Origin: Puniceicoccaceae bacterium K14
Lineage (GTDB): Bacteria > Verrucomicrobiota > Verrucomicrobiia > Opitutales > Opitutaceae
Length of the DNA: 58,074 nt
Direction: 5' to 3'
Assembly: GCA_022538095.1 (NCBI GenBank)
Contig: JAKYXN010000037.1
Span: forward strand, 1 to 58,074
In this document: positions 1 through 58,074 of the stretch, one piece after another
How positions within the stretch are numbered: the stretch's first letter is position 1
Layout: every line of letters begins with the position of its first letter
Notes under the pieces: generated by a model
What the model saw: only the letters and a program-made list of their open reading frames with translations
Told to the model about the DNA's origin: nothing
Database searches by the model: none
Program-made: the position numbers and the translations under genes

Positions 1-1
1 T

Positions 2-79
2 CTGGCCGATGCGTTGAGATCCATCACGAAACAGGATTGCGAGGCATTCTTTAAGCATGCCAATTATGCGACTGAATGA
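2..79 (+). mobile_element. C-terminal end of IS630-family transposase (partial, runs off window)
   Basis: An open frame enters from the left edge and ends at TGA 77-79. The 25 visible residues include ITKQDCEAFFKHANYAT, which resembles the extreme C-terminus of IS630/DDE transposases, where a conserved 'S..DC..FF.HCGY' tail is common. The cysteine in that tail is replaced by Ala here. Only 12 bases separate its stop from the convergent stop of the TPR gene, so any terminal inverted repeat of the element must overlap that gene's 3' end. The family call rests on very few residues and could be wrong. Confidence 0.45.
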
Positions 80-91
80 ATGAAAGATGCT

Positions 92-1783
92 CTAAATTGT
101 TCGCAACAATTCAATCTCTTTGGGCAACAGCTTGGCTTCGTCTAAAGAGCTAACTAATCCAACTGGCACAGGTTCATTTGCTTCTTTAAGTACCATAGCT
201 ACAATTAAACGACTCCTTGGGTTAAGCTGCATAAGACGTTCTATCGGAGCATTTGCCAAAAACGCAGCCTTGTCGATGTTTCCAGATTTCCAGTGAGCCA
301 TAGATAAAATCAAACGAAAATAGAGATCAGTCGGGTACCTGGCCGCCAACTCTTGAGCCACCTTGCGAGCATCCACTTCATTAATTCCGTATAGAAAACA
401 TAAATACACCCAGCGGGCTTGTTCAAAGGGATTTTTTCTTAAAATTAGAGCGAGATCTATATCATCGATTCCTCGCTGAAGAGCCAACTCATCCTTCAGT
501 CGCATTGCCAAATCTAAATAGAGACGCTTAGCATGATGGCCATACGTCGATTCTTCTCCGGCCTTCAAGTACAATTGAAGCAAAACACGCTCTTCACCGA
601 GTTTGCGGAATTGCGATTCCAAAAACACAATATCGTCCTGTCCTGCCTGTTTAACCGACTCTTCCAAGTTCTGTTCATAGTTCGCATCAATTCCAGAATC
701 GTGAAAGATCTGAGCCCGCAAAACCGACTCTACTGCCATGCTAGCGATCCGCCGATCATTTTGGCTCGTCAAGTCCAATACACGATCCATTTCACCTTTG
801 TTAAGTTCAGCAATCAGATAATTTCGATAGACCTCTGGACTTTGCTGGGAAGAGAATTCGTCCACCAAATCAAGTACGTATTGATACTCTTCTATTTCAC
901 AAAGCAATGTCGTGAGAGCAGCCAACAAACCTTGATCTTTCAAATCTAAGTCAGATTCGATTCGGCTCAAGATTTCCTTACGATCGTAGCGATCATTCTG
1001 TATCAAAATAGAAAGTGCACGTAGAGCATCTACCTCGCTTCTATCTGGGTGATTAAAAAAGCGATCCGCTGCTTCTATCCGGTCAATCAATTCAAAATCC
1101 AGTGAGTCCAAAATATACCGCGAAGCAATCAAGCCAAGGTCATCCTTCTTCTTGCTCAATTCTACTGCTACGCCACGCAAGTTTTGGCGCTCTTCTTTCG
1201 AACCGAGCAGCTGAACATAACGTGCGTGCAACCAAAAAACGTCTTTGTTGTTTATGCCTGCATCAACCAACTCTGAGATAACTCGCTTCGCTTTTGTGTA
1301 TTCAGACGCCGCAATATAAGCTCGAGCTTTTCGTATATTGTATGATTCGCCCACCTCATCCGAACGCTGCCAACGTATTAAGTAATCGAATGCTTTTGCC
1401 ACCTCACCTACGCGTAAGCTAGCGTCTACCGCACTCTCCCAATCGCTTGGCATAACCTCCTTGCTGTTGATTACCCCTTCCCAAAATTCGTTTGCTTTAG
1501 GAATCCCCAATTTTAGTGCTGTATCGGCTAGATTTCTAAGGGAATCAATGTCATGGGGATTAAGAAGATAGGCTGTATAGGCTTTGTTAAAAGAGAGTTC
1601 ATAGGACTCTGCTTCCCACAATTTCTGCGATTCCTTGCGAAGTGAATTCGAGCGCCATACTTTAAATCCTTGATACAAGGGTTGAGCAAGTACGCACAAA
1701 AACGCGAATACAGCAGCAAATACGATCACCTTTCTAGGGCGATTGTGCAAATAGGCTTTAACGTGGTCTGATAAAAAACTCAT
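92..1783 (-). CDS. Membrane-anchored TPR-like protein of the exopolysaccharide operon
   Basis: A 563-residue protein with a short cytoplasmic N-terminus, one membrane segment at about residues 18-38 (VIVFAAVFAFLCVLAQPLY) and a long alpha-helical periplasmic part. The repeat at about residues 55-95, containing 'AYTAYLLNPHD..SLRNLADTALKLG', looks like a tetratricopeptide unit, and similar degenerate helical pairs continue to the C-terminus. Its ATG overlaps the stop of the preceding gene as TAATG, which indicates translational coupling. Being last in an operon with Wza- and Wzc-like genes, it may scaffold polysaccharide synthesis or export, as TPR proteins do in PelE- and AlgK-type systems; that role is inferred from context. 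The 3' end abuts a transposase fragment, so the C-terminus may have been altered. Confidence 0.75.
   Translation of the reverse strand: MSFLSDHVKAYLHNRPRKVIVFAAVFAFLCVLAQPLYQGFKVWRSNSLRKESQKLWEAESYELSFNKAYTAYLLNPHDIDSLRNLADTALKLGIPKANEFWEGVINSKEVMPSDWESAVDASLRVGEVAKAFDYLIRWQRSDEVGESYNIRKARAYIAASEYTKAKRVISELVDAGINNKDVFWLHARYVQLLGSKEERQNLRGVAVELSKKKDDLGLIASRYILDSLDFELIDRIEAADRFFNHPDRSEVDALRALSILIQNDRYDRKEILSRIESDLDLKDQGLLAALTTLLCEIEEYQYVLDLVDEFSSQQSPEVYRNYLIAELNKGEMDRVLDLTSQNDRRIASMAVESVLRAQIFHDSGIDANYEQNLEESVKQAGQDDIVFLESQFRKLGEERVLLQLYLKAGEESTYGHHAKRLYLDLAMRLKDELALQRGIDDIDLALILRKNPFEQARWVYLCFLYGINEVDARKVAQELAARYPTDLYFRLILSMAHWKSGNIDKAAFLANAPIERLMQLNPRSRLIVAMVLKEANEPVPVGLVSSLDEAKLLPKEIELLRTI
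95..111. repeat. 7-3-7 inverted repeat at convergent gene ends
   Basis: AATTGTT-CGC-AACAATT is a perfect inverted repeat located inside the last codons of the TPR gene and just after the transposase stop. It could be a weak bidirectional hairpin or part of an insertion-sequence end. There is no T-run on either side, so a terminator role is not well supported. Confidence 0.35.
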
Positions 1784-3996
1784 TAGAATCTCTCCCTAAG
1801 TCGCTTTTCGTACTTAAGAACAAAGGCCGCTTCTTCAGGCAACAAAGCGTCCAGATCAATTTTTTTGCGATAAGCGACAGCGTCGTCCAGTTTCATCGTT
1901 TCCACCAAAACCGCGTATTCAACAATTCGCATTAAGGTAACATATTCACTATCCACCTCTGTATCCAGAGATTCAATCCACTCTGCAGCTTCACCACCTA
2001 ATTCCGTTCGTAGCAGTGCCATGGCCATCCCATGATTATAAGGCGCGTGTTCGGGATCGTTTGCTAGCAATTCACGTATACTATCCTTGGCGGTTAAAAT
2101 CCCTCGCTGTAGAAGCAAGTTCAGATAAGCGATTTTAAAAGTAACCTCATCGTTCCCTGGAAAGCCTTCATCGATAAAGTACGCAACTTTCAAGGCTTTT
2201 TCTGTCTGACCATGTTTCAAAGCTATCCTCAAGTACTCCATCCATAAGGTACTAGTTCCTCCCCGCTTGTCTTCATCTTTGAGGAATTGACGACTAAACA
2301 CAGCTTCTGCTAACAGGGCTTGGTCGTACTCAATCGCTAATTTAGCCATTCGCAAGTAACCATCTCCTGAGATTCCCTCGGCTTCCGAAAACGTGAGGCA
2401 AGCCGTCCATGCTCGCTCCATTGCAAAATCATCGTTCATTTCGAAAGCCAGCTGTAGTTTGGACAATTCTAGCGTGAAGTCTTCTATCTTCTCCGCAGAT
2501 TCGATCAACATCCGAGCTTCCTCAAATTGCTCCAACTGAAGAAAAGCAATAAATCGCACACCGTATGACAACTGATCGTCTATGTTGCGGTTGTCGACAA
2601 TCGTTAAAGCCGAGCTAGGCTCTTCCATTGAAAGCAAAAAACGAGCGATTCGTATCGGATTACCCACTTTGGCCTTTTCAATACATTCATCAATAATCGA
2701 CCTGTGAGTCGACTCATCCCATGACCAAAGCCTTTGCCTAACTAGAATCCATTCCTCCAAACCAGCTTCAGTCCATCGACGCAAACGACTAGCTGCTTTG
2801 GAACGAATCTCCTGCGGAACCCCGCCCGATTCATTATTCAAGAAATCTATCATCGTCTCATAGAACGAATTTGCAATTGAACCATTGGCTCCCTCAGTAA
2901 GCAAACGGAGAGCTAACTCCCAATCTTTCATCAAATACGCCTGACGTCCCTTTAGCCACAGTAGTAGATCAGGATTGGCTTTCATCGATTCAGCCTGAGC
3001 GATCATACCCGACGCCTCTTCAATTTCACCGTTTCGCTGCAAAGCGTACGCAAGCCTGACCCAGTCTTGAGCGACAGCATCGCTTTTACCGACCAATCGT
3101 TCAAGGTACTTAATACAGAGATCGAGGTCGTGATGCACTAAAATGGCCGCTAGCTGTCGTAAAAGACCAGTATTCTGAAGTGAAAAATGGATCGATTCGA
3201 AGGGATGCGAGTTAAGCTTTCTAAGAGCGAAATCCCAATCCTCTGGATACAAGAGTAGATCTTTTCCAACAATTAAGAGCAACAACGCTTCAAGCGACTC
3301 TACTCCGGACTCAGCGGCAATTTTTTTCAGCGTAAACCGTGCTTGGTTCTTTTCGACTTCTGATGCACTATTCGCTTGGAAGCGAGAGCGAAGCATCAAA
3401 GCCTCCTTATCAAATGGATTGATATCAAGAGAAGACTGAATAAGTGCGTAGCCTTCTTTTGATTGATTACCTTGCAACGCGACCCAAGCCTTGAGCGCAA
3501 TCAACCGAGCATCTAACAAACGCTTAGGGAAGCGTTCTTCAATTTCAACTACTGATTCTCTCACATAATCCCAATCCTGAGCTTTCACCGCCACGCTCAT
3601 CGCTCTTAAAAGCAGAGTAGTATATTGCTCTAGATCGTTCTTCTTCCAGTCTGTCGACTCCAAATACTCGCGGTATTTCCTTAGTCCTTGAGAGGGAGAT
3701 TCGACTGCTTCCAATTGTAATGTTAAAACGTCAAACTTTCGCTTGATGCTTCCCTTTAAGGCCCAACGCCAAACTCTCTCTAGCTGACTCTTCGCTTCAA
3801 TTGGGTCATCACTCAAAAGCGAAATTTCCGCTCCTCGAACAATTCTTCCTTCTAGAGACGAAAGCCCTTTCCTTCCCAACCAAAAAGCCCCCAATAGCAA
3901 AAGAATTGCAGACACCCCCAAAGCAATCTTGGCACGCTTGGTAAATGGAATAGCCGCACTATACCCTTCTCTTTTTTTACTATCCTCCAGTCCCAT
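1783..3996 (-). CDS. Large membrane-anchored TPR-like protein of the exopolysaccharide operon
   Basis: A 737-residue protein with a basic N-terminus (FTKRAKI), one membrane segment near residues 24-43 (ALGVSAILLLLGAFWLG) and an almost entirely helical remainder of degenerate TPR/HAT-like pairs (for example 'WVALQGNQSKEGYALIQSSLDINPFDKEAL' split over two helices). No catalytic motif is visible. It lies 19 bases after the tyrosine-kinase gene and is coupled by TAATG to the next TPR gene. The same topology in both proteins suggests a paralogous or partner pair facing the periplasm. Context supports a structural role in a surface-polysaccharide machine; the molecular function is unknown. Confidence 0.75.
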   Translation of the reverse strand: MGLEDSKKREGYSAAIPFTKRAKIALGVSAILLLLGAFWLGRKGLSSLEGRIVRGAEISLLSDDPIEAKSQLERVWRWALKGSIKRKFDVLTLQLEAVESPSQGLRKYREYLESTDWKKNDLEQYTTLLLRAMSVAVKAQDWDYVRESVVEIEERFPKRLLDARLIALKAWVALQGNQSKEGYALIQSSLDINPFDKEALMLRSRFQANSASEVEKNQARFTLKKIAAESGVESLEALLLLIVGKDLLLYPEDWDFALRKLNSHPFESIHFSLQNTGLLRQLAAILVHHDLDLCIKYLERLVGKSDAVAQDWVRLAYALQRNGEIEEASGMIAQAESMKANPDLLLWLKGRQAYLMKDWELALRLLTEGANGSIANSFYETMIDFLNNESGGVPQEIRSKAASRLRRWTEAGLEEWILVRQRLWSWDESTHRSIIDECIEKAKVGNPIRIARFLLSMEEPSSALTIVDNRNIDDQLSYGVRFIAFLQLEQFEEARMLIESAEKIEDFTLELSKLQLAFEMNDDFAMERAWTACLTFSEAEGISGDGYLRMAKLAIEYDQALLAEAVFSRQFLKDEDKRGGTSTLWMEYLRIALKHGQTEKALKVAYFIDEGFPGNDEVTFKIAYLNLLLQRGILTAKDSIRELLANDPEHAPYNHGMAMALLRTELGGEAAEWIESLDTEVDSEYVTLMRIVEYAVLVETMKLDDAVAYRKKIDLDALLPEEAAFVLKYEKRLRERF

Positions 3997-4015
3997 CTAA
4001 AAGTGGCTGTCGCTT

Positions 4016-6217
4016 CTATTTTTTGAAAAGAGAAGCTTTCTTTTTTGACGATCCGGGGTAATAATCTCCGTACGCCTCTGCTGGTTGGTAATAAGAAGGG
4101 TAATACAATTTAGCCTGCGAATTTTTGATACCGTTTACCACTGTTCCGAATACCGGCGTACCAGACTCTTTCATTTTTTCTGCCATTTTCGTAGCGAGTT
4201 TCAGTCGTACTCGACCAAAGCCCACTACGTAGATAATTCCGTCGCAAAACTGCAGAAGCGAAAATGCATCGCCAAATAAATGTGTTGGCGGCGTATCAAT
4301 AATAATTCGGTCATAGCGTTCCCGGAGCTGATCCATCATCTCCTTAAAACGAGGCATTCCATACATCTGGTATGGTTGCCAATGAAAACTTCCTGTCGCA
4401 AATACATCGCAGCCGAGCTCTTGGTTAGTATATATAACATCGTCGAGCGTCTTATTGGTGTCAGTTATATATGGCTCCACCCCCATTCCTGGCTCTTTAA
4501 TGAGTTTATCACCCTTCGCTCGAAAATCGCAATTTACAAGAATTGCCTTTTCCCCATAACGATGAAACGCCGATGCAATCGCAGCTGACACATACGACTT
4601 ACCTTCGTTACTGATCGTACTAGCTATTAAAACGACCTTCGAGTCTTTCGACTCTGGCTGTAACTTCAAGGTCGCCACGATTGAATTCAAACTTTCACTA
4701 TTTTGTGGGTCTTCATCACTTGACTTAACGATTTGCTGAGCCGAACCGAATTTCCCTCTTAGGAAACTCAACACGCCGAGCATAGGTAGTCCCATTTTAG
4801 ATTCCACATCTACAATGCTCTTAACGCGATCATCCAAAAGTATTAAAACAACAACAACGCCGATTGATAGGCCACCGCCAGCGAATAGCGCAATCGCAAG
4901 ATTCAAAAGATTGTTTGGCTTGAACGGTTCAAGTGGAATCTCTGCGTTATCAATAACGCGTACTTTTTGAGATCCGCCTTTGTTTTGCGACTCCGTTTCT
5001 TGAATACGGTTGTAGAAATACTGGTAAAGGTTTTGGTTCACCTCAAGATCACGCTGCTTGGAAGCATACAGGCTTTCCAAACGCTGCAAATTCATAATCT
5101 CGTCTTTTTTGATTTCCACTCGTATTGCAGCCTTATCCAAATTGTTTTTCGCCAATTCAAGTTGATTTTGCAAAATCAAGACTTCCCCAGCAATCGCATC
5201 TGCTAACTCCTTTTCCGATGCTTCCAATGACTCTGTAGCTTGGATCATTACGGGATGAAGGTGACGATAACGTTTTGTAAGCTGCGCAATCTCCACTCGG
5301 CTAGACGCCGCTGTTGCGAGTAATTGACTGACTCGAGGCACATTCGATATGAAAGGGAGTTCATGTATATCACGGCCCGCTTCTTTCGTCCTTTGCAAAA
5401 GATCCCACTCAGCCTTGTACTGCTCGTAGATCTCTTCCTTCTGAGTTTGCAGCGAACTCAAAGAAATCATCTCTTGCTGATCGATATCCAGTCTCTGATC
5501 TAGAGATATCGTATTGTTCTCTTCTTTGAAATCTATTAGTTGCTTCTCTATATTCTCTACTTTACGGCGCTGAATTTCCGCTTGCTCGCGTAGATCCTCA
5601 ACCGCCCGACTCACACTATCATTACGCACTTGGCCGTACATCACCGCGACTTCTTCGGTAAACATATTTGCCACGCGCGCTGCTATTTCTGGCTTAGGAT
5701 GCACGTACTCAATCGCTACCAATAAGCTCAAACGGGCTGGTATTATTTTTCGATTCTCGAAAAGAATTGCCTCAACAGAAAGCTCGTCTTCTTCTTGATC
5801 CTCCTCACGGTAAGGGGCTAAAAAGGCTTCTTTCATCTCTGTGCGCACGCGTTGGCCGACTCCTTCGATGACCCGCACACTCTCCAGTATTTTTACCTGT
5901 GTGTTGATATCTTCAACCGAGCGTATTGCGTCATCCGATACTTTATCAAATTGGGTAGAGGACTCCTCTTGGCGCAGGATTTGTAAGCTTGCTTGAGCTT
6001 TATACAAAGGTTGCTGCAGCTTCAAAAAGACGAAAACTGCGAGGCTTACGACTGCAAATATTCCGACAAATATCCAGATACGTTCCCGAAACGCCTCAAT
6101 GTATTTCTTGATTTGCAGATCATTTTGGTTGCCACCGCCGTAACCACCATAGCCATACCCGTAACCGTAGCCACCACCTTGACTTGGATTGTTCGCTTTT
6201 GAATTTAAATCTTCCAT
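4016..6217 (-). CDS. Wzc-like polysaccharide co-polymerase with BY-kinase domain
   Basis: A 733-residue chain-length regulator/tyrosine autokinase. Order: Gly/Tyr-rich N-terminus (residues 14-29, five Tyr), first membrane segment about 47-66, Wzz domain, long coiled coil at about 200-420, second membrane segment about 433-457, then a cytoplasmic P-loop kinase. Walker A is degenerate (STISNEGKSYVSA, near 530-542), Walker A' reads ILVNCDFR and Walker B RIIIDTPP (about 635-642). The C-terminus holds seven tyrosines between 705 and 720, the usual autophosphorylation cluster. Wzc/BY-kinases control polymer length and export with the outer-membrane Wza partner, here encoded 35 bases upstream. The canonical 'GEGKST' and 'DxDxR' residues are altered, so ATPase activity should not be assumed. 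Confidence 0.9.
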   Translation of the reverse strand: MEDLNSKANNPSQGGGYGYGYGYGGYGGGNQNDLQIKKYIEAFRERIWIFVGIFAVVSLAVFVFLKLQQPLYKAQASLQILRQEESSTQFDKVSDDAIRSVEDINTQVKILESVRVIEGVGQRVRTEMKEAFLAPYREEDQEEDELSVEAILFENRKIIPARLSLLVAIEYVHPKPEIAARVANMFTEEVAVMYGQVRNDSVSRAVEDLREQAEIQRRKVENIEKQLIDFKEENNTISLDQRLDIDQQEMISLSSLQTQKEEIYEQYKAEWDLLQRTKEAGRDIHELPFISNVPRVSQLLATAASSRVEIAQLTKRYRHLHPVMIQATESLEASEKELADAIAGEVLILQNQLELAKNNLDKAAIRVEIKKDEIMNLQRLESLYASKQRDLEVNQNLYQYFYNRIQETESQNKGGSQKVRVIDNAEIPLEPFKPNNLLNLAIALFAGGGLSIGVVVVLILLDDRVKSIVDVESKMGLPMLGVLSFLRGKFGSAQQIVKSSDEDPQNSESLNSIVATLKLQPESKDSKVVLIASTISNEGKSYVSAAIASAFHRYGEKAILVNCDFRAKGDKLIKEPGMGVEPYITDTNKTLDDVIYTNQELGCDVFATGSFHWQPYQMYGMPRFKEMMDQLRERYDRIIIDTPPTHLFGDAFSLLQFCDGIIYVVGFGRVRLKLATKMAEKMKESGTPVFGTVVNGIKNSQAKLYYPSYYQPAEAYGDYYPGSSKKKASLFKK

Positions 6218-6252
6218 ACAAGTAAGTCGAGTCTTCTAAAAAATCTCAAAGT

Positions 6253-6819
6253 TTAGAATAAACGCTCAGGGATCACAATCGTGTCTTTATCCTGAACCAA
6301 GAATTCATCGGAGTCGGCATCCATTAATTCGTTCACATTGACTTCTGTTACCAACGCTTTGCCATCAACTCCAACACGTCGCAATTGGACCTTCTTGGGA
6401 TCTCCTCGACGAGTAAACCCGCCAGCTTCGGTTATCGCTTGTAGGATAGAAAAGCTCTCTTCCGGTGGAATTACAACCGATCCAGGACGATTCACTTGCC
6501 CGATCACTTGAACTCGTATTTCCGAATACTGCAAGATTGTGAGCGTTATCTGTGGGTTGACGAAATAATCACGATCATACACCTCAAATAGGTCCCTTCG
6601 CACTTCCGCCAAGGAATGACCTGCCACTTCGACCTCTCCAATCAACGGAAGCAAAATAGTGCCGTCGGACGAAATACGCACCTGCAAGTTCATATCTGGT
6701 TCCTTGTAGATGCTCATCGATATCACATCCGAAGGCCTTAACCGATAGTTCGAACTGTCATCGGCGAAAGCGCTGGTGCCAAGGAGGCTACCAATGACAC
6801 ACAGAGTTAACAGGCACAT
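6253..6819 (-). CDS. Polysaccharide export protein, Wza/BexD-like (Poly_export + SLBB)
   Basis: Mature part starts with 'NYRLRPSDVISMSIYKEPDM', the hallmark of the polysaccharide biosynthesis/export domain, followed by one SLBB beta-grasp region ('EIRVQVIGQVNRPGSV..' to '..AGGFTRRGDPKKVQLRR'). I chose the ATG at 6819 because it gives a clean signal peptide (CLLTLCVIGSLLGTSAFA, then DD). The same frame is open to an ATG at 6978, but that N-terminus is not signal-like. It has no lipobox cysteine and no long C-terminal helix, so it is a short form of about 188 residues compared with roughly 380 for E. coli Wza. It is first in the operon with the kinase and TPR proteins and should form the outer-membrane export channel or periplasmic collar. 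Confidence 0.88.
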   Translation of the reverse strand: MCLLTLCVIGSLLGTSAFADDSSNYRLRPSDVISMSIYKEPDMNLQVRISSDGTILLPLIGEVEVAGHSLAEVRRDLFEVYDRDYFVNPQITLTILQYSEIRVQVIGQVNRPGSVVIPPEESFSILQAITEAGGFTRRGDPKKVQLRRVGVDGKALVTEVNVNELMDADSDEFLVQDKDTIVIPERLF

Positions 6820-7026
6820 GGCCTCTCGAAACCTAACAGCTCCCAGAGCTAGAGTGGATGAATATGCAGTGTACATGAGTCTATGCGGAATGAACCGAGT
6901 ATAAGCCATCAGGTAAAGCAATAAACGTACCTTTTCGCAACACTCAGGAAACAAGCTAAGCCTTAGCGCAAAAACCAAACATAAAACTTCGACGACAAAC
7001 TATACTCGATAATTCGCCAATTCGAC

Positions 7027-7215
7027 TTATACAAATCGCTTTTCGTCCACATTGTATTCATACCCTGCGGAAGCCAGTCGTTCAATCAGTATGTTTTTTT
7101 CGACATCGTAACTAGCGCATAAATCGTCCAACGATTCGCAATGGTTTCGTAGCGTAGTATTAATCACTCCTACTAGGAGATGAGGGTCCATTGTTCTATA
7201 TCTACTGAGATCCAT
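7027..7215 (-). CDS. Small DUF4250-type protein
   Basis: A 62-residue protein with 'MDPHLLVGVINTTLRN', 'SLDDLCASYDVEK' and 'LIERLASAGYEYNVDEKRF', a pattern I recognise from DUF4250, a family of roughly 55-60 residue cytoplasmic proteins of unknown function with a helix-turn-helix-like profile. The length fits the family. It lies on the same strand as the polysaccharide operon, but a gap of about 200 bases separates it from the Wza-like start, so cotranscription is uncertain. Confidence 0.75.
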   Translation of the reverse strand: MDLSRYRTMDPHLLVGVINTTLRNHCESLDDLCASYDVEKNILIERLASAGYEYNVDEKRFV

Positions 7216-7294
7216 AATGCTCTATTAAAAACATGGAATTTTATCAAACAAACTCTAATGTTCGATCAACTTCTATTTAGCTCTTTAACGTTCA

Positions 7295-7672
7295 ATGATT
7301 CGAAAGACAAAATCCGATGTCGAACTAGCTCTCGCGAAGATCGACAAGATTTCTAATTTAATGGATGTCGCTTTTGTGATTCCTGGTACCAAGATCCGCT
7401 TTGGCTGGGATAGCATCATGGGCCTCATCCCGGCGATCGGCGACTTTGTCTGCCTTTTTCCCTTAATCCACCACTTGGCCTTCGCCTACAAATTCAAGCT
7501 CGGTAAAAAAGTTTATCTCCTTCTTATCGCTAACCAGCTTATCGATTTTTTGGTAGGCTCCATCCCGCTTGTAGGGGACGTATTGGATGTCGTATTAAAA
7601 GCCAACAAGCGCAATGCCGCTCTTTTACGAAAACACGTAACAGCAGCAGCGAAGGACTCTACCCATCTTTAG
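7295..7672 (+). CDS. DUF4112 membrane protein
   Basis: 125 residues matching the DUF4112 pattern: 'LMDVAFVIPGTKIRFGWDSIMGLIP' then a GDF turn and a second conserved 'IPLVGDVLDVVLKANKRNAALL'. Two membrane-associated hydrophobic stretches lie at about residues 44-63 and 73-93. Members are small inner-membrane proteins of unknown function. It is divergent from the DUF4250 gene, with a shared 79-base promoter region. Confidence 0.85.
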   Translation: MIRKTKSDVELALAKIDKISNLMDVAFVIPGTKIRFGWDSIMGLIPAIGDFVCLFPLIHHLAFAYKFKLGKKVYLLLIANQLIDFLVGSIPLVGDVLDVVLKANKRNAALLRKHVTAAAKDSTHL

Positions 7673-7742
7673 TAATTCGATATGACTCACAAGTAACGAC
7701 ATCTAGCTGGACTCCCAGCCTGAGTCGCTAGATCCTAACATC

Positions 7743-8777
7743 ATGTCTACTTACCAACCCCTTCCTACTCGTTACGACTCAATGACCTACCGCCAGTGCG
7801 GTAATTCCGGCATATCCCTCCCGGCAATCTCACTTGGACTCTGGCACAATTTTGGAAATAGCTCTTCTTATTCCAAGCAACAAGAGCTCATCTTCAGGTC
7901 ATTCGATCTGGGAATCACCCATTTCGATCTAGCGAACAACTACGGTCCACCTCCCGGTTCAGCGGAAATAAACTTTGGAAAAATACTCAAAGACAACCTC
8001 GCCGCCTACCGTAATCATTTAGTTATTTCGAGCAAAGCAGGCTACCACATGTGGGATGGCCCATACGGCCAAGGCGGCTCCCGCAAGTACCTGCTTTCCA
8101 GCCTAGACGAAAGCTTGCAGCGGATGCAGCTCGACTATGTCGACATCTTCTACTCTCACCGTTTCGATCCGGACGTTCCACTAGAGGAGACCATGGGCGC
8201 GCTCGACTCCGCCGTTCGCCAAGGGAAAGCATTATACGTCGGAATTTCTTCCTATTCAGCAAAGAAAACTGCAGAAGCCGCCGCTATCTTAAAGGAACTC
8301 GGCACTCCTTGCATCATCCACCAACCATCGTATTCCATGCTAAATCGCTGGATAGAAGGTGAAACGCTCCAGTCAATCGGAGACAACGGATTGGGAACAA
8401 TCGTATTCTCTCCTCTCGCTCAAGGTATGCTAAGTGATAAGTATTTGAACGGCATTCCGGAAGATTCACGAGCTGGCAAAGGCGCTCCTTCGTTCCGTGA
8501 TGAATTTATCAACGATGAAACCATCAAGCGCATTAAAGCCCTCAACGAAATCGCCAAACGCCGCGGGCAAAGTCTTTCTCAGATGGCTATCGCTTGGGTG
8601 TTACGTGACCCTCGCATCACTTCCGCCCTCATAGGAGCAAGCAAAGTAAGCCAAATCGAAGAAAACGTAGCCGCTCTCGATAATCTCGAATTTACCAAAG
8701 AAGAATTAGACGAGATCGACCAATACGCAGCCGAAAGCGAAATCAACATTTGGAAAAAATCCAGCGATGCTGGGTAA
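7743..8777 (+). CDS. Aldo/keto reductase, YghZ/Gpr-like
   Basis: A 344-residue (alpha/beta)8-barrel NADPH-dependent oxidoreductase. The N-terminus 'YRQCGNSGISLPAISLGLW' and the insertion 'GYHMWDGPYGQGGSRKYL' are typical of the YghZ (L-glyceraldehyde 3-phosphate reductase)/Kv-beta-like AKR14 group. The catalytic tetrad is visible as Asp62, Tyr67, Lys98 and His139. 'ALIGASKVSQIEENV' near the C-terminus is the NADP-binding loop. The E. coli homologue detoxifies methylglyoxal and reduces L-GAP; substrate here is inferred. It appears monocistronic or loosely linked to the following gene. Confidence 0.92.
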   Translation: MSTYQPLPTRYDSMTYRQCGNSGISLPAISLGLWHNFGNSSSYSKQQELIFRSFDLGITHFDLANNYGPPPGSAEINFGKILKDNLAAYRNHLVISSKAGYHMWDGPYGQGGSRKYLLSSLDESLQRMQLDYVDIFYSHRFDPDVPLEETMGALDSAVRQGKALYVGISSYSAKKTAEAAAILKELGTPCIIHQPSYSMLNRWIEGETLQSIGDNGLGTIVFSPLAQGMLSDKYLNGIPEDSRAGKGAPSFRDEFINDETIKRIKALNEIAKRRGQSLSQMAIAWVLRDPRITSALIGASKVSQIEENVAALDNLEFTKEELDEIDQYAAESEINIWKKSSDAG

Positions 8778-8903
8778 AATTCCCATTGGCGTATTCATAT
8801 TCACATGCATTTATTACAACAATCGAGGCTTGGCAATAAAACCAATGGAAGTTCCAATTTACTCTGGATCTAAGCTTAAAACTTGGTTTCGGTTAAATTC
8901 AAC

Positions 8904-9620
8904 ATGGTTAGCTCTCCCTCAAAGTTCAATCCCCCAGAGAATCAAACCCTCTTTTGCGTTACCATTCCTCGGTCTGGACATCACCTCCTTGAGAAATGGA
9001 TGGATGTTTACTTCGATGGGCAACTCTCTCATGTCGGACACTCGCGCTACGAAAGGTTGAAGAACCCCATTCGAAAGCTTAAAAACCACCACCTTGTGCT
9101 GAATCACGACTTTGGCTTGCGAAAACCATGGCCCGAGTCGTGGTATTACGCTTTTCCTAAGCGGACCGACTTACGCTATCTTATCCAATTTCGAAATCCA
9201 CTTTTGAGCACCATTTCGGATTATTATTTGTATGCTGAGAGAACATTGCAACGCAGCCCGAATCAAAAAGATTGGGAGTCCTTTGGTTTGAAAGCCATCC
9301 TCTATCGAAAAAAATTTATAGAAAAATGGCTATTTAATCCCCTTCTGCCTCATCAAAAGAATTTGAGCTTTGAAACCGTCGCCTTAGACCCTGCCGGCAA
9401 TCTCTTCGATATATTACACTTTGCTTTTCCTTCCATTGAAATTGACAAAGAGAAAGTCGAGCAAACCGTGCGAGATTTTCCGTTCAGACCATTTAGGAAA
9501 TTAAGAGACTTTGAATTCTACGATAGTGTTTACTTTCGAAAACTGATAAAACAGCTCGGTCGAGCAGGCGAGTTCTTGATAAGCACTCAAGAGTTCAACA
9601 TAGATTTTGACCTTCCTTGA
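8904..9620 (+). CDS. Sulfotransferase-like protein
   Basis: 238 residues from ATG 8904; an in-frame TTG at 8883 would add seven residues. The segment 'FCVTIPRSGHHLLEKWM' matches the 5'-phosphosulfate-binding loop of PAPS-dependent sulfotransferases (P-R-S-G-x-x-x-L), and 'YLIQFRNPLLSTISDYYLY' matches the 3'-phosphate-binding segment (R-[DN]-P...S). No signal peptide is present, so it is probably cytoplasmic or membrane-peripheral. The acceptor is unknown; a role in modifying surface glycan is possible given the polysaccharide genes nearby but is not shown by linkage. Confidence 0.72.
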   Translation: MVSSPSKFNPPENQTLFCVTIPRSGHHLLEKWMDVYFDGQLSHVGHSRYERLKNPIRKLKNHHLVLNHDFGLRKPWPESWYYAFPKRTDLRYLIQFRNPLLSTISDYYLYAERTLQRSPNQKDWESFGLKAILYRKKFIEKWLFNPLLPHQKNLSFETVALDPAGNLFDILHFAFPSIEIDKEKVEQTVRDFPFRPFRKLRDFEFYDSVYFRKLIKQLGRAGEFLISTQEFNIDFDLP

Positions 9621-9634
9621 ATACTTTTTGTCCT

Positions 9635-10057
9635 TCACACAATCTTCGCAAAGTGGTGGCTGACTAACTGGTAGCCCTTGTTCAAATACAATCGGTGAGC
9701 ATCGTTGCGATTATAACCGGAGTCCAGATGCATTTGATCGCATTGTGCTGCAATCGCTTCGTCGTGCAGCCAGTCAAGCAACGCCCCTGCATACCCTTTG
9801 CGCAGCTTCTCTGGACTAGTAGCCAAGTCATCCAGGTACAAAATCTTACCCCACGCCATCGTTTCGTGAATTCTATAGCCAGCGATGGCTGATACATCGC
9901 CAGCATCGTTAACAACACACGCCAATTGATAGCCATCGCCTTGTTGCCGCTTCACTTTTTCCGTAAACGCCGCCGGATCCAAATGCGGTCTCAGAGCCTT
10001 CATGACAGAAAAGCACGCATCTATTTCAGAGTCATTCCTACAAATTCGTATCTGCAT
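9635..10057 (-). CDS. GNAT-family N-acetyltransferase
   Basis: 140 residues with the GNAT core: beta4 'LYLDDLATSPE' followed by the acetyl-CoA pyrophosphate-binding loop 'LRKGYAGALLDWL' (Q/R-x-x-G-x-G/A) and the C-terminal 'RNDAHRLYLNKGYQLVSHHF', which is the usual tyrosine-containing end of the fold. Substrate is unknown. It is convergent with the sulfotransferase-like gene, with only 14 bases between the stops. Confidence 0.88.
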   Translation of the reverse strand: MQIRICRNDSEIDACFSVMKALRPHLDPAAFTEKVKRQQGDGYQLACVVNDAGDVSAIAGYRIHETMAWGKILYLDDLATSPEKLRKGYAGALLDWLHDEAIAAQCDQMHLDSGYNRNDAHRLYLNKGYQLVSHHFAKIV

Positions 10058-10132
10058 CCCCCAAGCTCAACGCCTTTTACAAAGGTCCTCAACTCATAAC
10101 CGCCCCTCACAACAAATTCTCGTCCCCAAAAA

Positions 10133-10218
10133 CCTGTAGGCCCGGTCGCTGACCGGGCGCACTAGCCGGATAAAAAAAAGCAACGATGCAAACGTCCGGT
10201 CAACGACCGGACCTACAG
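10133..10218. repeat. REP-like pair of inverted palindromic units
   Basis: Two copies of the same 26-28 base unit face each other about 32 bases apart. The left unit (10133-10160) begins CTGTAGG and contains CCGGTC-gct-GACCGG. The right unit (10193-10218) is its reverse complement with CCGGTC-aac-GACCGG, ending CCTACAG. Each unit is itself a stem-loop, so together they form a BIME-type structure like those mobilised by REP-associated tyrosine transposases. No other copy was seen in this window. Confidence 0.75.
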
Positions 10219-10270
10219 TTCCATCATTCAGACCTAAGTCATTTTTTCGCCTTGCTAAAATTCAAACAAC

Positions 10271-10285
10271 TGTTTGATTCAAACA
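10271..10285. promoter_or_regulatory. Probable TetR operator
   Basis: TGTTTGA-T-TCAAACA is a perfect 15-base palindrome 31 bases upstream of the tetR GTG start. An overlapping CAAACA-AC-TGTTTG arm (10263-10276) extends the symmetry and a further half-site TTTAAACA follows. Size and position fit an autoregulatory operator for the TetR protein encoded immediately downstream, which would control the whole efflux operon. Confidence 0.65.
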
Positions 10286-10316
10286 ATCGTTTTAAACAGA
10301 TGTACGAATTTATTCA

Positions 10317-10955
10317 GTGACTGAGACACAAATAAAGATCATCGAAGCAGCAGAGGTTGAGTTCGCCAAAAATGGCTTCAACGGCGCATCTATCCGTGAT
10401 ATCACTTCAGCTGCTGGTGTGAACGTAGCCGCTATCAACTATCACTTTGGCAACAAAGATGATCTCGTTCGCGAAGTCGTTCGGTATCGTATTGAGCCGA
10501 TCAATCTAACTCGAATCCAACTCCTTCAGGATGAATACGCAAAGCGCAAAGGAAACGCGATCCCGCTTAAACGCGTTATAGAAATCATCATCCGCCCGCT
10601 TTTCGAAGCCCTTATGAGTGAAAGTTGCGACGATTTTCACTTCATGAAAGTCATGGCTAAAGGTCTAGGAGAAGAAAACTCTGTTCTCCAATCGTTACAC
10701 GATGACATACTCAAAGACGTCATTTCGCGGTTTAGCAAAGCAATCGGGCATTCACTTGGAACTGAAGACCCTCGTACCATCGGCTACTGTATGCACTTAA
10801 TAAGTTCATCCGTTCTTGGTTCAATGATGCAACACAAACGACTGAAACTCTCATCGCAAGGAACCGCAGATTTGGAGGATGTCGAAGGACTTATTGCCCA
10901 CGTTGTCACCTTCATTACAGGAGGAATTAAAGCGGTAAGCGTAATGAATCGGTAA
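10317..10955 (+). CDS. TetR/AcrR-family repressor of the efflux operon
   Basis: 212 residues. The N-terminal 50 residues form the TetR helix-turn-helix: 'SIRDITSAAGVNVAAINYHFGNKDDLV'. The ligand domain continues with 'RPLFEALMSESCDDFHFMKVMAKGLGEE', resembling the CerR/YbiH-type C-terminal domain. The start is GTG at 10317; there is no in-frame ATG upstream. It is first in an operon with NodT, HlyD and RND genes (26-base gap to the next), the usual place for a drug-responsive local repressor. The palindrome at 10271-10285 is its likely binding site. Confidence 0.9.
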   Translation: MTETQIKIIEAAEVEFAKNGFNGASIRDITSAAGVNVAAINYHFGNKDDLVREVVRYRIEPINLTRIQLLQDEYAKRKGNAIPLKRVIEIIIRPLFEALMSESCDDFHFMKVMAKGLGEENSVLQSLHDDILKDVISRFSKAIGHSLGTEDPRTIGYCMHLISSSVLGSMMQHKRLKLSSQGTADLEDVEGLIAHVVTFITGGIKAVSVMNR

Positions 10956-10981
10956 CATAACTTTATTAAAATTTATAACGC

Positions 10982-12367
10982 ATGCTCCCAAAACTTAAAA
11001 ATGTAATCGTTTTATCAAGTCTGCCGATTTTTGTAAGTTGCTCGACTTTGGATAATAAGAGTTCGCCTGACTACTCTCTCGACACACTTACACCCGCTCA
11101 ATGGGCAAATTCCAAAACCGTTTCGGCAGTAGATTCCAACTGGCTTACTAACTTTCAAGATGCCCAGCTCTCGAGCCTGGTAGAAGAAGCCTTGCAAAAT
11201 AACTTCGGCTTGGAGGCGGCTAATTTTCAAACAAACGCGACCCAAGCAGCCTTGCGAATTAGTCAATCTCTACGTTTACCCAGCTTAGGCCTAGAGGCCT
11301 CAACCGGCAGCCAAGAAACCCGATCAATCACCAACGACTATCAATCATTCGAATTCGACTCGAGCAGTCTCAGCCTAGGAGCAAGCTGGGAATTCGACGT
11401 TTGGAATCGTCTCGGCAATCAAGTAAACGCCACCAAAGCTGAATACCAAGCGACTCTCCAAGACTACAAAGCACTCGAGCTTTCAATAGCTGGACAAGTT
11501 GCCCGGCTTTGGTTTAACGCCATCGATGCCCGATCTCAGCTCCAACTCTCCCAGGAAAACACTGCGTCGTTGGAGTCAAATCTCAGCGTTTTAGAAAATC
11601 GATACGATCGCGGGCTCGTAACGAGTTTTGACATACGCCTCGCTCGCTCACAAACCGCTGCATCCCGAGCAACAGAACAACAACGCAGCAGCGCGCTCAA
11701 CAGCATCGTTCGTCAGCTAGAGATAATTCTAGGACGCTACCCAAGCGGCAAACTCTCGATTGGCCAGAATTTACCTGAACTCCCAAACTCCATTCCTGTC
11801 GGCCTCCCGGCGGACCTTATCTCTCGCCGACCAGATATCGCAGCCGCCGAGCGACGACTCAGAGCCACCATCTCACAAGACGCAGCCGCCCAGGCAAATT
11901 GGCTGCCCAGCCTCGGTCTAACCGCCAGCGCTGGCACCAATACCGAAAAACTGGTCGATCTTTTAGATTCCGACTTCAGCGTCTGGTCACTCTTTGGAAA
12001 TCTGACCGCACCTCTCTTCCAATCAGGAAAACTAAAAGCAGAACGTAAACAATCGGAAGCTCTCCTCCAAGCTCAGATTTCTCAATACAAGAACACGGTA
12101 CTCAACGCATTCGCCGAAGTCGAAATTGCCCTGGCAAACGAAGTAAACTTCAACCAGCTCATTACAAATCTGGCGATCGCCTCCAAAGAAAGCCTGCTCG
12201 CCGAGGAAGAATCATGGAAACTCTACGAACGCGGACTAATCGATATAACATCTGTATTGGACACGCAACGACGCTCCTTTGATTCACGCAACCAACTCAC
12301 AACTGCTCGCAACAGTTTAATCCAAAATCGCATTGATCTCGTACTCGCACTCGGAGGAGATTTTTAA
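10982..12367 (+). CDS. NodT-type outer-membrane efflux lipoprotein (TolC superfamily)
   Basis: 461 residues with a lipoprotein signal peptide ending in IFVSC-S (Cys about residue 20), then two outer-membrane efflux protein repeats. Motifs typical of the NodT/OprM group are visible: 'WFNAIDARSQLQLSQENTAS', 'ENRYDRGLVTSFDIRLARSQ' and 'PADLISRRPDIAAAERRL'. It should form the trimeric outer-membrane duct for the RND pump encoded two genes downstream. The gap to the next gene is 27 bases. Confidence 0.93.
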   Translation: MLPKLKNVIVLSSLPIFVSCSTLDNKSSPDYSLDTLTPAQWANSKTVSAVDSNWLTNFQDAQLSSLVEEALQNNFGLEAANFQTNATQAALRISQSLRLPSLGLEASTGSQETRSITNDYQSFEFDSSSLSLGASWEFDVWNRLGNQVNATKAEYQATLQDYKALELSIAGQVARLWFNAIDARSQLQLSQENTASLESNLSVLENRYDRGLVTSFDIRLARSQTAASRATEQQRSSALNSIVRQLEIILGRYPSGKLSIGQNLPELPNSIPVGLPADLISRRPDIAAAERRLRATISQDAAAQANWLPSLGLTASAGTNTEKLVDLLDSDFSVWSLFGNLTAPLFQSGKLKAERKQSEALLQAQISQYKNTVLNAFAEVEIALANEVNFNQLITNLAIASKESLLAEEESWKLYERGLIDITSVLDTQRRSFDSRNQLTTARNSLIQNRIDLVLALGGDF

Positions 12368-12394
12368 CGCTACGGAATTTAAAACGCACCAACC

Positions 12395-13648
12395 ATGGAC
12401 ACACCGGATCACACACACGTAACGCCAAAAAAGAAAAAGAACCCGTTCTTTCTCTTCGTCCTTCCGATCATTCTCATCGTCGGAGCACTCGCCTTTGCAG
12501 GAATTGCTTCCAAGCTTAAATCTAAGCCAGAAAAACAGGAAGTTAAGGAAATCCTTCCCGTCGTGGAAGTGACGATTGCAGAGAGCGAAACACTTCGCTT
12601 AAACGTCCTAGCAGAAGGCAATGTTCAAGCTCGAACTGAGACCAATCTCTTCGCTGAAGTCTCCGGCAGTATCCAAAAAATATCCCCTGCATTTTTTGCC
12701 GGTGGTTTTTTCAAGAAAGGCGATATCCTAATTGAAATCGATTCCACAGACTACGAAGCCAATCTTGCCACGGCTAAAAGCCGCATGGCCGAAGCTCAAG
12801 TTGTATACGAACAAGAACTTGCTCAATCAGAGCAAGCCAAAGAAGACTGGATCGCCATGGACAAAGGCGAACCCAACAATCTCGTTCTGCGTAAACCGCA
12901 ACTCACGCGTGCAAATGCCCAAATCGATGCAGCTGCAGCCGCTGTCAGGATCGCCGAACGTGACCTCGAACGTACTCGCATAAAAGCCCCTTACGATGGC
13001 CGCGTACGGGAAAAATTCGTCGATCTCGGCCAATCGGTCAACGCTCGCTCAAGTTCTCTCGCGATCATATACTCGGTCGATATTGCAGAAATCCGACTCC
13101 CACTGTCTGTCAACGAAATCGGCTTCCTCGAATTACCCGAAGAATACCGAGATGACAACGCATCAAAGCCCAAGCCATCCGTTAGCATCCAAACGAAGTA
13201 TGCTGGCAAAACTTATTCCTGGGATGGAATCATTGACCGCACCGAGGGCACAATCGACCCGCGTACACGCCTGACTTATGTTGTCGCCCAAGTTCAAAAC
13301 CCCTACGCAAAAAATAGCAAAGATACAACGGCGCCTCCTCTAAAAGTCGGAATGTTTGTTCAAGCGGAAATTTTAGGAAAGGAAATTTCAAATGCATTCA
13401 AACTACCAATACAAGCATTACGATCTGGTGGACGCGTCCTCACAATCGACGACTCAAAGCAAGTGAACATTCGCAACGTGACGATCATTAAGGAAAATAT
13501 CGATAGTGTCATCGTTTCCGGAGGCATTGAAGAAGGAGATCGTGTTTGCCTCACTCCTCTCGAATACATCGTCGATGGAATGAAAGTCGCAATCGAGGGA
13601 GAAGAAAGCGAAGCAGACGCTGAAACACCCAACAACAACGAAGCATGA
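12395..13648 (+). CDS. RND periplasmic adaptor (membrane fusion protein, HlyD/AcrA-type)
   Basis: 417 residues: one N-terminal membrane segment at about 17-40 preceded by a Lys-rich stretch (TPKKKKNP), then the barrel/lipoyl region 'AEGNVQARTETNLFAEVSGSI..KKGDILIEIDSTDYEA', an alpha-hairpin rich in Ala/Glu, and the second lipoyl half 'ARIKAPYDGRV'-like (seen as TRIKAPYDGRVREKFVDLG). The C-terminal beta-barrel and membrane-proximal domains follow. It lacks the lipobox of AcrA and is anchored by its helix. The stop codon overlaps the RND start as ATGA. Confidence 0.93.
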   Translation: MDTPDHTHVTPKKKKNPFFLFVLPIILIVGALAFAGIASKLKSKPEKQEVKEILPVVEVTIAESETLRLNVLAEGNVQARTETNLFAEVSGSIQKISPAFFAGGFFKKGDILIEIDSTDYEANLATAKSRMAEAQVVYEQELAQSEQAKEDWIAMDKGEPNNLVLRKPQLTRANAQIDAAAAAVRIAERDLERTRIKAPYDGRVREKFVDLGQSVNARSSSLAIIYSVDIAEIRLPLSVNEIGFLELPEEYRDDNASKPKPSVSIQTKYAGKTYSWDGIIDRTEGTIDPRTRLTYVVAQVQNPYAKNSKDTTAPPLKVGMFVQAEILGKEISNAFKLPIQALRSGGRVLTIDDSKQVNIRNVTIIKENIDSVIVSGGIEEGDRVCLTPLEYIVDGMKVAIEGEESEADAETPNNNEA

Positions 13649-16600
13649 TTTCTTGGTTTACCCGCAATGGCGTAGCCGCCAACCTATTGATGCTTCTCCT
13701 CATTATTGGCGGAGCCGCATCGTACTTCACTATGAAGCGCGAACTTTTTCCTCAGTTCTCGCTCGACATGGTAAATGTACGCGTGCCCTACCCAGGAGCC
13801 TCACCTGACGAAGTCGAAGAGAGTATTGTTATTCGTATCGAAGAAGCCTTGCAGGGAATCGATGGTATCAAGGAAATGAATTCAGTCGCCCAAGAAGGCT
13901 ACGGATCCGTCTCCATCACAGTCGACAAGGGCTACAATTTATCCGAGGTCAAAGATGACATCAAAACACGAGTGGACGCCATTCCCTCATTCCCAGAAGA
14001 GGCTGAGCGTCCTGTAATCGACGAACTCTTGATTCAAAAAGACGTCATCCGTATTTCCGTCTTCGGCGATGCAAGCGAAAAGAACATTAAGAAAATCGCC
14101 GACCGCGTTCGAGACGATTTGGTGGCTCTTGACGGCATAAGCCAAGCAGAAGTGCAAGGAACGCGCGACTACGAGATTTCCATAGAAGTTTCCGAAGATA
14201 GGCTACGCCAATACGGTTTGAGCTTTAATGAGGTAGTCCAGGCTGTGAGAGAAAACTCTCTCGATGTTCCCGGCGGTTTAATCAAATCAGCTGCAGGCGA
14301 AATCCAACTACGAACAAAGGAACAAGCTTACTTGGGCGAAGATTTTGAAAAAATCGTGCTACTGTCGAGCTCTGATGGTGGTCAGGTCACCCTGGGACAA
14401 GTTGCCACAAAGATTGATGATGGCTTTGCCGAGCAAGATATCGTTACCATGTTTAACGACAAGCCGGCCGCGATCATCCTAGTAACCGAAGTCGGTAATG
14501 AAAATCCACTAGAAATTTCGCAACTCGTATACGATTACGTCGATGATGCACAAGCTTCCTGGGTGCCCAACGGAATCGAGCTAGAAGCTTGGAGCGATTC
14601 TTCGTTCTACCTTCAAGGGCGTATCGATATGTTGGTGAAAAACGGAATCGTAGGATTCATCTTAGTCCTTTTCACTCTAGCAATTTTCCTACGCCCTTCC
14701 CTCTCCTTTTTTGTCGCAATAGGCATTCCTGTGAGTTTCTTGGCTACGTTCGCAGTTGCCCCCTTTATCGGCATAACGATCAACCTATTGTCGCTCTTCG
14801 CCTTCATTCTCGTTCTGGGAATCGTCGTTGATGACGCAATCGTCGTCGGGGAAAGCGTCTTTACCGAATTTCAAAAGAACGGCCCCGGCCCGGAAAGCGC
14901 GATCCGTGGAACGCACATCGTCGCGACTCCAGTTACCTTCGCGATTCTCACAACAATCGTAGCATTCTTCCCTGTGTTTCTACTCCCCGGCACGATCGGA
15001 AAATTCATGGCGGCCATTCCGTTAACGGTCATTCCAACACTGCTTTTCTCACTCGTTCAAAGCAAACTAGTGCTGCCGTATCATCTTTCTCTATGCTCGG
15101 TAGGGGATAAACAAGGCCGTGAGAACCTAAACTTCTTTTCACGCTTCCAGCGCAAATTTTCCGACGGACTCGAACGATTCATAAAAATCTCCTATGCTCC
15201 GAAAATCCTAACGGCAATCCGTTACCGCTATACGACACTAGCCACGTTTATTGCCTTCCTAATTTTAATGGTAGCATTTGTATCAATGGGATTGGTACGA
15301 TTTGTTTTTTTTCCAAATGTTCCTTCGGATTACATATTCATGGAACTCAGCATGGCGGAAGGCACGCCACTATCTGAAACAAAACGTGCTTTAGACAGAA
15401 TCGAAAAAGCCTTAAGCGATATTTCCCAGGAAGAAATCGACAACGGTTCTCAAGATCCCATCAAAAACAAAGGAGCATTCCTTGGGTACAGTGTTGTATC
15501 CGGTGGCCCAAACGCATCCGCTTTCAGCTCAGGCAGCAACATTGGGTCTATAATCCTTGAACTTTCCAAGGGGGAGCTCCGCGATTCAAATGCAGATGAG
15601 ATTTCAAAGCGCTGGCGAGAAAAAGTAGGCGAAATTCCTGGAGCCCGAAAATTAACCTTCCTCTCAAGCGCAGCAGGCCCGGTTGGCTTGCCTGTCGACG
15701 TTCGCCTGAGCGGACGTGATTTTAAGGTATTAAAAACGGCTTCACTCGAGATTCAAGAAGAGCTCAAGCAATACGAAGGTCTCTACGATATTCGCGACAA
15801 CTACAGCGAAGGGAAACGCGAAATCAAAGTTCGACTCAAAGATAGCGCTCGGTCCTTAGGGCTCAGCGCTGCAGACCTTGGGACTCAAGTTCGCAATGCA
15901 TTCTATGGAGCCGAAGCCCAGCGAATCATCCGCGACAAGGAAGATATAAAAGTCATGGTTCGTTATCCACGCGAAGAACGCGAATCGATGGTCAATCTAG
16001 AAAACATGCGTGTTAGAGCTCCCAATGGAGCCACCATTCCATTACTCGAAGTCGCCGATATCGAAATGGGTGTGGGCTATTCAAGTATCTCACGACTCGA
16101 TCGTAACCGCACGATCAACATTCAAGCGGACGCCAACAAAAATGTCCTGGATTCCGACGCCTTAACAAAGGCCCTTTACGGGAAAAAGCCTGGCGATCCA
16201 GACAGCATTCTTGGGCGTATCACCTCCAAGTATCCCGGCGTCACGCCAATCAAAGGCGGCGAAGCGAAGGACATGGAAGAAGCTGTTCCCGCAATGCTAG
16301 GAGGCGCTGCACTCGTGATTGTATTAATCTATACCTTATTAGCGATTCCGTTTAAGAGTTACAGTCAGCCGATCATCGTCATTTCAGTAATTCCATTTGG
16401 AGTGGGTGGAGCCATTTTGGGGCATCTTATCACTTTCCAAAACCTCAGCCTTCTCTCGATGCTTGGTATTATCGCGATGGCGGGCGTTGTCGTGAACGAC
16501 TCGCTCGTATTGGTCGAACGCATCAACAAACTTAGAGCCGATGGCATGTCTTTAAATGAGGCTGTGGTCATAGGTGGACAACAGCGGTTTCGCCCCATCA

Positions 16601-16818
16601 TACTCACCTCTATAACTACATTCGTTGGCCTCGTGCCAATCCTCCTTGAACGCAGCCTACAAGCGCAGTTCCTCATCCCTATGGCAACTTCGCTCGCCTT
16701 TGGCGTCCTTTTCGCGACTTTCATCACCTTGCTCCTTGTGCCGTGCGCGTACCTGATTTTGGAGGACATGAAACGACTCGTCACGAATGCTTGGAAATCA
16801 ATCATCGGTACTCGGTAA
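13645..16818 (+). CDS. RND-family efflux pump, inner-membrane subunit
   Basis: 1057 residues, normal length for a hydrophobe/amphiphile efflux (HAE-1) transporter. It starts 'MISWFTRNGVAANLLMLLLI', characteristic of the AcrB-like clade common in marine bacteria. Two halves each have one and then five membrane helices with large periplasmic porter domains. The proton-relay pair Asp396-Asp397 lies in 'LGIVVDDAIVVGES' (TM4), and 'AGVVVNDSLVLVERIN' marks the equivalent TM10 region. Together with the adaptor and NodT proteins it forms a tripartite export complex. Substrates cannot be deduced. Confidence 0.95.
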   Translation: MISWFTRNGVAANLLMLLLIIGGAASYFTMKRELFPQFSLDMVNVRVPYPGASPDEVEESIVIRIEEALQGIDGIKEMNSVAQEGYGSVSITVDKGYNLSEVKDDIKTRVDAIPSFPEEAERPVIDELLIQKDVIRISVFGDASEKNIKKIADRVRDDLVALDGISQAEVQGTRDYEISIEVSEDRLRQYGLSFNEVVQAVRENSLDVPGGLIKSAAGEIQLRTKEQAYLGEDFEKIVLLSSSDGGQVTLGQVATKIDDGFAEQDIVTMFNDKPAAIILVTEVGNENPLEISQLVYDYVDDAQASWVPNGIELEAWSDSSFYLQGRIDMLVKNGIVGFILVLFTLAIFLRPSLSFFVAIGIPVSFLATFAVAPFIGITINLLSLFAFILVLGIVVDDAIVVGESVFTEFQKNGPGPESAIRGTHIVATPVTFAILTTIVAFFPVFLLPGTIGKFMAAIPLTVIPTLLFSLVQSKLVLPYHLSLCSVGDKQGRENLNFFSRFQRKFSDGLERFIKISYAPKILTAIRYRYTTLATFIAFLILMVAFVSMGLVRFVFFPNVPSDYIFMELSMAEGTPLSETKRALDRIEKALSDISQEEIDNGSQDPIKNKGAFLGYSVVSGGPNASAFSSGSNIGSIILELSKGELRDSNADEISKRWREKVGEIPGARKLTFLSSAAGPVGLPVDVRLSGRDFKVLKTASLEIQEELKQYEGLYDIRDNYSEGKREIKVRLKDSARSLGLSAADLGTQVRNAFYGAEAQRIIRDKEDIKVMVRYPREERESMVNLENMRVRAPNGATIPLLEVADIEMGVGYSSISRLDRNRTINIQADANKNVLDSDALTKALYGKKPGDPDSILGRITSKYPGVTPIKGGEAKDMEEAVPAMLGGAALVIVLIYTLLAIPFKSYSQPIIVISVIPFGVGGAILGHLITFQNLSLLSMLGIIAMAGVVVNDSLVLVERINKLRADGMSLNEAVVIGGQQRFRPIILTSITTFVGLVPILLERSLQAQFLIPMATSLAFGVLFATFITLLLVPCAYLILEDMKRLVTNAWKSIIGTR

Positions 16819-16886
16819 GCAAACCTACTCTAGTTTCTAAGTTACGCTTATATTACAATTAAATACAAAAAGTTCTTTAATTTAGA

Positions 16887-16917
16887 TTGCCTAATACAAA
16901 GGAGTCACTGATATACT
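16887..16917 (+). promoter_or_regulatory. Possible promoter of ackA-pta
   Basis: TTGCCT at 16887-16892 and TATACT at 16912-16917, spaced 19 bases, lie upstream of ackA in a 114-base AT-rich gap. An AAAGGAG sequence at 16898-16904 is too far from the ATG (28 bases) to serve as its ribosome-binding site. The spacing is longer than ideal. Confidence 0.35.
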
Positions 16918-16932
16918 AGTTCATAATATCAT

Positions 16933-18108
16933 ATGAACGTACTGGTCATAAACTGTGGTAGCTCTTCTTTAAAATTTGCCGTTTTCGATTTAGAAAAAAA
17001 GGCATGCATCCTCAAAGGGATGGCCGAGCCACTACTCGGTGGATCTGCCACCCTCCTTTGGGAAACCGAAAACGGCAAGCAATCGGTCAAGCTTCCTGAA
17101 AACGCAGACCTAGAATCCGCCCTCAAAGTAGTGGCTGAAAAACTGCTATCCGTACTTGATCTTGGAGCGGTTGGCCACCGAGTCGTTCATGGGGGCGAAA
17201 AATTTAAGTCATCGATCCTGATAACAGAAGAAGTCGTTGATCAAATAGAAGCCTGCAACAACCTAGCTCCTCTGCATAACCCAGCAAACCTACTAGGCAT
17301 CCAAGTTGCGCAATCGATTTTCTCCGACATACCGCATATTGCAGTATTTGATACTGCCTTTCACCAAAGCATTCCACAAGAAGCTTATCTCTACCCTCTA
17401 CCTTTCGAATTCTACGAAGAATTAGGCATACGTCGCTACGGCTTTCACGGTACCAGCCATCATTACATCTTCAAGCAAGCCGCTATCCGCCTAGACAAAC
17501 CAGAGTCGGAAACCGCGATTATCAGTGCCCACCTGGGTAATGGCTGCAGCGCCACTGCTGCTGAAGCCGGCAAAAGCCTAGACACAACGATGGGCCTTAC
17601 ACCACTCGAAGGACTGGTAATGGGCACACGATGCGGCGATATAGACCCAAGCATTCACGGGTTCCTACAAAGAGAAAAAGGTCTTCGTCTCAAGGAGATC
17701 GATACAATTTTAAATAAAGAAAGCGGCCTACTCGGCCTATCTGGAATTTCCAACGATATGCGCACCCTTGGCGAACAAGCCGAAGCCGGCAACCCGAAAG
17801 CTCAACTCGCCATAGACGTATTTGTATTTCGTCTCGCAAAGGCGATTGCCTCTCTACGCATTTCCCTTAGCCACTGCGATGCCATCGTATTCACCGGTGG
17901 TATCGGCGAAAACGGGGCCGCCATTCGCAAAGCCGTTCTCGAACGCCTCCACTGCTTCGGCTGCCTCGTAAACGGAGCGGCCAATGTTATTCACGGGAAA
18001 GAAAGCAACGGCCTGATAACCACAGAAAACAGCGCTCTTAAAGCCTTCGTAATCCCGACAAACGAAGAACTAATGATAGCTCAAGAAACGGAACACGTAC
18101 TCAAATAA
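16933..18108 (+). CDS. ackA: Acetate kinase
   Basis: 391 residues, close to the usual 395-400. Reaction: acetyl phosphate + ADP to acetate + ATP. Diagnostic ASKHA-fold motifs are present: N-terminal 'VLVINCGSSSLKFAVFD', 'GHRVVHGGEKF', 'RRYGFHGTSHHYI', 'SAHLGNGCSA', 'MGTRCGDIDPS' and 'VFTGGIGENGAAIR'. It forms a two-gene operon with pta, 21 bases downstream, giving the Pta-AckA pathway for acetate overflow, acetate assimilation or fermentative ATP formation. Confidence 0.97.
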   Translation: MNVLVINCGSSSLKFAVFDLEKKACILKGMAEPLLGGSATLLWETENGKQSVKLPENADLESALKVVAEKLLSVLDLGAVGHRVVHGGEKFKSSILITEEVVDQIEACNNLAPLHNPANLLGIQVAQSIFSDIPHIAVFDTAFHQSIPQEAYLYPLPFEFYEELGIRRYGFHGTSHHYIFKQAAIRLDKPESETAIISAHLGNGCSATAAEAGKSLDTTMGLTPLEGLVMGTRCGDIDPSIHGFLQREKGLRLKEIDTILNKESGLLGLSGISNDMRTLGEQAEAGNPKAQLAIDVFVFRLAKAIASLRISLSHCDAIVFTGGIGENGAAIRKAVLERLHCFGCLVNGAANVIHGKESNGLITTENSALKAFVIPTNEELMIAQETEHVLK

Positions 18109-18129
18109 TTTACATAGAAGGAACCTGCG

Positions 18130-20241
18130 ATGAAACACATATTGCTCACCATACCGACCGGCCCCAAAGTCGGCCTTTCGACAATATCGATCGGACTCGT
18201 TCGAGCCCTCGATCGACAAGGCGTTCGCGTTGGTTTCTTCAAACCGATTTCCCAACCTATCGATAATCAAGAAACCGAAGATAAGTCGACTCGCTTCATC
18301 AGCATGCAAACACCGCTCTCTCCGCCAGAGCCAATTCATATCAATGTAGTACGCGACTATGTTTCTCAGAATAAGGTCGATTTGCTCATGGAGGATATCG
18401 TCAACAACTTCGACAAGGCTGCCCAATATTCTGATGTAATCGTAGTTGAAGGGCTCTTACAAACGGAAGAATTCCCGTTAGGAGCAATGCTTAACAAGCA
18501 GATCGCACAGACTCTCTCCGCAGATGTGATCCTTGTTTCCCAATACCACAATCACACCCCAGAAGCTCTCAATCGCCAAATCGAAATATCAACAGTCGAT
18601 TTCCAAAACAGTATCGCAGGCTGTATCATCAACAAAGCAGATATTCCAAATGACGATGGAAAACCCATGCCAATCGCAACCAAGGAATTCAAAGACCACC
18701 TGCGAAGCATCTGCCCCGTGTTCAATAAACGAAACATTGAACTAATTGGCGCCGTACCTTTCGCCAACAACCTTCTTGCCCCACGCACAAGTGACGTCGC
18801 AAAGCTCATCAATGCCACTCCACTCTTCGAAGGGGAAATGGACCAGCGCCGCGTTTACAATATCGAGCTCTGTGCTCGTTCGATTCCCAATATGATGCAT
18901 GTGCTTGCTACAGGCAATCTCCTCGTCACCCCAGCCGATCGAAATGAAATTATCATAGCCACTGCAATGGCAGCCATCAATGGAGCTCAAATTGCAGGCC
19001 TCGTGTTGACTGGAGATGTAGATCCAGATGAAAATGTTCTCAATTTTTGTCGAAAAGCCTGGTATACTGGCCTCCCTGTGCTGCGTGTTAATTTGACTTC
19101 ATTCCTAGCCGCTAAAGCCCTTTACGATATGAATCCCGAGATTCCGATCGACGATGGCGAGCGCATCAATCAAGCGATGGAACTCGTAGCCCGAGCGATC
19201 AACAGCGACTGGATCCGTAACCACTTAGCCTCCGCCGTAAAAAGTCGTCTCTCCCCCGCGGCCTTCCGGCACATGCTGGCTCGCAATGCTTCCAAAAGCC
19301 CGAAACGCATCGTACTTCCTGAAGGCGACGAACCTCGTACAATCCAAGCGGCCATATCTTGCCAGCAGCGTGGAATCGCTCAATGTGTCCTCCTCGGAAA
19401 ACGAGAGGATATACAAGCCCAAGCCCATGCCCTAGGAGTCACTTTGCCAGCAAACCTGGAGATCATCGATCCAGGAAACGTACTTGATCGCTATATCGAC
19501 CCACTCGTGGAAATGCGCCGCCATAAAAACATGACGGAGAAAATCGCCCATGACCACTTGAGCGACAATGTTGTTCTCGGCACCATGATGTTAGCCCTCG
19601 GCGAAGTTCATGGCTTGGTCTCTGGTGCCGAACATTCATCGGCCAATACGGTTCGCCCCGCCTTGCAACTAATCAAAACACAAAAGTCCGCCAAGATAGT
19701 TTCCTCCATCTTTTTCATGTGCCTACCTGATCAAGTTCTCATTTATGGCGATTGCGCAATTAATCCAGATCCCAATGCCCAAGAACTAGCCGACATCGCC
19801 ATCCAGAGCGCCGAGTCCGCTAAAGCCTTCGGAATGGAACCCGCCGTAGCCATGATTAGTTACAGCACCCTTGGCTCTGGTTCCGGAAAAGACGTCGACA
19901 AGGTAGTCGAGGCCACTCGCTTAGTAAAAGAAATGCGCCCCGATATTCTTATCGATGGCCCTCTTCAATACGACGCGGCTGCAACCAAAGATGTCGCCGA
20001 CAAAAAAGCCCCCAACAGCCCAGTCGCCGGAAAAGCAAATGTATTCATTTTCCCAGATCTAAACACCGGCAACACGACCTACAAAGCGGTACAGCGTTCA
20101 GCAAACTTAGTATCCATCGGGCCAATGCTTCAAGGTCTCAAAAAGCCCGTCAACGACCTTTCTCGCGGGGCCCTTGTTGACGATATCATCTATACAATCG
20201 CTCTAACTGCCATCCAAGCCCACCAGCAAGACAATTTGTAG
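18130..20241 (+). CDS. pta: Phosphate acetyltransferase, long three-domain form
   Basis: 703 residues, the size of the E. coli enzyme (about 714). The N-terminal third is a BioD-like P-loop domain ('ILLTIPTGPKVGLSTISIGLVRAL'), then a DRTGG domain ('MMHVLATGNLLVTPADRNEIIIATAMAAI'), then the catalytic PTA_PTB domain with 'RIVLPEGDEPRTIQAA', 'LVSGAEHSSANTVRPALQ', 'YSTLGSGSGKDVDKV' and 'LKKPVNDLSRGALVDDI'. It interconverts acetyl-CoA and acetyl phosphate. The ribosome-binding site AAGGA stands 9 bases before the ATG. The long form is usually allosterically regulated by pyruvate or NADH in gammaproteobacteria; whether it is here is unknown. Confidence 0.97.
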   Translation: MKHILLTIPTGPKVGLSTISIGLVRALDRQGVRVGFFKPISQPIDNQETEDKSTRFISMQTPLSPPEPIHINVVRDYVSQNKVDLLMEDIVNNFDKAAQYSDVIVVEGLLQTEEFPLGAMLNKQIAQTLSADVILVSQYHNHTPEALNRQIEISTVDFQNSIAGCIINKADIPNDDGKPMPIATKEFKDHLRSICPVFNKRNIELIGAVPFANNLLAPRTSDVAKLINATPLFEGEMDQRRVYNIELCARSIPNMMHVLATGNLLVTPADRNEIIIATAMAAINGAQIAGLVLTGDVDPDENVLNFCRKAWYTGLPVLRVNLTSFLAAKALYDMNPEIPIDDGERINQAMELVARAINSDWIRNHLASAVKSRLSPAAFRHMLARNASKSPKRIVLPEGDEPRTIQAAISCQQRGIAQCVLLGKREDIQAQAHALGVTLPANLEIIDPGNVLDRYIDPLVEMRRHKNMTEKIAHDHLSDNVVLGTMMLALGEVHGLVSGAEHSSANTVRPALQLIKTQKSAKIVSSIFFMCLPDQVLIYGDCAINPDPNAQELADIAIQSAESAKAFGMEPAVAMISYSTLGSGSGKDVDKVVEATRLVKEMRPDILIDGPLQYDAAATKDVADKKAPNSPVAGKANVFIFPDLNTGNTTYKAVQRSANLVSIGPMLQGLKKPVNDLSRGALVDDIIYTIALTAIQAHQQDNL

Positions 20242-20263
20242 TTTCTGTTTAATCAGTAGAATC

Positions 20264-22027
20264 TTATCGACTCAGTCGCCAGTCAACAAGCTCTAGCTGG
20301 ATCGTTTTGCGGCCGGCGTAGACGTTCCAGCAAATTCGATACGCTATATCAATAGCCGTATTTAATGGAGGCTGATTATTCGCCATTTTCCAAGCTACGC
20401 CCTGTAGGTTTTTGCCGTTCTTAGATCTGAGGCTGAATCTAAAGTGGAGATCTTTAAAGACTTGTAATTTTTTCTTAAGCACAATGCCTTTTGAGGCATA
20501 AATGGGCTCTGGGTTATTCATTCCAAAGGGTTCGAGAAGTGAGATTTCGGACATTAGCTTCGAGTCGATATCATCCAATTTCACCCACGTTGAAATTTCC
20601 AATGGTATTTCCTCAGCATCTGCATCCATTAGCTTTCGAATTGCTTTATCGAAGTAGTCTTCAAATGCTTTAACCTTATCAACGGAAAGCGAAATTCCCA
20701 CTGCCATGGGGTGCCCTCCCCAACTTTCCAATTCATCTGCGAAACCACTAAGAGCAGAGACAAGGTTGATCCCGTTCACACTGCGACCAGAGCCTTTGGC
20801 TAAATTCCCCTCACGCCCAAGAACGATACTAGGACGATTATAGCTCTTACTTACTCGACTAGCGACGATGCCAACCACACCAGGATGCCATTCTTCTCCG
20901 AATACCAAAAGTCCTGCTTGGTCTCGTTGATTTTTTTCAATCAACTCGATCGCTTCCTCCGTCATGACTCGTTCGATATCCTGACGCTCACGATTAAAAC
21001 AATCCAACTGTAGCGACGTCTCCATCGCATACTGCTTATCTTTGCTGAGCATCAACTCTACCGCCAAGGCGGCATCGGCCAAGCGTCCACTTGCGTTGAT
21101 TCGAGGGCCAATTCTAAACGAAATATCTACCGGCTGTACGCCCTTGGCGGCTTCTACGCCCGATACCTTCATCAAACTTTTCAAACCTTGCCTCTTCGTT
21201 TTCGCCAATACTTGCAATCCGATTCGAGCAAACGTCCGATTCTCGCCACGTAACGGAACTAGATCCGTTACTGTTCCCATTGCCACAAAGTCCAAGTAGT
21301 CGCGCAGTTTGATTTTAAAAGCGCGTTTGTCATCGAGTTCGCGACGGACTTTTAGCAACGCATGTGCGAGCTTAAAAACTAAGCCGACGGTACACAAATC
21401 CATTGTGCCCGTATGACCAGAGTTGGATACATGTGGATTCACAAGTATCACATCCTCGGTCATTTCCGACTTTGCTTGGTGGTGATCGATAATTATCAAA
21501 TCACTTCCGCGATCAATTATGTGTTTTGCCTCTTCTATTGAGTTCGTACCGCAATCTAAGGCAATAAACAGGTCCGATCCACCCGTATGTTCCATCGCTC
21601 GATCTGCTGATTTAATCGACAAACCATAGCCTTCCTCCAAGCGCAAAGGCACTATGAAGTGTGGGTAATTTTCAAACTCCCGTATTATAGCGACCAATAA
21701 AGCGGTACTGGTCGTACCATCTACATCATAGTCACCGCAGATAACTATTTTCTGGCCATCATCAATCGCTTGAGAAATACGCTTAGCGGCAGTTTCGAGA
21801 TTAGGAATTTCAAAAGGATTCGCAATCTCTCCCAATTTAGGGTGGAGAAAACGATTTGCCTCCTCAAGCGAACCAAAGTCGAGCCGTGCCAGTAGTTCAG
21901 CGACGGTCGACCCAATTTTTAAGGACTTGCTGTATTTCCTAACGTCATCGTCCGACGGCTCTATATATTGCCATTTCCTCAAATCGCAGGCGCTCCTTAG
22001 TTGCTTGGCTTGCTTGCTGCTTGCCAA
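20264..22027 (-). CDS. recJ: Single-stranded-DNA-specific exonuclease RecJ
   Basis: 587 residues; typical length 550-600. DHH-family motifs are in order: 'VICGDYDVDGTTSTALLV', 'FIALDCGTNSI', 'IIIDHHQAKSE' (DHH motif), then the DHHA1 part with 'GPRINASGRLADA' and 'VVGIVASRVSKSYNRPSIVL', and a C-terminal OB fold. It is a 5'-3' exonuclease for recombination and mismatch repair. The start ATG lies inside the secDF gene, giving a 31-base overlap; the first clear family similarity begins around residue 20, so the true start may be slightly later. Confidence 0.95.
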   Translation of the reverse strand: MASSKQAKQLRSACDLRKWQYIEPSDDDVRKYSKSLKIGSTVAELLARLDFGSLEEANRFLHPKLGEIANPFEIPNLETAAKRISQAIDDGQKIVICGDYDVDGTTSTALLVAIIREFENYPHFIVPLRLEEGYGLSIKSADRAMEHTGGSDLFIALDCGTNSIEEAKHIIDRGSDLIIIDHHQAKSEMTEDVILVNPHVSNSGHTGTMDLCTVGLVFKLAHALLKVRRELDDKRAFKIKLRDYLDFVAMGTVTDLVPLRGENRTFARIGLQVLAKTKRQGLKSLMKVSGVEAAKGVQPVDISFRIGPRINASGRLADAALAVELMLSKDKQYAMETSLQLDCFNRERQDIERVMTEEAIELIEKNQRDQAGLLVFGEEWHPGVVGIVASRVSKSYNRPSIVLGREGNLAKGSGRSVNGINLVSALSGFADELESWGGHPMAVGISLSVDKVKAFEDYFDKAIRKLMDADAEEIPLEISTWVKLDDIDSKLMSEISLLEPFGMNNPEPIYASKGIVLKKKLQVFKDLHFRFSLRSKNGKNLQGVAWKMANNQPPLNTAIDIAYRICWNVYAGRKTIQLELVDWRLSR

Positions 22028-24525
22028 TCATATTCTGGAGCTTCGTCGTGGCTTTTTTCAACGCTACGACGATCACCCTTGTGCCAGAAGAAAAAGACAG
22101 GGCTAGCGATAAAGATCGAAGAAAATGTACCCGTGATGATACCAATGGTGAAAGTGAACGCGATATCATTAATTACGCCCGTACCCCAAACCATCAGAGA
22201 AACAGCCGCTAGCAACGTTGTAATACTTGTTAGCAAGGAGCGTGAGAGCACCGCATTCATCGCAACATTCACCACTTCGTACAATTTCATGGTTGGCCGA
22301 AGATCGAGTTCTTCACGTATCCGGTCAAAAAGTACAATCGTATCATTTAAAGAATAACCTACGATCAAAAGTATCGCTGCAACCATCGGAGCAGTAAACT
22401 GGTGTCCAAAGAGCACAAAAATTCCGATAGTAAGCAATATGTCGTGCACCGTTGCCACAACGGCTCCTACACCATAGCCAATCTCGAATCGAATAGCGAT
22501 ATAGAGGAGAATGAGTCCCAGAGATATCCCGACGGCTTTAAGTGCATTTAGTTGAATCTCACTTCCAACGCTCGGGCCGACCTGGCTCTCTCCCGCAATA
22601 TCGAATTCTGCTTCCGGAAATGCCACCTGTAGTACAGATGTAACATCCTTGCCTCTTTTAAATTCAGTCTGAAGCTTCAATATTTCTTTAGTCCCACCAA
22701 TCGGCTGAAAGTACTGCGGATTTACCTCCCCAAGAGTTTCTGGGTCGAGAACTTTCCGAAGAGCCGACTCATCAATTTTCTGGGTAAAGTTCAAAGTCAC
22801 TTCGTCACCTCCAGTAAAATCGATACCAAAGATTGAGTCCCGCTTTACATACACACCCACAATCCCGACAAGAACGACGCACCAGGAAATCGCAAATGCA
22901 AGTTTACGAGGCTTTAGGAAATCGAACTTCGGCGACTTCACAATCGATAGCATAACGAATTTCTTCAGGCCTGCGACTTCGATCGCCAACTCCAAGAGCA
23001 AACGACTCACAACCAATGCGCAAAAAACAGTTGTTACGACACCAATTGCTAGGGCGACACCGAACCCTTTTACTGGACCAGTACCAAAGGAAATCATAGT
23101 CAACGAGACAATGAAAGTGGTCAAATTCGCATCGAAAATCGTAGAGAATACTTTCTCGAATCCGCCAGTAAGCGCAGCTTTAAGTGACTTACCTTCTGTT
23201 AGTTCCTCTCGAATTCGCTCGAAAATCAAAATATTGGCATCTACCGCCATACCGACTGTTAAGATGATACCAGCGATTCCAGGAAGCGTAAGCGTCGCTT
23301 GAAAGCTAGCGAGCATTCCCAATACGATCAAGATATTGGCGACAACTGACATCAATGCAATGAAACCACCGACCATGTAATAAATGATCATAAAAATGGA
23401 AACCAAAGAAGCTCCAATAATCGCTGCCTTGACACCTGAATTGATAGAATCCGTAGCGAGCGTTGGACCCACTTCATAAAGCTCAGCAATTTCTAAGCGA
23501 ATATCGAGTGGGTTGTTTAGCGCGTTCGCCAGGCTCTCTGCCTCACGTCGAGAGAAGTCTCCCGTTATTTGGGCACTACCACCAGTGATGGCTTCGTTAA
23601 CGTTTGGAGCCGAGATTAATTGACCATCAAGCACAATTGCTAAGCGGCCGGTACCTGCGAGTTCTCTCGTTACGCGACCAAAAAGCTCTGCTCCTTCGCT
23701 ATCAAAATCTAGAGAAACGTAATAGTACGATCCAATATCTTGCGGCAAGGCATTCGCTTTTTTAACATACTTACCGGTTAGAGCTGGGATTCTTTTAACG
23801 TACAAATTGTCTGAAAGGGAATTTTGACCACTTTCATCAATACGCGTTAGCACTTCGTACCCAAAAGGAACTGATCCGCCATCCAAGGGTGAACGCGTAC
23901 GGTGTACTTCGCGGAATTCAAGTTTTGCCGGAGCTGAAATATCTCCAATAAGATCTGGATTATCCTTGGTAGATACATCGGCCAACTGGATTTCGATGCG
24001 ATACTCTCCGGACTTACGTACTACAGGTTCGGATACTCCATAAGTATTTACACGTTTTTCGAGAATCTCAATCGCCTTAGAAAGTTTGTTTGTGCGCGTA
24101 TAGTCATCGTCATCGCTGAATTGCGTTGGATCTGCTTGGAACGTGACTGAAATTCCTCCCTTAATATCAAGCCCCTTCTTAAGCTTCGACTTCGAACGAT
24201 TGTGAAGCTCTGAAAGTAAGAGCTGGTTTCGCTTTTCCAAGTTAGTCAAAGAGGACTCCAAGGGAATTTCTGGAAAGAATGCGCTGACATCGAGGCGTTC
24301 TTCATTCGCAATCGTCTTAAGCCCCATGTACACACTCGATATCGAAGCATTTTCATCTGCCTCCAATGCTTCTGCCCTCTCCAGCAGCTCAAGGAACTCA
24401 GAGTTCTCAGTTGTGCTTCTGAGATACTCGGAAAAATCCTTATCCTTGATTGGGATCAAATAAGATAGCGAAATCGCAACAACAACGAGTGTCGCGATTA
24501 ATTTTATAATGTGTTTTCCAGCCAT
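21997..24525 (-). CDS. secDF: Fused protein-export subunit SecDF
   Basis: 842 residues joining SecD and SecF. The SecD half has an N-terminal membrane helix, 'KKGLDIKGGISVTFQADP', the P1 periplasmic region and 'LTVGMAVDANILIFERIREEL'. The SecF half begins near residue 540 with 'SIFGIDFTGGDEVTLNF' and repeats 'IVGYSLNDTIVLFDRIREEL'. Twelve membrane segments are expected. The protein uses the proton or sodium gradient to pull secreted polypeptides out of SecYEG. It lies downstream of yajC, the normal partner. The fused form is seen in several phyla, including Verrucomicrobiota and Bacteroidota. Confidence 0.96.
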   Translation of the reverse strand: MAGKHIIKLIATLVVVAISLSYLIPIKDKDFSEYLRSTTENSEFLELLERAEALEADENASISSVYMGLKTIANEERLDVSAFFPEIPLESSLTNLEKRNQLLLSELHNRSKSKLKKGLDIKGGISVTFQADPTQFSDDDDYTRTNKLSKAIEILEKRVNTYGVSEPVVRKSGEYRIEIQLADVSTKDNPDLIGDISAPAKLEFREVHRTRSPLDGGSVPFGYEVLTRIDESGQNSLSDNLYVKRIPALTGKYVKKANALPQDIGSYYYVSLDFDSEGAELFGRVTRELAGTGRLAIVLDGQLISAPNVNEAITGGSAQITGDFSRREAESLANALNNPLDIRLEIAELYEVGPTLATDSINSGVKAAIIGASLVSIFMIIYYMVGGFIALMSVVANILIVLGMLASFQATLTLPGIAGIILTVGMAVDANILIFERIREELTEGKSLKAALTGGFEKVFSTIFDANLTTFIVSLTMISFGTGPVKGFGVALAIGVVTTVFCALVVSRLLLELAIEVAGLKKFVMLSIVKSPKFDFLKPRKLAFAISWCVVLVGIVGVYVKRDSIFGIDFTGGDEVTLNFTQKIDESALRKVLDPETLGEVNPQYFQPIGGTKEILKLQTEFKRGKDVTSVLQVAFPEAEFDIAGESQVGPSVGSEIQLNALKAVGISLGLILLYIAIRFEIGYGVGAVVATVHDILLTIGIFVLFGHQFTAPMVAAILLIVGYSLNDTIVLFDRIREELDLRPTMKLYEVVNVAMNAVLSRSLLTSITTLLAAVSLMVWGTGVINDIAFTFTIGIITGTFSSIFIASPVFFFWHKGDRRSVEKSHDEAPEYDWQAASKPSN

Positions 24526-24644
24526 TGCTTAAACGCAGTGATTTTTGTTTTGGGTAACTAAATGAAAAGTTGCCGATCGCTATTCAAAGCCTGATCCGGC
24601 AACATTATTAAGAGTGAATGTCTCTGTGTTTTCGTTTCTCCCGA

Positions 24645-24962
24645 CTATTCCGCCGCTTTTATGACGTTTGCTACAGAGGCTTTTGAGATTTCGATTTTTG
24701 TTGTGTCAGAAATTTTGAGAACAAAACGATCGTCTTTCACATTAGTGATTGTACCGTAAATTCCACCTGTTGTCACAACGTCGGTACCTGACTTCAATTC
24801 AGTGATCATTTTTTGATGCTCCTTTTGCTTCTTTCTTTGTGGCGCAATCAATAAAAAGTACATTGCAGCAAATATGAGAATCATAGGAAGGAAGCTCATA
24901 AGTCCTCCTGCTCCTTGGCCGGCTGGCGCTGCTTGTGCGATAAGGTTTGTTACAAAATTCAT
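24645..24962 (-). CDS. yajC: Preprotein translocase subunit YajC
   Basis: 105 residues: a short N-terminus, one membrane helix at about residues 24-43 ('FLPMILIFAAMYFLLIAPQ'), then the conserved 'QRKKQKEHQKMITELKSGTD' and 'VVTTGGIYGTI' beta-barrel-like cytoplasmic region. YajC associates with SecDF in the inner membrane. The 119-base gap before secDF contains no clear terminator, so cotranscription is likely. It is divergent from speA, with 42 bases between the starts. Confidence 0.95.
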   Translation of the reverse strand: MNFVTNLIAQAAPAGQGAGGLMSFLPMILIFAAMYFLLIAPQRKKQKEHQKMITELKSGTDVVTTGGIYGTITNVKDDRFVLKISDTTKIEISKASVANVIKAAE

Positions 24963-25004
24963 CTGTCTTGCCTAAAAAAGTTGCTATGAAGTGTTTCTTT
25001 AAAA

Positions 25005-27020
25005 ATGAAGTTGGCTACTCAATCCGGCAGAATTTCAAAAAGCAAGCCTAACCCAAGCCATAAACGAGTGAAAACCAGTCAGAAAAAACGATGGTCAAAA
25101 GCGGAATGCGAAGCCCTCTACGGCTTCAAGCGATGGGGAAGTGGTTACTTCTCCGCCGACAAAGATGGCTTTGCCTGTGTCCATCCTCAAGGTAATGAAC
25201 TCTCAATTCGAGTTGCGGATGTAATCAAAGAAGCCAACGAGAAAGGCTTAAAGGCTCCTCTCGTAATTCGATTTCAGGATATTCTCCGGCACCGAGTGGA
25301 ACGGCTCAACAAAGCCTTTCAGGCTTCCATCCAAGAAGCAGAGTACTCGGCAGGCTATCATGGCGTTTTCCCGATCAAGGTTAATCAACTGCGAGAAGTC
25401 ATTGAGGAGATTCAAGAAGCCGGAAAGGATTTTCAGTATGGCCTCGAAGCAGGCAGCAAGCCCGAGCTTACGATAGCCATGGCGATGCATGAGGAGAACG
25501 ATCGCCTATTGATTTGTAATGGCTATAAGGACGACGAATACATTCGTTTCGCCCTACTCGGAACCAAAATCGGCAAACAAATCGTCATCGTGGCCGAGCA
25601 AATTTCTGAAATAGAGCAAATCATCCGTCTCTCTAAAGAAATCGATGTTCATCCCATAATTGGCTTTCGAGCGAAGCTCAGTGCAAAAGGCGAAGGCAAA
25701 TGGGCTCTATCAGCAGGCGACAATGCGAAGTTTGGCCTCACTACCATCGAGATGATCGAAGGCTGCCGTATGCTTGAGGACGCGGGTTTGAAGGACGCCT
25801 TGACGCTCCTACATTTCCATATCGGTTCACAAGTCCCGAACATTCTCACGATCAAAAACGCCGTGACTGAAGCATCTCGCTTCTACTGCCAGCTTGTCAA
25901 AATGGGATTCCCAATGGGTTACCTTGACGTAGGAGGTGGGCTAGCGATTGACTACGATGGATCGCGATCAAATTACGAAAGTTCGACTAATTACAGCTTG
26001 GAAGAATACGCTCGCGATCTTGTATTCAACATACAGGAAATCTGCGTCGCATCGGAAGTCGAATGCCCCAATATTGTTTCCGAGAGCGGACGTGCAATTG
26101 TAGCCCCTCATAGCATTCTGGTTACACAAGTTTTCGATAGTATTTCGAAGCGAGATTCGCTGCAAAAAATCCGCAAAGAGGATATCGAAAACCAAGTAGT
26201 ACACGACCTCTATGAAATTTTAAACGGCAAGCAACGCTATGGAAACTTGGAGAGGTACCACGACGCCGTGCAGAAAAAAGATGAAGCATTTTCTCTCTTC
26301 AATCTTGGCTATCTCGACCTCAAAGGCCGTGCTCAGGCAGAGGCCTTGTTTTGGCAGATATGCACGAAGATTGATAAAAACATAGGCGAAGGCTACCGCC
26401 CCGAGGATTTGCTCGAACTCAAAAGCATGTTGGCCGATCAGTATGTCTGTAATTTTTCCGTATTCCAATCGCTGATCGATCATTGGGCTCTCGATCAATT
26501 ATTTCCCGTCACGCCACTCACACGCCTCAATCAGCGCCCTACGGTTGACGCAATTTTGGTAGACATTACCTGCGACAGTGATGGCAAGGTATCCAAATTC
26601 ATAGACCTCGAAGACGAGAAGCAATACCTACCACTACACCCACTTCGCAAAAACGAACCCTATTATTTGGGCTTTTATATGGTCGGTGCCTACCAAGATA
26701 TCATGGGCGATATGCACAACCTGTTCGGACGGGTGAACGAAGTGCACGTATTTTTAGAAGACGACGAAGAAGATGGCTTCTACATTGAAGATACCATCCA
26801 AGGGAATCGAGTCAAAGATGTCCTAGAATCCGTACAATATCGTGCCGACTCCCTTTGCCACTTGATGAAGAAACATATCGACAAGGCGACCAAAGAGGAC
26901 CGAGTAAAACCGCGGGAAGGTGTTCGTTTTATGGAAATGTACGAAAATTTAATGCAAAAGAAAACTTATCTAGAAGTCGCCCAGCATCCAAAAAAACGTA
27001 TCCCAAAATCGAATAAATAA
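25005..27020 (+). CDS. speA: Biosynthetic arginine decarboxylase
   Basis: 671 residues, slightly longer than the E. coli enzyme (658) because of a Lys-rich N-terminal extension ('SGRISKSKPNPSHKRVKTSQKKR' divided over two parts). PLP-binding alanine-racemase-fold motifs: 'YHGVFPIKVNQLREVIEEI' (Schiff-base Lys), 'GLEAGSKPEL', 'LLHFHIGSQVPN' and 'LDVGGGLAIDYDGS'; 'TCDSDG' is the conserved catalytic Cys region near the C-terminus. It converts arginine to agmatine, the first step to putrescine/spermidine. No speB or polyamine synthase is in the window. Its stop lies one base from the convergent histidine-kinase stop. Confidence 0.95.
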   Translation: MKLATQSGRISKSKPNPSHKRVKTSQKKRWSKAECEALYGFKRWGSGYFSADKDGFACVHPQGNELSIRVADVIKEANEKGLKAPLVIRFQDILRHRVERLNKAFQASIQEAEYSAGYHGVFPIKVNQLREVIEEIQEAGKDFQYGLEAGSKPELTIAMAMHEENDRLLICNGYKDDEYIRFALLGTKIGKQIVIVAEQISEIEQIIRLSKEIDVHPIIGFRAKLSAKGEGKWALSAGDNAKFGLTTIEMIEGCRMLEDAGLKDALTLLHFHIGSQVPNILTIKNAVTEASRFYCQLVKMGFPMGYLDVGGGLAIDYDGSRSNYESSTNYSLEEYARDLVFNIQEICVASEVECPNIVSESGRAIVAPHSILVTQVFDSISKRDSLQKIRKEDIENQVVHDLYEILNGKQRYGNLERYHDAVQKKDEAFSLFNLGYLDLKGRAQAEALFWQICTKIDKNIGEGYRPEDLLELKSMLADQYVCNFSVFQSLIDHWALDQLFPVTPLTRLNQRPTVDAILVDITCDSDGKVSKFIDLEDEKQYLPLHPLRKNEPYYLGFYMVGAYQDIMGDMHNLFGRVNEVHVFLEDDEEDGFYIEDTIQGNRVKDVLESVQYRADSLCHLMKKHIDKATKEDRVKPREGVRFMEMYENLMQKKTYLEVAQHPKKRIPKSNK

Positions 27021-27021
27021 T

Positions 27022-28539
27022 TCACCTACCCTGAAACGGTAGAGTTACCCGAAACAATGTGCCATTGTCGTCACTCTTCACAAGTTGAAGCGTCGCACCG
27101 TGTGCCTTGGCAAACTCTTGAGCGAGGTTTAACCCCAAGCCAATGCCATCAATAGAACGATTGCGTGCTTCATCCCCACGAACAAATCGCTCAAAAAGCC
27201 GAGACTGCATTCTTTGAGGAATTGGACTACCCGTATTAAAAATATCAATGTTAACAGCTTTTTCTGACTCTACAAGTTTCACCGATACGACTCCATCTGT
27301 CTCCAAATTATACTTAACGGCGTTACCAAGTAGATTCTGCAAGACTTGGCGGAAGAATGTCCGATCAACACTGAACAGATAATCCTGCGGCAGCTTCGAT
27401 TCAAATTTGATCGTCAAAGATTGCATTTCACAATCTTCAATCGTCTCTTCTATCATCCGCACCAGATCAACTGGCTCCAACTGCAAGTTCAATTGCCCCG
27501 CATCTACTTTCGATAGCAGCAACAGTTTTCGCGTTATCATCGTTAAACGTTGTGTCTCCTCTAGCAGCATTCCAAGCGTTCTTTGATTCTTCGAGCCGTC
27601 TTCGGCTTCTTGCAGCAACCCTTCCAAATGCCCCTGTAATATAGCTAGCGGCGTCTTCAGTTCGTGAGCAGCATCAGCGCTAAAGCGTGTCGCCTGGCCA
27701 AAGCTTGCTTCTAAGCGACCTAACATCGAATTAAACACCTCCGCCAAAGCCCGAAATTCCTTATCCTCCCGTTCTGCATCTATTCGCTCAGACAAATTTT
27801 TTGCTGAAATGAGAGAGGCCACTCCAGTCATTTTTCTCAAAGGACGGATAGCCCGGCTTGAAAAAAACCATGCCCCTGCCGCTAATAAGGCCAAGGCAAT
27901 TGGCAAAGCCCAAAGAAACGCTGATCGAGCTGCATTCATATCCTCCATGGCTCCACTCAGGTCGACTCCCACACAAGCGTTTGCATTTGGTAATTGAAAA
28001 ACGAACACCCTCCATGGCGTCCCATCGATTTTTATAGTATGCTTCGTAAATTTCAACGGGTCTAAGATTCGCTCGCCACCCTTTAGTGGAGGAGGACCAC
28101 TTCGTCTACCAACGCTCCATTCGCCCATATTAAAAGGCTCAGGTCTCCCTCGACCACCCCGGCCTAGCGGACGCTCAATCTCAGATTCTTCAACCACTTC
28201 AACTTCAGAAAAGCTCTCTAAATCGAGTTTTCCTTTTAGTACATCTGATACATAGATCTCCTTACGGCTTTTATCGTACACCGAGATTCCCATCTGCGAA
28301 CCTAAGGTTCTTTCGCCGACATCTTCAATGATGTTTATAACGCGATTCCATTCCCACTCATCATTATATCGAGGAAATCTGTTGTTAGCGAGCGAGGATA
28401 AGCGTTCATCAATAGACGCCATTTTCATTTGATATAATGCCATTCCAGTCATCACGCCAAACGACAAAAGAACAGTACCCGTTACGGCAACTGTCCATAC
28501 CAGAATTCTCATCCTGAAACTATCTATGACCTTTACCAT
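27022..28539 (-). CDS. Sensor histidine kinase, OmpR-system (CusS/BaeS-like)
   Basis: 505 residues: membrane segment 1 at about 8-33, a periplasmic sensor of about 180 residues, membrane segment 2 near 209-230, HAMP ('SSRAIRPLRKMTGVASLIS'), HisKA with phospho-acceptor His292 in 'FSADAAHELKTPLAILQGH', then N box 'LQNLLGNAVKYN', G1 'NIDIFNTGSPIP' and G2 'DGIGLGLNLAQEFA'. The sensor carries an unusual Arg/Gly/Pro-rich segment ('RPLGRGGRGRPEPF' and 'RRSGPPPLKGG'). The cognate regulator is encoded 33 bases upstream. The stimulus is unknown; the kinase subgroup includes metal and envelope-stress sensors. Confidence 0.93.
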   Translation of the reverse strand: MVKVIDSFRMRILVWTVAVTGTVLLSFGVMTGMALYQMKMASIDERLSSLANNRFPRYNDEWEWNRVINIIEDVGERTLGSQMGISVYDKSRKEIYVSDVLKGKLDLESFSEVEVVEESEIERPLGRGGRGRPEPFNMGEWSVGRRSGPPPLKGGERILDPLKFTKHTIKIDGTPWRVFVFQLPNANACVGVDLSGAMEDMNAARSAFLWALPIALALLAAGAWFFSSRAIRPLRKMTGVASLISAKNLSERIDAEREDKEFRALAEVFNSMLGRLEASFGQATRFSADAAHELKTPLAILQGHLEGLLQEAEDGSKNQRTLGMLLEETQRLTMITRKLLLLSKVDAGQLNLQLEPVDLVRMIEETIEDCEMQSLTIKFESKLPQDYLFSVDRTFFRQVLQNLLGNAVKYNLETDGVVSVKLVESEKAVNIDIFNTGSPIPQRMQSRLFERFVRGDEARNRSIDGIGLGLNLAQEFAKAHGATLQLVKSDDNGTLFRVTLPFQGR

Positions 28540-28572
28540 AAATTACGAAAAACAGCGTTCACGAAGGTAGCC

Positions 28573-29247
28573 TTACGCATCCGTTTTTTTCATACGATAG
28601 CCAACTCCTCGTACCGTTTCAATTAATGCATCCGCATCCTTATCGACTTTCTTCCTCAACCGTTGGATACAAACATCTACTATGTTAGTATTTGGATCAA
28701 AATCGTATCCCCAAACATGCTCCAAAATTTGTGTACGCGTATAAACTCGCCCCGGCGAACGCATCAAAAACTCTAGCAAATTAAATTCTCGACTGGTTAG
28801 CTCTATCGTATCCTCTCCTCGACTCACTTCGCGGGTGGTTACATTTAATACGAGATCACAAACCTGCTTCATATTTAAGGTGGATCCCGTGGAACGACGA
28901 TGTAAAGCGATGATTCGAGCAGCTAATTCATCTACAAAATAGGGCTTAGTCAAATAATCGTCTGCGCCCAGATTCAAGCCTTCCAAGCGTTCGTCGAGTT
29001 CTCCTCTTGCTGTAGCCAGGATAACAGGTACGTTATTGTTTTGGGCCCGAAGACTACGAATAATACTTAACCCATCCTTCCCAGGGAGCATTATATCCAG
29101 AACTATCGCATCGTACCCCATGTTCGTCGCCAAGTAGTATCCCTCGTCTCCATCTCGAGCGACATCCACGGTAAATCCCTGTTCTCTCAGGCCTTTGCTC
29201 GCAAAATCGGCTATCTTCCGTTCGTCTTCAACTACTAGTATTTTCAT
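28573..29247 (-). CDS. OmpR-family response regulator
   Basis: 224 residues: receiver domain with phospho-acceptor Asp51 ('AIVLDIMLPGKDGL'), acidic pair 'VVEDERK', switch Thr ('ATARGE') and Lys ('LTKPYFVDEL'), followed by a winged-helix DNA-binding domain ('LTSREFNLLEFLMRSPGRVY' and 'VDVCIQRLRKKVD'). It is first of the two-gene operon with its kinase and is divergent from a secreted EF-hand gene, a likely target. Confidence 0.95.
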   Translation of the reverse strand: MKILVVEDERKIADFASKGLREQGFTVDVARDGDEGYYLATNMGYDAIVLDIMLPGKDGLSIIRSLRAQNNNVPVILATARGELDERLEGLNLGADDYLTKPYFVDELAARIIALHRRSTGSTLNMKQVCDLVLNVTTREVSRGEDTIELTSREFNLLEFLMRSPGRVYTRTQILEHVWGYDFDPNTNIVDVCIQRLRKKVDKDADALIETVRGVGYRMKKTDA

Positions 29248-29413
29248 CGTTTATTTATTTTGAGGAGGAGTAAATCGACGCCACTCAATCGCGAATTCTC
29301 GAATGGTCTGCAACGTCTTCAATCGTACTGCAGCAATAAGCTACAGTTGAGGCTATTTTATATCATTTAGGGAACACACTAGTAGATATCGGCGTTTCCT
29401 CAAGCAAACCTTC

Positions 29414-29452
29414 ATTACAAAGCTGTAATTCAAAGAATGAGCTATTTGTAAT
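29414..29452. promoter_or_regulatory. Candidate response-regulator binding site
   Basis: ATTACA-AAGC-TGTAAT (29414-29429) is a perfect 6-4-6 inverted repeat, and a third TGTAAT half-site follows at 29447-29452, 23 bases (about two helical turns) after the second. Such arrays are typical of OmpR-family regulators. It lies between the divergent regulator and EF-hand genes. Confidence 0.45.
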
Positions 29453-29533
29453 TTAAATATGGTTTACTGTTTTCAGAAACAGAAAACGAATCAGTTCTCA
29501 CGCAAAAAATTGATAAGAAGCAAAATAAACGTA

Positions 29534-29935
29534 ATGAAAACAAAACTACTTATATCTACTGTACTCGCAACTACACTCGCAAGCGGCATAGCCGTTGCTC
29601 GCCCCGGAGGCGGTGAACGCCCTGACCCGGAGCAAATGATCGCTCAAATGATCGCTGAGCATGACCTCGACGAAAGCAATACTCTAAGTGCCGATGAGCT
29701 ACAGGCTGCTCTTACTGCCATGCATCAAAAGCGTTCTGAGCGTCGAGAACAACGTGAAATGAAGGAAAACGCGGAACGTCCAGCTCCGGAAGAAATCTCC
29801 GCTCAACTTTTAGAAAACTTCGATACTGATGGCGATAGTGCCCTTAATTCGGAAGAACTTTTTCAAGCGATGGCCGAAATGCGCCCCGGACGTAAGGGCG
29901 GGAAACGTGGCGGATCACGACAGGACGCAGAATAG
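29534..29935 (+). CDS. Secreted EF-hand calcium-binding protein
   Basis: 133 residues from ATG 29534; the in-frame upstream ATG at 29459 would place a basic tail before the signal peptide and is less likely. The signal peptide is 'MKTKLLISTVLATTLASGIA', cleaved near VAR-PGG. Two EF-hand loops are complete: one with 'DLDESNTLSADE' and one with 'DTDGDSALNSEE' (ligands at positions 1, 3, 5, 7, 9 and 12). The linker is Arg/Glu-rich and the tail is basic ('RPGRKGGKRGG'). Small EF-hand exported proteins often sit beside OmpR-type two-component systems; here the divergent arrangement suggests regulation by the neighbour. Confidence 0.88.
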   Translation: MKTKLLISTVLATTLASGIAVARPGGGERPDPEQMIAQMIAEHDLDESNTLSADELQAALTAMHQKRSERREQREMKENAERPAPEEISAQLLENFDTDGDSALNSEELFQAMAEMRPGRKGGKRGGSRQDAE

Positions 29936-30019
29936 GTCCGAAATAAATTAGGTTGGATAAAAATAATATTGGGAATCTAGTCTTGGGCCCCAGGCTCGTT
30001 GAACTAGGAATTGAACCAG

Positions 30020-30049
30020 AAGGTTGATCGTAGGGGCGATCAACCTTTT
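30020..30049 (+). terminator. Rho-independent terminator
   Basis: An 11-base perfect stem, AAGGTTGATCG / CGATCAACCTT, with a six-base loop is followed by a short T-run (TTTT). It stands about 85 bases after the EF-hand stop and would end that transcript. Confidence 0.7.
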
Positions 30050-30128
30050 GCAATTTAGGGAGTTACAGTCGGTCTGCAAAATTTTCATTGCCTTGCGTGC
30101 ATCGTCGGAAATCATCACCGACTTCGTG

Positions 30129-30662
30129 ATGCAGAAACCGTCAAACAGCCTTACACTCAAGAAAGCTTTAAGCTACTCGAATGGCTATCGAGAGCTCGGG
30201 ATGCACGATTGGGCCTTCAAGGAAATTGAAGCCCTCCCGGATGATTTGAAAGTCGCAGTCCCTGCCTTACAGATGCAATTGGCAATTTCCATGGACGCCA
30301 AAAAATGGAACAAGGCGCTACCCTTTGCCAAAAAATTGCATGACGTGGATCCTGAGGCTTCGGAGAACCACGTGAACTTGGCCTTTGTCATGCGTCGAGC
30401 GCGGTCAATGCAATCCGCTCGCAAGGTTTTGGAAACCGCAGCCAAAAAATTTCCCGGTGTAGCCATCATTCACTACAACTTGGCCTGCTATGCGTGTCTT
30501 AATAAAAACACGGAAGAAGCTAAATCCTTCCTCAATTTGGCCTTTGAGTTAGACGAAGCCTATTTGAAGATTTCTCTGGAAGATGAGGATCTTGAGCAAC
30601 TGCGCCCATGGATCAAAAAAGCAATCGCCATCAGAGAGACTGGCTCGCTAGACGACCAATAA
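30129..30662 (+). CDS. Small TPR-repeat protein
   Basis: 177 residues from ATG 30129 (GTG 30126 is directly before it). The frame is open further upstream, but that part overlaps the terminator hairpin and is not protein-like. The sequence shows TPR pairs: 'ALSYSNGYRELGMHDWAFKEIEAL', 'NKALPFAKKLHDVDPEASEN' and 'AIIHYNLACYACLNKNTEEAKSFL'. No signal peptide is visible, so it is likely cytoplasmic. Function is unknown. The stop is only three bases from the convergent end of the dnaX long frame. Confidence 0.75.
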   Translation: MQKPSNSLTLKKALSYSNGYRELGMHDWAFKEIEALPDDLKVAVPALQMQLAISMDAKKWNKALPFAKKLHDVDPEASENHVNLAFVMRRARSMQSARKVLETAAKKFPGVAIIHYNLACYACLNKNTEEAKSFLNLAFELDEAYLKISLEDEDLEQLRPWIKKAIAIRETGSLDDQ

Positions 30663-30665
30663 TCT

Positions 30666-31022
30666 TTAGCGTAATTTCTTGGGATTGAAACGCTTCACAG
30701 TTAATAATTCCGCTCGAAAGAGCTCATGCATCAAAGCTCGCGACTTAGCTGGAATCAGGTTTTTCGCCTGATCCAAAGGAATCAAAGGAGAATCGCTCTC
30801 ATCCGCAATCTCGTCTTCGTTTACCGCCGCTTTAGGCGCTCCATAGTATTCTGCCAATTCTTCATCGCTTGGTCCTTCGGCTGCAGGCTGAAACATTTCA
30901 GCTGAAATCTCTTCCTCAGCAGCTTCGGATTTCTCTTCTTGGCGAGGACTAGGCTCACTTGGCTCTAACGTAGTCGACGGCTCGGAAACAGACGCCGGTT
31001 TTTCACTAGGCGATGTCTCTAG
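30666..31022 (-). CDS. dnaX: Downstream -1 frame of dnaX (tau-specific C-terminus)
   Basis: Immediately after the A10 run, the -1 frame continues from CTA at 31020-31022 without a stop for 118 codons to TAA at 30666. It encodes an acidic/Pro/Ser linker ('[20 protein letters not shown]' like) and a compact C-terminus ending '[20 protein letters not shown]'. There is an internal ATG at 30896, but no ribosome-binding site and no signal that this is a separate gene. In E. coli and Thermus the tau form of DnaX is made by shifting into the alternative frame; joined here it would give a 499-residue protein. An assembly error in the homopolymer would produce the same picture. Confidence 0.7.
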
Positions 31023-32164
31023 TTTTTTTTTTCGCCTGAGCTTTCTGGAAGGGTCGCGGCAATGCCCACTAATTCACGTATCAAACTATCGATCGCTCTT
31101 GCCCGACAATCTTCTGAAGCCTTCAACAATGCTACTTCGAAATTGACCTTTTCATTGAGGCCAAATTTCAAGCCAGACTCTCCTTGACGCAGACTGTCCA
31201 GCATCCGAGTAAGTGCTTCAGTGGTCATGGTCGGGCCTAACTCAGTCGTTTTTCCGCCTCCGCGCACAGCTCCAAGCAATACCTCACGCACGTAGGCCTG
31301 CAGATCTACCAAGGCACGGTAAAAATCGCGGCCCGTGGTATCGAAGGAATCGACCAATTCTAAAATTTTGTCGTGAGCGCCAGCAGCGACTGCCTTAGCC
31401 AAATCAGTAACTTGAGCCGAACTAGCGAGTCCATAAACCTGAAGTACATCCTCTTCTTTGATACTCTTTCCGCAAAAGGCGATCATTTGATCAAGGATTG
31501 ATTGCGAATCACGCATGCCACCATCGGCCAATCGTGCAATTGCCGCCAGAGCTGTATCATCCGCTGCAATTCCTTCAGTTTCAGAAATGAGAGCGAGGCG
31601 TTCTTTGATCAAATTCTCTGGAATCGGCTTGAGATCGAAACGCTGACACCGCGAAACAATGGTAGGCAAAACTTTGTGAGCTTCCGTCGTCGCAAATACA
31701 AATTTCACGTGTGGCGGAGGTTCTTCCAAGATCTTCAACAGGGCATTGAATGCCGCTGTTGAAAGCATGTGAACCTCATCAATTATATAAATTTTGTAAC
31801 TCCCCTGACTCGGAGCGTACTGTGCATCGTCCCGCAGGTCACGGACCTGCTCCACGCCATTATTCGAGGCACCATCGATTTCCAATACATCCATGCAAGA
31901 ACCATTCATGATGGCTTTGCAAATCTCGGAATCTTCGGGTGGGCTAACATTCGCCCCTCCTTCACAATTTAAGCATTTTGCGAAAATTCGAGCAGTCGTA
32001 GTTTTACCGGTACCACGCGGTCCGACGAAAAGGTAAGCGTGAGCAATTCGATTCTGCTCAATCGCATTTTTCAATGTACGCACCACATGGTCTTGTCCGA
32101 CAATTTCGTCGAATTTCTGGGGACGCCACTTACGGGCGATAACTTGATAACCAGTGTTAGACAT
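31019..32164 (-). CDS. dnaX: DNA polymerase III gamma subunit (short DnaX frame)
   Basis: 381 residues from ATG 32164; the open frame extends to 32215, but '[20 protein letters not shown]' is the family N-terminus. Walker A 'GPRGTGKT' is at residues 48-55, the zinc-module cysteines lie around 64-89, '[10 protein letters not shown]' is Walker B and 'VSRCQRF' carries the SRC arginine finger. Domain III follows. The frame ends in Lys-Lys-Asn-stop directly after the A10 run, giving a gamma-like clamp-loader subunit. SRP RNA is encoded just upstream, as in Bacillus. No ybaB or recR follows. Confidence 0.95.
31022..31033 (-). promoter_or_regulatory. dnaX slippery A10 run (frameshift/transcriptional slippage site)
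   Basis: On the coding strand the sequence reads GGCG, then ten A, then CTAG. Zero-frame codons are GAA AAA AAA AAC TAG. A one-base backward slip, or insertion of one A in the transcript, moves ribosomes into the open -1 frame. A run of nine A does this by transcriptional slippage in Thermus thermophilus dnaX, and A-AAA-AAG works by ribosomal shift in E. coli. I see no convincing strong stem-loop immediately downstream, which favours slippage by polymerase. Confidence 0.65.
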
Positions 32165-32177
32165 TGAGTAGCAAAGT

Positions 32178-32284
32178 AAAAAAAAGGTGGCCAGGCACCC
32201 TACGGCGCATGTCAAACGTGGTTGCCGTTGCTACCTTCCGGTCCTGGCGGAGTTCACCCGTCCCACATCGCATAGGACCTGGCC
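32178..32284 (-). ncRNA. ffs: Bacterial signal recognition particle RNA (4.5S type)
   Basis: The minus strand carries the SRP domain IV signature: CAGGACCGGAAGGTAGCAAC, with the GGAAG-like tetraloop and asymmetric AGCA loop bound by Ffh. The outer stem GGCCAGG (32278-32284) pairs with CCTGGCC (32189-32195), giving a hairpin of about 100 bases. A run of eight T (32178-32185) follows and serves as terminator. The RNA pairs with Ffh to target membrane proteins to the translocon. It lies just before dnaX on the same strand, an arrangement also known in Bacillus (scr-dnaX). Confidence 0.93.
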
Positions 32285-32424
32285 GAGGGAGAAACTCGAC
32301 AACCTCCGCCGCCTTTTCAACAACTATTTTAGAAAAGTTATTACCCCCTCACTATTTGCGGAATTAAAGGCCTGTCTCACACTCGCTGGGAAATTAAAAA
32401 TTCTTGGACTCTAAGAATAGCTTT

Positions 32425-35400
32425 CTACTGCAAAATGAACTTTAGCTGGCTCACCTGAGCGGATTCCACCTTTTCAACTTCGGCGGCATCGACGCCCTCG
32501 ATCACCACACGCCCACCGGTTATAGCATGATTCTCAACGAGGTACGCCTGCGCTTGGGCCACACGGTGAGCCTTTAAAACATCAAAGGATTCAGTTGTGA
32601 GCTTGTAGCCACTCAATTTCCACAACACAGCCTTCATTTCATCGATACTACGTTCAACTGCAACTTCAGGAATCTCTGTTTCACCACTTGCTTCTTCCTC
32701 TGTTTCAACCTCGGCAACCGATTCAACTTCTTCGATAGCTCTATCCTTTGGAGTGAAACCAAAAAACGATTTAATTCCACTAAAGACACCTTTCTTTTTC
32801 GAAGCAGGAACCTTAACTGCTGATTCTGAATCGGCGTTTTCGGTTTGCGCAATCTTATCCTCTGAATCCTCACTCGCTCTAGGCGATGAGCCATACTCTT
32901 CGTATCCACTGATTCGATTCCATTCAATCAACGCGAATACGTCATTGACCTGAGATTCGGGCAAATCCGGATCATAGTTTTCCAAGGCGGAAATTATATC
33001 GGAACGCCCATTAGAAGACCCGCTATACAAGAAACTAGGGTCTTCAATGACTTCACTAAGAAACGCCTGTGCGAGAGCTGCTTGAGCAATCTCCGTCTCG
33101 TTCCTTTCGTCAACTCCAGCGACAATCCCTACCTTCAAAGCCGGTCTTTCAGTTAGAATTTTTGCGATCGATGTAAGACTATCCTTATTATCAATGCTTA
33201 AGTTGACGCTCCCGGGTTCAATCGATGCTGTATCCAGGTTTTCTTTTCCACCTGCCATTCCACTGAACAAGGAGAATGGCGAAGCAACCGCCTTTACGAT
33301 CAAATTACCCAACACCTTGAATACGATACTTGCGATGCCGCCAACACTTGGGTCGCTAAGATCACCTTTAACCGGTGGGTTAATCTGAATGACGCCCGAT
33401 TTATCTTTCAAAAGAGAAATTGCAAAACCAACTGGCAAGCCTAAGGCATCTTCGCTCTCCACCTTATCTCCTAAAGTCAATGCATCGATCCGAATACTAT
33501 TTTTACTATTTAATTTTCCTTTTTTAATGTCGTAATTCGATTCAATCGTAAGTCTGCCGTCGTCTAAATGGCGGCCCAAATACTTGCGCCAATAGGGAAC
33601 AGTTCCGGTAAGGTCGAAACTATGAAGCGTTACTTCGGCAGTTGTCTCTTTGTGAAAATCTATAAAGCTGGATACACCTTTTACTTCGAAAGTTGAAGTA
33701 TCGTCGAGTCTTGCTGACACTTCATAAGGGGAGGCATCGGCGTCCTCGGAGTTACTTATACCACTCGTTTTTAACTGAAATTGATCAAGTTTGATTGTAA
33801 AATCAGGGTCCAAAGTGGCGTCAGAAAAACGAAAGTCTCCGTTCGTAATCGCAAGCTTCCCGATCGAGATTGGCATTAATTCTTCTTCAACTACCTCAAT
33901 TTCTGAATCCTCTTGGCTCTCAATTTCTGCAACTTCTTCACCTTCCTCCACAGTCGGCTCTTCGTTTTCAGAAACAGATCCCTTTGCTAAACTGGCCAGG
34001 TTTATTCCTGCGTCATCACTCAACGCGGAAACCATCGGGGCATCCATAACGATCGATTCCACCGCGACTGATTCGCCATTGTAGACAGCGTCGTCAATGA
34101 TTAATGAGCCTAGCTGTAGAACAGCCTCTGCAGTACGAGAATCGACTACTTGGACACTTTCCAATCCAAAATTCAGACTGGCAATTGGGTCTTTGCCTGT
34201 TTCGTATTCAAATCCCCCATCGAAATTAAGAGATCCACTTTCCAACAAAGCATAAGAATAGGCACTTACATAGCTTTGAGCTTGGCTGAGTTCCAATCCA
34301 GATAGTGAATACTTGCCTTCAAATTTTTGAGCCGGAATATTTCCTTTGGCATCAACTTCAAGGGTGCCTGAGCCATTGAGCAAGGCGAGCGATACCCTGA
34401 ATTCGCTTTCCAAATTTTCGTCTAAAAGATCGATCGCTTTTGCTCCTATACTGATAGAAGAGATTTCAGTTTTTGTCTCAGTTTCTAGGGATCGATCCAC
34501 CAAAACCGCTCTGCCTCCTTGGTAATCGAATGATTCTAAGCGCACATTCCATTTCCCTTCTGGGTCTGGAGAGGAAGTCGAAGTTGGGTCCGATTTCCCC
34601 GTAGAATCTTCATTCGCTTGTTTTAGAATCTCCCCTTGAGGTAACAAAAGATCACCCTCTTTCTTTCTGACAACACTGATTGCGTTATCTACAATCGAGA
34701 ACTCTTCGATAGAAACAACCTGCTCCTGGCTATCCAGTTCAATACCACTAATCTCCAAGGTAGCGAAAGAGACCTGGGACAACTCATCATGAGAATCGGA
34801 TAATTTAAATGAATCAACTAGCACGTGAGCTTCGTCGGTAACCAATTTCATTTGTCCTTCGGCGTAACTCAATTCGTATTCGCCTCCAATCGAGAAATAT
34901 CCAGCCAAATCGATATCAACCAACTCCTGAACGTAAGGTAACCCCATCGACAAATCGAGGCGACTCACTTCAAATTCCCCTTTAGAATAGAGAGGATCTA
35001 TTGTGATAGATCCATCCCATTCTATTTGCGTTTCTTCTCCAATTTGTGCCGCAAACGCATAAGGACTCTCTGCATTCGCTTCGCTACGAAGCTCTTCAGT
35101 CACAAAACTTATCGGTCCAATCGTATCACGTAAAGGGGTTGCAAGCGACTCATCGGAAAATTCGACTGAAAAATTATCGATTGCGACTTGTCCGATGTAA
35201 AAGCCAATCGGTTTCGTATCTTCTTCAGTAGTGGTTTCCTCATTTCCTTCGCCTGAGGATAATTCCATGTATGATTGGAAATTAAACGCTCCATCCTCCA
35301 AAATTTTCACCGTCGCAACGGAATCCACCATAGCGAATTCTTTCAAACGCCCAGATAGAGTGAACAGAGAGCTCAATTGAGCGTTCACTCTTATTAAACT

Positions 35401-35646
35401 CGCTTCAAAAAGAGGTCCCCCAAGATCGTCCTCCAAGTAAAGCCCCTCTAGACTCAATGTCAGAGTAAATGGATTGAAACCCACCCCCTCAAGCGCAAGT
35501 GAATGATCCAACGTTTCAGACACTGCGCCTTCTAAATTCTTTTTCACAATAATAGGCAGCACCCAAAATCCTACTATAAGATAGAGTGCATAAAATACGC
35601 CTACCAATACAGCACACCGCTTGACCCAATTTTTCTTCGTTTTCAT
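32425..35646 (-). CDS. DUF748/AsmA-like envelope protein
   Basis: 1073 residues, starting with a membrane helix at about 11-32 ('VLVGVFYALYLIVGFWVLP'), then beta-rich repeats typical of DUF748/AsmA-like proteins: 'GFNPFTLTLSLEGLYLED', 'GQVAIDNFSVEFSD', 'IGKLAITNGDFRFSDATLDP' and 'LPVGFAISLLKDKSGVIQINPPV', the last being the most conserved DUF748 motif. Several acidic low-complexity linkers (Glu/Ser) break the chain. Such proteins span the periplasm and are thought to support outer-membrane lipid or protein homeostasis. It lies downstream of recF on the same strand, separated by 200 bases. Confidence 0.85.
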   Translation of the reverse strand: MKTKKNWVKRCAVLVGVFYALYLIVGFWVLPIIVKKNLEGAVSETLDHSLALEGVGFNPFTLTLSLEGLYLEDDLGGPLFEASLIRVNAQLSSLFTLSGRLKEFAMVDSVATVKILEDGAFNFQSYMELSSGEGNEETTTEEDTKPIGFYIGQVAIDNFSVEFSDESLATPLRDTIGPISFVTEELRSEANAESPYAFAAQIGEETQIEWDGSITIDPLYSKGEFEVSRLDLSMGLPYVQELVDIDLAGYFSIGGEYELSYAEGQMKLVTDEAHVLVDSFKLSDSHDELSQVSFATLEISGIELDSQEQVVSIEEFSIVDNAISVVRKKEGDLLLPQGEILKQANEDSTGKSDPTSTSSPDPEGKWNVRLESFDYQGGRAVLVDRSLETETKTEISSISIGAKAIDLLDENLESEFRVSLALLNGSGTLEVDAKGNIPAQKFEGKYSLSGLELSQAQSYVSAYSYALLESGSLNFDGGFEYETGKDPIASLNFGLESVQVVDSRTAEAVLQLGSLIIDDAVYNGESVAVESIVMDAPMVSALSDDAGINLASLAKGSVSENEEPTVEEGEEVAEIESQEDSEIEVVEEELMPISIGKLAITNGDFRFSDATLDPDFTIKLDQFQLKTSGISNSEDADASPYEVSARLDDTSTFEVKGVSSFIDFHKETTAEVTLHSFDLTGTVPYWRKYLGRHLDDGRLTIESNYDIKKGKLNSKNSIRIDALTLGDKVESEDALGLPVGFAISLLKDKSGVIQINPPVKGDLSDPSVGGIASIVFKVLGNLIVKAVASPFSLFSGMAGGKENLDTASIEPGSVNLSIDNKDSLTSIAKILTERPALKVGIVAGVDERNETEIAQAALAQAFLSEVIEDPSFLYSGSSNGRSDIISALENYDPDLPESQVNDVFALIEWNRISGYEEYGSSPRASEDSEDKIAQTENADSESAVKVPASKKKGVFSGIKSFFGFTPKDRAIEEVESVAEVETEEEASGETEIPEVAVERSIDEMKAVLWKLSGYKLTTESFDVLKAHRVAQAQAYLVENHAITGGRVVIEGVDAAEVEKVESAQVSQLKFILQ

Positions 35647-35785
35647 GGAGTTAGATTCTTTCGTGATAACTTTTTGACCCGGCTAATTTTTACACCCCTT
35701 AAAGCAGAATGATCCAATTTTCCGAGAAAAAATCTATATTTGCTGAATAATCCCTAGATAGGGGCTCTATTTTACTACAAGCTGT

Positions 35786-35804
35786 GAAAAGGCATTGCTG
35801 CCTC
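35786..35804 (-). terminator. Weak terminator after recF
   Basis: On the minus strand AGGCA-GCAA-TGCCT forms a 5-base stem with a GNRA-type tetraloop followed by TTTT, about 45 bases after the recF stop. It is short, so termination may be partial. Confidence 0.35.
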
Positions 35805-35846
35805 TGGTAGAAAAAAGTGAATTGAGTAAATCCCAATGGAGACGGT

Positions 35847-36926
35847 TTAGCTCATTTGCTCGAAGCGCCCCTCCGAGACTTCAAACAAGAGCCAATCATT
35901 TTTTTCGTACTCACTGGGAAGTTCCGTACCAGTAGCAAAAACCTGCAAGTCAGAATCCATCGCCTCCCAGAAACGTTTCTTTCTCTCTGGATCCAACTCT
36001 CCGAGTATGTCATCGGCCAATACAACAGGAGCAACTCGAAACTCTTTGCGCCAATACGAAATCATAGCGAAAGAAAGCGAGAGTACAATCGATCTCTGCT
36101 GACCATCGGAGGCAAAGTCGGCTGCAGACCTTCCATTGAGCAAGAGGCGAAAATCGTCCCGATGCGGACCTTTAGATGTTGTCTGTAACATCAGATCCCT
36201 TCCTCGAGACTTCGATAACTGATTCACATATGCCTCACCATTGTCGCAGTCGAAATTGGGTTGATACTCGACGCTAATCACTTCCGCTTCTCCTGATAGC
36301 CGGGCGTAAAACCCTTGGGCCAGCTCATTAAGAGTTTCCATGGCGGCCCTCCGCCCCTTGACCAATTCGGCTGCAGGCTCAATCAATTGTGCTTCAAACG
36401 CCGATAAAAGTGATTCTTCAGGCCCTGTCTTCAACAAGGCGTTGCGCTCTTGCAAAGCCTTTTGAAAACGTTGCAACGCCGTAAAGTAGGAACGATCCAC
36501 TCCACACAAAAACGTATCCAAATACCGACGCCGTATACTGGGAGATCCCCGGGCAATGCTTAAATCTCCAGAGGAAAGAACCACTGTAGGCATCCTCCCA
36601 ACGAATTCTGAGGCTCGTTTGACCATACTGCCCTCGGCTGACACTTCCTTTCCTCTCCTCTTGATGCGAACCTTTGCGTTCAGTTCGTCGCTATTGTCCT
36701 GAATCGCTTCGTAAAGGATCTCCGAATACTCAGACTTGCTACCGATCAAGATCTCATTCTCCTTCGCTCGAAAGGCTCTTAAGGTCGTAGACAAGCCAAT
36801 TGCTTCCAGCATATTCGTTTTGCCTTGCCCATTCCGGCCATAAAAAAACACTCGAGGGGCATCTACCGCCAACCGAGCAAACTCGATGTTGCGATAATTG
36901 GTCAATGCAATGGTGGTAAACCTCAT
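35847..36926 (-). CDS. recF: DNA replication and repair protein RecF
   Basis: 359 residues. SMC-like ABC ATPase: N-terminal 'IALTNYRNIEFARL', Walker A GRNGQGKT at residues 30-37, signature 'DGQQRSIVLSLSFA', and Walker B/D-loop 'PVVLADDILGELDPERKKRFW'. RecF loads RecA at gaps with RecO and RecR. It is often near dnaA/dnaN; here it is not, and lies between queE and a DUF748 gene. The start overlaps none of its neighbours; queE ends 26 bases upstream. Confidence 0.96.
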   Translation of the reverse strand: MRFTTIALTNYRNIEFARLAVDAPRVFFYGRNGQGKTNMLEAIGLSTTLRAFRAKENEILIGSKSEYSEILYEAIQDNSDELNAKVRIKRRGKEVSAEGSMVKRASEFVGRMPTVVLSSGDLSIARGSPSIRRRYLDTFLCGVDRSYFTALQRFQKALQERNALLKTGPEESLLSAFEAQLIEPAAELVKGRRAAMETLNELAQGFYARLSGEAEVISVEYQPNFDCDNGEAYVNQLSKSRGRDLMLQTTSKGPHRDDFRLLLNGRSAADFASDGQQRSIVLSLSFAMISYWRKEFRVAPVVLADDILGELDPERKKRFWEAMDSDLQVFATGTELPSEYEKNDWLLFEVSEGRFEQMS

Positions 36927-36952
36927 AAGAGAATCTTTTAGCGTAGAGTCGC

Positions 36953-37633
36953 TTAAAACCCGAGGCTAGGATTCCCCCCAAGTGGAGCCGAGTCCAAGGA
37001 TCCAGAGTCTAGCAAATCAGCTTTGAAAAGTTTGTGCATTTGAAAACCCGCCCGAAACGGAGCTCCGTGTTTCTTTACGTAATTGGTTATTGAACACAAC
37101 ACATCATTGTTAGATCGCTGCGACCACTCTGGGTGAAGCCACACCGGCCGCTCGCCAAAATATGGTCCGAGCTCAGTTACCCACCTCTCGATGCTCGTTG
37201 CGTCTTCCACGATAATTTTAAACTCAGAAGCGGTAGCCAGATTTTGCTCCAGCGGCCGAGCTGCCCACTTTGGGCTGAGCGTCACCCAATCGACATTTCC
37301 CTTGATCGGAAACGCCCCGCAAGTCTCCAAATGAATTGACAGCCCTTCAGCTCGAATTGCAGAGGTCAAATCTTTCAAATCATGAACGGTGGGCTCTCCT
37401 CCTGTTATGACAACAAACTCGCACCCTGACTGAGCCGCTTTCGAAGCAAGCGACAGCGCTGACACCCGTTGTATATTCTTTGGCTTGAAATCCGCGTGCC
37501 ACGTTCCCGCTGAGTCACACCACGGACAATGCACAGGACAGCCAAACAATCGAATGAAGTACGCAGAGCGTCCCAAATGCATTCCTTCCCCTTGCCAAGA
37601 ATGAAAGGTCTCGTGAATCGGATAGGTGCTCAT
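36953..37633 (-). CDS. queE: 7-carboxy-7-deazaguanine synthase (radical SAM)
   Basis: 226 residues. The N-terminus 'IHETFHSWQGEGMHLGR' is the QueE substrate/turn motif, and the radical SAM CX3CX2C cluster is Cys32, Cys36, Cys39 (GCPVHCPWCD). 'FVVITGGEPTVH' binds SAM. It converts 6-carboxytetrahydropterin into 7-carboxy-7-deazaguanine in queuosine/7-deazaguanine synthesis. It is third in the queC-queD-queE operon; no queF is seen in this window. Confidence 0.95.
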   Translation of the reverse strand: MSTYPIHETFHSWQGEGMHLGRSAYFIRLFGCPVHCPWCDSAGTWHADFKPKNIQRVSALSLASKAAQSGCEFVVITGGEPTVHDLKDLTSAIRAEGLSIHLETCGAFPIKGNVDWVTLSPKWAARPLEQNLATASEFKIIVEDATSIERWVTELGPYFGERPVWLHPEWSQRSNNDVLCSITNYVKKHGAPFRAGFQMHKLFKADLLDSGSLDSAPLGGNPSLGF

Positions 37634-37654
37634 TTCTATTTGTGCGACAAGACG

Positions 37655-38113
37655 CTAGCGAGAAATTGCAGGTTGGTAAGTCGCGCTATTTTTTTGATCC
37701 TCAATCACCTCTACAGCAATCAAGTAGGCACGCCCCGAAGTCATCTCTGACAAAATCGTATTAATTTTCTCAAACAAGTGTTTTGCCAATCCCTCGCTCG
37801 AACAACAATCAACGACATAGGCCTTGAAGATTTTTCCGTCGTTCTGGGAATTGAACGTTTCAAAGGTCTCTAACAAAGGATCGCCCTCATTGAAAACACA
37901 GGCATGATCCAAATTCTCATCGATCCAATCACGCACTGGCTTGAGTTTTCCAAAATCCACCACGAAACCGCATTCATCCAATTCGTGACACCCAAAAGTA
38001 AAGGTAAAACTCCAATTGTGGCCATGAATGAAAGCGCAATGTCCTTCGTGCAAATGCTGTCGGTGAGCAAAGGGAATATCCGAATAAGTCTTCTTGCAGG
38101 TATACATGGTCAC
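37655..38113 (-). CDS. queD: 6-carboxy-5,6,7,8-tetrahydropterin synthase
   Basis: 152 residues. T-fold protein with zinc ligands His17, His30 and His32 ('FAHRQHLHEGHCAFIHGHNW') and catalytic Cys26. 'DFGKLKPVRDWIDENLDHACVF' contains the second conserved acidic/His segment. It converts 7,8-dihydroneopterin triphosphate to 6-carboxytetrahydropterin. It is a little longer than E. coli QueD (121) because of an extra C-terminal strand. The gap to queC is 19 bases. Confidence 0.95.
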   Translation of the reverse strand: MTMYTCKKTYSDIPFAHRQHLHEGHCAFIHGHNWSFTFTFGCHELDECGFVVDFGKLKPVRDWIDENLDHACVFNEGDPLLETFETFNSQNDGKIFKAYVVDCCSSEGLAKHLFEKINTILSEMTSGRAYLIAVEVIEDQKNSATYQPAISR

Positions 38114-38132
38114 GAGGCGAAATTAAACACTA

Positions 38133-38864
38133 TCAAGGCTTCCAATTCTGTCCAATCAGAGTCTCAACATTTGGAGCCGAATCCTCATAAACAGTGGGAT
38201 CCGCTATTCCTGCGAGATAAAACGCCTCACGGCGCTCAACACAAGTACCACAGCAACCACAATGAGTGTCGCCCCCTTTGTAGCATGACCAAGTCAAATC
38301 CAACGGTGCCCCAGTTTCCATCCCCAAAGTCGCAATTTCCGCCTTGCTCATATTTACCAGTGGGCGGTAGAGGCGAATGGGGTGCCAATCACACTGCTGG
38401 ATCGTTTTGTCGAGTGATTCGGCAAACGGTTCACGACAGTCTGGATAAACCGCGTGGTCGCCACTGTGAGCCCCATATGCAACCGCCTCAACCTTTTTAG
38501 CGATACCCCAAGCGGTTGCGATCGAGATCAAAATCATGTTTCGGTTCGGCACCACTGTAGATTTCATAGTGACCTCTTCGTAATGCCCCTCGGGAACATC
38601 TACAGTTGTGTTCGTTAAGCTGCTATTGCCAAAGATATCAGTGATACTTCTCAAATCGACAACCTTATGCTCGATCCCTGCTTTTTCGCAAATCTCCCGA
38701 GCGCAGATCAGTTCCTTGCGGTGCTTTTGCCCGTAGTCGATCGATAGTGCGCCTCGGATGTCCACGCCCTGTTTCAAAAGAGAATAGAGCAATACGGTAG
38801 AATCCATTCCACCGGAAAATACCGCTACAGCGGATGCGGGCGCTTCTAAGCTCTTATCTAACAT
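38133..38864 (-). CDS. queC: 7-cyano-7-deazaguanine synthase
   Basis: 243 residues. PP-loop ATPase with 'AVFSGGMDSTVLLYSLLK' near residue 15 and a C-terminal zinc knuckle of four cysteines in 'SCYKGGDTHCGCCGTCVERR'. 'PNRNMILISIATAWG' is also conserved. It makes preQ0 from 7-carboxy-7-deazaguanine with ATP and ammonia. First of the three que genes. The 76 bases before it hold an imperfect hairpin but nothing resembling a preQ1 aptamer. Confidence 0.96.
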   Translation of the reverse strand: MLDKSLEAPASAVAVFSGGMDSTVLLYSLLKQGVDIRGALSIDYGQKHRKELICAREICEKAGIEHKVVDLRSITDIFGNSSLTNTTVDVPEGHYEEVTMKSTVVPNRNMILISIATAWGIAKKVEAVAYGAHSGDHAVYPDCREPFAESLDKTIQQCDWHPIRLYRPLVNMSKAEIATLGMETGAPLDLTWSCYKGGDTHCGCCGTCVERREAFYLAGIADPTVYEDSAPNVETLIGQNWKP

Positions 38865-38940
38865 TCACGCCTCTTAACCGATCCCCCGAGATCGAGTCAA
38901 TGTAGAAGAGAGACAAGAGTCCCCTCTCTCTCACTTGTTT

Positions 38941-41853
38941 TCAGTAAGAGATCCCAGTTCTCGAGGAATCACCATAGTCGCTGGGCGAATTCGGGACAGG
39001 ATTGCTGCTGCCCGGGGTGATGGAAACCGACAAGCGGCAATCCGCTTTCAGGTACTTTCGAGCTGCTGTCAAAATTTCATCCGCGCTCAACTCCGACAAC
39101 AAGCCATCTCGATAAGCCAAAGCATAGCGAATACTGTCCTCATACTCATACATGCCAGAGAAAACCATATTGGTCAAAAAATCATTATCGCGCCATGCTC
39201 CAACAATTCGGTCTTCCAAAGGAATGACCGCCCGAGCTACTTCCTCTTTATCTAGTCCAGCTTCGAGCACTTCGTTTGTAATAACGTGGGCCAACTGCAA
39301 AACTGCATCGGCGTCCTCCCTTAAACAATCCACATCCGCCCTAAAAAGTCGCACCGCATCGTAAGCCGGATACACTTCGTAATTCACCATAGGAGAATAA
39401 CTCTTCCCGAGCTCTTGCCGCACCTGTTCGTGAAAACGATTTTCCAAGATCTGGCTAAAGACAAACAAACACGCACTCTCCCTAAAGTCTATGGACTCGT
39501 CAGTCACGCTCCAGGCGACCACCGCGTAGGCATTCTCTCCCTTGCCCTCTTCGTACTCGATTCGATGAAGGCCAGCTGGGATATCCATTTTTAGCTTACG
39601 GGCTAAATCGTACTCGCTCTTGTCCGCTTTGTGCTCCGGCAAAGTACCCAGCGTTCCGCCAATCATGTCCGCCACAAAATCCTTTTCCAAATCGCCTACC
39701 ACGACAACCTCCAAAAATCCCTCTCGAAATGACTCCAGCAACCATTCCTTGGCTTCCTCAATACTCGCTTGTTCAATCTCCTCCAAAGTCGGCTCATGGA
39801 ACTGCGTCGCTCCTTGAAAGAGCAATTTCCGCAACGAACGATACCCTTCGTTTACCCCATCTGGTTCAAGCAATCGCATCTGCCGGTACTTCGTTTTGGC
39901 CGAAGTAAATGCTTCTTCGCTAATTTGCGGATCCCTCAGATACTCGGTTAACATCCGGAAGAAAAACATCAGTCCTTCCTCGTCGCCGGAACTCCTAAAC
40001 TCAAACGCATCATGCTCAGCCACGCTAAAACTGAATGTATCCAAGTTTTCCCGAACATTAGAATAGACCGCTTCCATACTATGCCCAGCAAACCCCGTCC
40101 TAAAAAATGCATTCAAACCGATCTCGTGCGTTGCTGGGTTGCCCGACTCTAATTCCAACATACCACCGCCGACTCTCACCAACACATGAGCCCCGCCTGG
40201 CTGGTAATCCGTTTTCATGAAAGTCAGATGTAAATTGTTGGAAAACGTAATACTGCACGCGCCTCCGATTCCATCGACCGGGTCTTCGCTCTCTACCTCC
40301 CCCAGTAGCCCCAGTTCAGAAAACTCCATCTGCGTATGAGCGACCATCTCATACTTTGGCAGCTTTAGCTTACGATCGGCCTTTAAGACCTTGGCAAAGC
40401 CATCATCCAAATCGCCATTCAAACCTTCCCCTGCTATAAAATACTTTATCCGATCCAAATCCCAAGAATCGCGAAACGCTTCGCGAACGGACTTCGCGTT
40501 CACACGCTCAAGCATTCGATCGCGAAAAGCGCAGGCCTCTTCAATTCCCAAATACACGTATCCCTCTTCGAAGGAATCAACCAAATCATCGATTATCTCA
40601 TTCGATTCCAATGATTGATAGCGAACCACAGTATTGCGATTGTTTCGCTCCCAGGAGCTTTTCAATCGCTCTACTTCGTCGTCAGAAAACCCATACTTAA
40701 CTACTTGGCGAATTCTGCGGTCTACCCACACAACGCCATTCATCCATGACGTGCCCCCAACGCTGATCGTAACGCTCACTTGTGGAAGATTTAGAAAGCG
40801 TCCATAGGAAGCGAAGTCGTCGCGTATTTCGTCGATTTCCAAGCGACAACGCTCGTTGAACAACTCTGTTGCAAATTCGCGCAAAAAATCTCTCTCACGC
40901 TTTTTCCAGCTATCCGCTCCTTTTTCAGACCAAGACCGCAACGCTTCGACGTGGTAGCGCTCCATTCCATTCATCTCGTAAAACAAAGCCTTCTCTGCTT
41001 TCTTATCCTTTACCGTTCCCCAATCGCGAGCTTTGAGCTTCGTGTCCGGCAATGGCAACGAAGCGAATTGATTCGTAATTACCTCTTCCATCGCCTCGGT
41101 CTCAAAGTCTCCCACGACTACCAAGGTCATCAAATCCGGTCGGTACCACTTACGATAGAATTCAAGCAATTCTTTGCGTTCGCTATTTTCAATTACATCC
41201 AGACTACCGATGGGTTGCTTTCCTTCGGCTAAAAAGCCCTTCATGGCAAACTCCATCGAACTCTCGGCCAATCGAGACTGTGGCGTATCTCGAGCTTGCT
41301 TCTCACGCAGGATCACTTCTCGTTCGATGTCGATTCGCTCCGGATCAAACAAGATGCCATCCGCAAAGTCTCGATACAACTCGATCGATTGCGCAATCAG
41401 CTCTGGATCATTGTTTGGCAGTTCAAGGTGGTAGACCGTTTTGTCGTGATAAGTAAACGCTGTTACGTCACCGCCAAAGTCCATTCCGAGAGTCTGAAAA
41501 AAACGTCCCATCTCTCCCGATGGGTACCGTTTCGTACCGGCAAAAGCCATATGCTCCACAAAGTGCGACAAGCCACGCTCATCTTCCAGTTCGTCAACTG
41601 AACCTACGGAGACCACGAATCGCATCGAGATCCTTCCAGGCGTCGCCACGTGCGGCATCAAAGCGTAGCGAAATCCATTCGACAAATTGCGGCATACAAC
41701 GCTCGAATCGAGCTCTAGCGAACTGGTCTCGTGTGGCCAAGACCGCAGGTCTGCACGCAAGAACCCGGAAAAACAAAAAAGCAAAGCTCCCACGAACGCC
41801 AAGTAGCGCGGGCTTGTCACCCTCCATCCAAGCTTTTCAAAGATTCCCCCCAC
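38941..41853 (-). CDS. Exported M16-family (pitrilysin-type) zinc protease
   Basis: 970 residues with a signal anchor or signal peptide at about 17-34 ('YLAFVGALLFCFSGFLRA'). The inverted zinc motif HxxEH is His97-Phe-Val-Glu100-His101 in 'GLSHFVEHMAFAGTKRYPSG', and the distal Glu lies in 'IEREVILREKQARDTPQSRL'. The two-domain M16 duplication follows, the second half lacking the zinc motif as usual. Such proteases degrade peptides in the periplasm. It lies 18 bases after the beta-propeller gene and probably shares its transcript. Confidence 0.94.
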   Translation of the reverse strand: MGGIFEKLGWRVTSPRYLAFVGALLFCFSGFLRADLRSWPHETSSLELDSSVVCRNLSNGFRYALMPHVATPGRISMRFVVSVGSVDELEDERGLSHFVEHMAFAGTKRYPSGEMGRFFQTLGMDFGGDVTAFTYHDKTVYHLELPNNDPELIAQSIELYRDFADGILFDPERIDIEREVILREKQARDTPQSRLAESSMEFAMKGFLAEGKQPIGSLDVIENSERKELLEFYRKWYRPDLMTLVVVGDFETEAMEEVITNQFASLPLPDTKLKARDWGTVKDKKAEKALFYEMNGMERYHVEALRSWSEKGADSWKKRERDFLREFATELFNERCRLEIDEIRDDFASYGRFLNLPQVSVTISVGGTSWMNGVVWVDRRIRQVVKYGFSDDEVERLKSSWERNNRNTVVRYQSLESNEIIDDLVDSFEEGYVYLGIEEACAFRDRMLERVNAKSVREAFRDSWDLDRIKYFIAGEGLNGDLDDGFAKVLKADRKLKLPKYEMVAHTQMEFSELGLLGEVESEDPVDGIGGACSITFSNNLHLTFMKTDYQPGGAHVLVRVGGGMLELESGNPATHEIGLNAFFRTGFAGHSMEAVYSNVRENLDTFSFSVAEHDAFEFRSSGDEEGLMFFFRMLTEYLRDPQISEEAFTSAKTKYRQMRLLEPDGVNEGYRSLRKLLFQGATQFHEPTLEEIEQASIEEAKEWLLESFREGFLEVVVVGDLEKDFVADMIGGTLGTLPEHKADKSEYDLARKLKMDIPAGLHRIEYEEGKGENAYAVVAWSVTDESIDFRESACLFVFSQILENRFHEQVRQELGKSYSPMVNYEVYPAYDAVRLFRADVDCLREDADAVLQLAHVITNEVLEAGLDKEEVARAVIPLEDRIVGAWRDNDFLTNMVFSGMYEYEDSIRYALAYRDGLLSELSADEILTAARKYLKADCRLSVSITPGSSNPVPNSPSDYGDSSRTGISY

Positions 41854-41871
41854 TCAATAAATTCTCCGCTG

Positions 41872-43014
41872 CTAGTAGCCTGAACTCGCTGGCAAATACA
41901 CTAGCTTAAGCGATTGCTTGTGCTTGATACCCACATCGCTCGCTTCCTCTGGTATAGCAAACAACATACCGCCGTCTTCAAGAATCAGCATCGCGTAGTT
42001 AGTCGGCGACGCGAAATTTAACTGTGGGCGAAAACGAACAATCCCGTAGTTTTTCTTACCGCGCGGATAGAAGAGATCGCCAGACGAGCTCGTGAGCATT
42101 ACCCGCCCCTTAGGTGTGATTTGTATTCCAGATACAGTTTTGGCTCCTCTTATAATTGTTTGCAACGCGGTCATTCCCTTGCTGCCAAACTTCTCACAAT
42201 CCATGCGAAAAACCGATCCGGTAGGAGCACCCACATTATGATTGGCCGTGATATACAATTCATCAGTTTTCTCAAGATAACGCATTGGTCCAGGGAGACT
42301 AGAAATCGGCATAAAAATCACCTCGCCCGCAGGACGTCTGCCATTGATCAAATCCTCAACGCCTTCTTTCTCAATTCGCCAAATCCCAGGTCGTCCCTGC
42401 ACCTTCTCTGAGAACAAGTTGCCACCAATTCCAGTATCGCCAATGTACAAATTTCCCTTCGCATCAAATGCAATACTCGAAGGCAGAGTCACAGATTTCT
42501 CACCCAACAATCGCGTTTTCGACGAAGGGCCTAAATCGATTTTTTTCAGCAAACGCCCATTCTTCGGGTCGTAAATAGAAAAGCCCACAAACTCGCGTGA
42601 TGGATCGTCGATAATCCGCTTCTCGTCGTTCTCGATAAGGGGCGTCCCCACAGCCACAAAAAGGGATCCTTTTGCAATGCCAGGATAACTCACCGTAGAA
42701 AACGCCAGGTCAACCGGAGCGGTCAGATTTCCAATAAAATCACGCGACGCCAAAGTCGCCTTCATATCCGCCCCAATGCTGAACTTTGAAATGTAGCTCT
42801 TCGAGCGAATCGCTCCCACGCTTCCCCTCACGGAATTTGCAACGAACAAACTCTTTCCATCCTTGCTAAATAGGGCGACCGTTGGCTTGTCCAAATCTTC
42901 AATCTGATCAACCACTTCCGGCTTAGCAAAGGCCAGTAGAGGCAGCACAAAAAGAACCGCAAATACTTTGGCTCGAGAAACGGCAATAAAAGGGATTAAC
43001 TTTGTCATCATCAA
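41872..43014 (-). CDS. Secreted beta-propeller (NHL/SMP-30-like) protein
   Basis: 380 residues with signal peptide 'AKVFAVLFVLPLLAFA' cleaved before KPE. Three Met codons in a row make the exact start uncertain. Repeating blade motifs are visible: 'PTVALFSKDGKSLFVANS', 'PSSIAFDAKGNLYIGDTG', 'GPMRYLEKTDELYITANHN' and 'SGIQITPKGRVMLTSSSGDL'. The fold is clear but no catalytic residues stand out; it could bind sugars or act as a scaffold. It is adjacent to the M16 protease on the same strand. Confidence 0.7.
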   Translation of the reverse strand: MMMTKLIPFIAVSRAKVFAVLFVLPLLAFAKPEVVDQIEDLDKPTVALFSKDGKSLFVANSVRGSVGAIRSKSYISKFSIGADMKATLASRDFIGNLTAPVDLAFSTVSYPGIAKGSLFVAVGTPLIENDEKRIIDDPSREFVGFSIYDPKNGRLLKKIDLGPSSKTRLLGEKSVTLPSSIAFDAKGNLYIGDTGIGGNLFSEKVQGRPGIWRIEKEGVEDLINGRRPAGEVIFMPISSLPGPMRYLEKTDELYITANHNVGAPTGSVFRMDCEKFGSKGMTALQTIIRGAKTVSGIQITPKGRVMLTSSSGDLFYPRGKKNYGIVRFRPQLNFASPTNYAMLILEDGGMLFAIPEEASDVGIKHKQSLKLVYLPASSGY

Positions 43015-43218
43015 TGGTGTAAATAAAACGAAGATTTAGGTGAAAAAAGCGATAATCCGAATCGCATGCAAGGCATTAAAAAACACTTACTCCAAACCAA
43101 ACACCTTCACTCAGTCCTCAAATCAAATAAGAAGAACCACAGTATAGCCTCGTCTCGATGCAAGAGCGTGTCGAATGGGCGAGGCACTGCCAATATCAGC
43201 CGTCTTTAGAAAAAGCTA

Positions 43219-43877
43219 ATGAATTACAAACTGACTATTTTCGATTTCGACGGAACTCTTGCCAATTCCTTCCCCTCGTTTTGCAAATATCTCAACGAAG
43301 CGGCAGACATATTTGGATTTGATCGAGTGGATGAAACCAAACTCGAACAAATCCGAAAACTCTCAACTCGCAACGTTATGCGATCTCTTCAGGTGCCTCT
43401 TTGGAAAGCACCTCAGATCTCTCGCTTCTTACGCTTGCGCATGAATGAAGATGTATCGACTATCTCACTCTTCGAAGGTATTCAGACCTACTTAAAAGCA
43501 TACACAACACAGGTGTTAAGATCGCAATTGTCAGCTCAAATTCATACGAGAACATCGCTGCGATACTCGAAGAGGAAAATGCGGATCTCGTGGATTCCTA
43601 CCAATGCGGTGTGTCTCTCTTTGACAAACCGAAAAGGTTAAAAAAAATGATGCAGAAAATGGCAGTAGAACCTCACGAAACACTTTATATTGGTGACGAA
43701 GTCAGAGATATTGAGGCCGCTAAAAGTGCTGGAATAGCCCAGGGTGCCGTTTCCTGGGGCTATAATTCTCCATCGATTTTGAAAACCCAGCAGCCAACGC
43801 ATTTTTTCCAAACTGTTGAGGAAATGACCGAAATTATTCGTTCCTACCCCACCCCTAATGAACTCAATACGAACTAA
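43219..43877 (+). pseudogene. HAD-family phosphatase interrupted by a -1 frameshift
   Basis: The N-terminal frame (43219-43641) starts with HAD motif I 'IFDFDGTLANSFP'. Near 43500 the protein-like reading moves into the -1 frame, which carries motif II 'IAIVSSNSYENI', motif III Lys ('LFDKPKRLKKM') and motif IV 'YIGDEVRDIEAAKSAGIAQG'. Joining at TAC-TTA-AAA gives '..GIQTYLKSIHNTGVKIAIV', a normal HAD sequence, so the shift falls on the AAAA run at 43494-43497. The composite is 219 residues, similar to phosphoglycolate phosphatase-type enzymes. All motifs are intact otherwise. It may be a sequencing error, a recent mutation or a frameshift site. Confidence 0.8.
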
Positions 43878-44100
43878 AGCATCCTGTCTGAGCCGCTTCT
43901 GACCAACATAGGCAAACTGCACTGCTGAACTTCAAATTACATCCAAGTCACAGAAACTTAGAGTCTTGGCACTGGTTCCCCTGATAATTTCGAAGCGGGG
44001 GCTACAGTAATTCCATGCGATTATATCACAATATGAATAATGGTATAAGCCCCAAGATTCTTATTCGTAGTTAAATTACCACAACAAGTTTAGATATATA

Positions 44101-44135
44101 GCGTTTCCCGAACCTGCAACCAACTCGGGAAACGC
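44101..44135 (-). terminator. Hairpin terminator after the DinB-like gene
   Basis: An 11-base perfect stem, GCGTTTCCCGA / TCGGGAAACGC, with a 13-base loop stands 17 bases after the stop of the minus-strand gene. The following minus-strand sequence is AT-rich (TATATATC) but has no true T-run. Confidence 0.5.
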
Positions 44136-44152
44136 CTGGAAATAGAAATATC

Positions 44153-44698
44153 TTACTTACTCCAAGGTGGAGCCACTCCAATCGAACGAGCATAGGCGAT
44201 TAATTGACCCAAGTGTTCGTTCGCATGAGCGCCTATTATGAGAACTGCTCTTAACTTAGGAGACTCTTTGCCAAATAGCTTGATGGTCGTTTCTAGATCC
44301 TCTTCACTCACGCCTTCGATCGCTTCGCGAGCGAATATGATAGACGCTTTTAGAGTTGCCAGAATCTCATCTTTCTCGACGACAGTTTTTTCAAAAGCGC
44401 GAGGGTTTATTCCCTCAGGCACTTCCTTCCCCAGCATACTGCCCAAAAAGTAATTGGCGGCTGCCACGTGGGTCATCGATTCACCGACCGAACGAATGCC
44501 CTCAGCCGGACGCCAAGCATACTGCTCGTCACTAAATTCATCAGCTAACTGAATGATCTTATCATTCGCTGCTTTCAGGTTTCCTAAAAAGGTTTCGTGA
44601 AAGAGGCTGCTCTTCGCATTGTCTTCTTGCTCAGCGGAATGCGCGAGTGATGTAAGCAAAAGGGAAACAAGCCCCATTATTGTCATTAAATTTTTCAT
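44153..44698 (-). CDS. Exported DinB-like four-helix protein
   Basis: 181 residues with signal peptide 'LMTIMGLVSLLLTSLAHSA'. The mature part 'LGNLKAANDKIIQLADEFSDEQYAWRPAEGIRSVGESMTHVAAANY' and 'LIIGAHANEHLGQLIAYARS' matches the DinB/YfiT-like metal-binding four-helix bundle (three conserved His, one in each motif). Members are usually cytoplasmic thiol transferases or unknown; here it is exported. It may be a thiol-linked enzyme, which is interesting beside a bacillithiol operon, but this is inference. Confidence 0.78.
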   Translation of the reverse strand: MKNLMTIMGLVSLLLTSLAHSAEQEDNAKSSLFHETFLGNLKAANDKIIQLADEFSDEQYAWRPAEGIRSVGESMTHVAAANYFLGSMLGKEVPEGINPRAFEKTVVEKDEILATLKASIIFAREAIEGVSEEDLETTIKLFGKESPKLRAVLIIGAHANEHLGQLIAYARSIGVAPPWSK

Positions 44699-44742
44699 AC
44701 GATTAATTTAAACACTAGAGTTTATAAATGGTGAGAAGGCTG

Positions 44743-44784
44743 AAAAAATCCGCCACACATACTGTTTAGCATATGAGGCGGATT
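44743..44784 (-). terminator. Rho-independent terminator
   Basis: On the minus strand AATCCGCC pairs with GGCGGATT, with extra pairing towards the loop, and is followed by a T-run (six T). It lies 22 bases after the stop of the Dabb-domain gene and separates it from the DinB-like gene. Confidence 0.8.
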
Positions 44785-44805
44785 GAAAGGACATCAAATT
44801 CTCAA

Positions 44806-45201
44806 TTAGTTAGAAATATCGAATGTCGTACTACGTTCTCTCGCAATGTAGTAGGTTTCGTACCATTTCTTTTGAGCGTCGCTACCTGCGTAGTCTTTAA
44901 GAGCTTGCTCCGAGGTGAACTCCATAACGAACGCGTGTGAGCGATCGCCTTGGGCCTTTATAGTGCGGATCCAAACACGGCTAATGCCTTCGTATTCCGC
45001 ACCCAGTACCTTAACGGCATCGAGGGCTGCTTGGATCTGTTCAGGCGTCGCCTCTTCTTTCCAAGAAACAGTGACAACATGAATCACCGTATCAGGTGCA
45101 AGCTCGTCATGGCCGCCTTCGTGATGCGCAGCATGAGAAGAAGATAGTGTAAAAACTGCCAAGATGGCAGCGCTTAGGAATGATAGGATACTTTTTTTCA
45201 T
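44806..45201 (-). CDS. Exported Dabb-domain (stress-responsive alpha/beta barrel) protein
   Basis: 131 residues with signal peptide 'ILSFLSAAILAVFTLSSSHA' and a His-rich start to the mature protein ('AHHEGGHDE'). The rest is a Dabb ferredoxin-like domain: 'TVIHVVTVSWKEEATPEQIQ', then 'SHAFVMEFTSEQALKDYAGS'. Dabb proteins form dimeric barrels; substrate is unknown. It has its own terminator downstream. Confidence 0.85.
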   Translation of the reverse strand: MKKSILSFLSAAILAVFTLSSSHAAHHEGGHDELAPDTVIHVVTVSWKEEATPEQIQAALDAVKVLGAEYEGISRVWIRTIKAQGDRSHAFVMEFTSEQALKDYAGSDAQKKWYETYYIARERSTTFDISN

Positions 45202-45279
45202 ATACTTTTTTTAGTTGGTTAGATTTTGGATAGGTTTAGTTGAATTACAATCGCCTAAGAGCGATCGTAGTAAATTCGG

Positions 45280-45822
45280 TTACTCGGAAGAAACAGTAAT
45301 TGGAACTGCCACAGAAAGATTTCCCCAAGAGAGAACTAAGTCAGCTTTATCAGCGGAAAGTGTATCGAAGCCAATGGTAAAAGACTCTACTGAATTACCT
45401 TCAGACACATCACCGGTAGCTCGAACAACATCCATCGCTTCGTCGTAGCGCGTCCCCCAGGACAAGGTTGAATTGAGAATGAACGTCCAATGCGTATCAC
45501 TTGGAATAGTATAAAGTGAATACGTTCCTACCTCGACATGTTGGCCACCGAACTCTACACCACTTGAAAAAGTTATAGCCGCAGACTCATTCGCCCCCGT
45601 TCTCCATACTTTGTCAGCAGGTGCCAGCGCGCTCATTGAACGCCCCTTCAAACTTGGACGCCCGTAAGTGACCGACACGATAGTCGTACCGATCGTTTGG
45701 CTAACGCTAGCATTGGGGCTCAATCGAACTTTGTCTGCTCCTCGCTCTTGGGCGTTGACGAGAACATGTCCAAGACAAAAGGCAAAGAATGAGAAGATCC
45801 ATATTTTCGCTCGTGATTTCAT
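45280..45822 (-). CDS. Exported DUF2911 protein
   Basis: 180 residues with signal peptide 'WIFSFFAFCLGHVLVNA'. The body carries DUF2911 motifs: 'VSVTYGRPSLKGRSMSAL', 'VWRTGANESAAITFS', 'VEVGTYSLYTIPSDTHWTFILN' and 'FTIGFDTLSADKADLVLSWG'. Family members are common exported proteins in Bacteroidota and Verrucomicrobiota with unknown function. It is 78 bases before the Dabb-domain gene on the same strand. Confidence 0.88.
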   Translation of the reverse strand: MKSRAKIWIFSFFAFCLGHVLVNAQERGADKVRLSPNASVSQTIGTTIVSVTYGRPSLKGRSMSALAPADKVWRTGANESAAITFSSGVEFGGQHVEVGTYSLYTIPSDTHWTFILNSTLSWGTRYDEAMDVVRATGDVSEGNSVESFTIGFDTLSADKADLVLSWGNLSVAVPITVSSE

Positions 45823-45873
45823 AGTAATATTTTTTGCTCTCTCAATAAAATTCAGGATACAGAAGAGCCGATC

Positions 45874-47016
45874 TTAACAGCCGACAATTGGGCTCAAAAT
45901 CTCCTCATAAACGTTCAAATAACTATTAACAATTGTTTGGGCTGAAAACTGTGTCATCGCTCTCTGCCGAGCTGATGCCCCCATATTTCCTCTGAGTGTA
46001 GGATTATTGGCTAAACAAAGAATCGCTGAACTCATTTCGTCGACCGATCCGAAAGGTACTAAAAAGCCGGTTTCCCCATCGAGCACAACTTCCGGAATAC
46101 CGCCAACAGCGAAGGACACGCTAGGCAAACCATGTCGCATCCCTTCGAGGATACCTAAACAAAAGCTCTCGTACTCGGAGGAATACAGAGTAAAATCAGC
46201 CGCAGCAAAGTAGTTGTCTACGTCATACACGTTTTCTAGTATAATGACGCTTCCCTCCAAGTTCCACTTCGCGACATCGCCCTCAATACGAGAGGAATCA
46301 GAACCAGCCAAGATAAGTAATTTAGCGCCCGTTTTCGCCGCTGCCTGGAAGGATTCCAACATCAAATCGATTCGCTTGATACTTCTCAAATTCGACGCGT
46401 GGATGGCGAGCGCTTCATCACCGACACCAAGCTCTGATCGAATATTCGATCGGGTGGCAGTAATTTGCTTGGGCTCATAAAAATTGGGAACGACTTTAAT
46501 CGGGTTTTCGAGATCAAATAAAGAGAGTGCTCTCTCCTTCAAATTCCGTGAAACACAGGTAACTCGATCAGAAGCCTCAAGAACATGTTGAAGCAAGGGA
46601 CGATATTCAGGCATTTCGCCCAGGTAGACGATATCAGTCCCATGCAAAGTAGTAACAATCGGTGGGCCTCCTGGACCAATCAATTCCTTAGCGATCCAAG
46701 CAGCCGCAGTGTGCGGAATCGCGTAATGGGCATGGATAATATCAATATCGTTTTCAGAGCATACCTCAGCAATTTTTGTGGCCATCGGCAAGGTGTGGTC
46801 TGGGCTACTAAAAAGAGGAAACTCCACTGGCTTCGATTCACAAAAACATACATTAGGGTGGCTTTCATTCAGACGAAACGGAGCCCGTTCGGAAATCACG
46901 AAAACTTCGTGCCCTAGATTCGCCATTCGGTGACCGAGCTCTGTAGCCAATATTCCACTGCCTCCGACACTCGGATGACAAAGCAATGCAATTTTTAACG
47001 GTTTTCCCATTACCAA
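45874..47016 (-). CDS. bshA: N-acetyl-alpha-D-glucosaminyl L-malate synthase
   Basis: 378-380 residues (ATG 47016 or 47010). GT4 glycosyltransferase with the BshA-specific N-terminus 'IALLCHPSVGGSGILATELG', 'ISERAPFRLNE' and 'IIHAHYAIPHTAAAWIAKEL', and the C-terminal donor-binding 'EYESFCLGILEGMRHGLPSV'. It joins UDP-GlcNAc to L-malate, the first step of bacillithiol synthesis. Last gene of the operon; the gap to bshB1 is 5-11 bases. Confidence 0.93.
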   Translation of the reverse strand: MVMGKPLKIALLCHPSVGGSGILATELGHRMANLGHEVFVISERAPFRLNESHPNVCFCESKPVEFPLFSSPDHTLPMATKIAEVCSENDIDIIHAHYAIPHTAAAWIAKELIGPGGPPIVTTLHGTDIVYLGEMPEYRPLLQHVLEASDRVTCVSRNLKERALSLFDLENPIKVVPNFYEPKQITATRSNIRSELGVGDEALAIHASNLRSIKRIDLMLESFQAAAKTGAKLLILAGSDSSRIEGDVAKWNLEGSVIILENVYDVDNYFAAADFTLYSSEYESFCLGILEGMRHGLPSVSFAVGGIPEVVLDGETGFLVPFGSVDEMSSAILCLANNPTLRGNMGASARQRAMTQFSAQTIVNSYLNVYEEILSPIVGC

Positions 47017-47021
47017 TAAAA

Positions 47022-47735
47022 TTAAAATCGTTGCCCGCGCAATCCACTTAGAGCGTTAACCGAACTCAGCAACAAGGGCCCTTCCGAGTAAAGCCGAAGC
47101 GCTGCTCCAACACCCGCCTGAATCCCCAACGCCCGAGCCTTAGCCAACTGAAGTTCTACATAATCCATGTTTGCCACTTGGCTGGCATGACAATTCATCA
47201 GTGTCGTCCATTTGTCTATATGGCCAGACACATCCAACAAAAACGGTGTCAGTCCACTATCCTCAGTCGCTCCACTGGTGATCTCGTAGAATAATATCAA
47301 TTGAGAGCTATGCGGCTCAAAATCTTCTAAGCCCGGTGTCTTTCCATATCGAGCCAAACGAAAGGCATCCCTCACAAGAAGACTCGTTTCGCGATGATCC
47401 GGATGCTGGTTCAAGTGCCCAGTCGGAGCCAAAACATAGTGAGGCTTAAAACGTCGAATCGCAGACGCTGCCAAAAGCACCATTTCTCGATCCGCTCGTA
47501 TTTGAGTATCCCCCTTCGTTTCAGGGAAACGAATATCGGCATTGGCCAATGCGGCCGCCGCCCTCGCTTCAGCCTCGCGGGTCTTAGCATCGCCTTGAGT
47601 CCCAGCCTCGCCCCTAGACAACACGTTCCACTCCAGATGAGCTCCCTGTTCAGCGGCATCGATTAAGAATGGGCCACACCCGAATTCGATATCATCTGGG
47701 TGGGCGCCAAAAACTAGGATTCGCTTACCATTCAT
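47022..47735 (-). CDS. bshB1: GlcNAc-malate deacetylase of bacillithiol synthesis
   Basis: 237 residues from ATG 47735 ('MNGKRILVFGAHPDDIEFGC'); the open frame extends to 47780, but that part overlaps the upstream gene. Zinc motif AHPDD is followed by 'PTGHLNQHPDHRETSLLV', the second metal/His motif of PIG-L-fold deacetylases. The spacing and 'GTQGDAKTREAEARAAA' are as in BshB1. It removes acetate from GlcNAc-malate to give GlcN-malate. It overlaps the upstream BshC-like gene by 11 bases. Confidence 0.92.
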   Translation of the reverse strand: MNGKRILVFGAHPDDIEFGCGPFLIDAAEQGAHLEWNVLSRGEAGTQGDAKTREAEARAAAALANADIRFPETKGDTQIRADREMVLLAASAIRRFKPHYVLAPTGHLNQHPDHRETSLLVRDAFRLARYGKTPGLEDFEPHSSQLILFYEITSGATEDSGLTPFLLDVSGHIDKWTTLMNCHASQVANMDYVELQLAKARALGIQAGVGAALRLYSEGPLLLSSVNALSGLRGQRF

Positions 47736-48504
47736 GTTTGCACTCAACATACGCTTCACCAGATCGTTCGATTTCATCACGTTTCACAAATTCAATTTCG
47801 GGAGCTTCATCGGTGTTTAGGTACTGAATTTCGCCTGCTCCAGCTATGTAATGAGTACAGTGCAAAATCGACTGCATCCAGCGGAGACGTGTATCTCGTG
47901 TCGGACTGATTTGACTCTTCTTCACCTCGTCTACCGGAACCTCAATATAGCGATTTCCTCCTTTATACAGATAGTATCCTCCCTCTCGAAAACGAGCTCT
48001 TACAATTTCGCCTTCATAGGGCGTATCTAAAAAATAATCATCTACATCAATCGCGTTTTCACGGATTTTGGCATCGCTAGACCTGACAATCTCAATCCCT
48101 TCCAATAACCCCATCCCTTCGTACATTCTAAGACAGAAGTCGACTACGTCATAAGAATCGATCGACGAAAATAATTCTACCCACTGAGGCTCTACCAAAT
48201 TAGGCAATTGTCTCCGAGCCTTAGCCTGCCAATCAGGCTTAATCGTCTTACAATAGAGTGGTGAATACAATTTCTGGATCTTATTGGAAAATTCAAAGTT
48301 GATTCGCTCTACCTTTTTCGAATGGCGGTTTGTCAAAATCGCATTCGTTTCGCGATGATCGTGGTCACTGTCGTGAAGAAAAAATACAATACGCCCTCCT
48401 ATCTCCGACTGCAATCTCCGAGCAGTCTTGATTTTAGAAAAGACAAATCGATTTGGGAAAATTCCACAAGGCTGTTGGCCAAAGCAGATAATCGGCTCCG
48501 TCAT
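47725..48504 (-). CDS. Minimal BshC-like protein (putative bacillithiol cysteine ligase)
   Basis: 259 residues from ATG 48504, which overlaps the symporter stop as ATGA. Three blocks resemble BshC in order: 'IICFGQQPCGIFPNRFVF' (BshC 'GQQ.GL.TGPLYT'), 'VFFLHDSDHDHRETN' (BshC 'FW.A.EDHD.DEIN', residues 44-52 here) and 'THYIAGAGEIQYLN' (BshC 'FIAGPGEINYW', residues 220-229). 'FREGGYYLYKGGNRYIEV' also resembles a BshC segment. BshC is normally about 540 residues with a C-terminal coiled-coil dimerisation domain; here the chain ends 30 residues after the third block and has no N-terminal extension. Placement next to bshB1 and bshA supports the role. The similarity is from recollection of BshC sequences and is not a database result. 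Confidence 0.7.
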   Translation of the reverse strand: MTEPIICFGQQPCGIFPNRFVFSKIKTARRLQSEIGGRIVFFLHDSDHDHRETNAILTNRHSKKVERINFEFSNKIQKLYSPLYCKTIKPDWQAKARRQLPNLVEPQWVELFSSIDSYDVVDFCLRMYEGMGLLEGIEIVRSSDAKIRENAIDVDDYFLDTPYEGEIVRARFREGGYYLYKGGNRYIEVPVDEVKKSQISPTRDTRLRWMQSILHCTHYIAGAGEIQYLNTDEAPEIEFVKRDEIERSGEAYVECKHEW

Positions 48505-50198
48505 GAATTCAACCGCCTTCCTATCATTGGCTGTAAGGCCAAGCTCAACACGATCACAAGGAAACAAGCGATCATGTTGTACCACAAGTAACCAATTTCA
48601 ATGATATGAGAAAAATAAAGGAAGAGGACGGTTAGCTGTGCAATCAATGCGGACAGGAACGCAGCATTCGCCTTGATGCGTTTTATAAAAAACGCAGCTA
48701 AGAACAAACCAAGGACAGTCCCGTAAAAAAGGGAGCCGACTATATTCACGGCCTCTATCAAACTCTCAACCATACTAGCGAAAAGCGCGAACACGATGGC
48801 TATGCCGCCCCAGATTCCAGTAAAAACTCGAGAAGCCTTTACATAGTGCTCCTCGCTTTTCTCCTTCACAAAATGGCTTTGATAAAAATCAACAGTAGAG
48901 ATCGTCGCCAAGGCACTCAATTCCGAAGCAGTCGACGACATCGCCGCGCTTAAAATCACCGCAACCAACAGGCCGATCAAACCAATTGGTAGCTCATTGA
49001 GTATAAAATGTATAAATACAAAATCGGAGTCTTTCATGCCCTGCTCGCCTGCTCCACTCGCGATATATTCGCGTACCGCCGAACGGGACTCTCGAACTAC
49101 CTGTCCCACTTCCTTTAGGGCTTCCTTCGCCGCTTCCTCGGCCAGAACATCACCAGACCTCATCGCAGCGACATAGTCTTCTAAAATTACTTTCTGATTT
49201 TCAAAATCGGCCTCAAATCGATCCTCAACCCCCTGGTAGGCACTAGGATCGCCTTCAATGCTTTGTTCAATAATCGAAGTCGGCAAAAAAGTAGCGGGTG
49301 GTTTCTCCCATTGATAGAAGACAAAAACCAACACTCCTAGAAGCAGAATCATAAACTGCATCGGAACTTTCAAAAGTGCATTGAACATTAAGCCAAGACG
49401 ACTCTCGCGCACTGAGTTACCCGACATGTAGCGTTGTGCTTGAGATTGGTCCGTCCCGAAGTAAGATAGCGATAGAAAAAAACCGCCCAACAAGCCAGAC
49501 CAGAGCGTATAGCGTTTATCCAAGTCAAAGGAAAGGTCCACAACATTCAGACGCCCAAGAGCGCCAGCAATACTCAGATTTTCTCCAAACCCTGCGTATC
49601 CTGATATTTTATACACGACAATTCCAAAGGCAATCGCCATTCCACTCAAAATAACCGTCATCTGGTATTTATGAGTCAAACTCACCGCATGGGATCCGCC
49701 AGTCACCGTATAAAGAATAACAGCAACACCTACACCAATCACGGTTGTGTTCATATCCCAACCAAGCACACTCGTTAAAATAATCGACGGCGCGTAGATT
49801 GTAATACCAGCCGAAAACCCACGCTGTATTAAGAAAATAACACTACCCAAAGTACGGGTTTTGGAATCAAAACGGTGTTCGAGAAACTCGTAGACTGAAC
49901 ATAAGTCCAGTTTGTAATACATCGGTACAAAAACGATCGATATCAAAATCAAGGCTAGCGGCATGCCAAAGTAATTTTGCACGAAAGCCATACCACTATC
50001 GAAGGCTAAGCCAGGAGTGGAAAGAAAGGTAATCGCACTGGCTTGCGTCGCCATGACCGACAAACCAATCGTACCCCAACCGTTTGAATGTCCCTTTAGA
50101 AAATCATCCAAGTTGTGATCATTGCGCGTTTTCCATATCCCGAAAAAAACGATGGAAAGCAACGTTGCGCTTAAAACGACAATATCCAACCCACTCAT
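48501..50198 (-). CDS. Sodium:solute symporter (SSS family)
   Basis: 565 residues with about 13 membrane helices, of SSF/SGLT type: 'IGLSVMATQASAITFLSTPGLAF' and 'YFGTDQSQAQRYMSG' are recognisable. A soluble insertion of about 95 residues ('DRFEADFENQKVILEDYVAA' and beyond), predicted helical, sits between two late helices. The solute is unknown. Genes of this kind are found beside bshC and PIG-L genes in Bacteroidota as well. It is coupled to the BshC-like gene by ATGA, so import may be linked to bacillithiol metabolism. Confidence 0.88.
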   Translation of the reverse strand: MSGLDIVVLSATLLSIVFFGIWKTRNDHNLDDFLKGHSNGWGTIGLSVMATQASAITFLSTPGLAFDSGMAFVQNYFGMPLALILISIVFVPMYYKLDLCSVYEFLEHRFDSKTRTLGSVIFLIQRGFSAGITIYAPSIILTSVLGWDMNTTVIGVGVAVILYTVTGGSHAVSLTHKYQMTVILSGMAIAFGIVVYKISGYAGFGENLSIAGALGRLNVVDLSFDLDKRYTLWSGLLGGFFLSLSYFGTDQSQAQRYMSGNSVRESRLGLMFNALLKVPMQFMILLLGVLVFVFYQWEKPPATFLPTSIIEQSIEGDPSAYQGVEDRFEADFENQKVILEDYVAAMRSGDVLAEEAAKEALKEVGQVVRESRSAVREYIASGAGEQGMKDSDFVFIHFILNELPIGLIGLLVAVILSAAMSSTASELSALATISTVDFYQSHFVKEKSEEHYVKASRVFTGIWGGIAIVFALFASMVESLIEAVNIVGSLFYGTVLGLFLAAFFIKRIKANAAFLSALIAQLTVLFLYFSHIIEIGYLWYNMIACFLVIVLSLALQPMIGRRLNS

Positions 50199-50214
50199 AC
50201 CTGAAAAACACTCA

Positions 50215-50358
50215 CTAGCTAAAATGCCTCGTCATCCAGACGAAGAAAACAATCTGCGCGGCTAATGCAGCCATCACAAATACGTATAGAGTGTTCCACC
50301 TCTGGACTTCCTCTTTTTCGGACCCCGCGTCAGCGTTATCGATCAAATCAGTTTTCAT
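50215..50358 (-). CDS. 47-residue single-pass membrane protein
   Basis: A small gene with ATG 50358, overlapping the end of the PIG-L gene by 11 bases, and stop at 50215, 16 bases before the symporter start. The product has an acidic N-terminus ('MKTDLIDNADAGSEKEEVQR') and one membrane helix at about residues 24-42 ('YVFVMAALAAQIVFFVW'). It is probably a small accessory subunit of the symporter; small partners are known for some SSS transporters (such as YhdT-PanF). The overlap with its neighbours argues that it is a real gene. Confidence 0.65.
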   Translation of the reverse strand: MKTDLIDNADAGSEKEEVQRWNTLYVFVMAALAAQIVFFVWMTRHFS

Positions 50359-52864
50359 GGCCGAGAGATATTAAATTCACAAATAATCGAATTGCTCCGG
50401 AATTGCCTTCCGGAAGTTGTCTAAAAAAGGAAAGCCCGGTATAGGCATACCACCCTTTCCCATACTGAGCGACGAGTAGACCACCATCCTTAGGCGACTC
50501 TCCCCTATCGTTCGCGGAAACTAATGCATCATACTTGTCATCCCAGCTTGAGGCATAGTACAAACCGCGCTCTTGTATCCAATCGTCGAAATCGCTTTTC
50601 GTTATCTTATTGGGAGTGTTAAACACAGGATGCTCTGCCTTCAAAATTCGCATTTCCACCTTTTCCTCAGAAACCCTGTCGCGAGACAACTGAATGGGAT
50701 ATGGCGATGAGAATTTCGATTTCGATCGGAAACTGGTTGTGTTGAATTGAGAGATCAATGTCCCACCATTCTTCACATAAGCAGTTAGAAATTCGAATGC
50801 TCGGTCTAAGCCAACATGTGCATCAAATGCTCGAGGACCCAAAATAACTGTGTCGTATTTCTGTAAATCAGTCGTAGTGATATTGGGTATTTCAATACGA
50901 TCAACGTCGTAGCCAATTCGCTCCAAGGTATCAGGAACCGTATCGCCTACACCTTCGATACAAGCTATTTTGTTCCCTGCTCGGGCAAGGTCGAGACGAA
51001 CCAGTTTCGTTTTCGCCTGGCTCAATATCGCATGCCGACCAATGTGTTCATACTCAATATTCTTCGAATCCAAATCAAACCGCTTTCCACTATCTGACAA
51101 CACGCTAAAAGTCACATTCGCTTCAGACGCTCCCGCTGGAGGCGTTACCTTTACGGTAACGACTTGGCTCGTTTCCTTCTGAGGTATCGATACAGCTGCA
51201 TTCTCAATATCAACAACCCAATCCTTCGAAACCTCCATCTGCAAAGTTCCATTGAAATCATCCACATTACTCGTAAGCGTAAGGTCAATCTCCTTAGGAG
51301 TACCGTCTTGAAAAACCAAGACAGAAGCATCTGCGTGCAAAACAAATTCTGGCCGAATAGACACTGGAAAATGAACTTCACCCTTAACAGGGTCACTGAC
51401 TACTTGAATAGCCGGAGTCCTCAATTCGATCAATTGTCCTTCAATCTCGATTTCTGACACAACTTCGATTGCAGTAGGGATATCATGTAATTCCAACAAC
51501 CTGTCATTATCAAAGTAGTACAATCCAGAACTAGGCTCCTTTTCGAGCCAATAAGGCTGTGTCAAAGCCACGTTCTCAGACAACTTCAATTGAAGTGCAA
51601 CGTTTTCAGAAACATCCGAACGCAAGGTCTCATTCATGCCATCGACTCCCGCGAGTTCAGTTAACTCCGGCCAAGCGCCACTATCAAATAATCTTGCCTG
51701 AACACTCCGAACAATCGCTCTAATTGGGGACCGATTGTTTAATTCAACTTGTAAATCAGACTTCTGTCCCGGGGTTAAGTAGGCAGTCGAAGATCGAGCT
51801 TCAATATGAAGCCCCATCGCAGCAGCGATAATTTCGTGCAGATTTTTTCGCTTCGCTTCAGTTTCACGACTCAATGGCAATTTTTGAAAAATCGGATCCA
51901 GCTTAAGCAAGTCCGGCACACTCTTCCACGGAGCAGAGTGATCGAACTGTTCAATCACCTTGGACAACAATAAATCGATTTCGCCGCCTTCAGCATAGCG
52001 AGCCCAAGTGGTATCAACCCCACTCAAAAAGTCGCCATCCCCCGCATCGCCATCCAAAAGAACGAGACGTTCTAATTGCCCGCCACGCCGGCCTGCTCGG
52101 CCAAAGCCTTGGCTTTTATGCATACTACGACTTTGCGCAGAAATCTCTGTGTACGACGTTCCTAAATACGGGTTATAACGTCCGATTTCAAGCTCGATAA
52201 TTTCACGTTCTTCTTCGTCAAGCCCAACGGAACTACGTCCATAGCCATTCCAGTAAATACGCTTCGCCTGATGCGTCCCAAGTTGTTCAAGTTGTTCAGG
52301 AAAAGCGTTCGGGTCCGCAGCCAAATTAAACGCTTTAAGCGCCAATTGAGCGGAAACCGTATGGTGTCCATGAGTTCGTCGTCCCAAATCAGGGTCGAAA
52401 CGAGTGATAATCACGTCAGGCTTATAACTCCGTACCGCATAGACCACATCGCCAAGGACCTCGTCTTCTTGCCAATTTTCCAAGGTATCCTCAGGGTTCT
52501 TAGAATATCCAAAGTCTCGAGCTCGAGTAAAAAGCTGCTTGGCTCCGTCTATCTGACGCGCTTGCAATAATTCGTTTGTTCGGATTAGTCCGAGCCCTTC
52601 TTTAAGCTCCGGTCCGATCAGGTTTTGTCCACCACCTCCACGGGTCAGCGACAAATAAGCAGTATCCAGTTTTTCATTCTGAGAGAGATAAGTTAACAAC
52701 GCAGTATTTTCATCATCTGGATGAGCGGCTACAAACAGCACAGAGCCCACCGTATTTAGCTTTTCTAACTCGAGAAGCAGTTCCGAAGATGTAAGAGATT
52801 GGCTACTACCCATACTCGTTAAAAAAATGCCGCTAAAAAATAGGAGAATTCGAACAGGGTTCAT
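50348..52864 (-). CDS. Large exported PIG-L (LmbE-like) hydrolase
   Basis: 838 residues with signal peptide 'ILLFFSGIFLTSMGSSQ'. The N-terminal 250 residues are a PIG-L/GlcNAc deacetylase domain: 'VLFVAAHPDDENTALLTYLS', 'SLTRGGGGQNLIGPEL', 'VIITRFDPDLGRRTHGHHT' (second zinc motif). The central part resembles NEW3-like beta domains, and the C-terminal ~200 residues resemble a Rossmann/GATase-like region ('YDTVILGPRAFDAHVGL'). It is exported, so it acts on extracellular or periplasmic amide-linked sugars. It is the first gene of the bacillithiol operon. It may release amino sugars or act as an amidase on thiol-sugar conjugates. Confidence 0.85.
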   Translation of the reverse strand: MNPVRILLFFSGIFLTSMGSSQSLTSSELLLELEKLNTVGSVLFVAAHPDDENTALLTYLSQNEKLDTAYLSLTRGGGGQNLIGPELKEGLGLIRTNELLQARQIDGAKQLFTRARDFGYSKNPEDTLENWQEDEVLGDVVYAVRSYKPDVIITRFDPDLGRRTHGHHTVSAQLALKAFNLAADPNAFPEQLEQLGTHQAKRIYWNGYGRSSVGLDEEEREIIELEIGRYNPYLGTSYTEISAQSRSMHKSQGFGRAGRRGGQLERLVLLDGDAGDGDFLSGVDTTWARYAEGGEIDLLLSKVIEQFDHSAPWKSVPDLLKLDPIFQKLPLSRETEAKRKNLHEIIAAAMGLHIEARSSTAYLTPGQKSDLQVELNNRSPIRAIVRSVQARLFDSGAWPELTELAGVDGMNETLRSDVSENVALQLKLSENVALTQPYWLEKEPSSGLYYFDNDRLLELHDIPTAIEVVSEIEIEGQLIELRTPAIQVVSDPVKGEVHFPVSIRPEFVLHADASVLVFQDGTPKEIDLTLTSNVDDFNGTLQMEVSKDWVVDIENAAVSIPQKETSQVVTVKVTPPAGASEANVTFSVLSDSGKRFDLDSKNIEYEHIGRHAILSQAKTKLVRLDLARAGNKIACIEGVGDTVPDTLERIGYDVDRIEIPNITTTDLQKYDTVILGPRAFDAHVGLDRAFEFLTAYVKNGGTLISQFNTTSFRSKSKFSSPYPIQLSRDRVSEEKVEMRILKAEHPVFNTPNKITKSDFDDWIQERGLYYASSWDDKYDALVSANDRGESPKDGGLLVAQYGKGWYAYTGLSFFRQLPEGNSGAIRLFVNLISLGHEN

Positions 52865-53163
52865 AGTAGTTACTCAAAAGATAGATTCACAATAGCGATA
52901 GGCCCTAACAGCGAGCCCTACGTACAAACAATCAAATTGATTGGATTTATTTTGAAGTAATTCGAATTTGTCCAAACTGCCGTCAATAAATCATCATCCG
53001 CCTAAGGGCAGTCGACAACAGTCTCTGTCATAATCAGACCATTCCGGGAGGCATGGCAGTGTTAATCATCGAAAATCACAAGACTGGCAACAATCAAGCT
53101 GATCCGCCACTCGTTCTCGACCTGAGGATGCAGCACGTATGATTCTCAATAAGACAAACGACT

Positions 53164-54288
53164 ATGCCACGCTCAATGCAACAATCACTTATACTCGGCC
53201 TAACCTTTCTAGCTCTCTTCGCAACAAGCGCTCAAGCGGCCTTCACCATCTCGGGCACTTTGGCGAGCGAATCGCCTGGTGGTGTATTGAAGCTACAGCG
53301 AGAAAATCTCGATAAACGTTCACAAACCCTTGAAGGGAAATTGACTATCGCCACAGACCAAACCTTTCAAGAATCATTCGGAGGCCAAGCGGGACTCTTC
53401 ACCCTTATTCTCAGCGACCAATCTAAAATTTCCCTAGCTATCCAAGACGGGCAAGTCATCGAAATTGAAAGCGATCCCCAAAACGCCAATGACTATAACA
53501 TAAATGGGTCCCGAGATACCGAAACCCTACAAGTCTACGAACAATTCCGCAAAGAATCACTCGCTCGTCTTGTCTACCCGCCTAGAGCAATTCTCAGAAA
53601 AGCGAAAACTGAAAACCGAGATAGCGAAACACTCGAAAAACTAGCCCAAGACGAGGTCGACGGTTACAGTGCCCACCTGAAGGAACTCAACGACTTCGTC
53701 ATCGATCAACTCGAGCCTAACGTTGCTCTCTACGCGACCTCTCTTAGATGGGACCCGGATCATCGTATTGCAGAACTCTCCCAAGTTCTCCAGTCCTTTA
53801 CAGATGCAAATCCCGAACTCGATATAACCCAACGCATGCAAGAGAAGCTCGAACGCTTTCGTGCCACCGCTATCGGATCCCGAGCCCCCGCCCTCCAGGG
53901 TGTAGACCTCGATGGCACCCCCCATACACTCGAGCAATACCGAGGAAAGGTCATCCTCGTAGATTTTTGGGCATCCTGGTGCACCCCCTGCCGTGTGGAA
54001 AACCAATTCTATAAGGAACTAATCGAAACATATTCGAAACATGGATTCGATCTATTCGCAGTCAACATGGATACAAGCGTTTCCAGTTGGAAGAGGGCCA
54101 GCCAACGAGATCAAATCACTTGGCCGCAGATATCAGATAGCATGGCCTGGAAATCCCCTTTCGCCTCTGCCTACAACGTAACCGCATTGCCAGCAAACTT
54201 TCTCCTCGACGAACAAGGGAAAATTCTAGCTCGTAACCTCCGTGGCAAACAACTCGAGGCCAAACTAAACGAGCTCCTAACAAACTAG
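53164..54288 (+). CDS. TlpA/ResA-like thioredoxin-fold exported protein
   Basis: 374 residues with signal peptide 'LILGLTFLALFATSAQA'. The first about 220 residues include a DUF4369-like beta domain ('GVLKLQRENLD', 'FTLILSDQSKISLAIQDGQ'). The C-terminal AhpC/TSA-type domain has 'LEQYRGKVILVDFWASWCTP' with redox Cys273 and Cys276 (WCTPC) and a cis-Pro region ('VTALPANFLLDEQGKILA'). It is a periplasmic thiol-disulfide reductase, as in cytochrome c maturation or Bacteroidota TlpA proteins. Confidence 0.9.
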   Translation: MPRSMQQSLILGLTFLALFATSAQAAFTISGTLASESPGGVLKLQRENLDKRSQTLEGKLTIATDQTFQESFGGQAGLFTLILSDQSKISLAIQDGQVIEIESDPQNANDYNINGSRDTETLQVYEQFRKESLARLVYPPRAILRKAKTENRDSETLEKLAQDEVDGYSAHLKELNDFVIDQLEPNVALYATSLRWDPDHRIAELSQVLQSFTDANPELDITQRMQEKLERFRATAIGSRAPALQGVDLDGTPHTLEQYRGKVILVDFWASWCTPCRVENQFYKELIETYSKHGFDLFAVNMDTSVSSWKRASQRDQITWPQISDSMAWKSPFASAYNVTALPANFLLDEQGKILARNLRGKQLEAKLNELLTN

Positions 54289-54473
54289 TAGCCGCTACCT
54301 CCTCCTACAAGGATCAAATTGTATATTTATTTCAAATACATATAACCAAGTACAGGAATAAAAACAAGACAAAGCCCCTTCTATCTAGCCGCAGCTAAGC
54401 GTGATTCACAGCTAGCCACAATTGCAGTGCATTTGATTTTTTTAGAGTCCACTATAACTATCTATACTATAAT

Positions 54474-55289
54474 ATGACGATCGATAATCAATTGAATACA
54501 GTCTCCTTGCTCGGGGCTCTGGTTGCAGATTCTTTGGCTTTGGCTCCACATTGGATCTATGATCCAAGTGCGATTGAAAAAAGCTTTGGCAAAGTCAATG
54601 GGTTGATGAAGCCAGCTGATGGCACGTATCACTTTGGCCAGCCGAAAGGAGGACAGACACACTTGGGCCATCAAACGATTGTTCTCTTCGAGTCCCTTAG
54701 AGACAATGCAGATTTCGCAGAACGGCTCAGGGAATTTTGGGCGAGCTCATCGAGCTACCGAGATCATGCGACAAAGAACTTTCTTGAAGGTGGAAATGAG
54801 CGTTCAGATGAATTAGCAGGAGCGAGCAGGTTGGCTGCTGTCATTGCTGCGGTGCCAACCGATAAAATACGCGATGCGATGCAAGCACAGGTTTTGGTGA
54901 CGCATAGTGAGATCGTAACGAAAGTAGGATTACAGTTTGTATCATTAGCTGAACGACTGGCAAACGGCGACGGAACAAAAGAAGCAGTTGAAAAGGAATT
55001 TGCAGGATCACACACCCTCAATCAGGCGATCGAAGTGGAAGGGAAAGAGCCCTCAGAGGCTTTAGGAATTCTAGGGAGAGATTGCTCTTTAGCATCGGCT
55101 TTGCCCGCAGTTATTTATTTTCTCAGACGTGCAAAGAACTACGAAGAAACTTTGATCGAGAACGTAATGGCAGGAGGCGACAGTGCGTCCCGTGGACTTA
55201 TTCTGGGTGCACTACTAGCAGTGTCCGGTGGAGAAACCTCGATTCCCGAAGAGTGGCGGACGGACCTACAGTATCAAATCAATAACTAG
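54474..55289 (+). CDS. ADP-ribosylglycohydrolase-superfamily protein, metal site altered
   Basis: 271 residues of the DraG-like all-alpha fold: 'TVSLLGALVADSLALAPHWIYDPSAI' near the N-terminus and 'MAGGDSASRGLILGALLAV' near the C-terminus. In active DraG-type enzymes the metal ligands lie in a T-D-D motif and a D-x-D motif (GGDTD). Here they read 'GGQTHLGHQ' and 'GGDSAS', so most ligands are lost. This subgroup ('LAPHWIYDP') appears elsewhere as a non-canonical branch. It probably lacks classical hydrolase activity. The gene for a MOSC-like protein follows after 9 bases. Confidence 0.8.
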   Translation: MTIDNQLNTVSLLGALVADSLALAPHWIYDPSAIEKSFGKVNGLMKPADGTYHFGQPKGGQTHLGHQTIVLFESLRDNADFAERLREFWASSSSYRDHATKNFLEGGNERSDELAGASRLAAVIAAVPTDKIRDAMQAQVLVTHSEIVTKVGLQFVSLAERLANGDGTKEAVEKEFAGSHTLNQAIEVEGKEPSEALGILGRDCSLASALPAVIYFLRRAKNYEETLIENVMAGGDSASRGLILGALLAVSGGETSIPEEWRTDLQYQINN

Positions 55290-55298
55290 ACTAGAGCC

Positions 55299-56006
55299 AT
55301 GCTTTTCTATCAAAACGCAGCAGAATATTTCGAACTGGAGCAGAAGCGCTTGATTGACCGACAGAGTGCAAACCTTCCAGACGAAGGACGAATCACTCGA
55401 CTCATGACTCCTTCTCCTGATCTAAATGAAGACGACCATTTTCCCTATTATTCTCTAACCCATGAGGTCGATTCGTTGGAAGTGGATTACCGTGGGATTG
55501 TCGGAGAACGCCATCAAGCGGTCACTCGTCCGTCAGGGGGGCGCGAACTCAAAGTCTACCCGCGAGGAACAAAGATTCGAGGACATCGCCATCTCTTTGT
55601 GAGCTGTTCATCAGATATTGCAGAGCTTTCACGCCGGATGGGGCTGGAGATCACTGCTGAAATGCTCGGCTTGAATCTCTTAATTGATCGCGAAGATGGC
55701 GAGGATTTTTCAATTACTGAATTACCTGTCGGGACCATGATGCTCCTTGCTGATGAAACGGCTACGAAGCCGGCGAAGCCTCCACTTGCGACCCTTATTA
55801 GCTTTGTGAAACAAGAAGGTTGCGGGATCACAGGAAAATTGATCGCTGACCACTATGGTGACCCAGCTTTAACTCGAAAGTTTCGAGAGGCGACGAAGGA
55901 CCATCGAGGGATACTTTGCAGCGTCGAGTTTCCGGTGGAGGCAACGGTACAGCTCGAAAAAGGGCAGCGCGTTTTCTTCCGTTACTCACGAGGCCTGGCA
56001 CCTTAA
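55299..56006 (+). CDS. MOSC-like domain protein
   Basis: 235 residues. 'AVTRPSGGRELKVYPRGTKIRGHRHLFVSC' resembles the molybdenum cofactor sulfurase C-terminal (MOSC) motif 'R.....R.....G..I.N.R....', and 'EMLGLNLLIDREDGEDFSIT' resembles 'LGENLLV.G..', while 'EGCGITGKLIADHYGDPALTRKF' contains the typical late Cys. MOSC proteins such as YiiM carry or use molybdopterin cofactor. It is paired with the upstream DraG-like gene; the functional link is unclear. Confidence 0.62.
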   Translation: MLFYQNAAEYFELEQKRLIDRQSANLPDEGRITRLMTPSPDLNEDDHFPYYSLTHEVDSLEVDYRGIVGERHQAVTRPSGGRELKVYPRGTKIRGHRHLFVSCSSDIAELSRRMGLEITAEMLGLNLLIDREDGEDFSITELPVGTMMLLADETATKPAKPPLATLISFVKQEGCGITGKLIADHYGDPALTRKFREATKDHRGILCSVEFPVEATVQLEKGQRVFFRYSRGLAP

Positions 56007-56128
56007 AAGACGATAGGGACCCGGACCGATTCCAGGACGTGCTAGAAGCAAAGTCCCTCAAGAGCTATTGACACCCCTACTCTTACGGGTACTCTACAGC
56101 TAATTTTAGTGCTCAAGCAAAATAAGTC

Positions 56129-56338
56129 ATGTACATCGTAAGCTACCTCTTGATCGGACTCATCGTGCAAGTTGTCTACCGGTTTAAAACAGACAGAATT
56201 AATCCACAACCAAAATGGACATTTCTAGCGATTCCAGAACTCTGGGTGGTACGATTTTTTCTATGGCCACTCTATCTTATCGACCTCACTTTGAGCACTT
56301 TGGCCAAAAATAAAAAAATCCCCAAGCCGGAAAAATAA
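56129..56338 (+). CDS. Small membrane protein of unknown function
   Basis: 69 residues with two likely membrane segments (about residues 3-18, 'IVSYLLIGLIVQVVYRF', and 43-59, 'FFLWPLYLIDLTLSTLA') and a Lys-rich C-terminus ('KNKKIPKPEK'). I do not recognise a family. It is the last intact gene before the fragmented region and has a normal coding character. Confidence 0.55.
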   Translation: MYIVSYLLIGLIVQVVYRFKTDRINPQPKWTFLAIPELWVVRFFLWPLYLIDLTLSTLAKNKKIPKPEK

Positions 56339-56454
56339 TTCCTTAGAGACCTTCAAAAAAATAGTATACGCACTATCTATGCGAATACTCATTATTTGAA
56401 GAATAACAGCGAAACTAAGCTGTTTTATAATGGCGATAAAAGCGAACCTTTGCT

Positions 56455-56676
56455 TCACGATTTATTTCTACACTCGCCAAGAATAGAGGCTTTGATTCCC
56501 CCAGTGCGAATATAGATATCTCTGTTTGGAACGATTTCTTTGCCGCACGAGAAATTCGAAAAGACACCAAGATTAAGTGCCATTCCATAGAACTGTATGC
56601 CCTGTCCCAAATTCGGGCTACCTCTTGTTGCTAACCAGAATCCAATTGATGTTGTAAAATCTCCAACTGAACTAAT
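56455..56676 (-). pseudogene. Gene fragment without start codon
   Basis: A 73-residue open frame with no ATG, GTG or TTG in the right place; the first Met is well inside. The sequence looks protein-like ('TTSIGFWLATRGSPNLGQGI', 'FYGMALNLGVFSNFSCGKE'). The upstream -1/+1 frame offers 'ATG AAA AAT ATT' just after a promoter-like pair, so a frameshift near 56677 could have broken the gene. I do not recognise the family. Confidence 0.35.
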
Positions 56677-56715
56677 TCAACGTAGGCTATATTATTGTAG
56701 TATAATAAAAAATAC

Positions 56716-56744
56716 ATAATATTTTTCATTCCTTAGAACCTCAA
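56716..56744 (-). promoter_or_regulatory. Promoter-like sequence reading to the left
   Basis: On the minus strand TTGAGG (56739-56744) and TATTAT (56716-56721) are spaced 17 bases, the ideal sigma-70 distance. It points at the fragment 56455-56676. The region is AT-rich, so chance matches are possible. Confidence 0.3.
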
Positions 56745-56880
56745 TTTTAGTTTCGCCTTTGCAAATTCCAATCGTTTCCCGCCCAAAGATTGAACCTTGC
56801 CTTCGAGCAATCTATTCCCAAAGACCTAAAGCCGCCTGATCAGTTTGACAGGCATTCCCCGACCAATACGCCGCCAGCTT

Positions 56881-56900
56881 GGCCCCCCCCCTAGGGGGCC
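56881..56900. repeat. GC-rich perfect hairpin with C9 run
   Basis: GGCCCCC (56881-56887) pairs with GGGGGCC (56894-56900) around a CCCCTA loop, embedding a run of nine C. No T-run follows. It is conspicuous in an AT-rich region and could be a hot spot of length variation. Confidence 0.6.
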
Positions 56901-56976
56901 ATGTAAGTAATCGATTGACTCAACAACCAATAAACGAAACAAAGCAACTAAAGGAGACTACGACGAATACCGGTAA

Positions 56977-57183
56977 ATAAAACGGGAGCAGGTCATTGCC
57001 AAACATCACGGCGCTTCGCATGACGCTTACAATAGAGTTATCATCCTAAATCTGCTTAGGGAGAATAAGAGCGTTGAGGAAATTGCCGCGAAATGCAAAT
57101 GGGATCCCGAATTCATCGAGCGATCAATCAAAGTGGATCCAATTCTGAAGAGCGTGAGTAGTCATCTGGAGTCGGCCTCTTAG
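56977..57183 (+). pseudogene. Helix-rich gene fragment without start codon
   Basis: A 68-residue open frame following an in-frame TAA. The sequence 'VIAKHHGASHDAYNRVIILN' and 'ENKSVEEIAAKCKWDPEFIE' is strongly protein-like, with a helix-turn-helix-like rhythm ('VEEIAAKCKWDPEFIERSIK'). No ATG, GTG or TTG start is available at the 5' end; an ATT at 56995 follows a GGGAG sequence. The preceding 30 codons in the same frame are also open up to the TAA at 56974. It is probably the 3' end of a lost regulator. Confidence 0.4.
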
Positions 57184-57252
57184 TCTATAGCAAGATTATT
57201 CCTTTTTAAGCCCGAGTTGGCTGTAAGGATAATTGTAAACTATAATTGGATA

Positions 57253-57273
57253 CGTTTTAGCGTAACTAAAACG
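57253..57273. repeat. 8-5-8 inverted repeat
   Basis: CGTTTTAG-CGTAA-CTAAAACG is a perfect stem-loop, 58 bases downstream of the small exported protein on the minus strand. Without a T-run it may be a weak terminator or a protein-binding site. Confidence 0.45.
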
Positions 57274-57330
57274 CTGTAATTCCGATCGCGATGTTGCGAA
57301 CTAGTGCGAAGATGGTTTCTGCAATCCTTC

Positions 57331-57753
57331 TTATTCAGGTTTTAATCCAATAGATTTGATCTCCTTAACGTCGGAATCTGAAAACCCAGCAGAATTGTAC
57401 AGACAAACTGTTCCCCTTGAGTTTTTCAAAATTAAGATTCTGTTGTCATCAGAGAATGAAAGTTCAATTATGGATTCTTTTTCAAAAAAGTATCCCGTTG
57501 AGTAGTCTGTACTTCCTGGGAGGACTGCGAAATCACACAAGAAGCCGCCTTTGCAAATAACTAATCGGCCTTCAGACATTTTATTCAGGTATTCGGGTGC
57601 AGTTAGGTCCGCATGCGGAACTGGCTTGTATAGATCCATAATATGCAAACCAGTGAGGTATCGTGCTTCCCCTTCGCAAATCGCTCGACCACGAGCTTCT
57701 GTATCGGGTTTGATAGCGATGAGCGCTAATGAAAGTAAGATCCAAGCCTTCAT
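57331..57753 (-). CDS. Small exported protein of unknown function
   Basis: 140 residues from ATG 57753; the in-frame ATG at 57780 would add nine residues before the signal peptide. Signal peptide 'MKAWILLSLALIAI' then a mature domain with four Cys ('GRAICEGEARYL', 'VICKGGFLCDFAVL', 'TVCLYNSAG'). No family recognised. It lies 27 bases after a second, broken gene on the same strand, possibly the same operon. Confidence 0.55.
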   Translation of the reverse strand: MKAWILLSLALIAIKPDTEARGRAICEGEARYLTGLHIMDLYKPVPHADLTAPEYLNKMSEGRLVICKGGFLCDFAVLPGSTDYSTGYFFEKESIIELSFSDDNRILILKNSRGTVCLYNSAGFSDSDVKEIKSIGLKPE

Positions 57754-57780
57754 CAGTTCCCTGGTGCGATAGAAGTGCAA

Positions 57781-58074
57781 TTAGTACAAATCATGTTCTT
57801 CTTTACGCTCAAAATACAACCAGTCATTATCGATCTGATACAGAGACAAACTACTGCTATTGCTTTTTGAGTCTATTATATTCACTCCAAACAAGTATCC
57901 GGTTCGGACAAAGTGTTCTCCCTTGTCATGCTGCTTGGTAACGAAATATACGGTGCTTTCGAGATTATTTCCAGAAAAGTGTAAGCGTCATGCCAAGCGC
58001 CTTGATATAGTTCTCTGCTGTTTTTGAAAAGTGTCGTATGTTTCGTAGCTATGACATCTACGACTGCCGATGAA
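57781..58074 (-). pseudogene. Broken gene running off the right edge
   Basis: The 3' frame (stop at 57781) reads '..GEHFVRTGYLFGVNIID' and '..YQIDNDWLYFERKEEHDLY', but upstream it hits TGA. The -1-related frame upstream reads 'VIATKHTTLFKNSRELYQGA' followed by 'WHDAYTF', and joins naturally to 'SGNNLESTVYFVTKQHDKGE' if one T is added to the TTTT run near 57976. So a single-base loss in a four-base homopolymer breaks an otherwise normal coding sequence. Its N-terminus is outside the window. Confidence 0.4.

Follow-up and report, generated by a model that had tools for sequence, protein, structure and literature searches.

A half-size, coil-less relative of BshC in the bshA operons of Verrucomicrobiota, accompanied by a sodium symporter

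The window analyzed here, a stretch of 58,074 nucleotides, comes from the genome of Puniceicoccaceae bacterium K14, an assembly of 5.72 Mb in 358 contigs that is 97% complete. Its minus strand carries a gene for a 259-aa half-size BshC protein, hereafter mini-BshC (47725..48504), which was assigned from its open reading frame, sub-threshold Pfam and NCBIfam matches, an AlphaFold model and a fold match to 4wbd. The start codon is the ATG at 48504, where the minus strand reads gaattcATGAcgg, and it overlaps the TGA of the preceding gene, which encodes a 565-aa sodium:solute symporter of the SSF family (48501..50198, minus strand; PF00474, 2.2e-39). On the other side, also on the minus strand, are a bshB1-like gene for GlcNAc-malate deacetylase (47022..47735), whose best model is TIGR04001 with 113.1 bits (below the cut-off of 182.5), and bshA, encoding GlcNAc-malate synthase (45874..47016; TIGR03999, 361.6 bits, over the cut-off of 273.7). 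For bshB1, the ATG at 47735, which gives an 11-nt overlap with mini-BshC, is a likelier start than the GTG at 47780 taken in the list of open reading frames. Thus the shared ATGA and the position of the gene in the bsh operon, between the symporter and the bshB1-like and bshA genes, are both as given in the preliminary description. Upstream of the symporter lies a gene for a large PIG-L protein of 838 aa (50348..52864, minus strand; PF02585, 5.3e-16) with an AHPDDE motif and an N-terminus that looks signal-like by eye, and the 3' neighbour of bshA encodes a DUF2911 protein (45280..45822, minus strand; PF11138, 2.7e-43). Promoter-like and terminator-like sites showed no clear excess over shuffled sequence.

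Two further features are located near these genes. A HAD-type phosphatase, recognized by eye at 43219-43877 (plus strand), is apparently split over the overlapping frames 43219-43641 and 43590-43877, by a frameshift that is either genuine or introduced by the assembly. A protein of the DinB_2 family (2e-15) with a signal-like N-terminus is encoded near the bsh operon at 44153-44698 (minus strand), and it had no match at E<=1e-8 in the best 80 of the 311 genomic stretches found to encode mini-BshC. DinB is, we presume, a member of the S-transferase-like superfamily. Bacillithiol transferases are reported to belong to that superfamily (PMC5815605).

The similarity of mini-BshC to BshC is above chance, although it falls below the curated cut-offs. 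The BshC Rossmann-like domain PF10079 matches residues 21-85 (E 7.7e-5, 22.7 bits, gathering cut-off 27), and the BshC equivalog TIGR03998 of NCBIfam matches with E 2.3e-4 and 20.2 bits against a cut-off of 265.8. Since these cut-offs are missed, automatic annotation probably leaves the protein as hypothetical. Such an oversight had been foreseen in the preliminary description, and it is borne out by a set of 25 members, only two of which match PF10079 at E<=1 and only two TIGR03998 at E<=0.01. Comparison with six full-length BshC sequences by hhalign gave a probability of 18% for 25 members and 25% for 104 members (P 7.6e-4; 0.4% for a symporter decoy), and the alignment of the 104 members is collinear over 237 columns, with mini-BshC positions 1-250 facing BshC positions of about 83-392. 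A sequence search of the PDB with the mini-BshC profile returned no BshC chain (best E 0.23, unrelated), so that the link between the two proteins rests on fold, Pfam similarity and genomic context. No match to PHROGs was obtained at E<=0.1.

The structural comparison with BshC that the preliminary description had proposed supports the same relationship. The AlphaFold model of mini-BshC (25 rows) has a mean pLDDT of 94.3 and a pTM of 0.90. In a Foldseek search of the PDB its only match at E<=1e-3 was 4wbd, the citrate- and ADP-containing structure of B. subtilis BshC (E of 1.8e-10 and probability of 1.00, with TM-scores of 0.63 by query length and 0.33 by target length), and the superposition fits loosely, with an rmsd of 5.8 over 308 columns and 16% identity. 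A tighter alignment of the model to 4wbd was obtained with VIA-align, covering 243 of the 259 residues with Z 19.8 and rmsd 2.8; the runner-up was the class I lysyl-tRNA synthetase 1irx (Z 14.7, rmsd 3.1, 212 residues), followed by further class I synthetases with Z of 8.7 or less (8.7 for a tyrosyl-tRNA synthetase). A control model of full-length BshC from three sequences reached a pLDDT of 38.9 and was left out of the comparison.

Mini-BshC thus corresponds to the Rossmann catalytic part of BshC, with the initial ~80 residues and the coiled coil left off. In the Pfam scan of two full-length BshC proteins, PF10079 is followed by the coiled coil PF24850. The two missing parts had been named in the preliminary description, and both are borne out: with the starts that we chose, 7-11 residues precede the GQQ block in all 25 carrier genomes of the family, and the window protein ends ~30 residues past the GxGE..Y motif with no PF24850 in its Pfam scan. 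A separate gene for the coiled coil was sought as well and rejected, as PF24850 was over its cut-off in none of the 57 genomes of our comparison set and had no match at E<=0.01 in the window genome. The one sub-threshold PF24850 match among the 57 belongs to a genome without mini-BshC (G048).

Within the 259 residues, the three sequence blocks of BshC noted earlier are present in their original order. The block GQQPCG...K (residues 9-24; 48433..48480, minus strand) is the counterpart of GQQAG...K104 in BshC, HDSDHDHRE (residues 44-52, the first seven forming the HDSDHDH cluster; 48349..48375, minus strand) is that of AxEDHDxxE, and RLRWMQ...GAGEIQY (residues 206-228, ending in IAGAGEIQY at 220-228; 47821..47889, minus strand) is that of RPxxQ...GPxExxY. 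We paired 13 residues of mini-BshC and BshC (the latter represented by six sequences with B. velezensis numbering) by eye within these blocks, in agreement with the 104-member alignment: G9/G89, Q10/Q90, Q11/Q91, K24/K104, D47/D133, H48/H134, D49/D135, E52/E138, R206/R334, Q211/Q338, G222/G350, E225/E353 and Y228/Y356. All 13 BshC positions are invariant in the six full-length sequences, and 12 of their counterparts are invariant in 100 of 100 distinct mini-BshC members, the remaining one, D49, being kept in 99 (Asn in L073). R242/R377 is a tentative fourteenth pair that is absent from the 104-member hhalign alignment.

Other conserved residues are particular to the half-size form. H44 and D45 are invariant in mini-BshC, whereas BshC has alanine (in all six sequences) and Gly/Ser/Thr at these positions. 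C124 and C216 are likewise invariant, in contrast to the six BshC proteins, which share no invariant Cys; H218, where BshC has alanine, is kept in 99 of the 100 members, and C13 is also near-invariant. A zinc site like that of MshC was considered in view of these invariant Cys and His residues and is not claimed: by DSSP order C216 and H218 precede a strand and H44 follows one, and a joint Cys/His site that includes H44 looks unlikely in the model. The exact strings HIGH and KMSKS are absent from the 259 residues.

The half-size protein is a conserved family and not a broken gene. Our comparison set of 57 genomes consists of the window genome and 56 relatives, and 37 of the 57 belong to the window's family. 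Mini-BshC was found in 25 of these 37 genomes, the 24 other members having 52-62% identity to that of the window, and in an additional genome (G052) a match of 37 residues lies at the end of a contig. The length is 255-267 aa in all 25 (with starts chosen by us), and 42 positions are invariant among the 100 distinct members. Comparison of the window gene with seven relatives gave pN of 0.125-0.189 and pS of 0.87-0.93, and the loci L034-L037 gave pN of 0.040 versus pS of 0.216; hence mini-BshC is under purifying selection. We therefore rejected a truncated pseudogene, since the gene is conserved in all 25 carrier genomes of the family and pN is far below pS.

To describe the family beyond these genomes, we used a pattern scan of a genome collection, in which 311 stretches encode mini-BshC and the best 80 were examined; the collection had yielded no match to a single-protein query, but did yield matches to an alignment-based one. 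The length is 249-282 aa in 79 of these best 80 loci, and the closest relative among them is an Opitutales MAG with 80% identity (L030). Cultured bacteria are among the carriers, for example Pelagicoccus mobilis KCTC 13126 (L078). Most of the 80 have Verrucomicrobiota titles (Opitutales/Opitutaceae, Chthoniobacterales/Spartobacteria, subdivision 3 or unspecified), five are titled Cyanobacteria or Melainabacteria (L063, L074, L094, L097, L105), and single loci are titled Gemmatimonadetes, Rokuibacteriota and Acidobacteria. In a tree built by a quick method, the five Cyanobacteria/Melainabacteria-titled rows branch close to the base of a 38-row clade whose other rows are mostly Verrucomicrobiota, and three changes are needed. 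All five loci have the order symporter - mini-BshC - BshB1 - BshA, which suggests that the genes were transferred between phyla. Such a transfer is likely, in either direction, with the reservation that MAG titles can be wrong. No mini-BshC was found in viral contigs or plasmids, nor any BshC relative in viral contigs.

Mini-BshC co-occurs with bshA and takes the place of full-length BshC. All 24 genomes of the 57 with bshA over the cut-off carry mini-BshC, 23 of them on the same contig and one (G001) on two, while in the 25th mini-BshC genome (G027) the 3.3-kb contig ends about 0.6 kb past the gene. Among 387 genomes sampled from the phylum, mini-BshC is present in 25 and bshA is over the cut-off in 28, namely these 25 and three with full-length BshC, so that no bshA genome has both forms or neither (hypergeometric 2e-36 for the co-occurrence with bshA, a value that ignores relatedness and is indicative only). 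The three genomes with full-length BshC over the cut-off belong to another family than the window's, and the fourth match of that search, below the cut-off, was the mini-BshC of G331. The operons read BshC-BshB1-BshA in all three, and mini-BshC fills the same slot.

The search for a second BshC that the preliminary description had proposed was negative, with no PF10079 match at E<=0.001 elsewhere in the window genome. At E<=0.01 there was none in the 57 genomes, a search that also misses the window gene and so would miss other half-size forms too. PF10079 was likewise absent at E<=0.01 from 15 of 15 genomes of named mini-BshC carriers, and at E<=0.001 from all of the 146 genomes that represent the phylum of one Cyanobacteria-titled carrier in our sample.

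The gene neighbourhood of mini-BshC is also conserved. Among the best 80 of the 311 loci, bshA follows mini-BshC on the same strand in 78 (in the remaining two the stretch ends 58 and 49 bases past mini-BshC), the symporter is upstream in 77, and a BshB1-like gene is present in 62. The three loci without the symporter are L040, L052 and L107, with about 0.6 kb, 6 kb and 2.5 kb of upstream sequence, respectively. In the 49 loci with 6 kb on both sides we find BshA in 49, the symporter in 48, the large PIG-L protein in 46 (upstream of the symporter), DUF2911 in 41 and BshB1 in 40. Unlike in the window, 35 of the 39 strong DUF2911 matches lie upstream of the module. The PIG-L protein keeps its AHPDDE motif in 62 of 65 relatives, is apparently exported, judging by its N-terminus, and showed no sequence match to a protein of solved structure at E<=0.01. 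Around each of the three full-length operons, 16 kb of sequence contained no match to the symporter, the PIG-L protein or DUF2911 at E<=1e-5.

Of the 78 bshA-linked loci, 16 lack a BshB1-like gene in the available stretch, with the symporter, mini-BshC and bshA all present (L041, L044, L046-L049, L056, L058, L071, L076, L079, L080, L090, L091, L093, L101). Nine of these are titled Chthoniobacterales or Spartobacteria and seven unspecified Verrucomicrobia, and their deacetylase may be encoded elsewhere or replaced.

At E<=1e-60 the symporter occurs once per genome in 26 of the 57 genomes, that is, in the 25 carriers of mini-BshC and in G052. In G017 the symporter and PIG-L genes lie together on a contig other than that of mini-BshC, and therefore the association of symporter and mini-BshC is not only a matter of linkage. 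The two genes overlap or are <=30 nt apart in 60 of 76 measured loci, with ATGA in 23. The nearest solved relatives of the symporter by sequence are the multivitamin transporter, the bacterial symporter 5nv9 and monocarboxylate transporter 1, which as a lead only points towards carboxylates.

We consider it very likely that mini-BshC, at about 255 aa and without the coil, adds cysteine to GlcN-malate and replaces full-length BshC in most bshA-bearing Verrucomicrobiota sampled, its activity and product being predicted from the observations above. Both the Rossmann catalytic domain, which is class I synthetase-like, and the GQQ, DHD..E and R...Q...GxxE..Y residues of BshC are kept. BshA and BshB1 would supply glucosamine-malate; mini-BshC, by analogy with BshC and MshC, would activate (adenylate) cysteine with ATP and join it to GlcN-malate, the product being bacillithiol or a closely similar thiol. 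A carboxylated substrate or precursor of the pathway would probably be supplied or retrieved by the dedicated sodium symporter. Several points weigh against this reading: the weak sequence similarity with every curated BshC cut-off missed, the lack of a BshC chain in the PDB sequence search, the loose Foldseek superposition, the changed H44-D45 positions, YpdA (bacillithiol disulfide reductase) over its cut-off in none of the 57 genomes, the 16 loci without a BshB1-like gene, and the fact that by 2015 BshC itself had no activity demonstrated in vitro (PMC4360819).

Other readings of the half-size protein were weighed against the same evidence. It could be a related amide ligase that couples GlcN-malate with a different amino acid, or with a modified cysteine, and yields a new bacillithiol-like compound. 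Such a change of substrate would fit the invariant H44 and D45, which are specific to the half-size form and directly follow strand 2, the invariant C124 and C216, the partner proteins not found near the three full-length operons, and the distribution of the bacillithiol disulfide reductase YpdA, which is over its cut-off in none of the 57 genomes. Only general relatives of YpdA were found (the best in the window genome has 144 bits versus a cut-off of 339.9), and this absence either counts against bacillithiol or means that another reductase serves. The remaining core residues that are invariant in BshC are nevertheless kept, and the BshC slot of the C-B-A operon is filled; we therefore regard an altered substrate as unlikely.

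It is more improbable still that mini-BshC is one part of a split enzyme, active only in a membrane complex, with the coil or the N-terminal region provided by another protein such as the cytosolic part of the symporter. The occurrence of both proteins in the same 26 genomes and the tight gene spacing agree with this, and symporter residues ~301-380, which are poorly conserved, could be a docking part. However, none of the 57 genomes has PF24850 over its cut-off or a PF10079 match at E<=0.01, the mini-BshC model is confident on its own, and the symporter gene is on another contig in G017 and does not adjoin mini-BshC in L052. Least credible of all, to the point of being nearly negligible, is a decayed or non-catalytic remnant of BshC. 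The half length and the sub-threshold scores could be taken in its favour, but the near-constant length and start in the 25 family genomes, the 42 invariant positions and the purifying selection stand against it, as does the lack of a PF10079 copy elsewhere to take over. The conservation of the family already contradicts a remnant.

With the cysteine ligase as the preferred reading, a wider role of the module can be imagined, namely an uptake-coupled thiol cycle in which the apparently exported PIG-L protein, as an amidase or deacetylase, would act beyond the cytoplasm to trim compounds or conjugates of the bacillithiol type, the symporter would reimport the glucosaminyl-malate part, and mini-BshC would recharge it with cysteine. 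We hold this cycle to be rather doubtful; a thiol salvage system composed of PIG-L protein, symporter and coil-less ligase would be new if true. The one-to-one co-occurrence with the symporter hints at a partner for transport in a bacillithiol pathway.

Beyond the preliminary description, the analysis shows that the protein forms an entire family accompanied by a dedicated symporter, and that full-length BshC occupies the same C-B-A slot in three other genomes of the phylum. As far as the consulted portion of a 2018 study goes, no low-molecular-weight thiol was documented or predicted for Verrucomicrobia, and its ortholog search required similar length (PMC6282198). A 2025 survey of 43 phyla demanded similar length and over 80% coverage, and Verrucomicrobia are not named in its main text, the part consulted (PMC12719100). 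Going by these parts of the two surveys, their demand for similar length excludes a half-size ligase and leaves a blind spot. In the literature searched, which included few subscription papers and no bioRxiv, we found no earlier report of a half-size BshC or of a link to a symporter. Many Verrucomicrobiota, and some MAGs titled Cyanobacteria or Melainabacteria, are predicted to make a bacillithiol-type thiol, and a group believed to be without such a thiol may well make bacillithiol or a close relative. Should mini-BshC prove active, catalysis would need neither the coiled coil nor the N-terminal region, and the protein would serve as a minimal enzyme and a test case for the mechanism of cysteine ligation by BshC.

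Among known systems, mini-BshC shares the class I synthetase-type Rossmann core with MshC, which catalyzes the analogous step in mycothiol synthesis, and with cysteinyl-tRNA synthetase. MshC holds cysteine via Zn2+ on C43, C231 and H256, according to the excerpt consulted (PMC9736012), and mini-BshC differs in that no set of this type was identified in it. The class I lysyl-tRNA synthetase 1irx is the second-best fold match to the model; unlike mini-BshC, it is a tRNA synthetase of 507 residues, of which residues 19-303 are aligned with 12% identity. For BshC itself, the sections consulted of a 2015 review describe the mechanism of cysteine ligation as unknown and the activity as never demonstrated in vitro, the coiled coil as required for dimerization, the ADP as occupying a second pocket that differs from the one in MshC, and the active sites as open to unknown partners (PMC4360819). 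Mini-BshC resembles B. subtilis BshC (4wbd; PF10079 and PF24850; TIGR03998) in its Rossmann catalytic fold with the GQQ, DHD..E and R...Q...GxxE..Y residues, and it resembles the BshC of the phylum's three full-length operons in sitting with bshB and bshA. In contrast to BshC proteins of 521-554 aa (six sequences), it has about 255 aa, lacks both the coiled coil and the ~80 residues at the N-terminus, carries H44-D45 in place of Ala-Gly/Ser/Thr, and is accompanied by a dedicated symporter.
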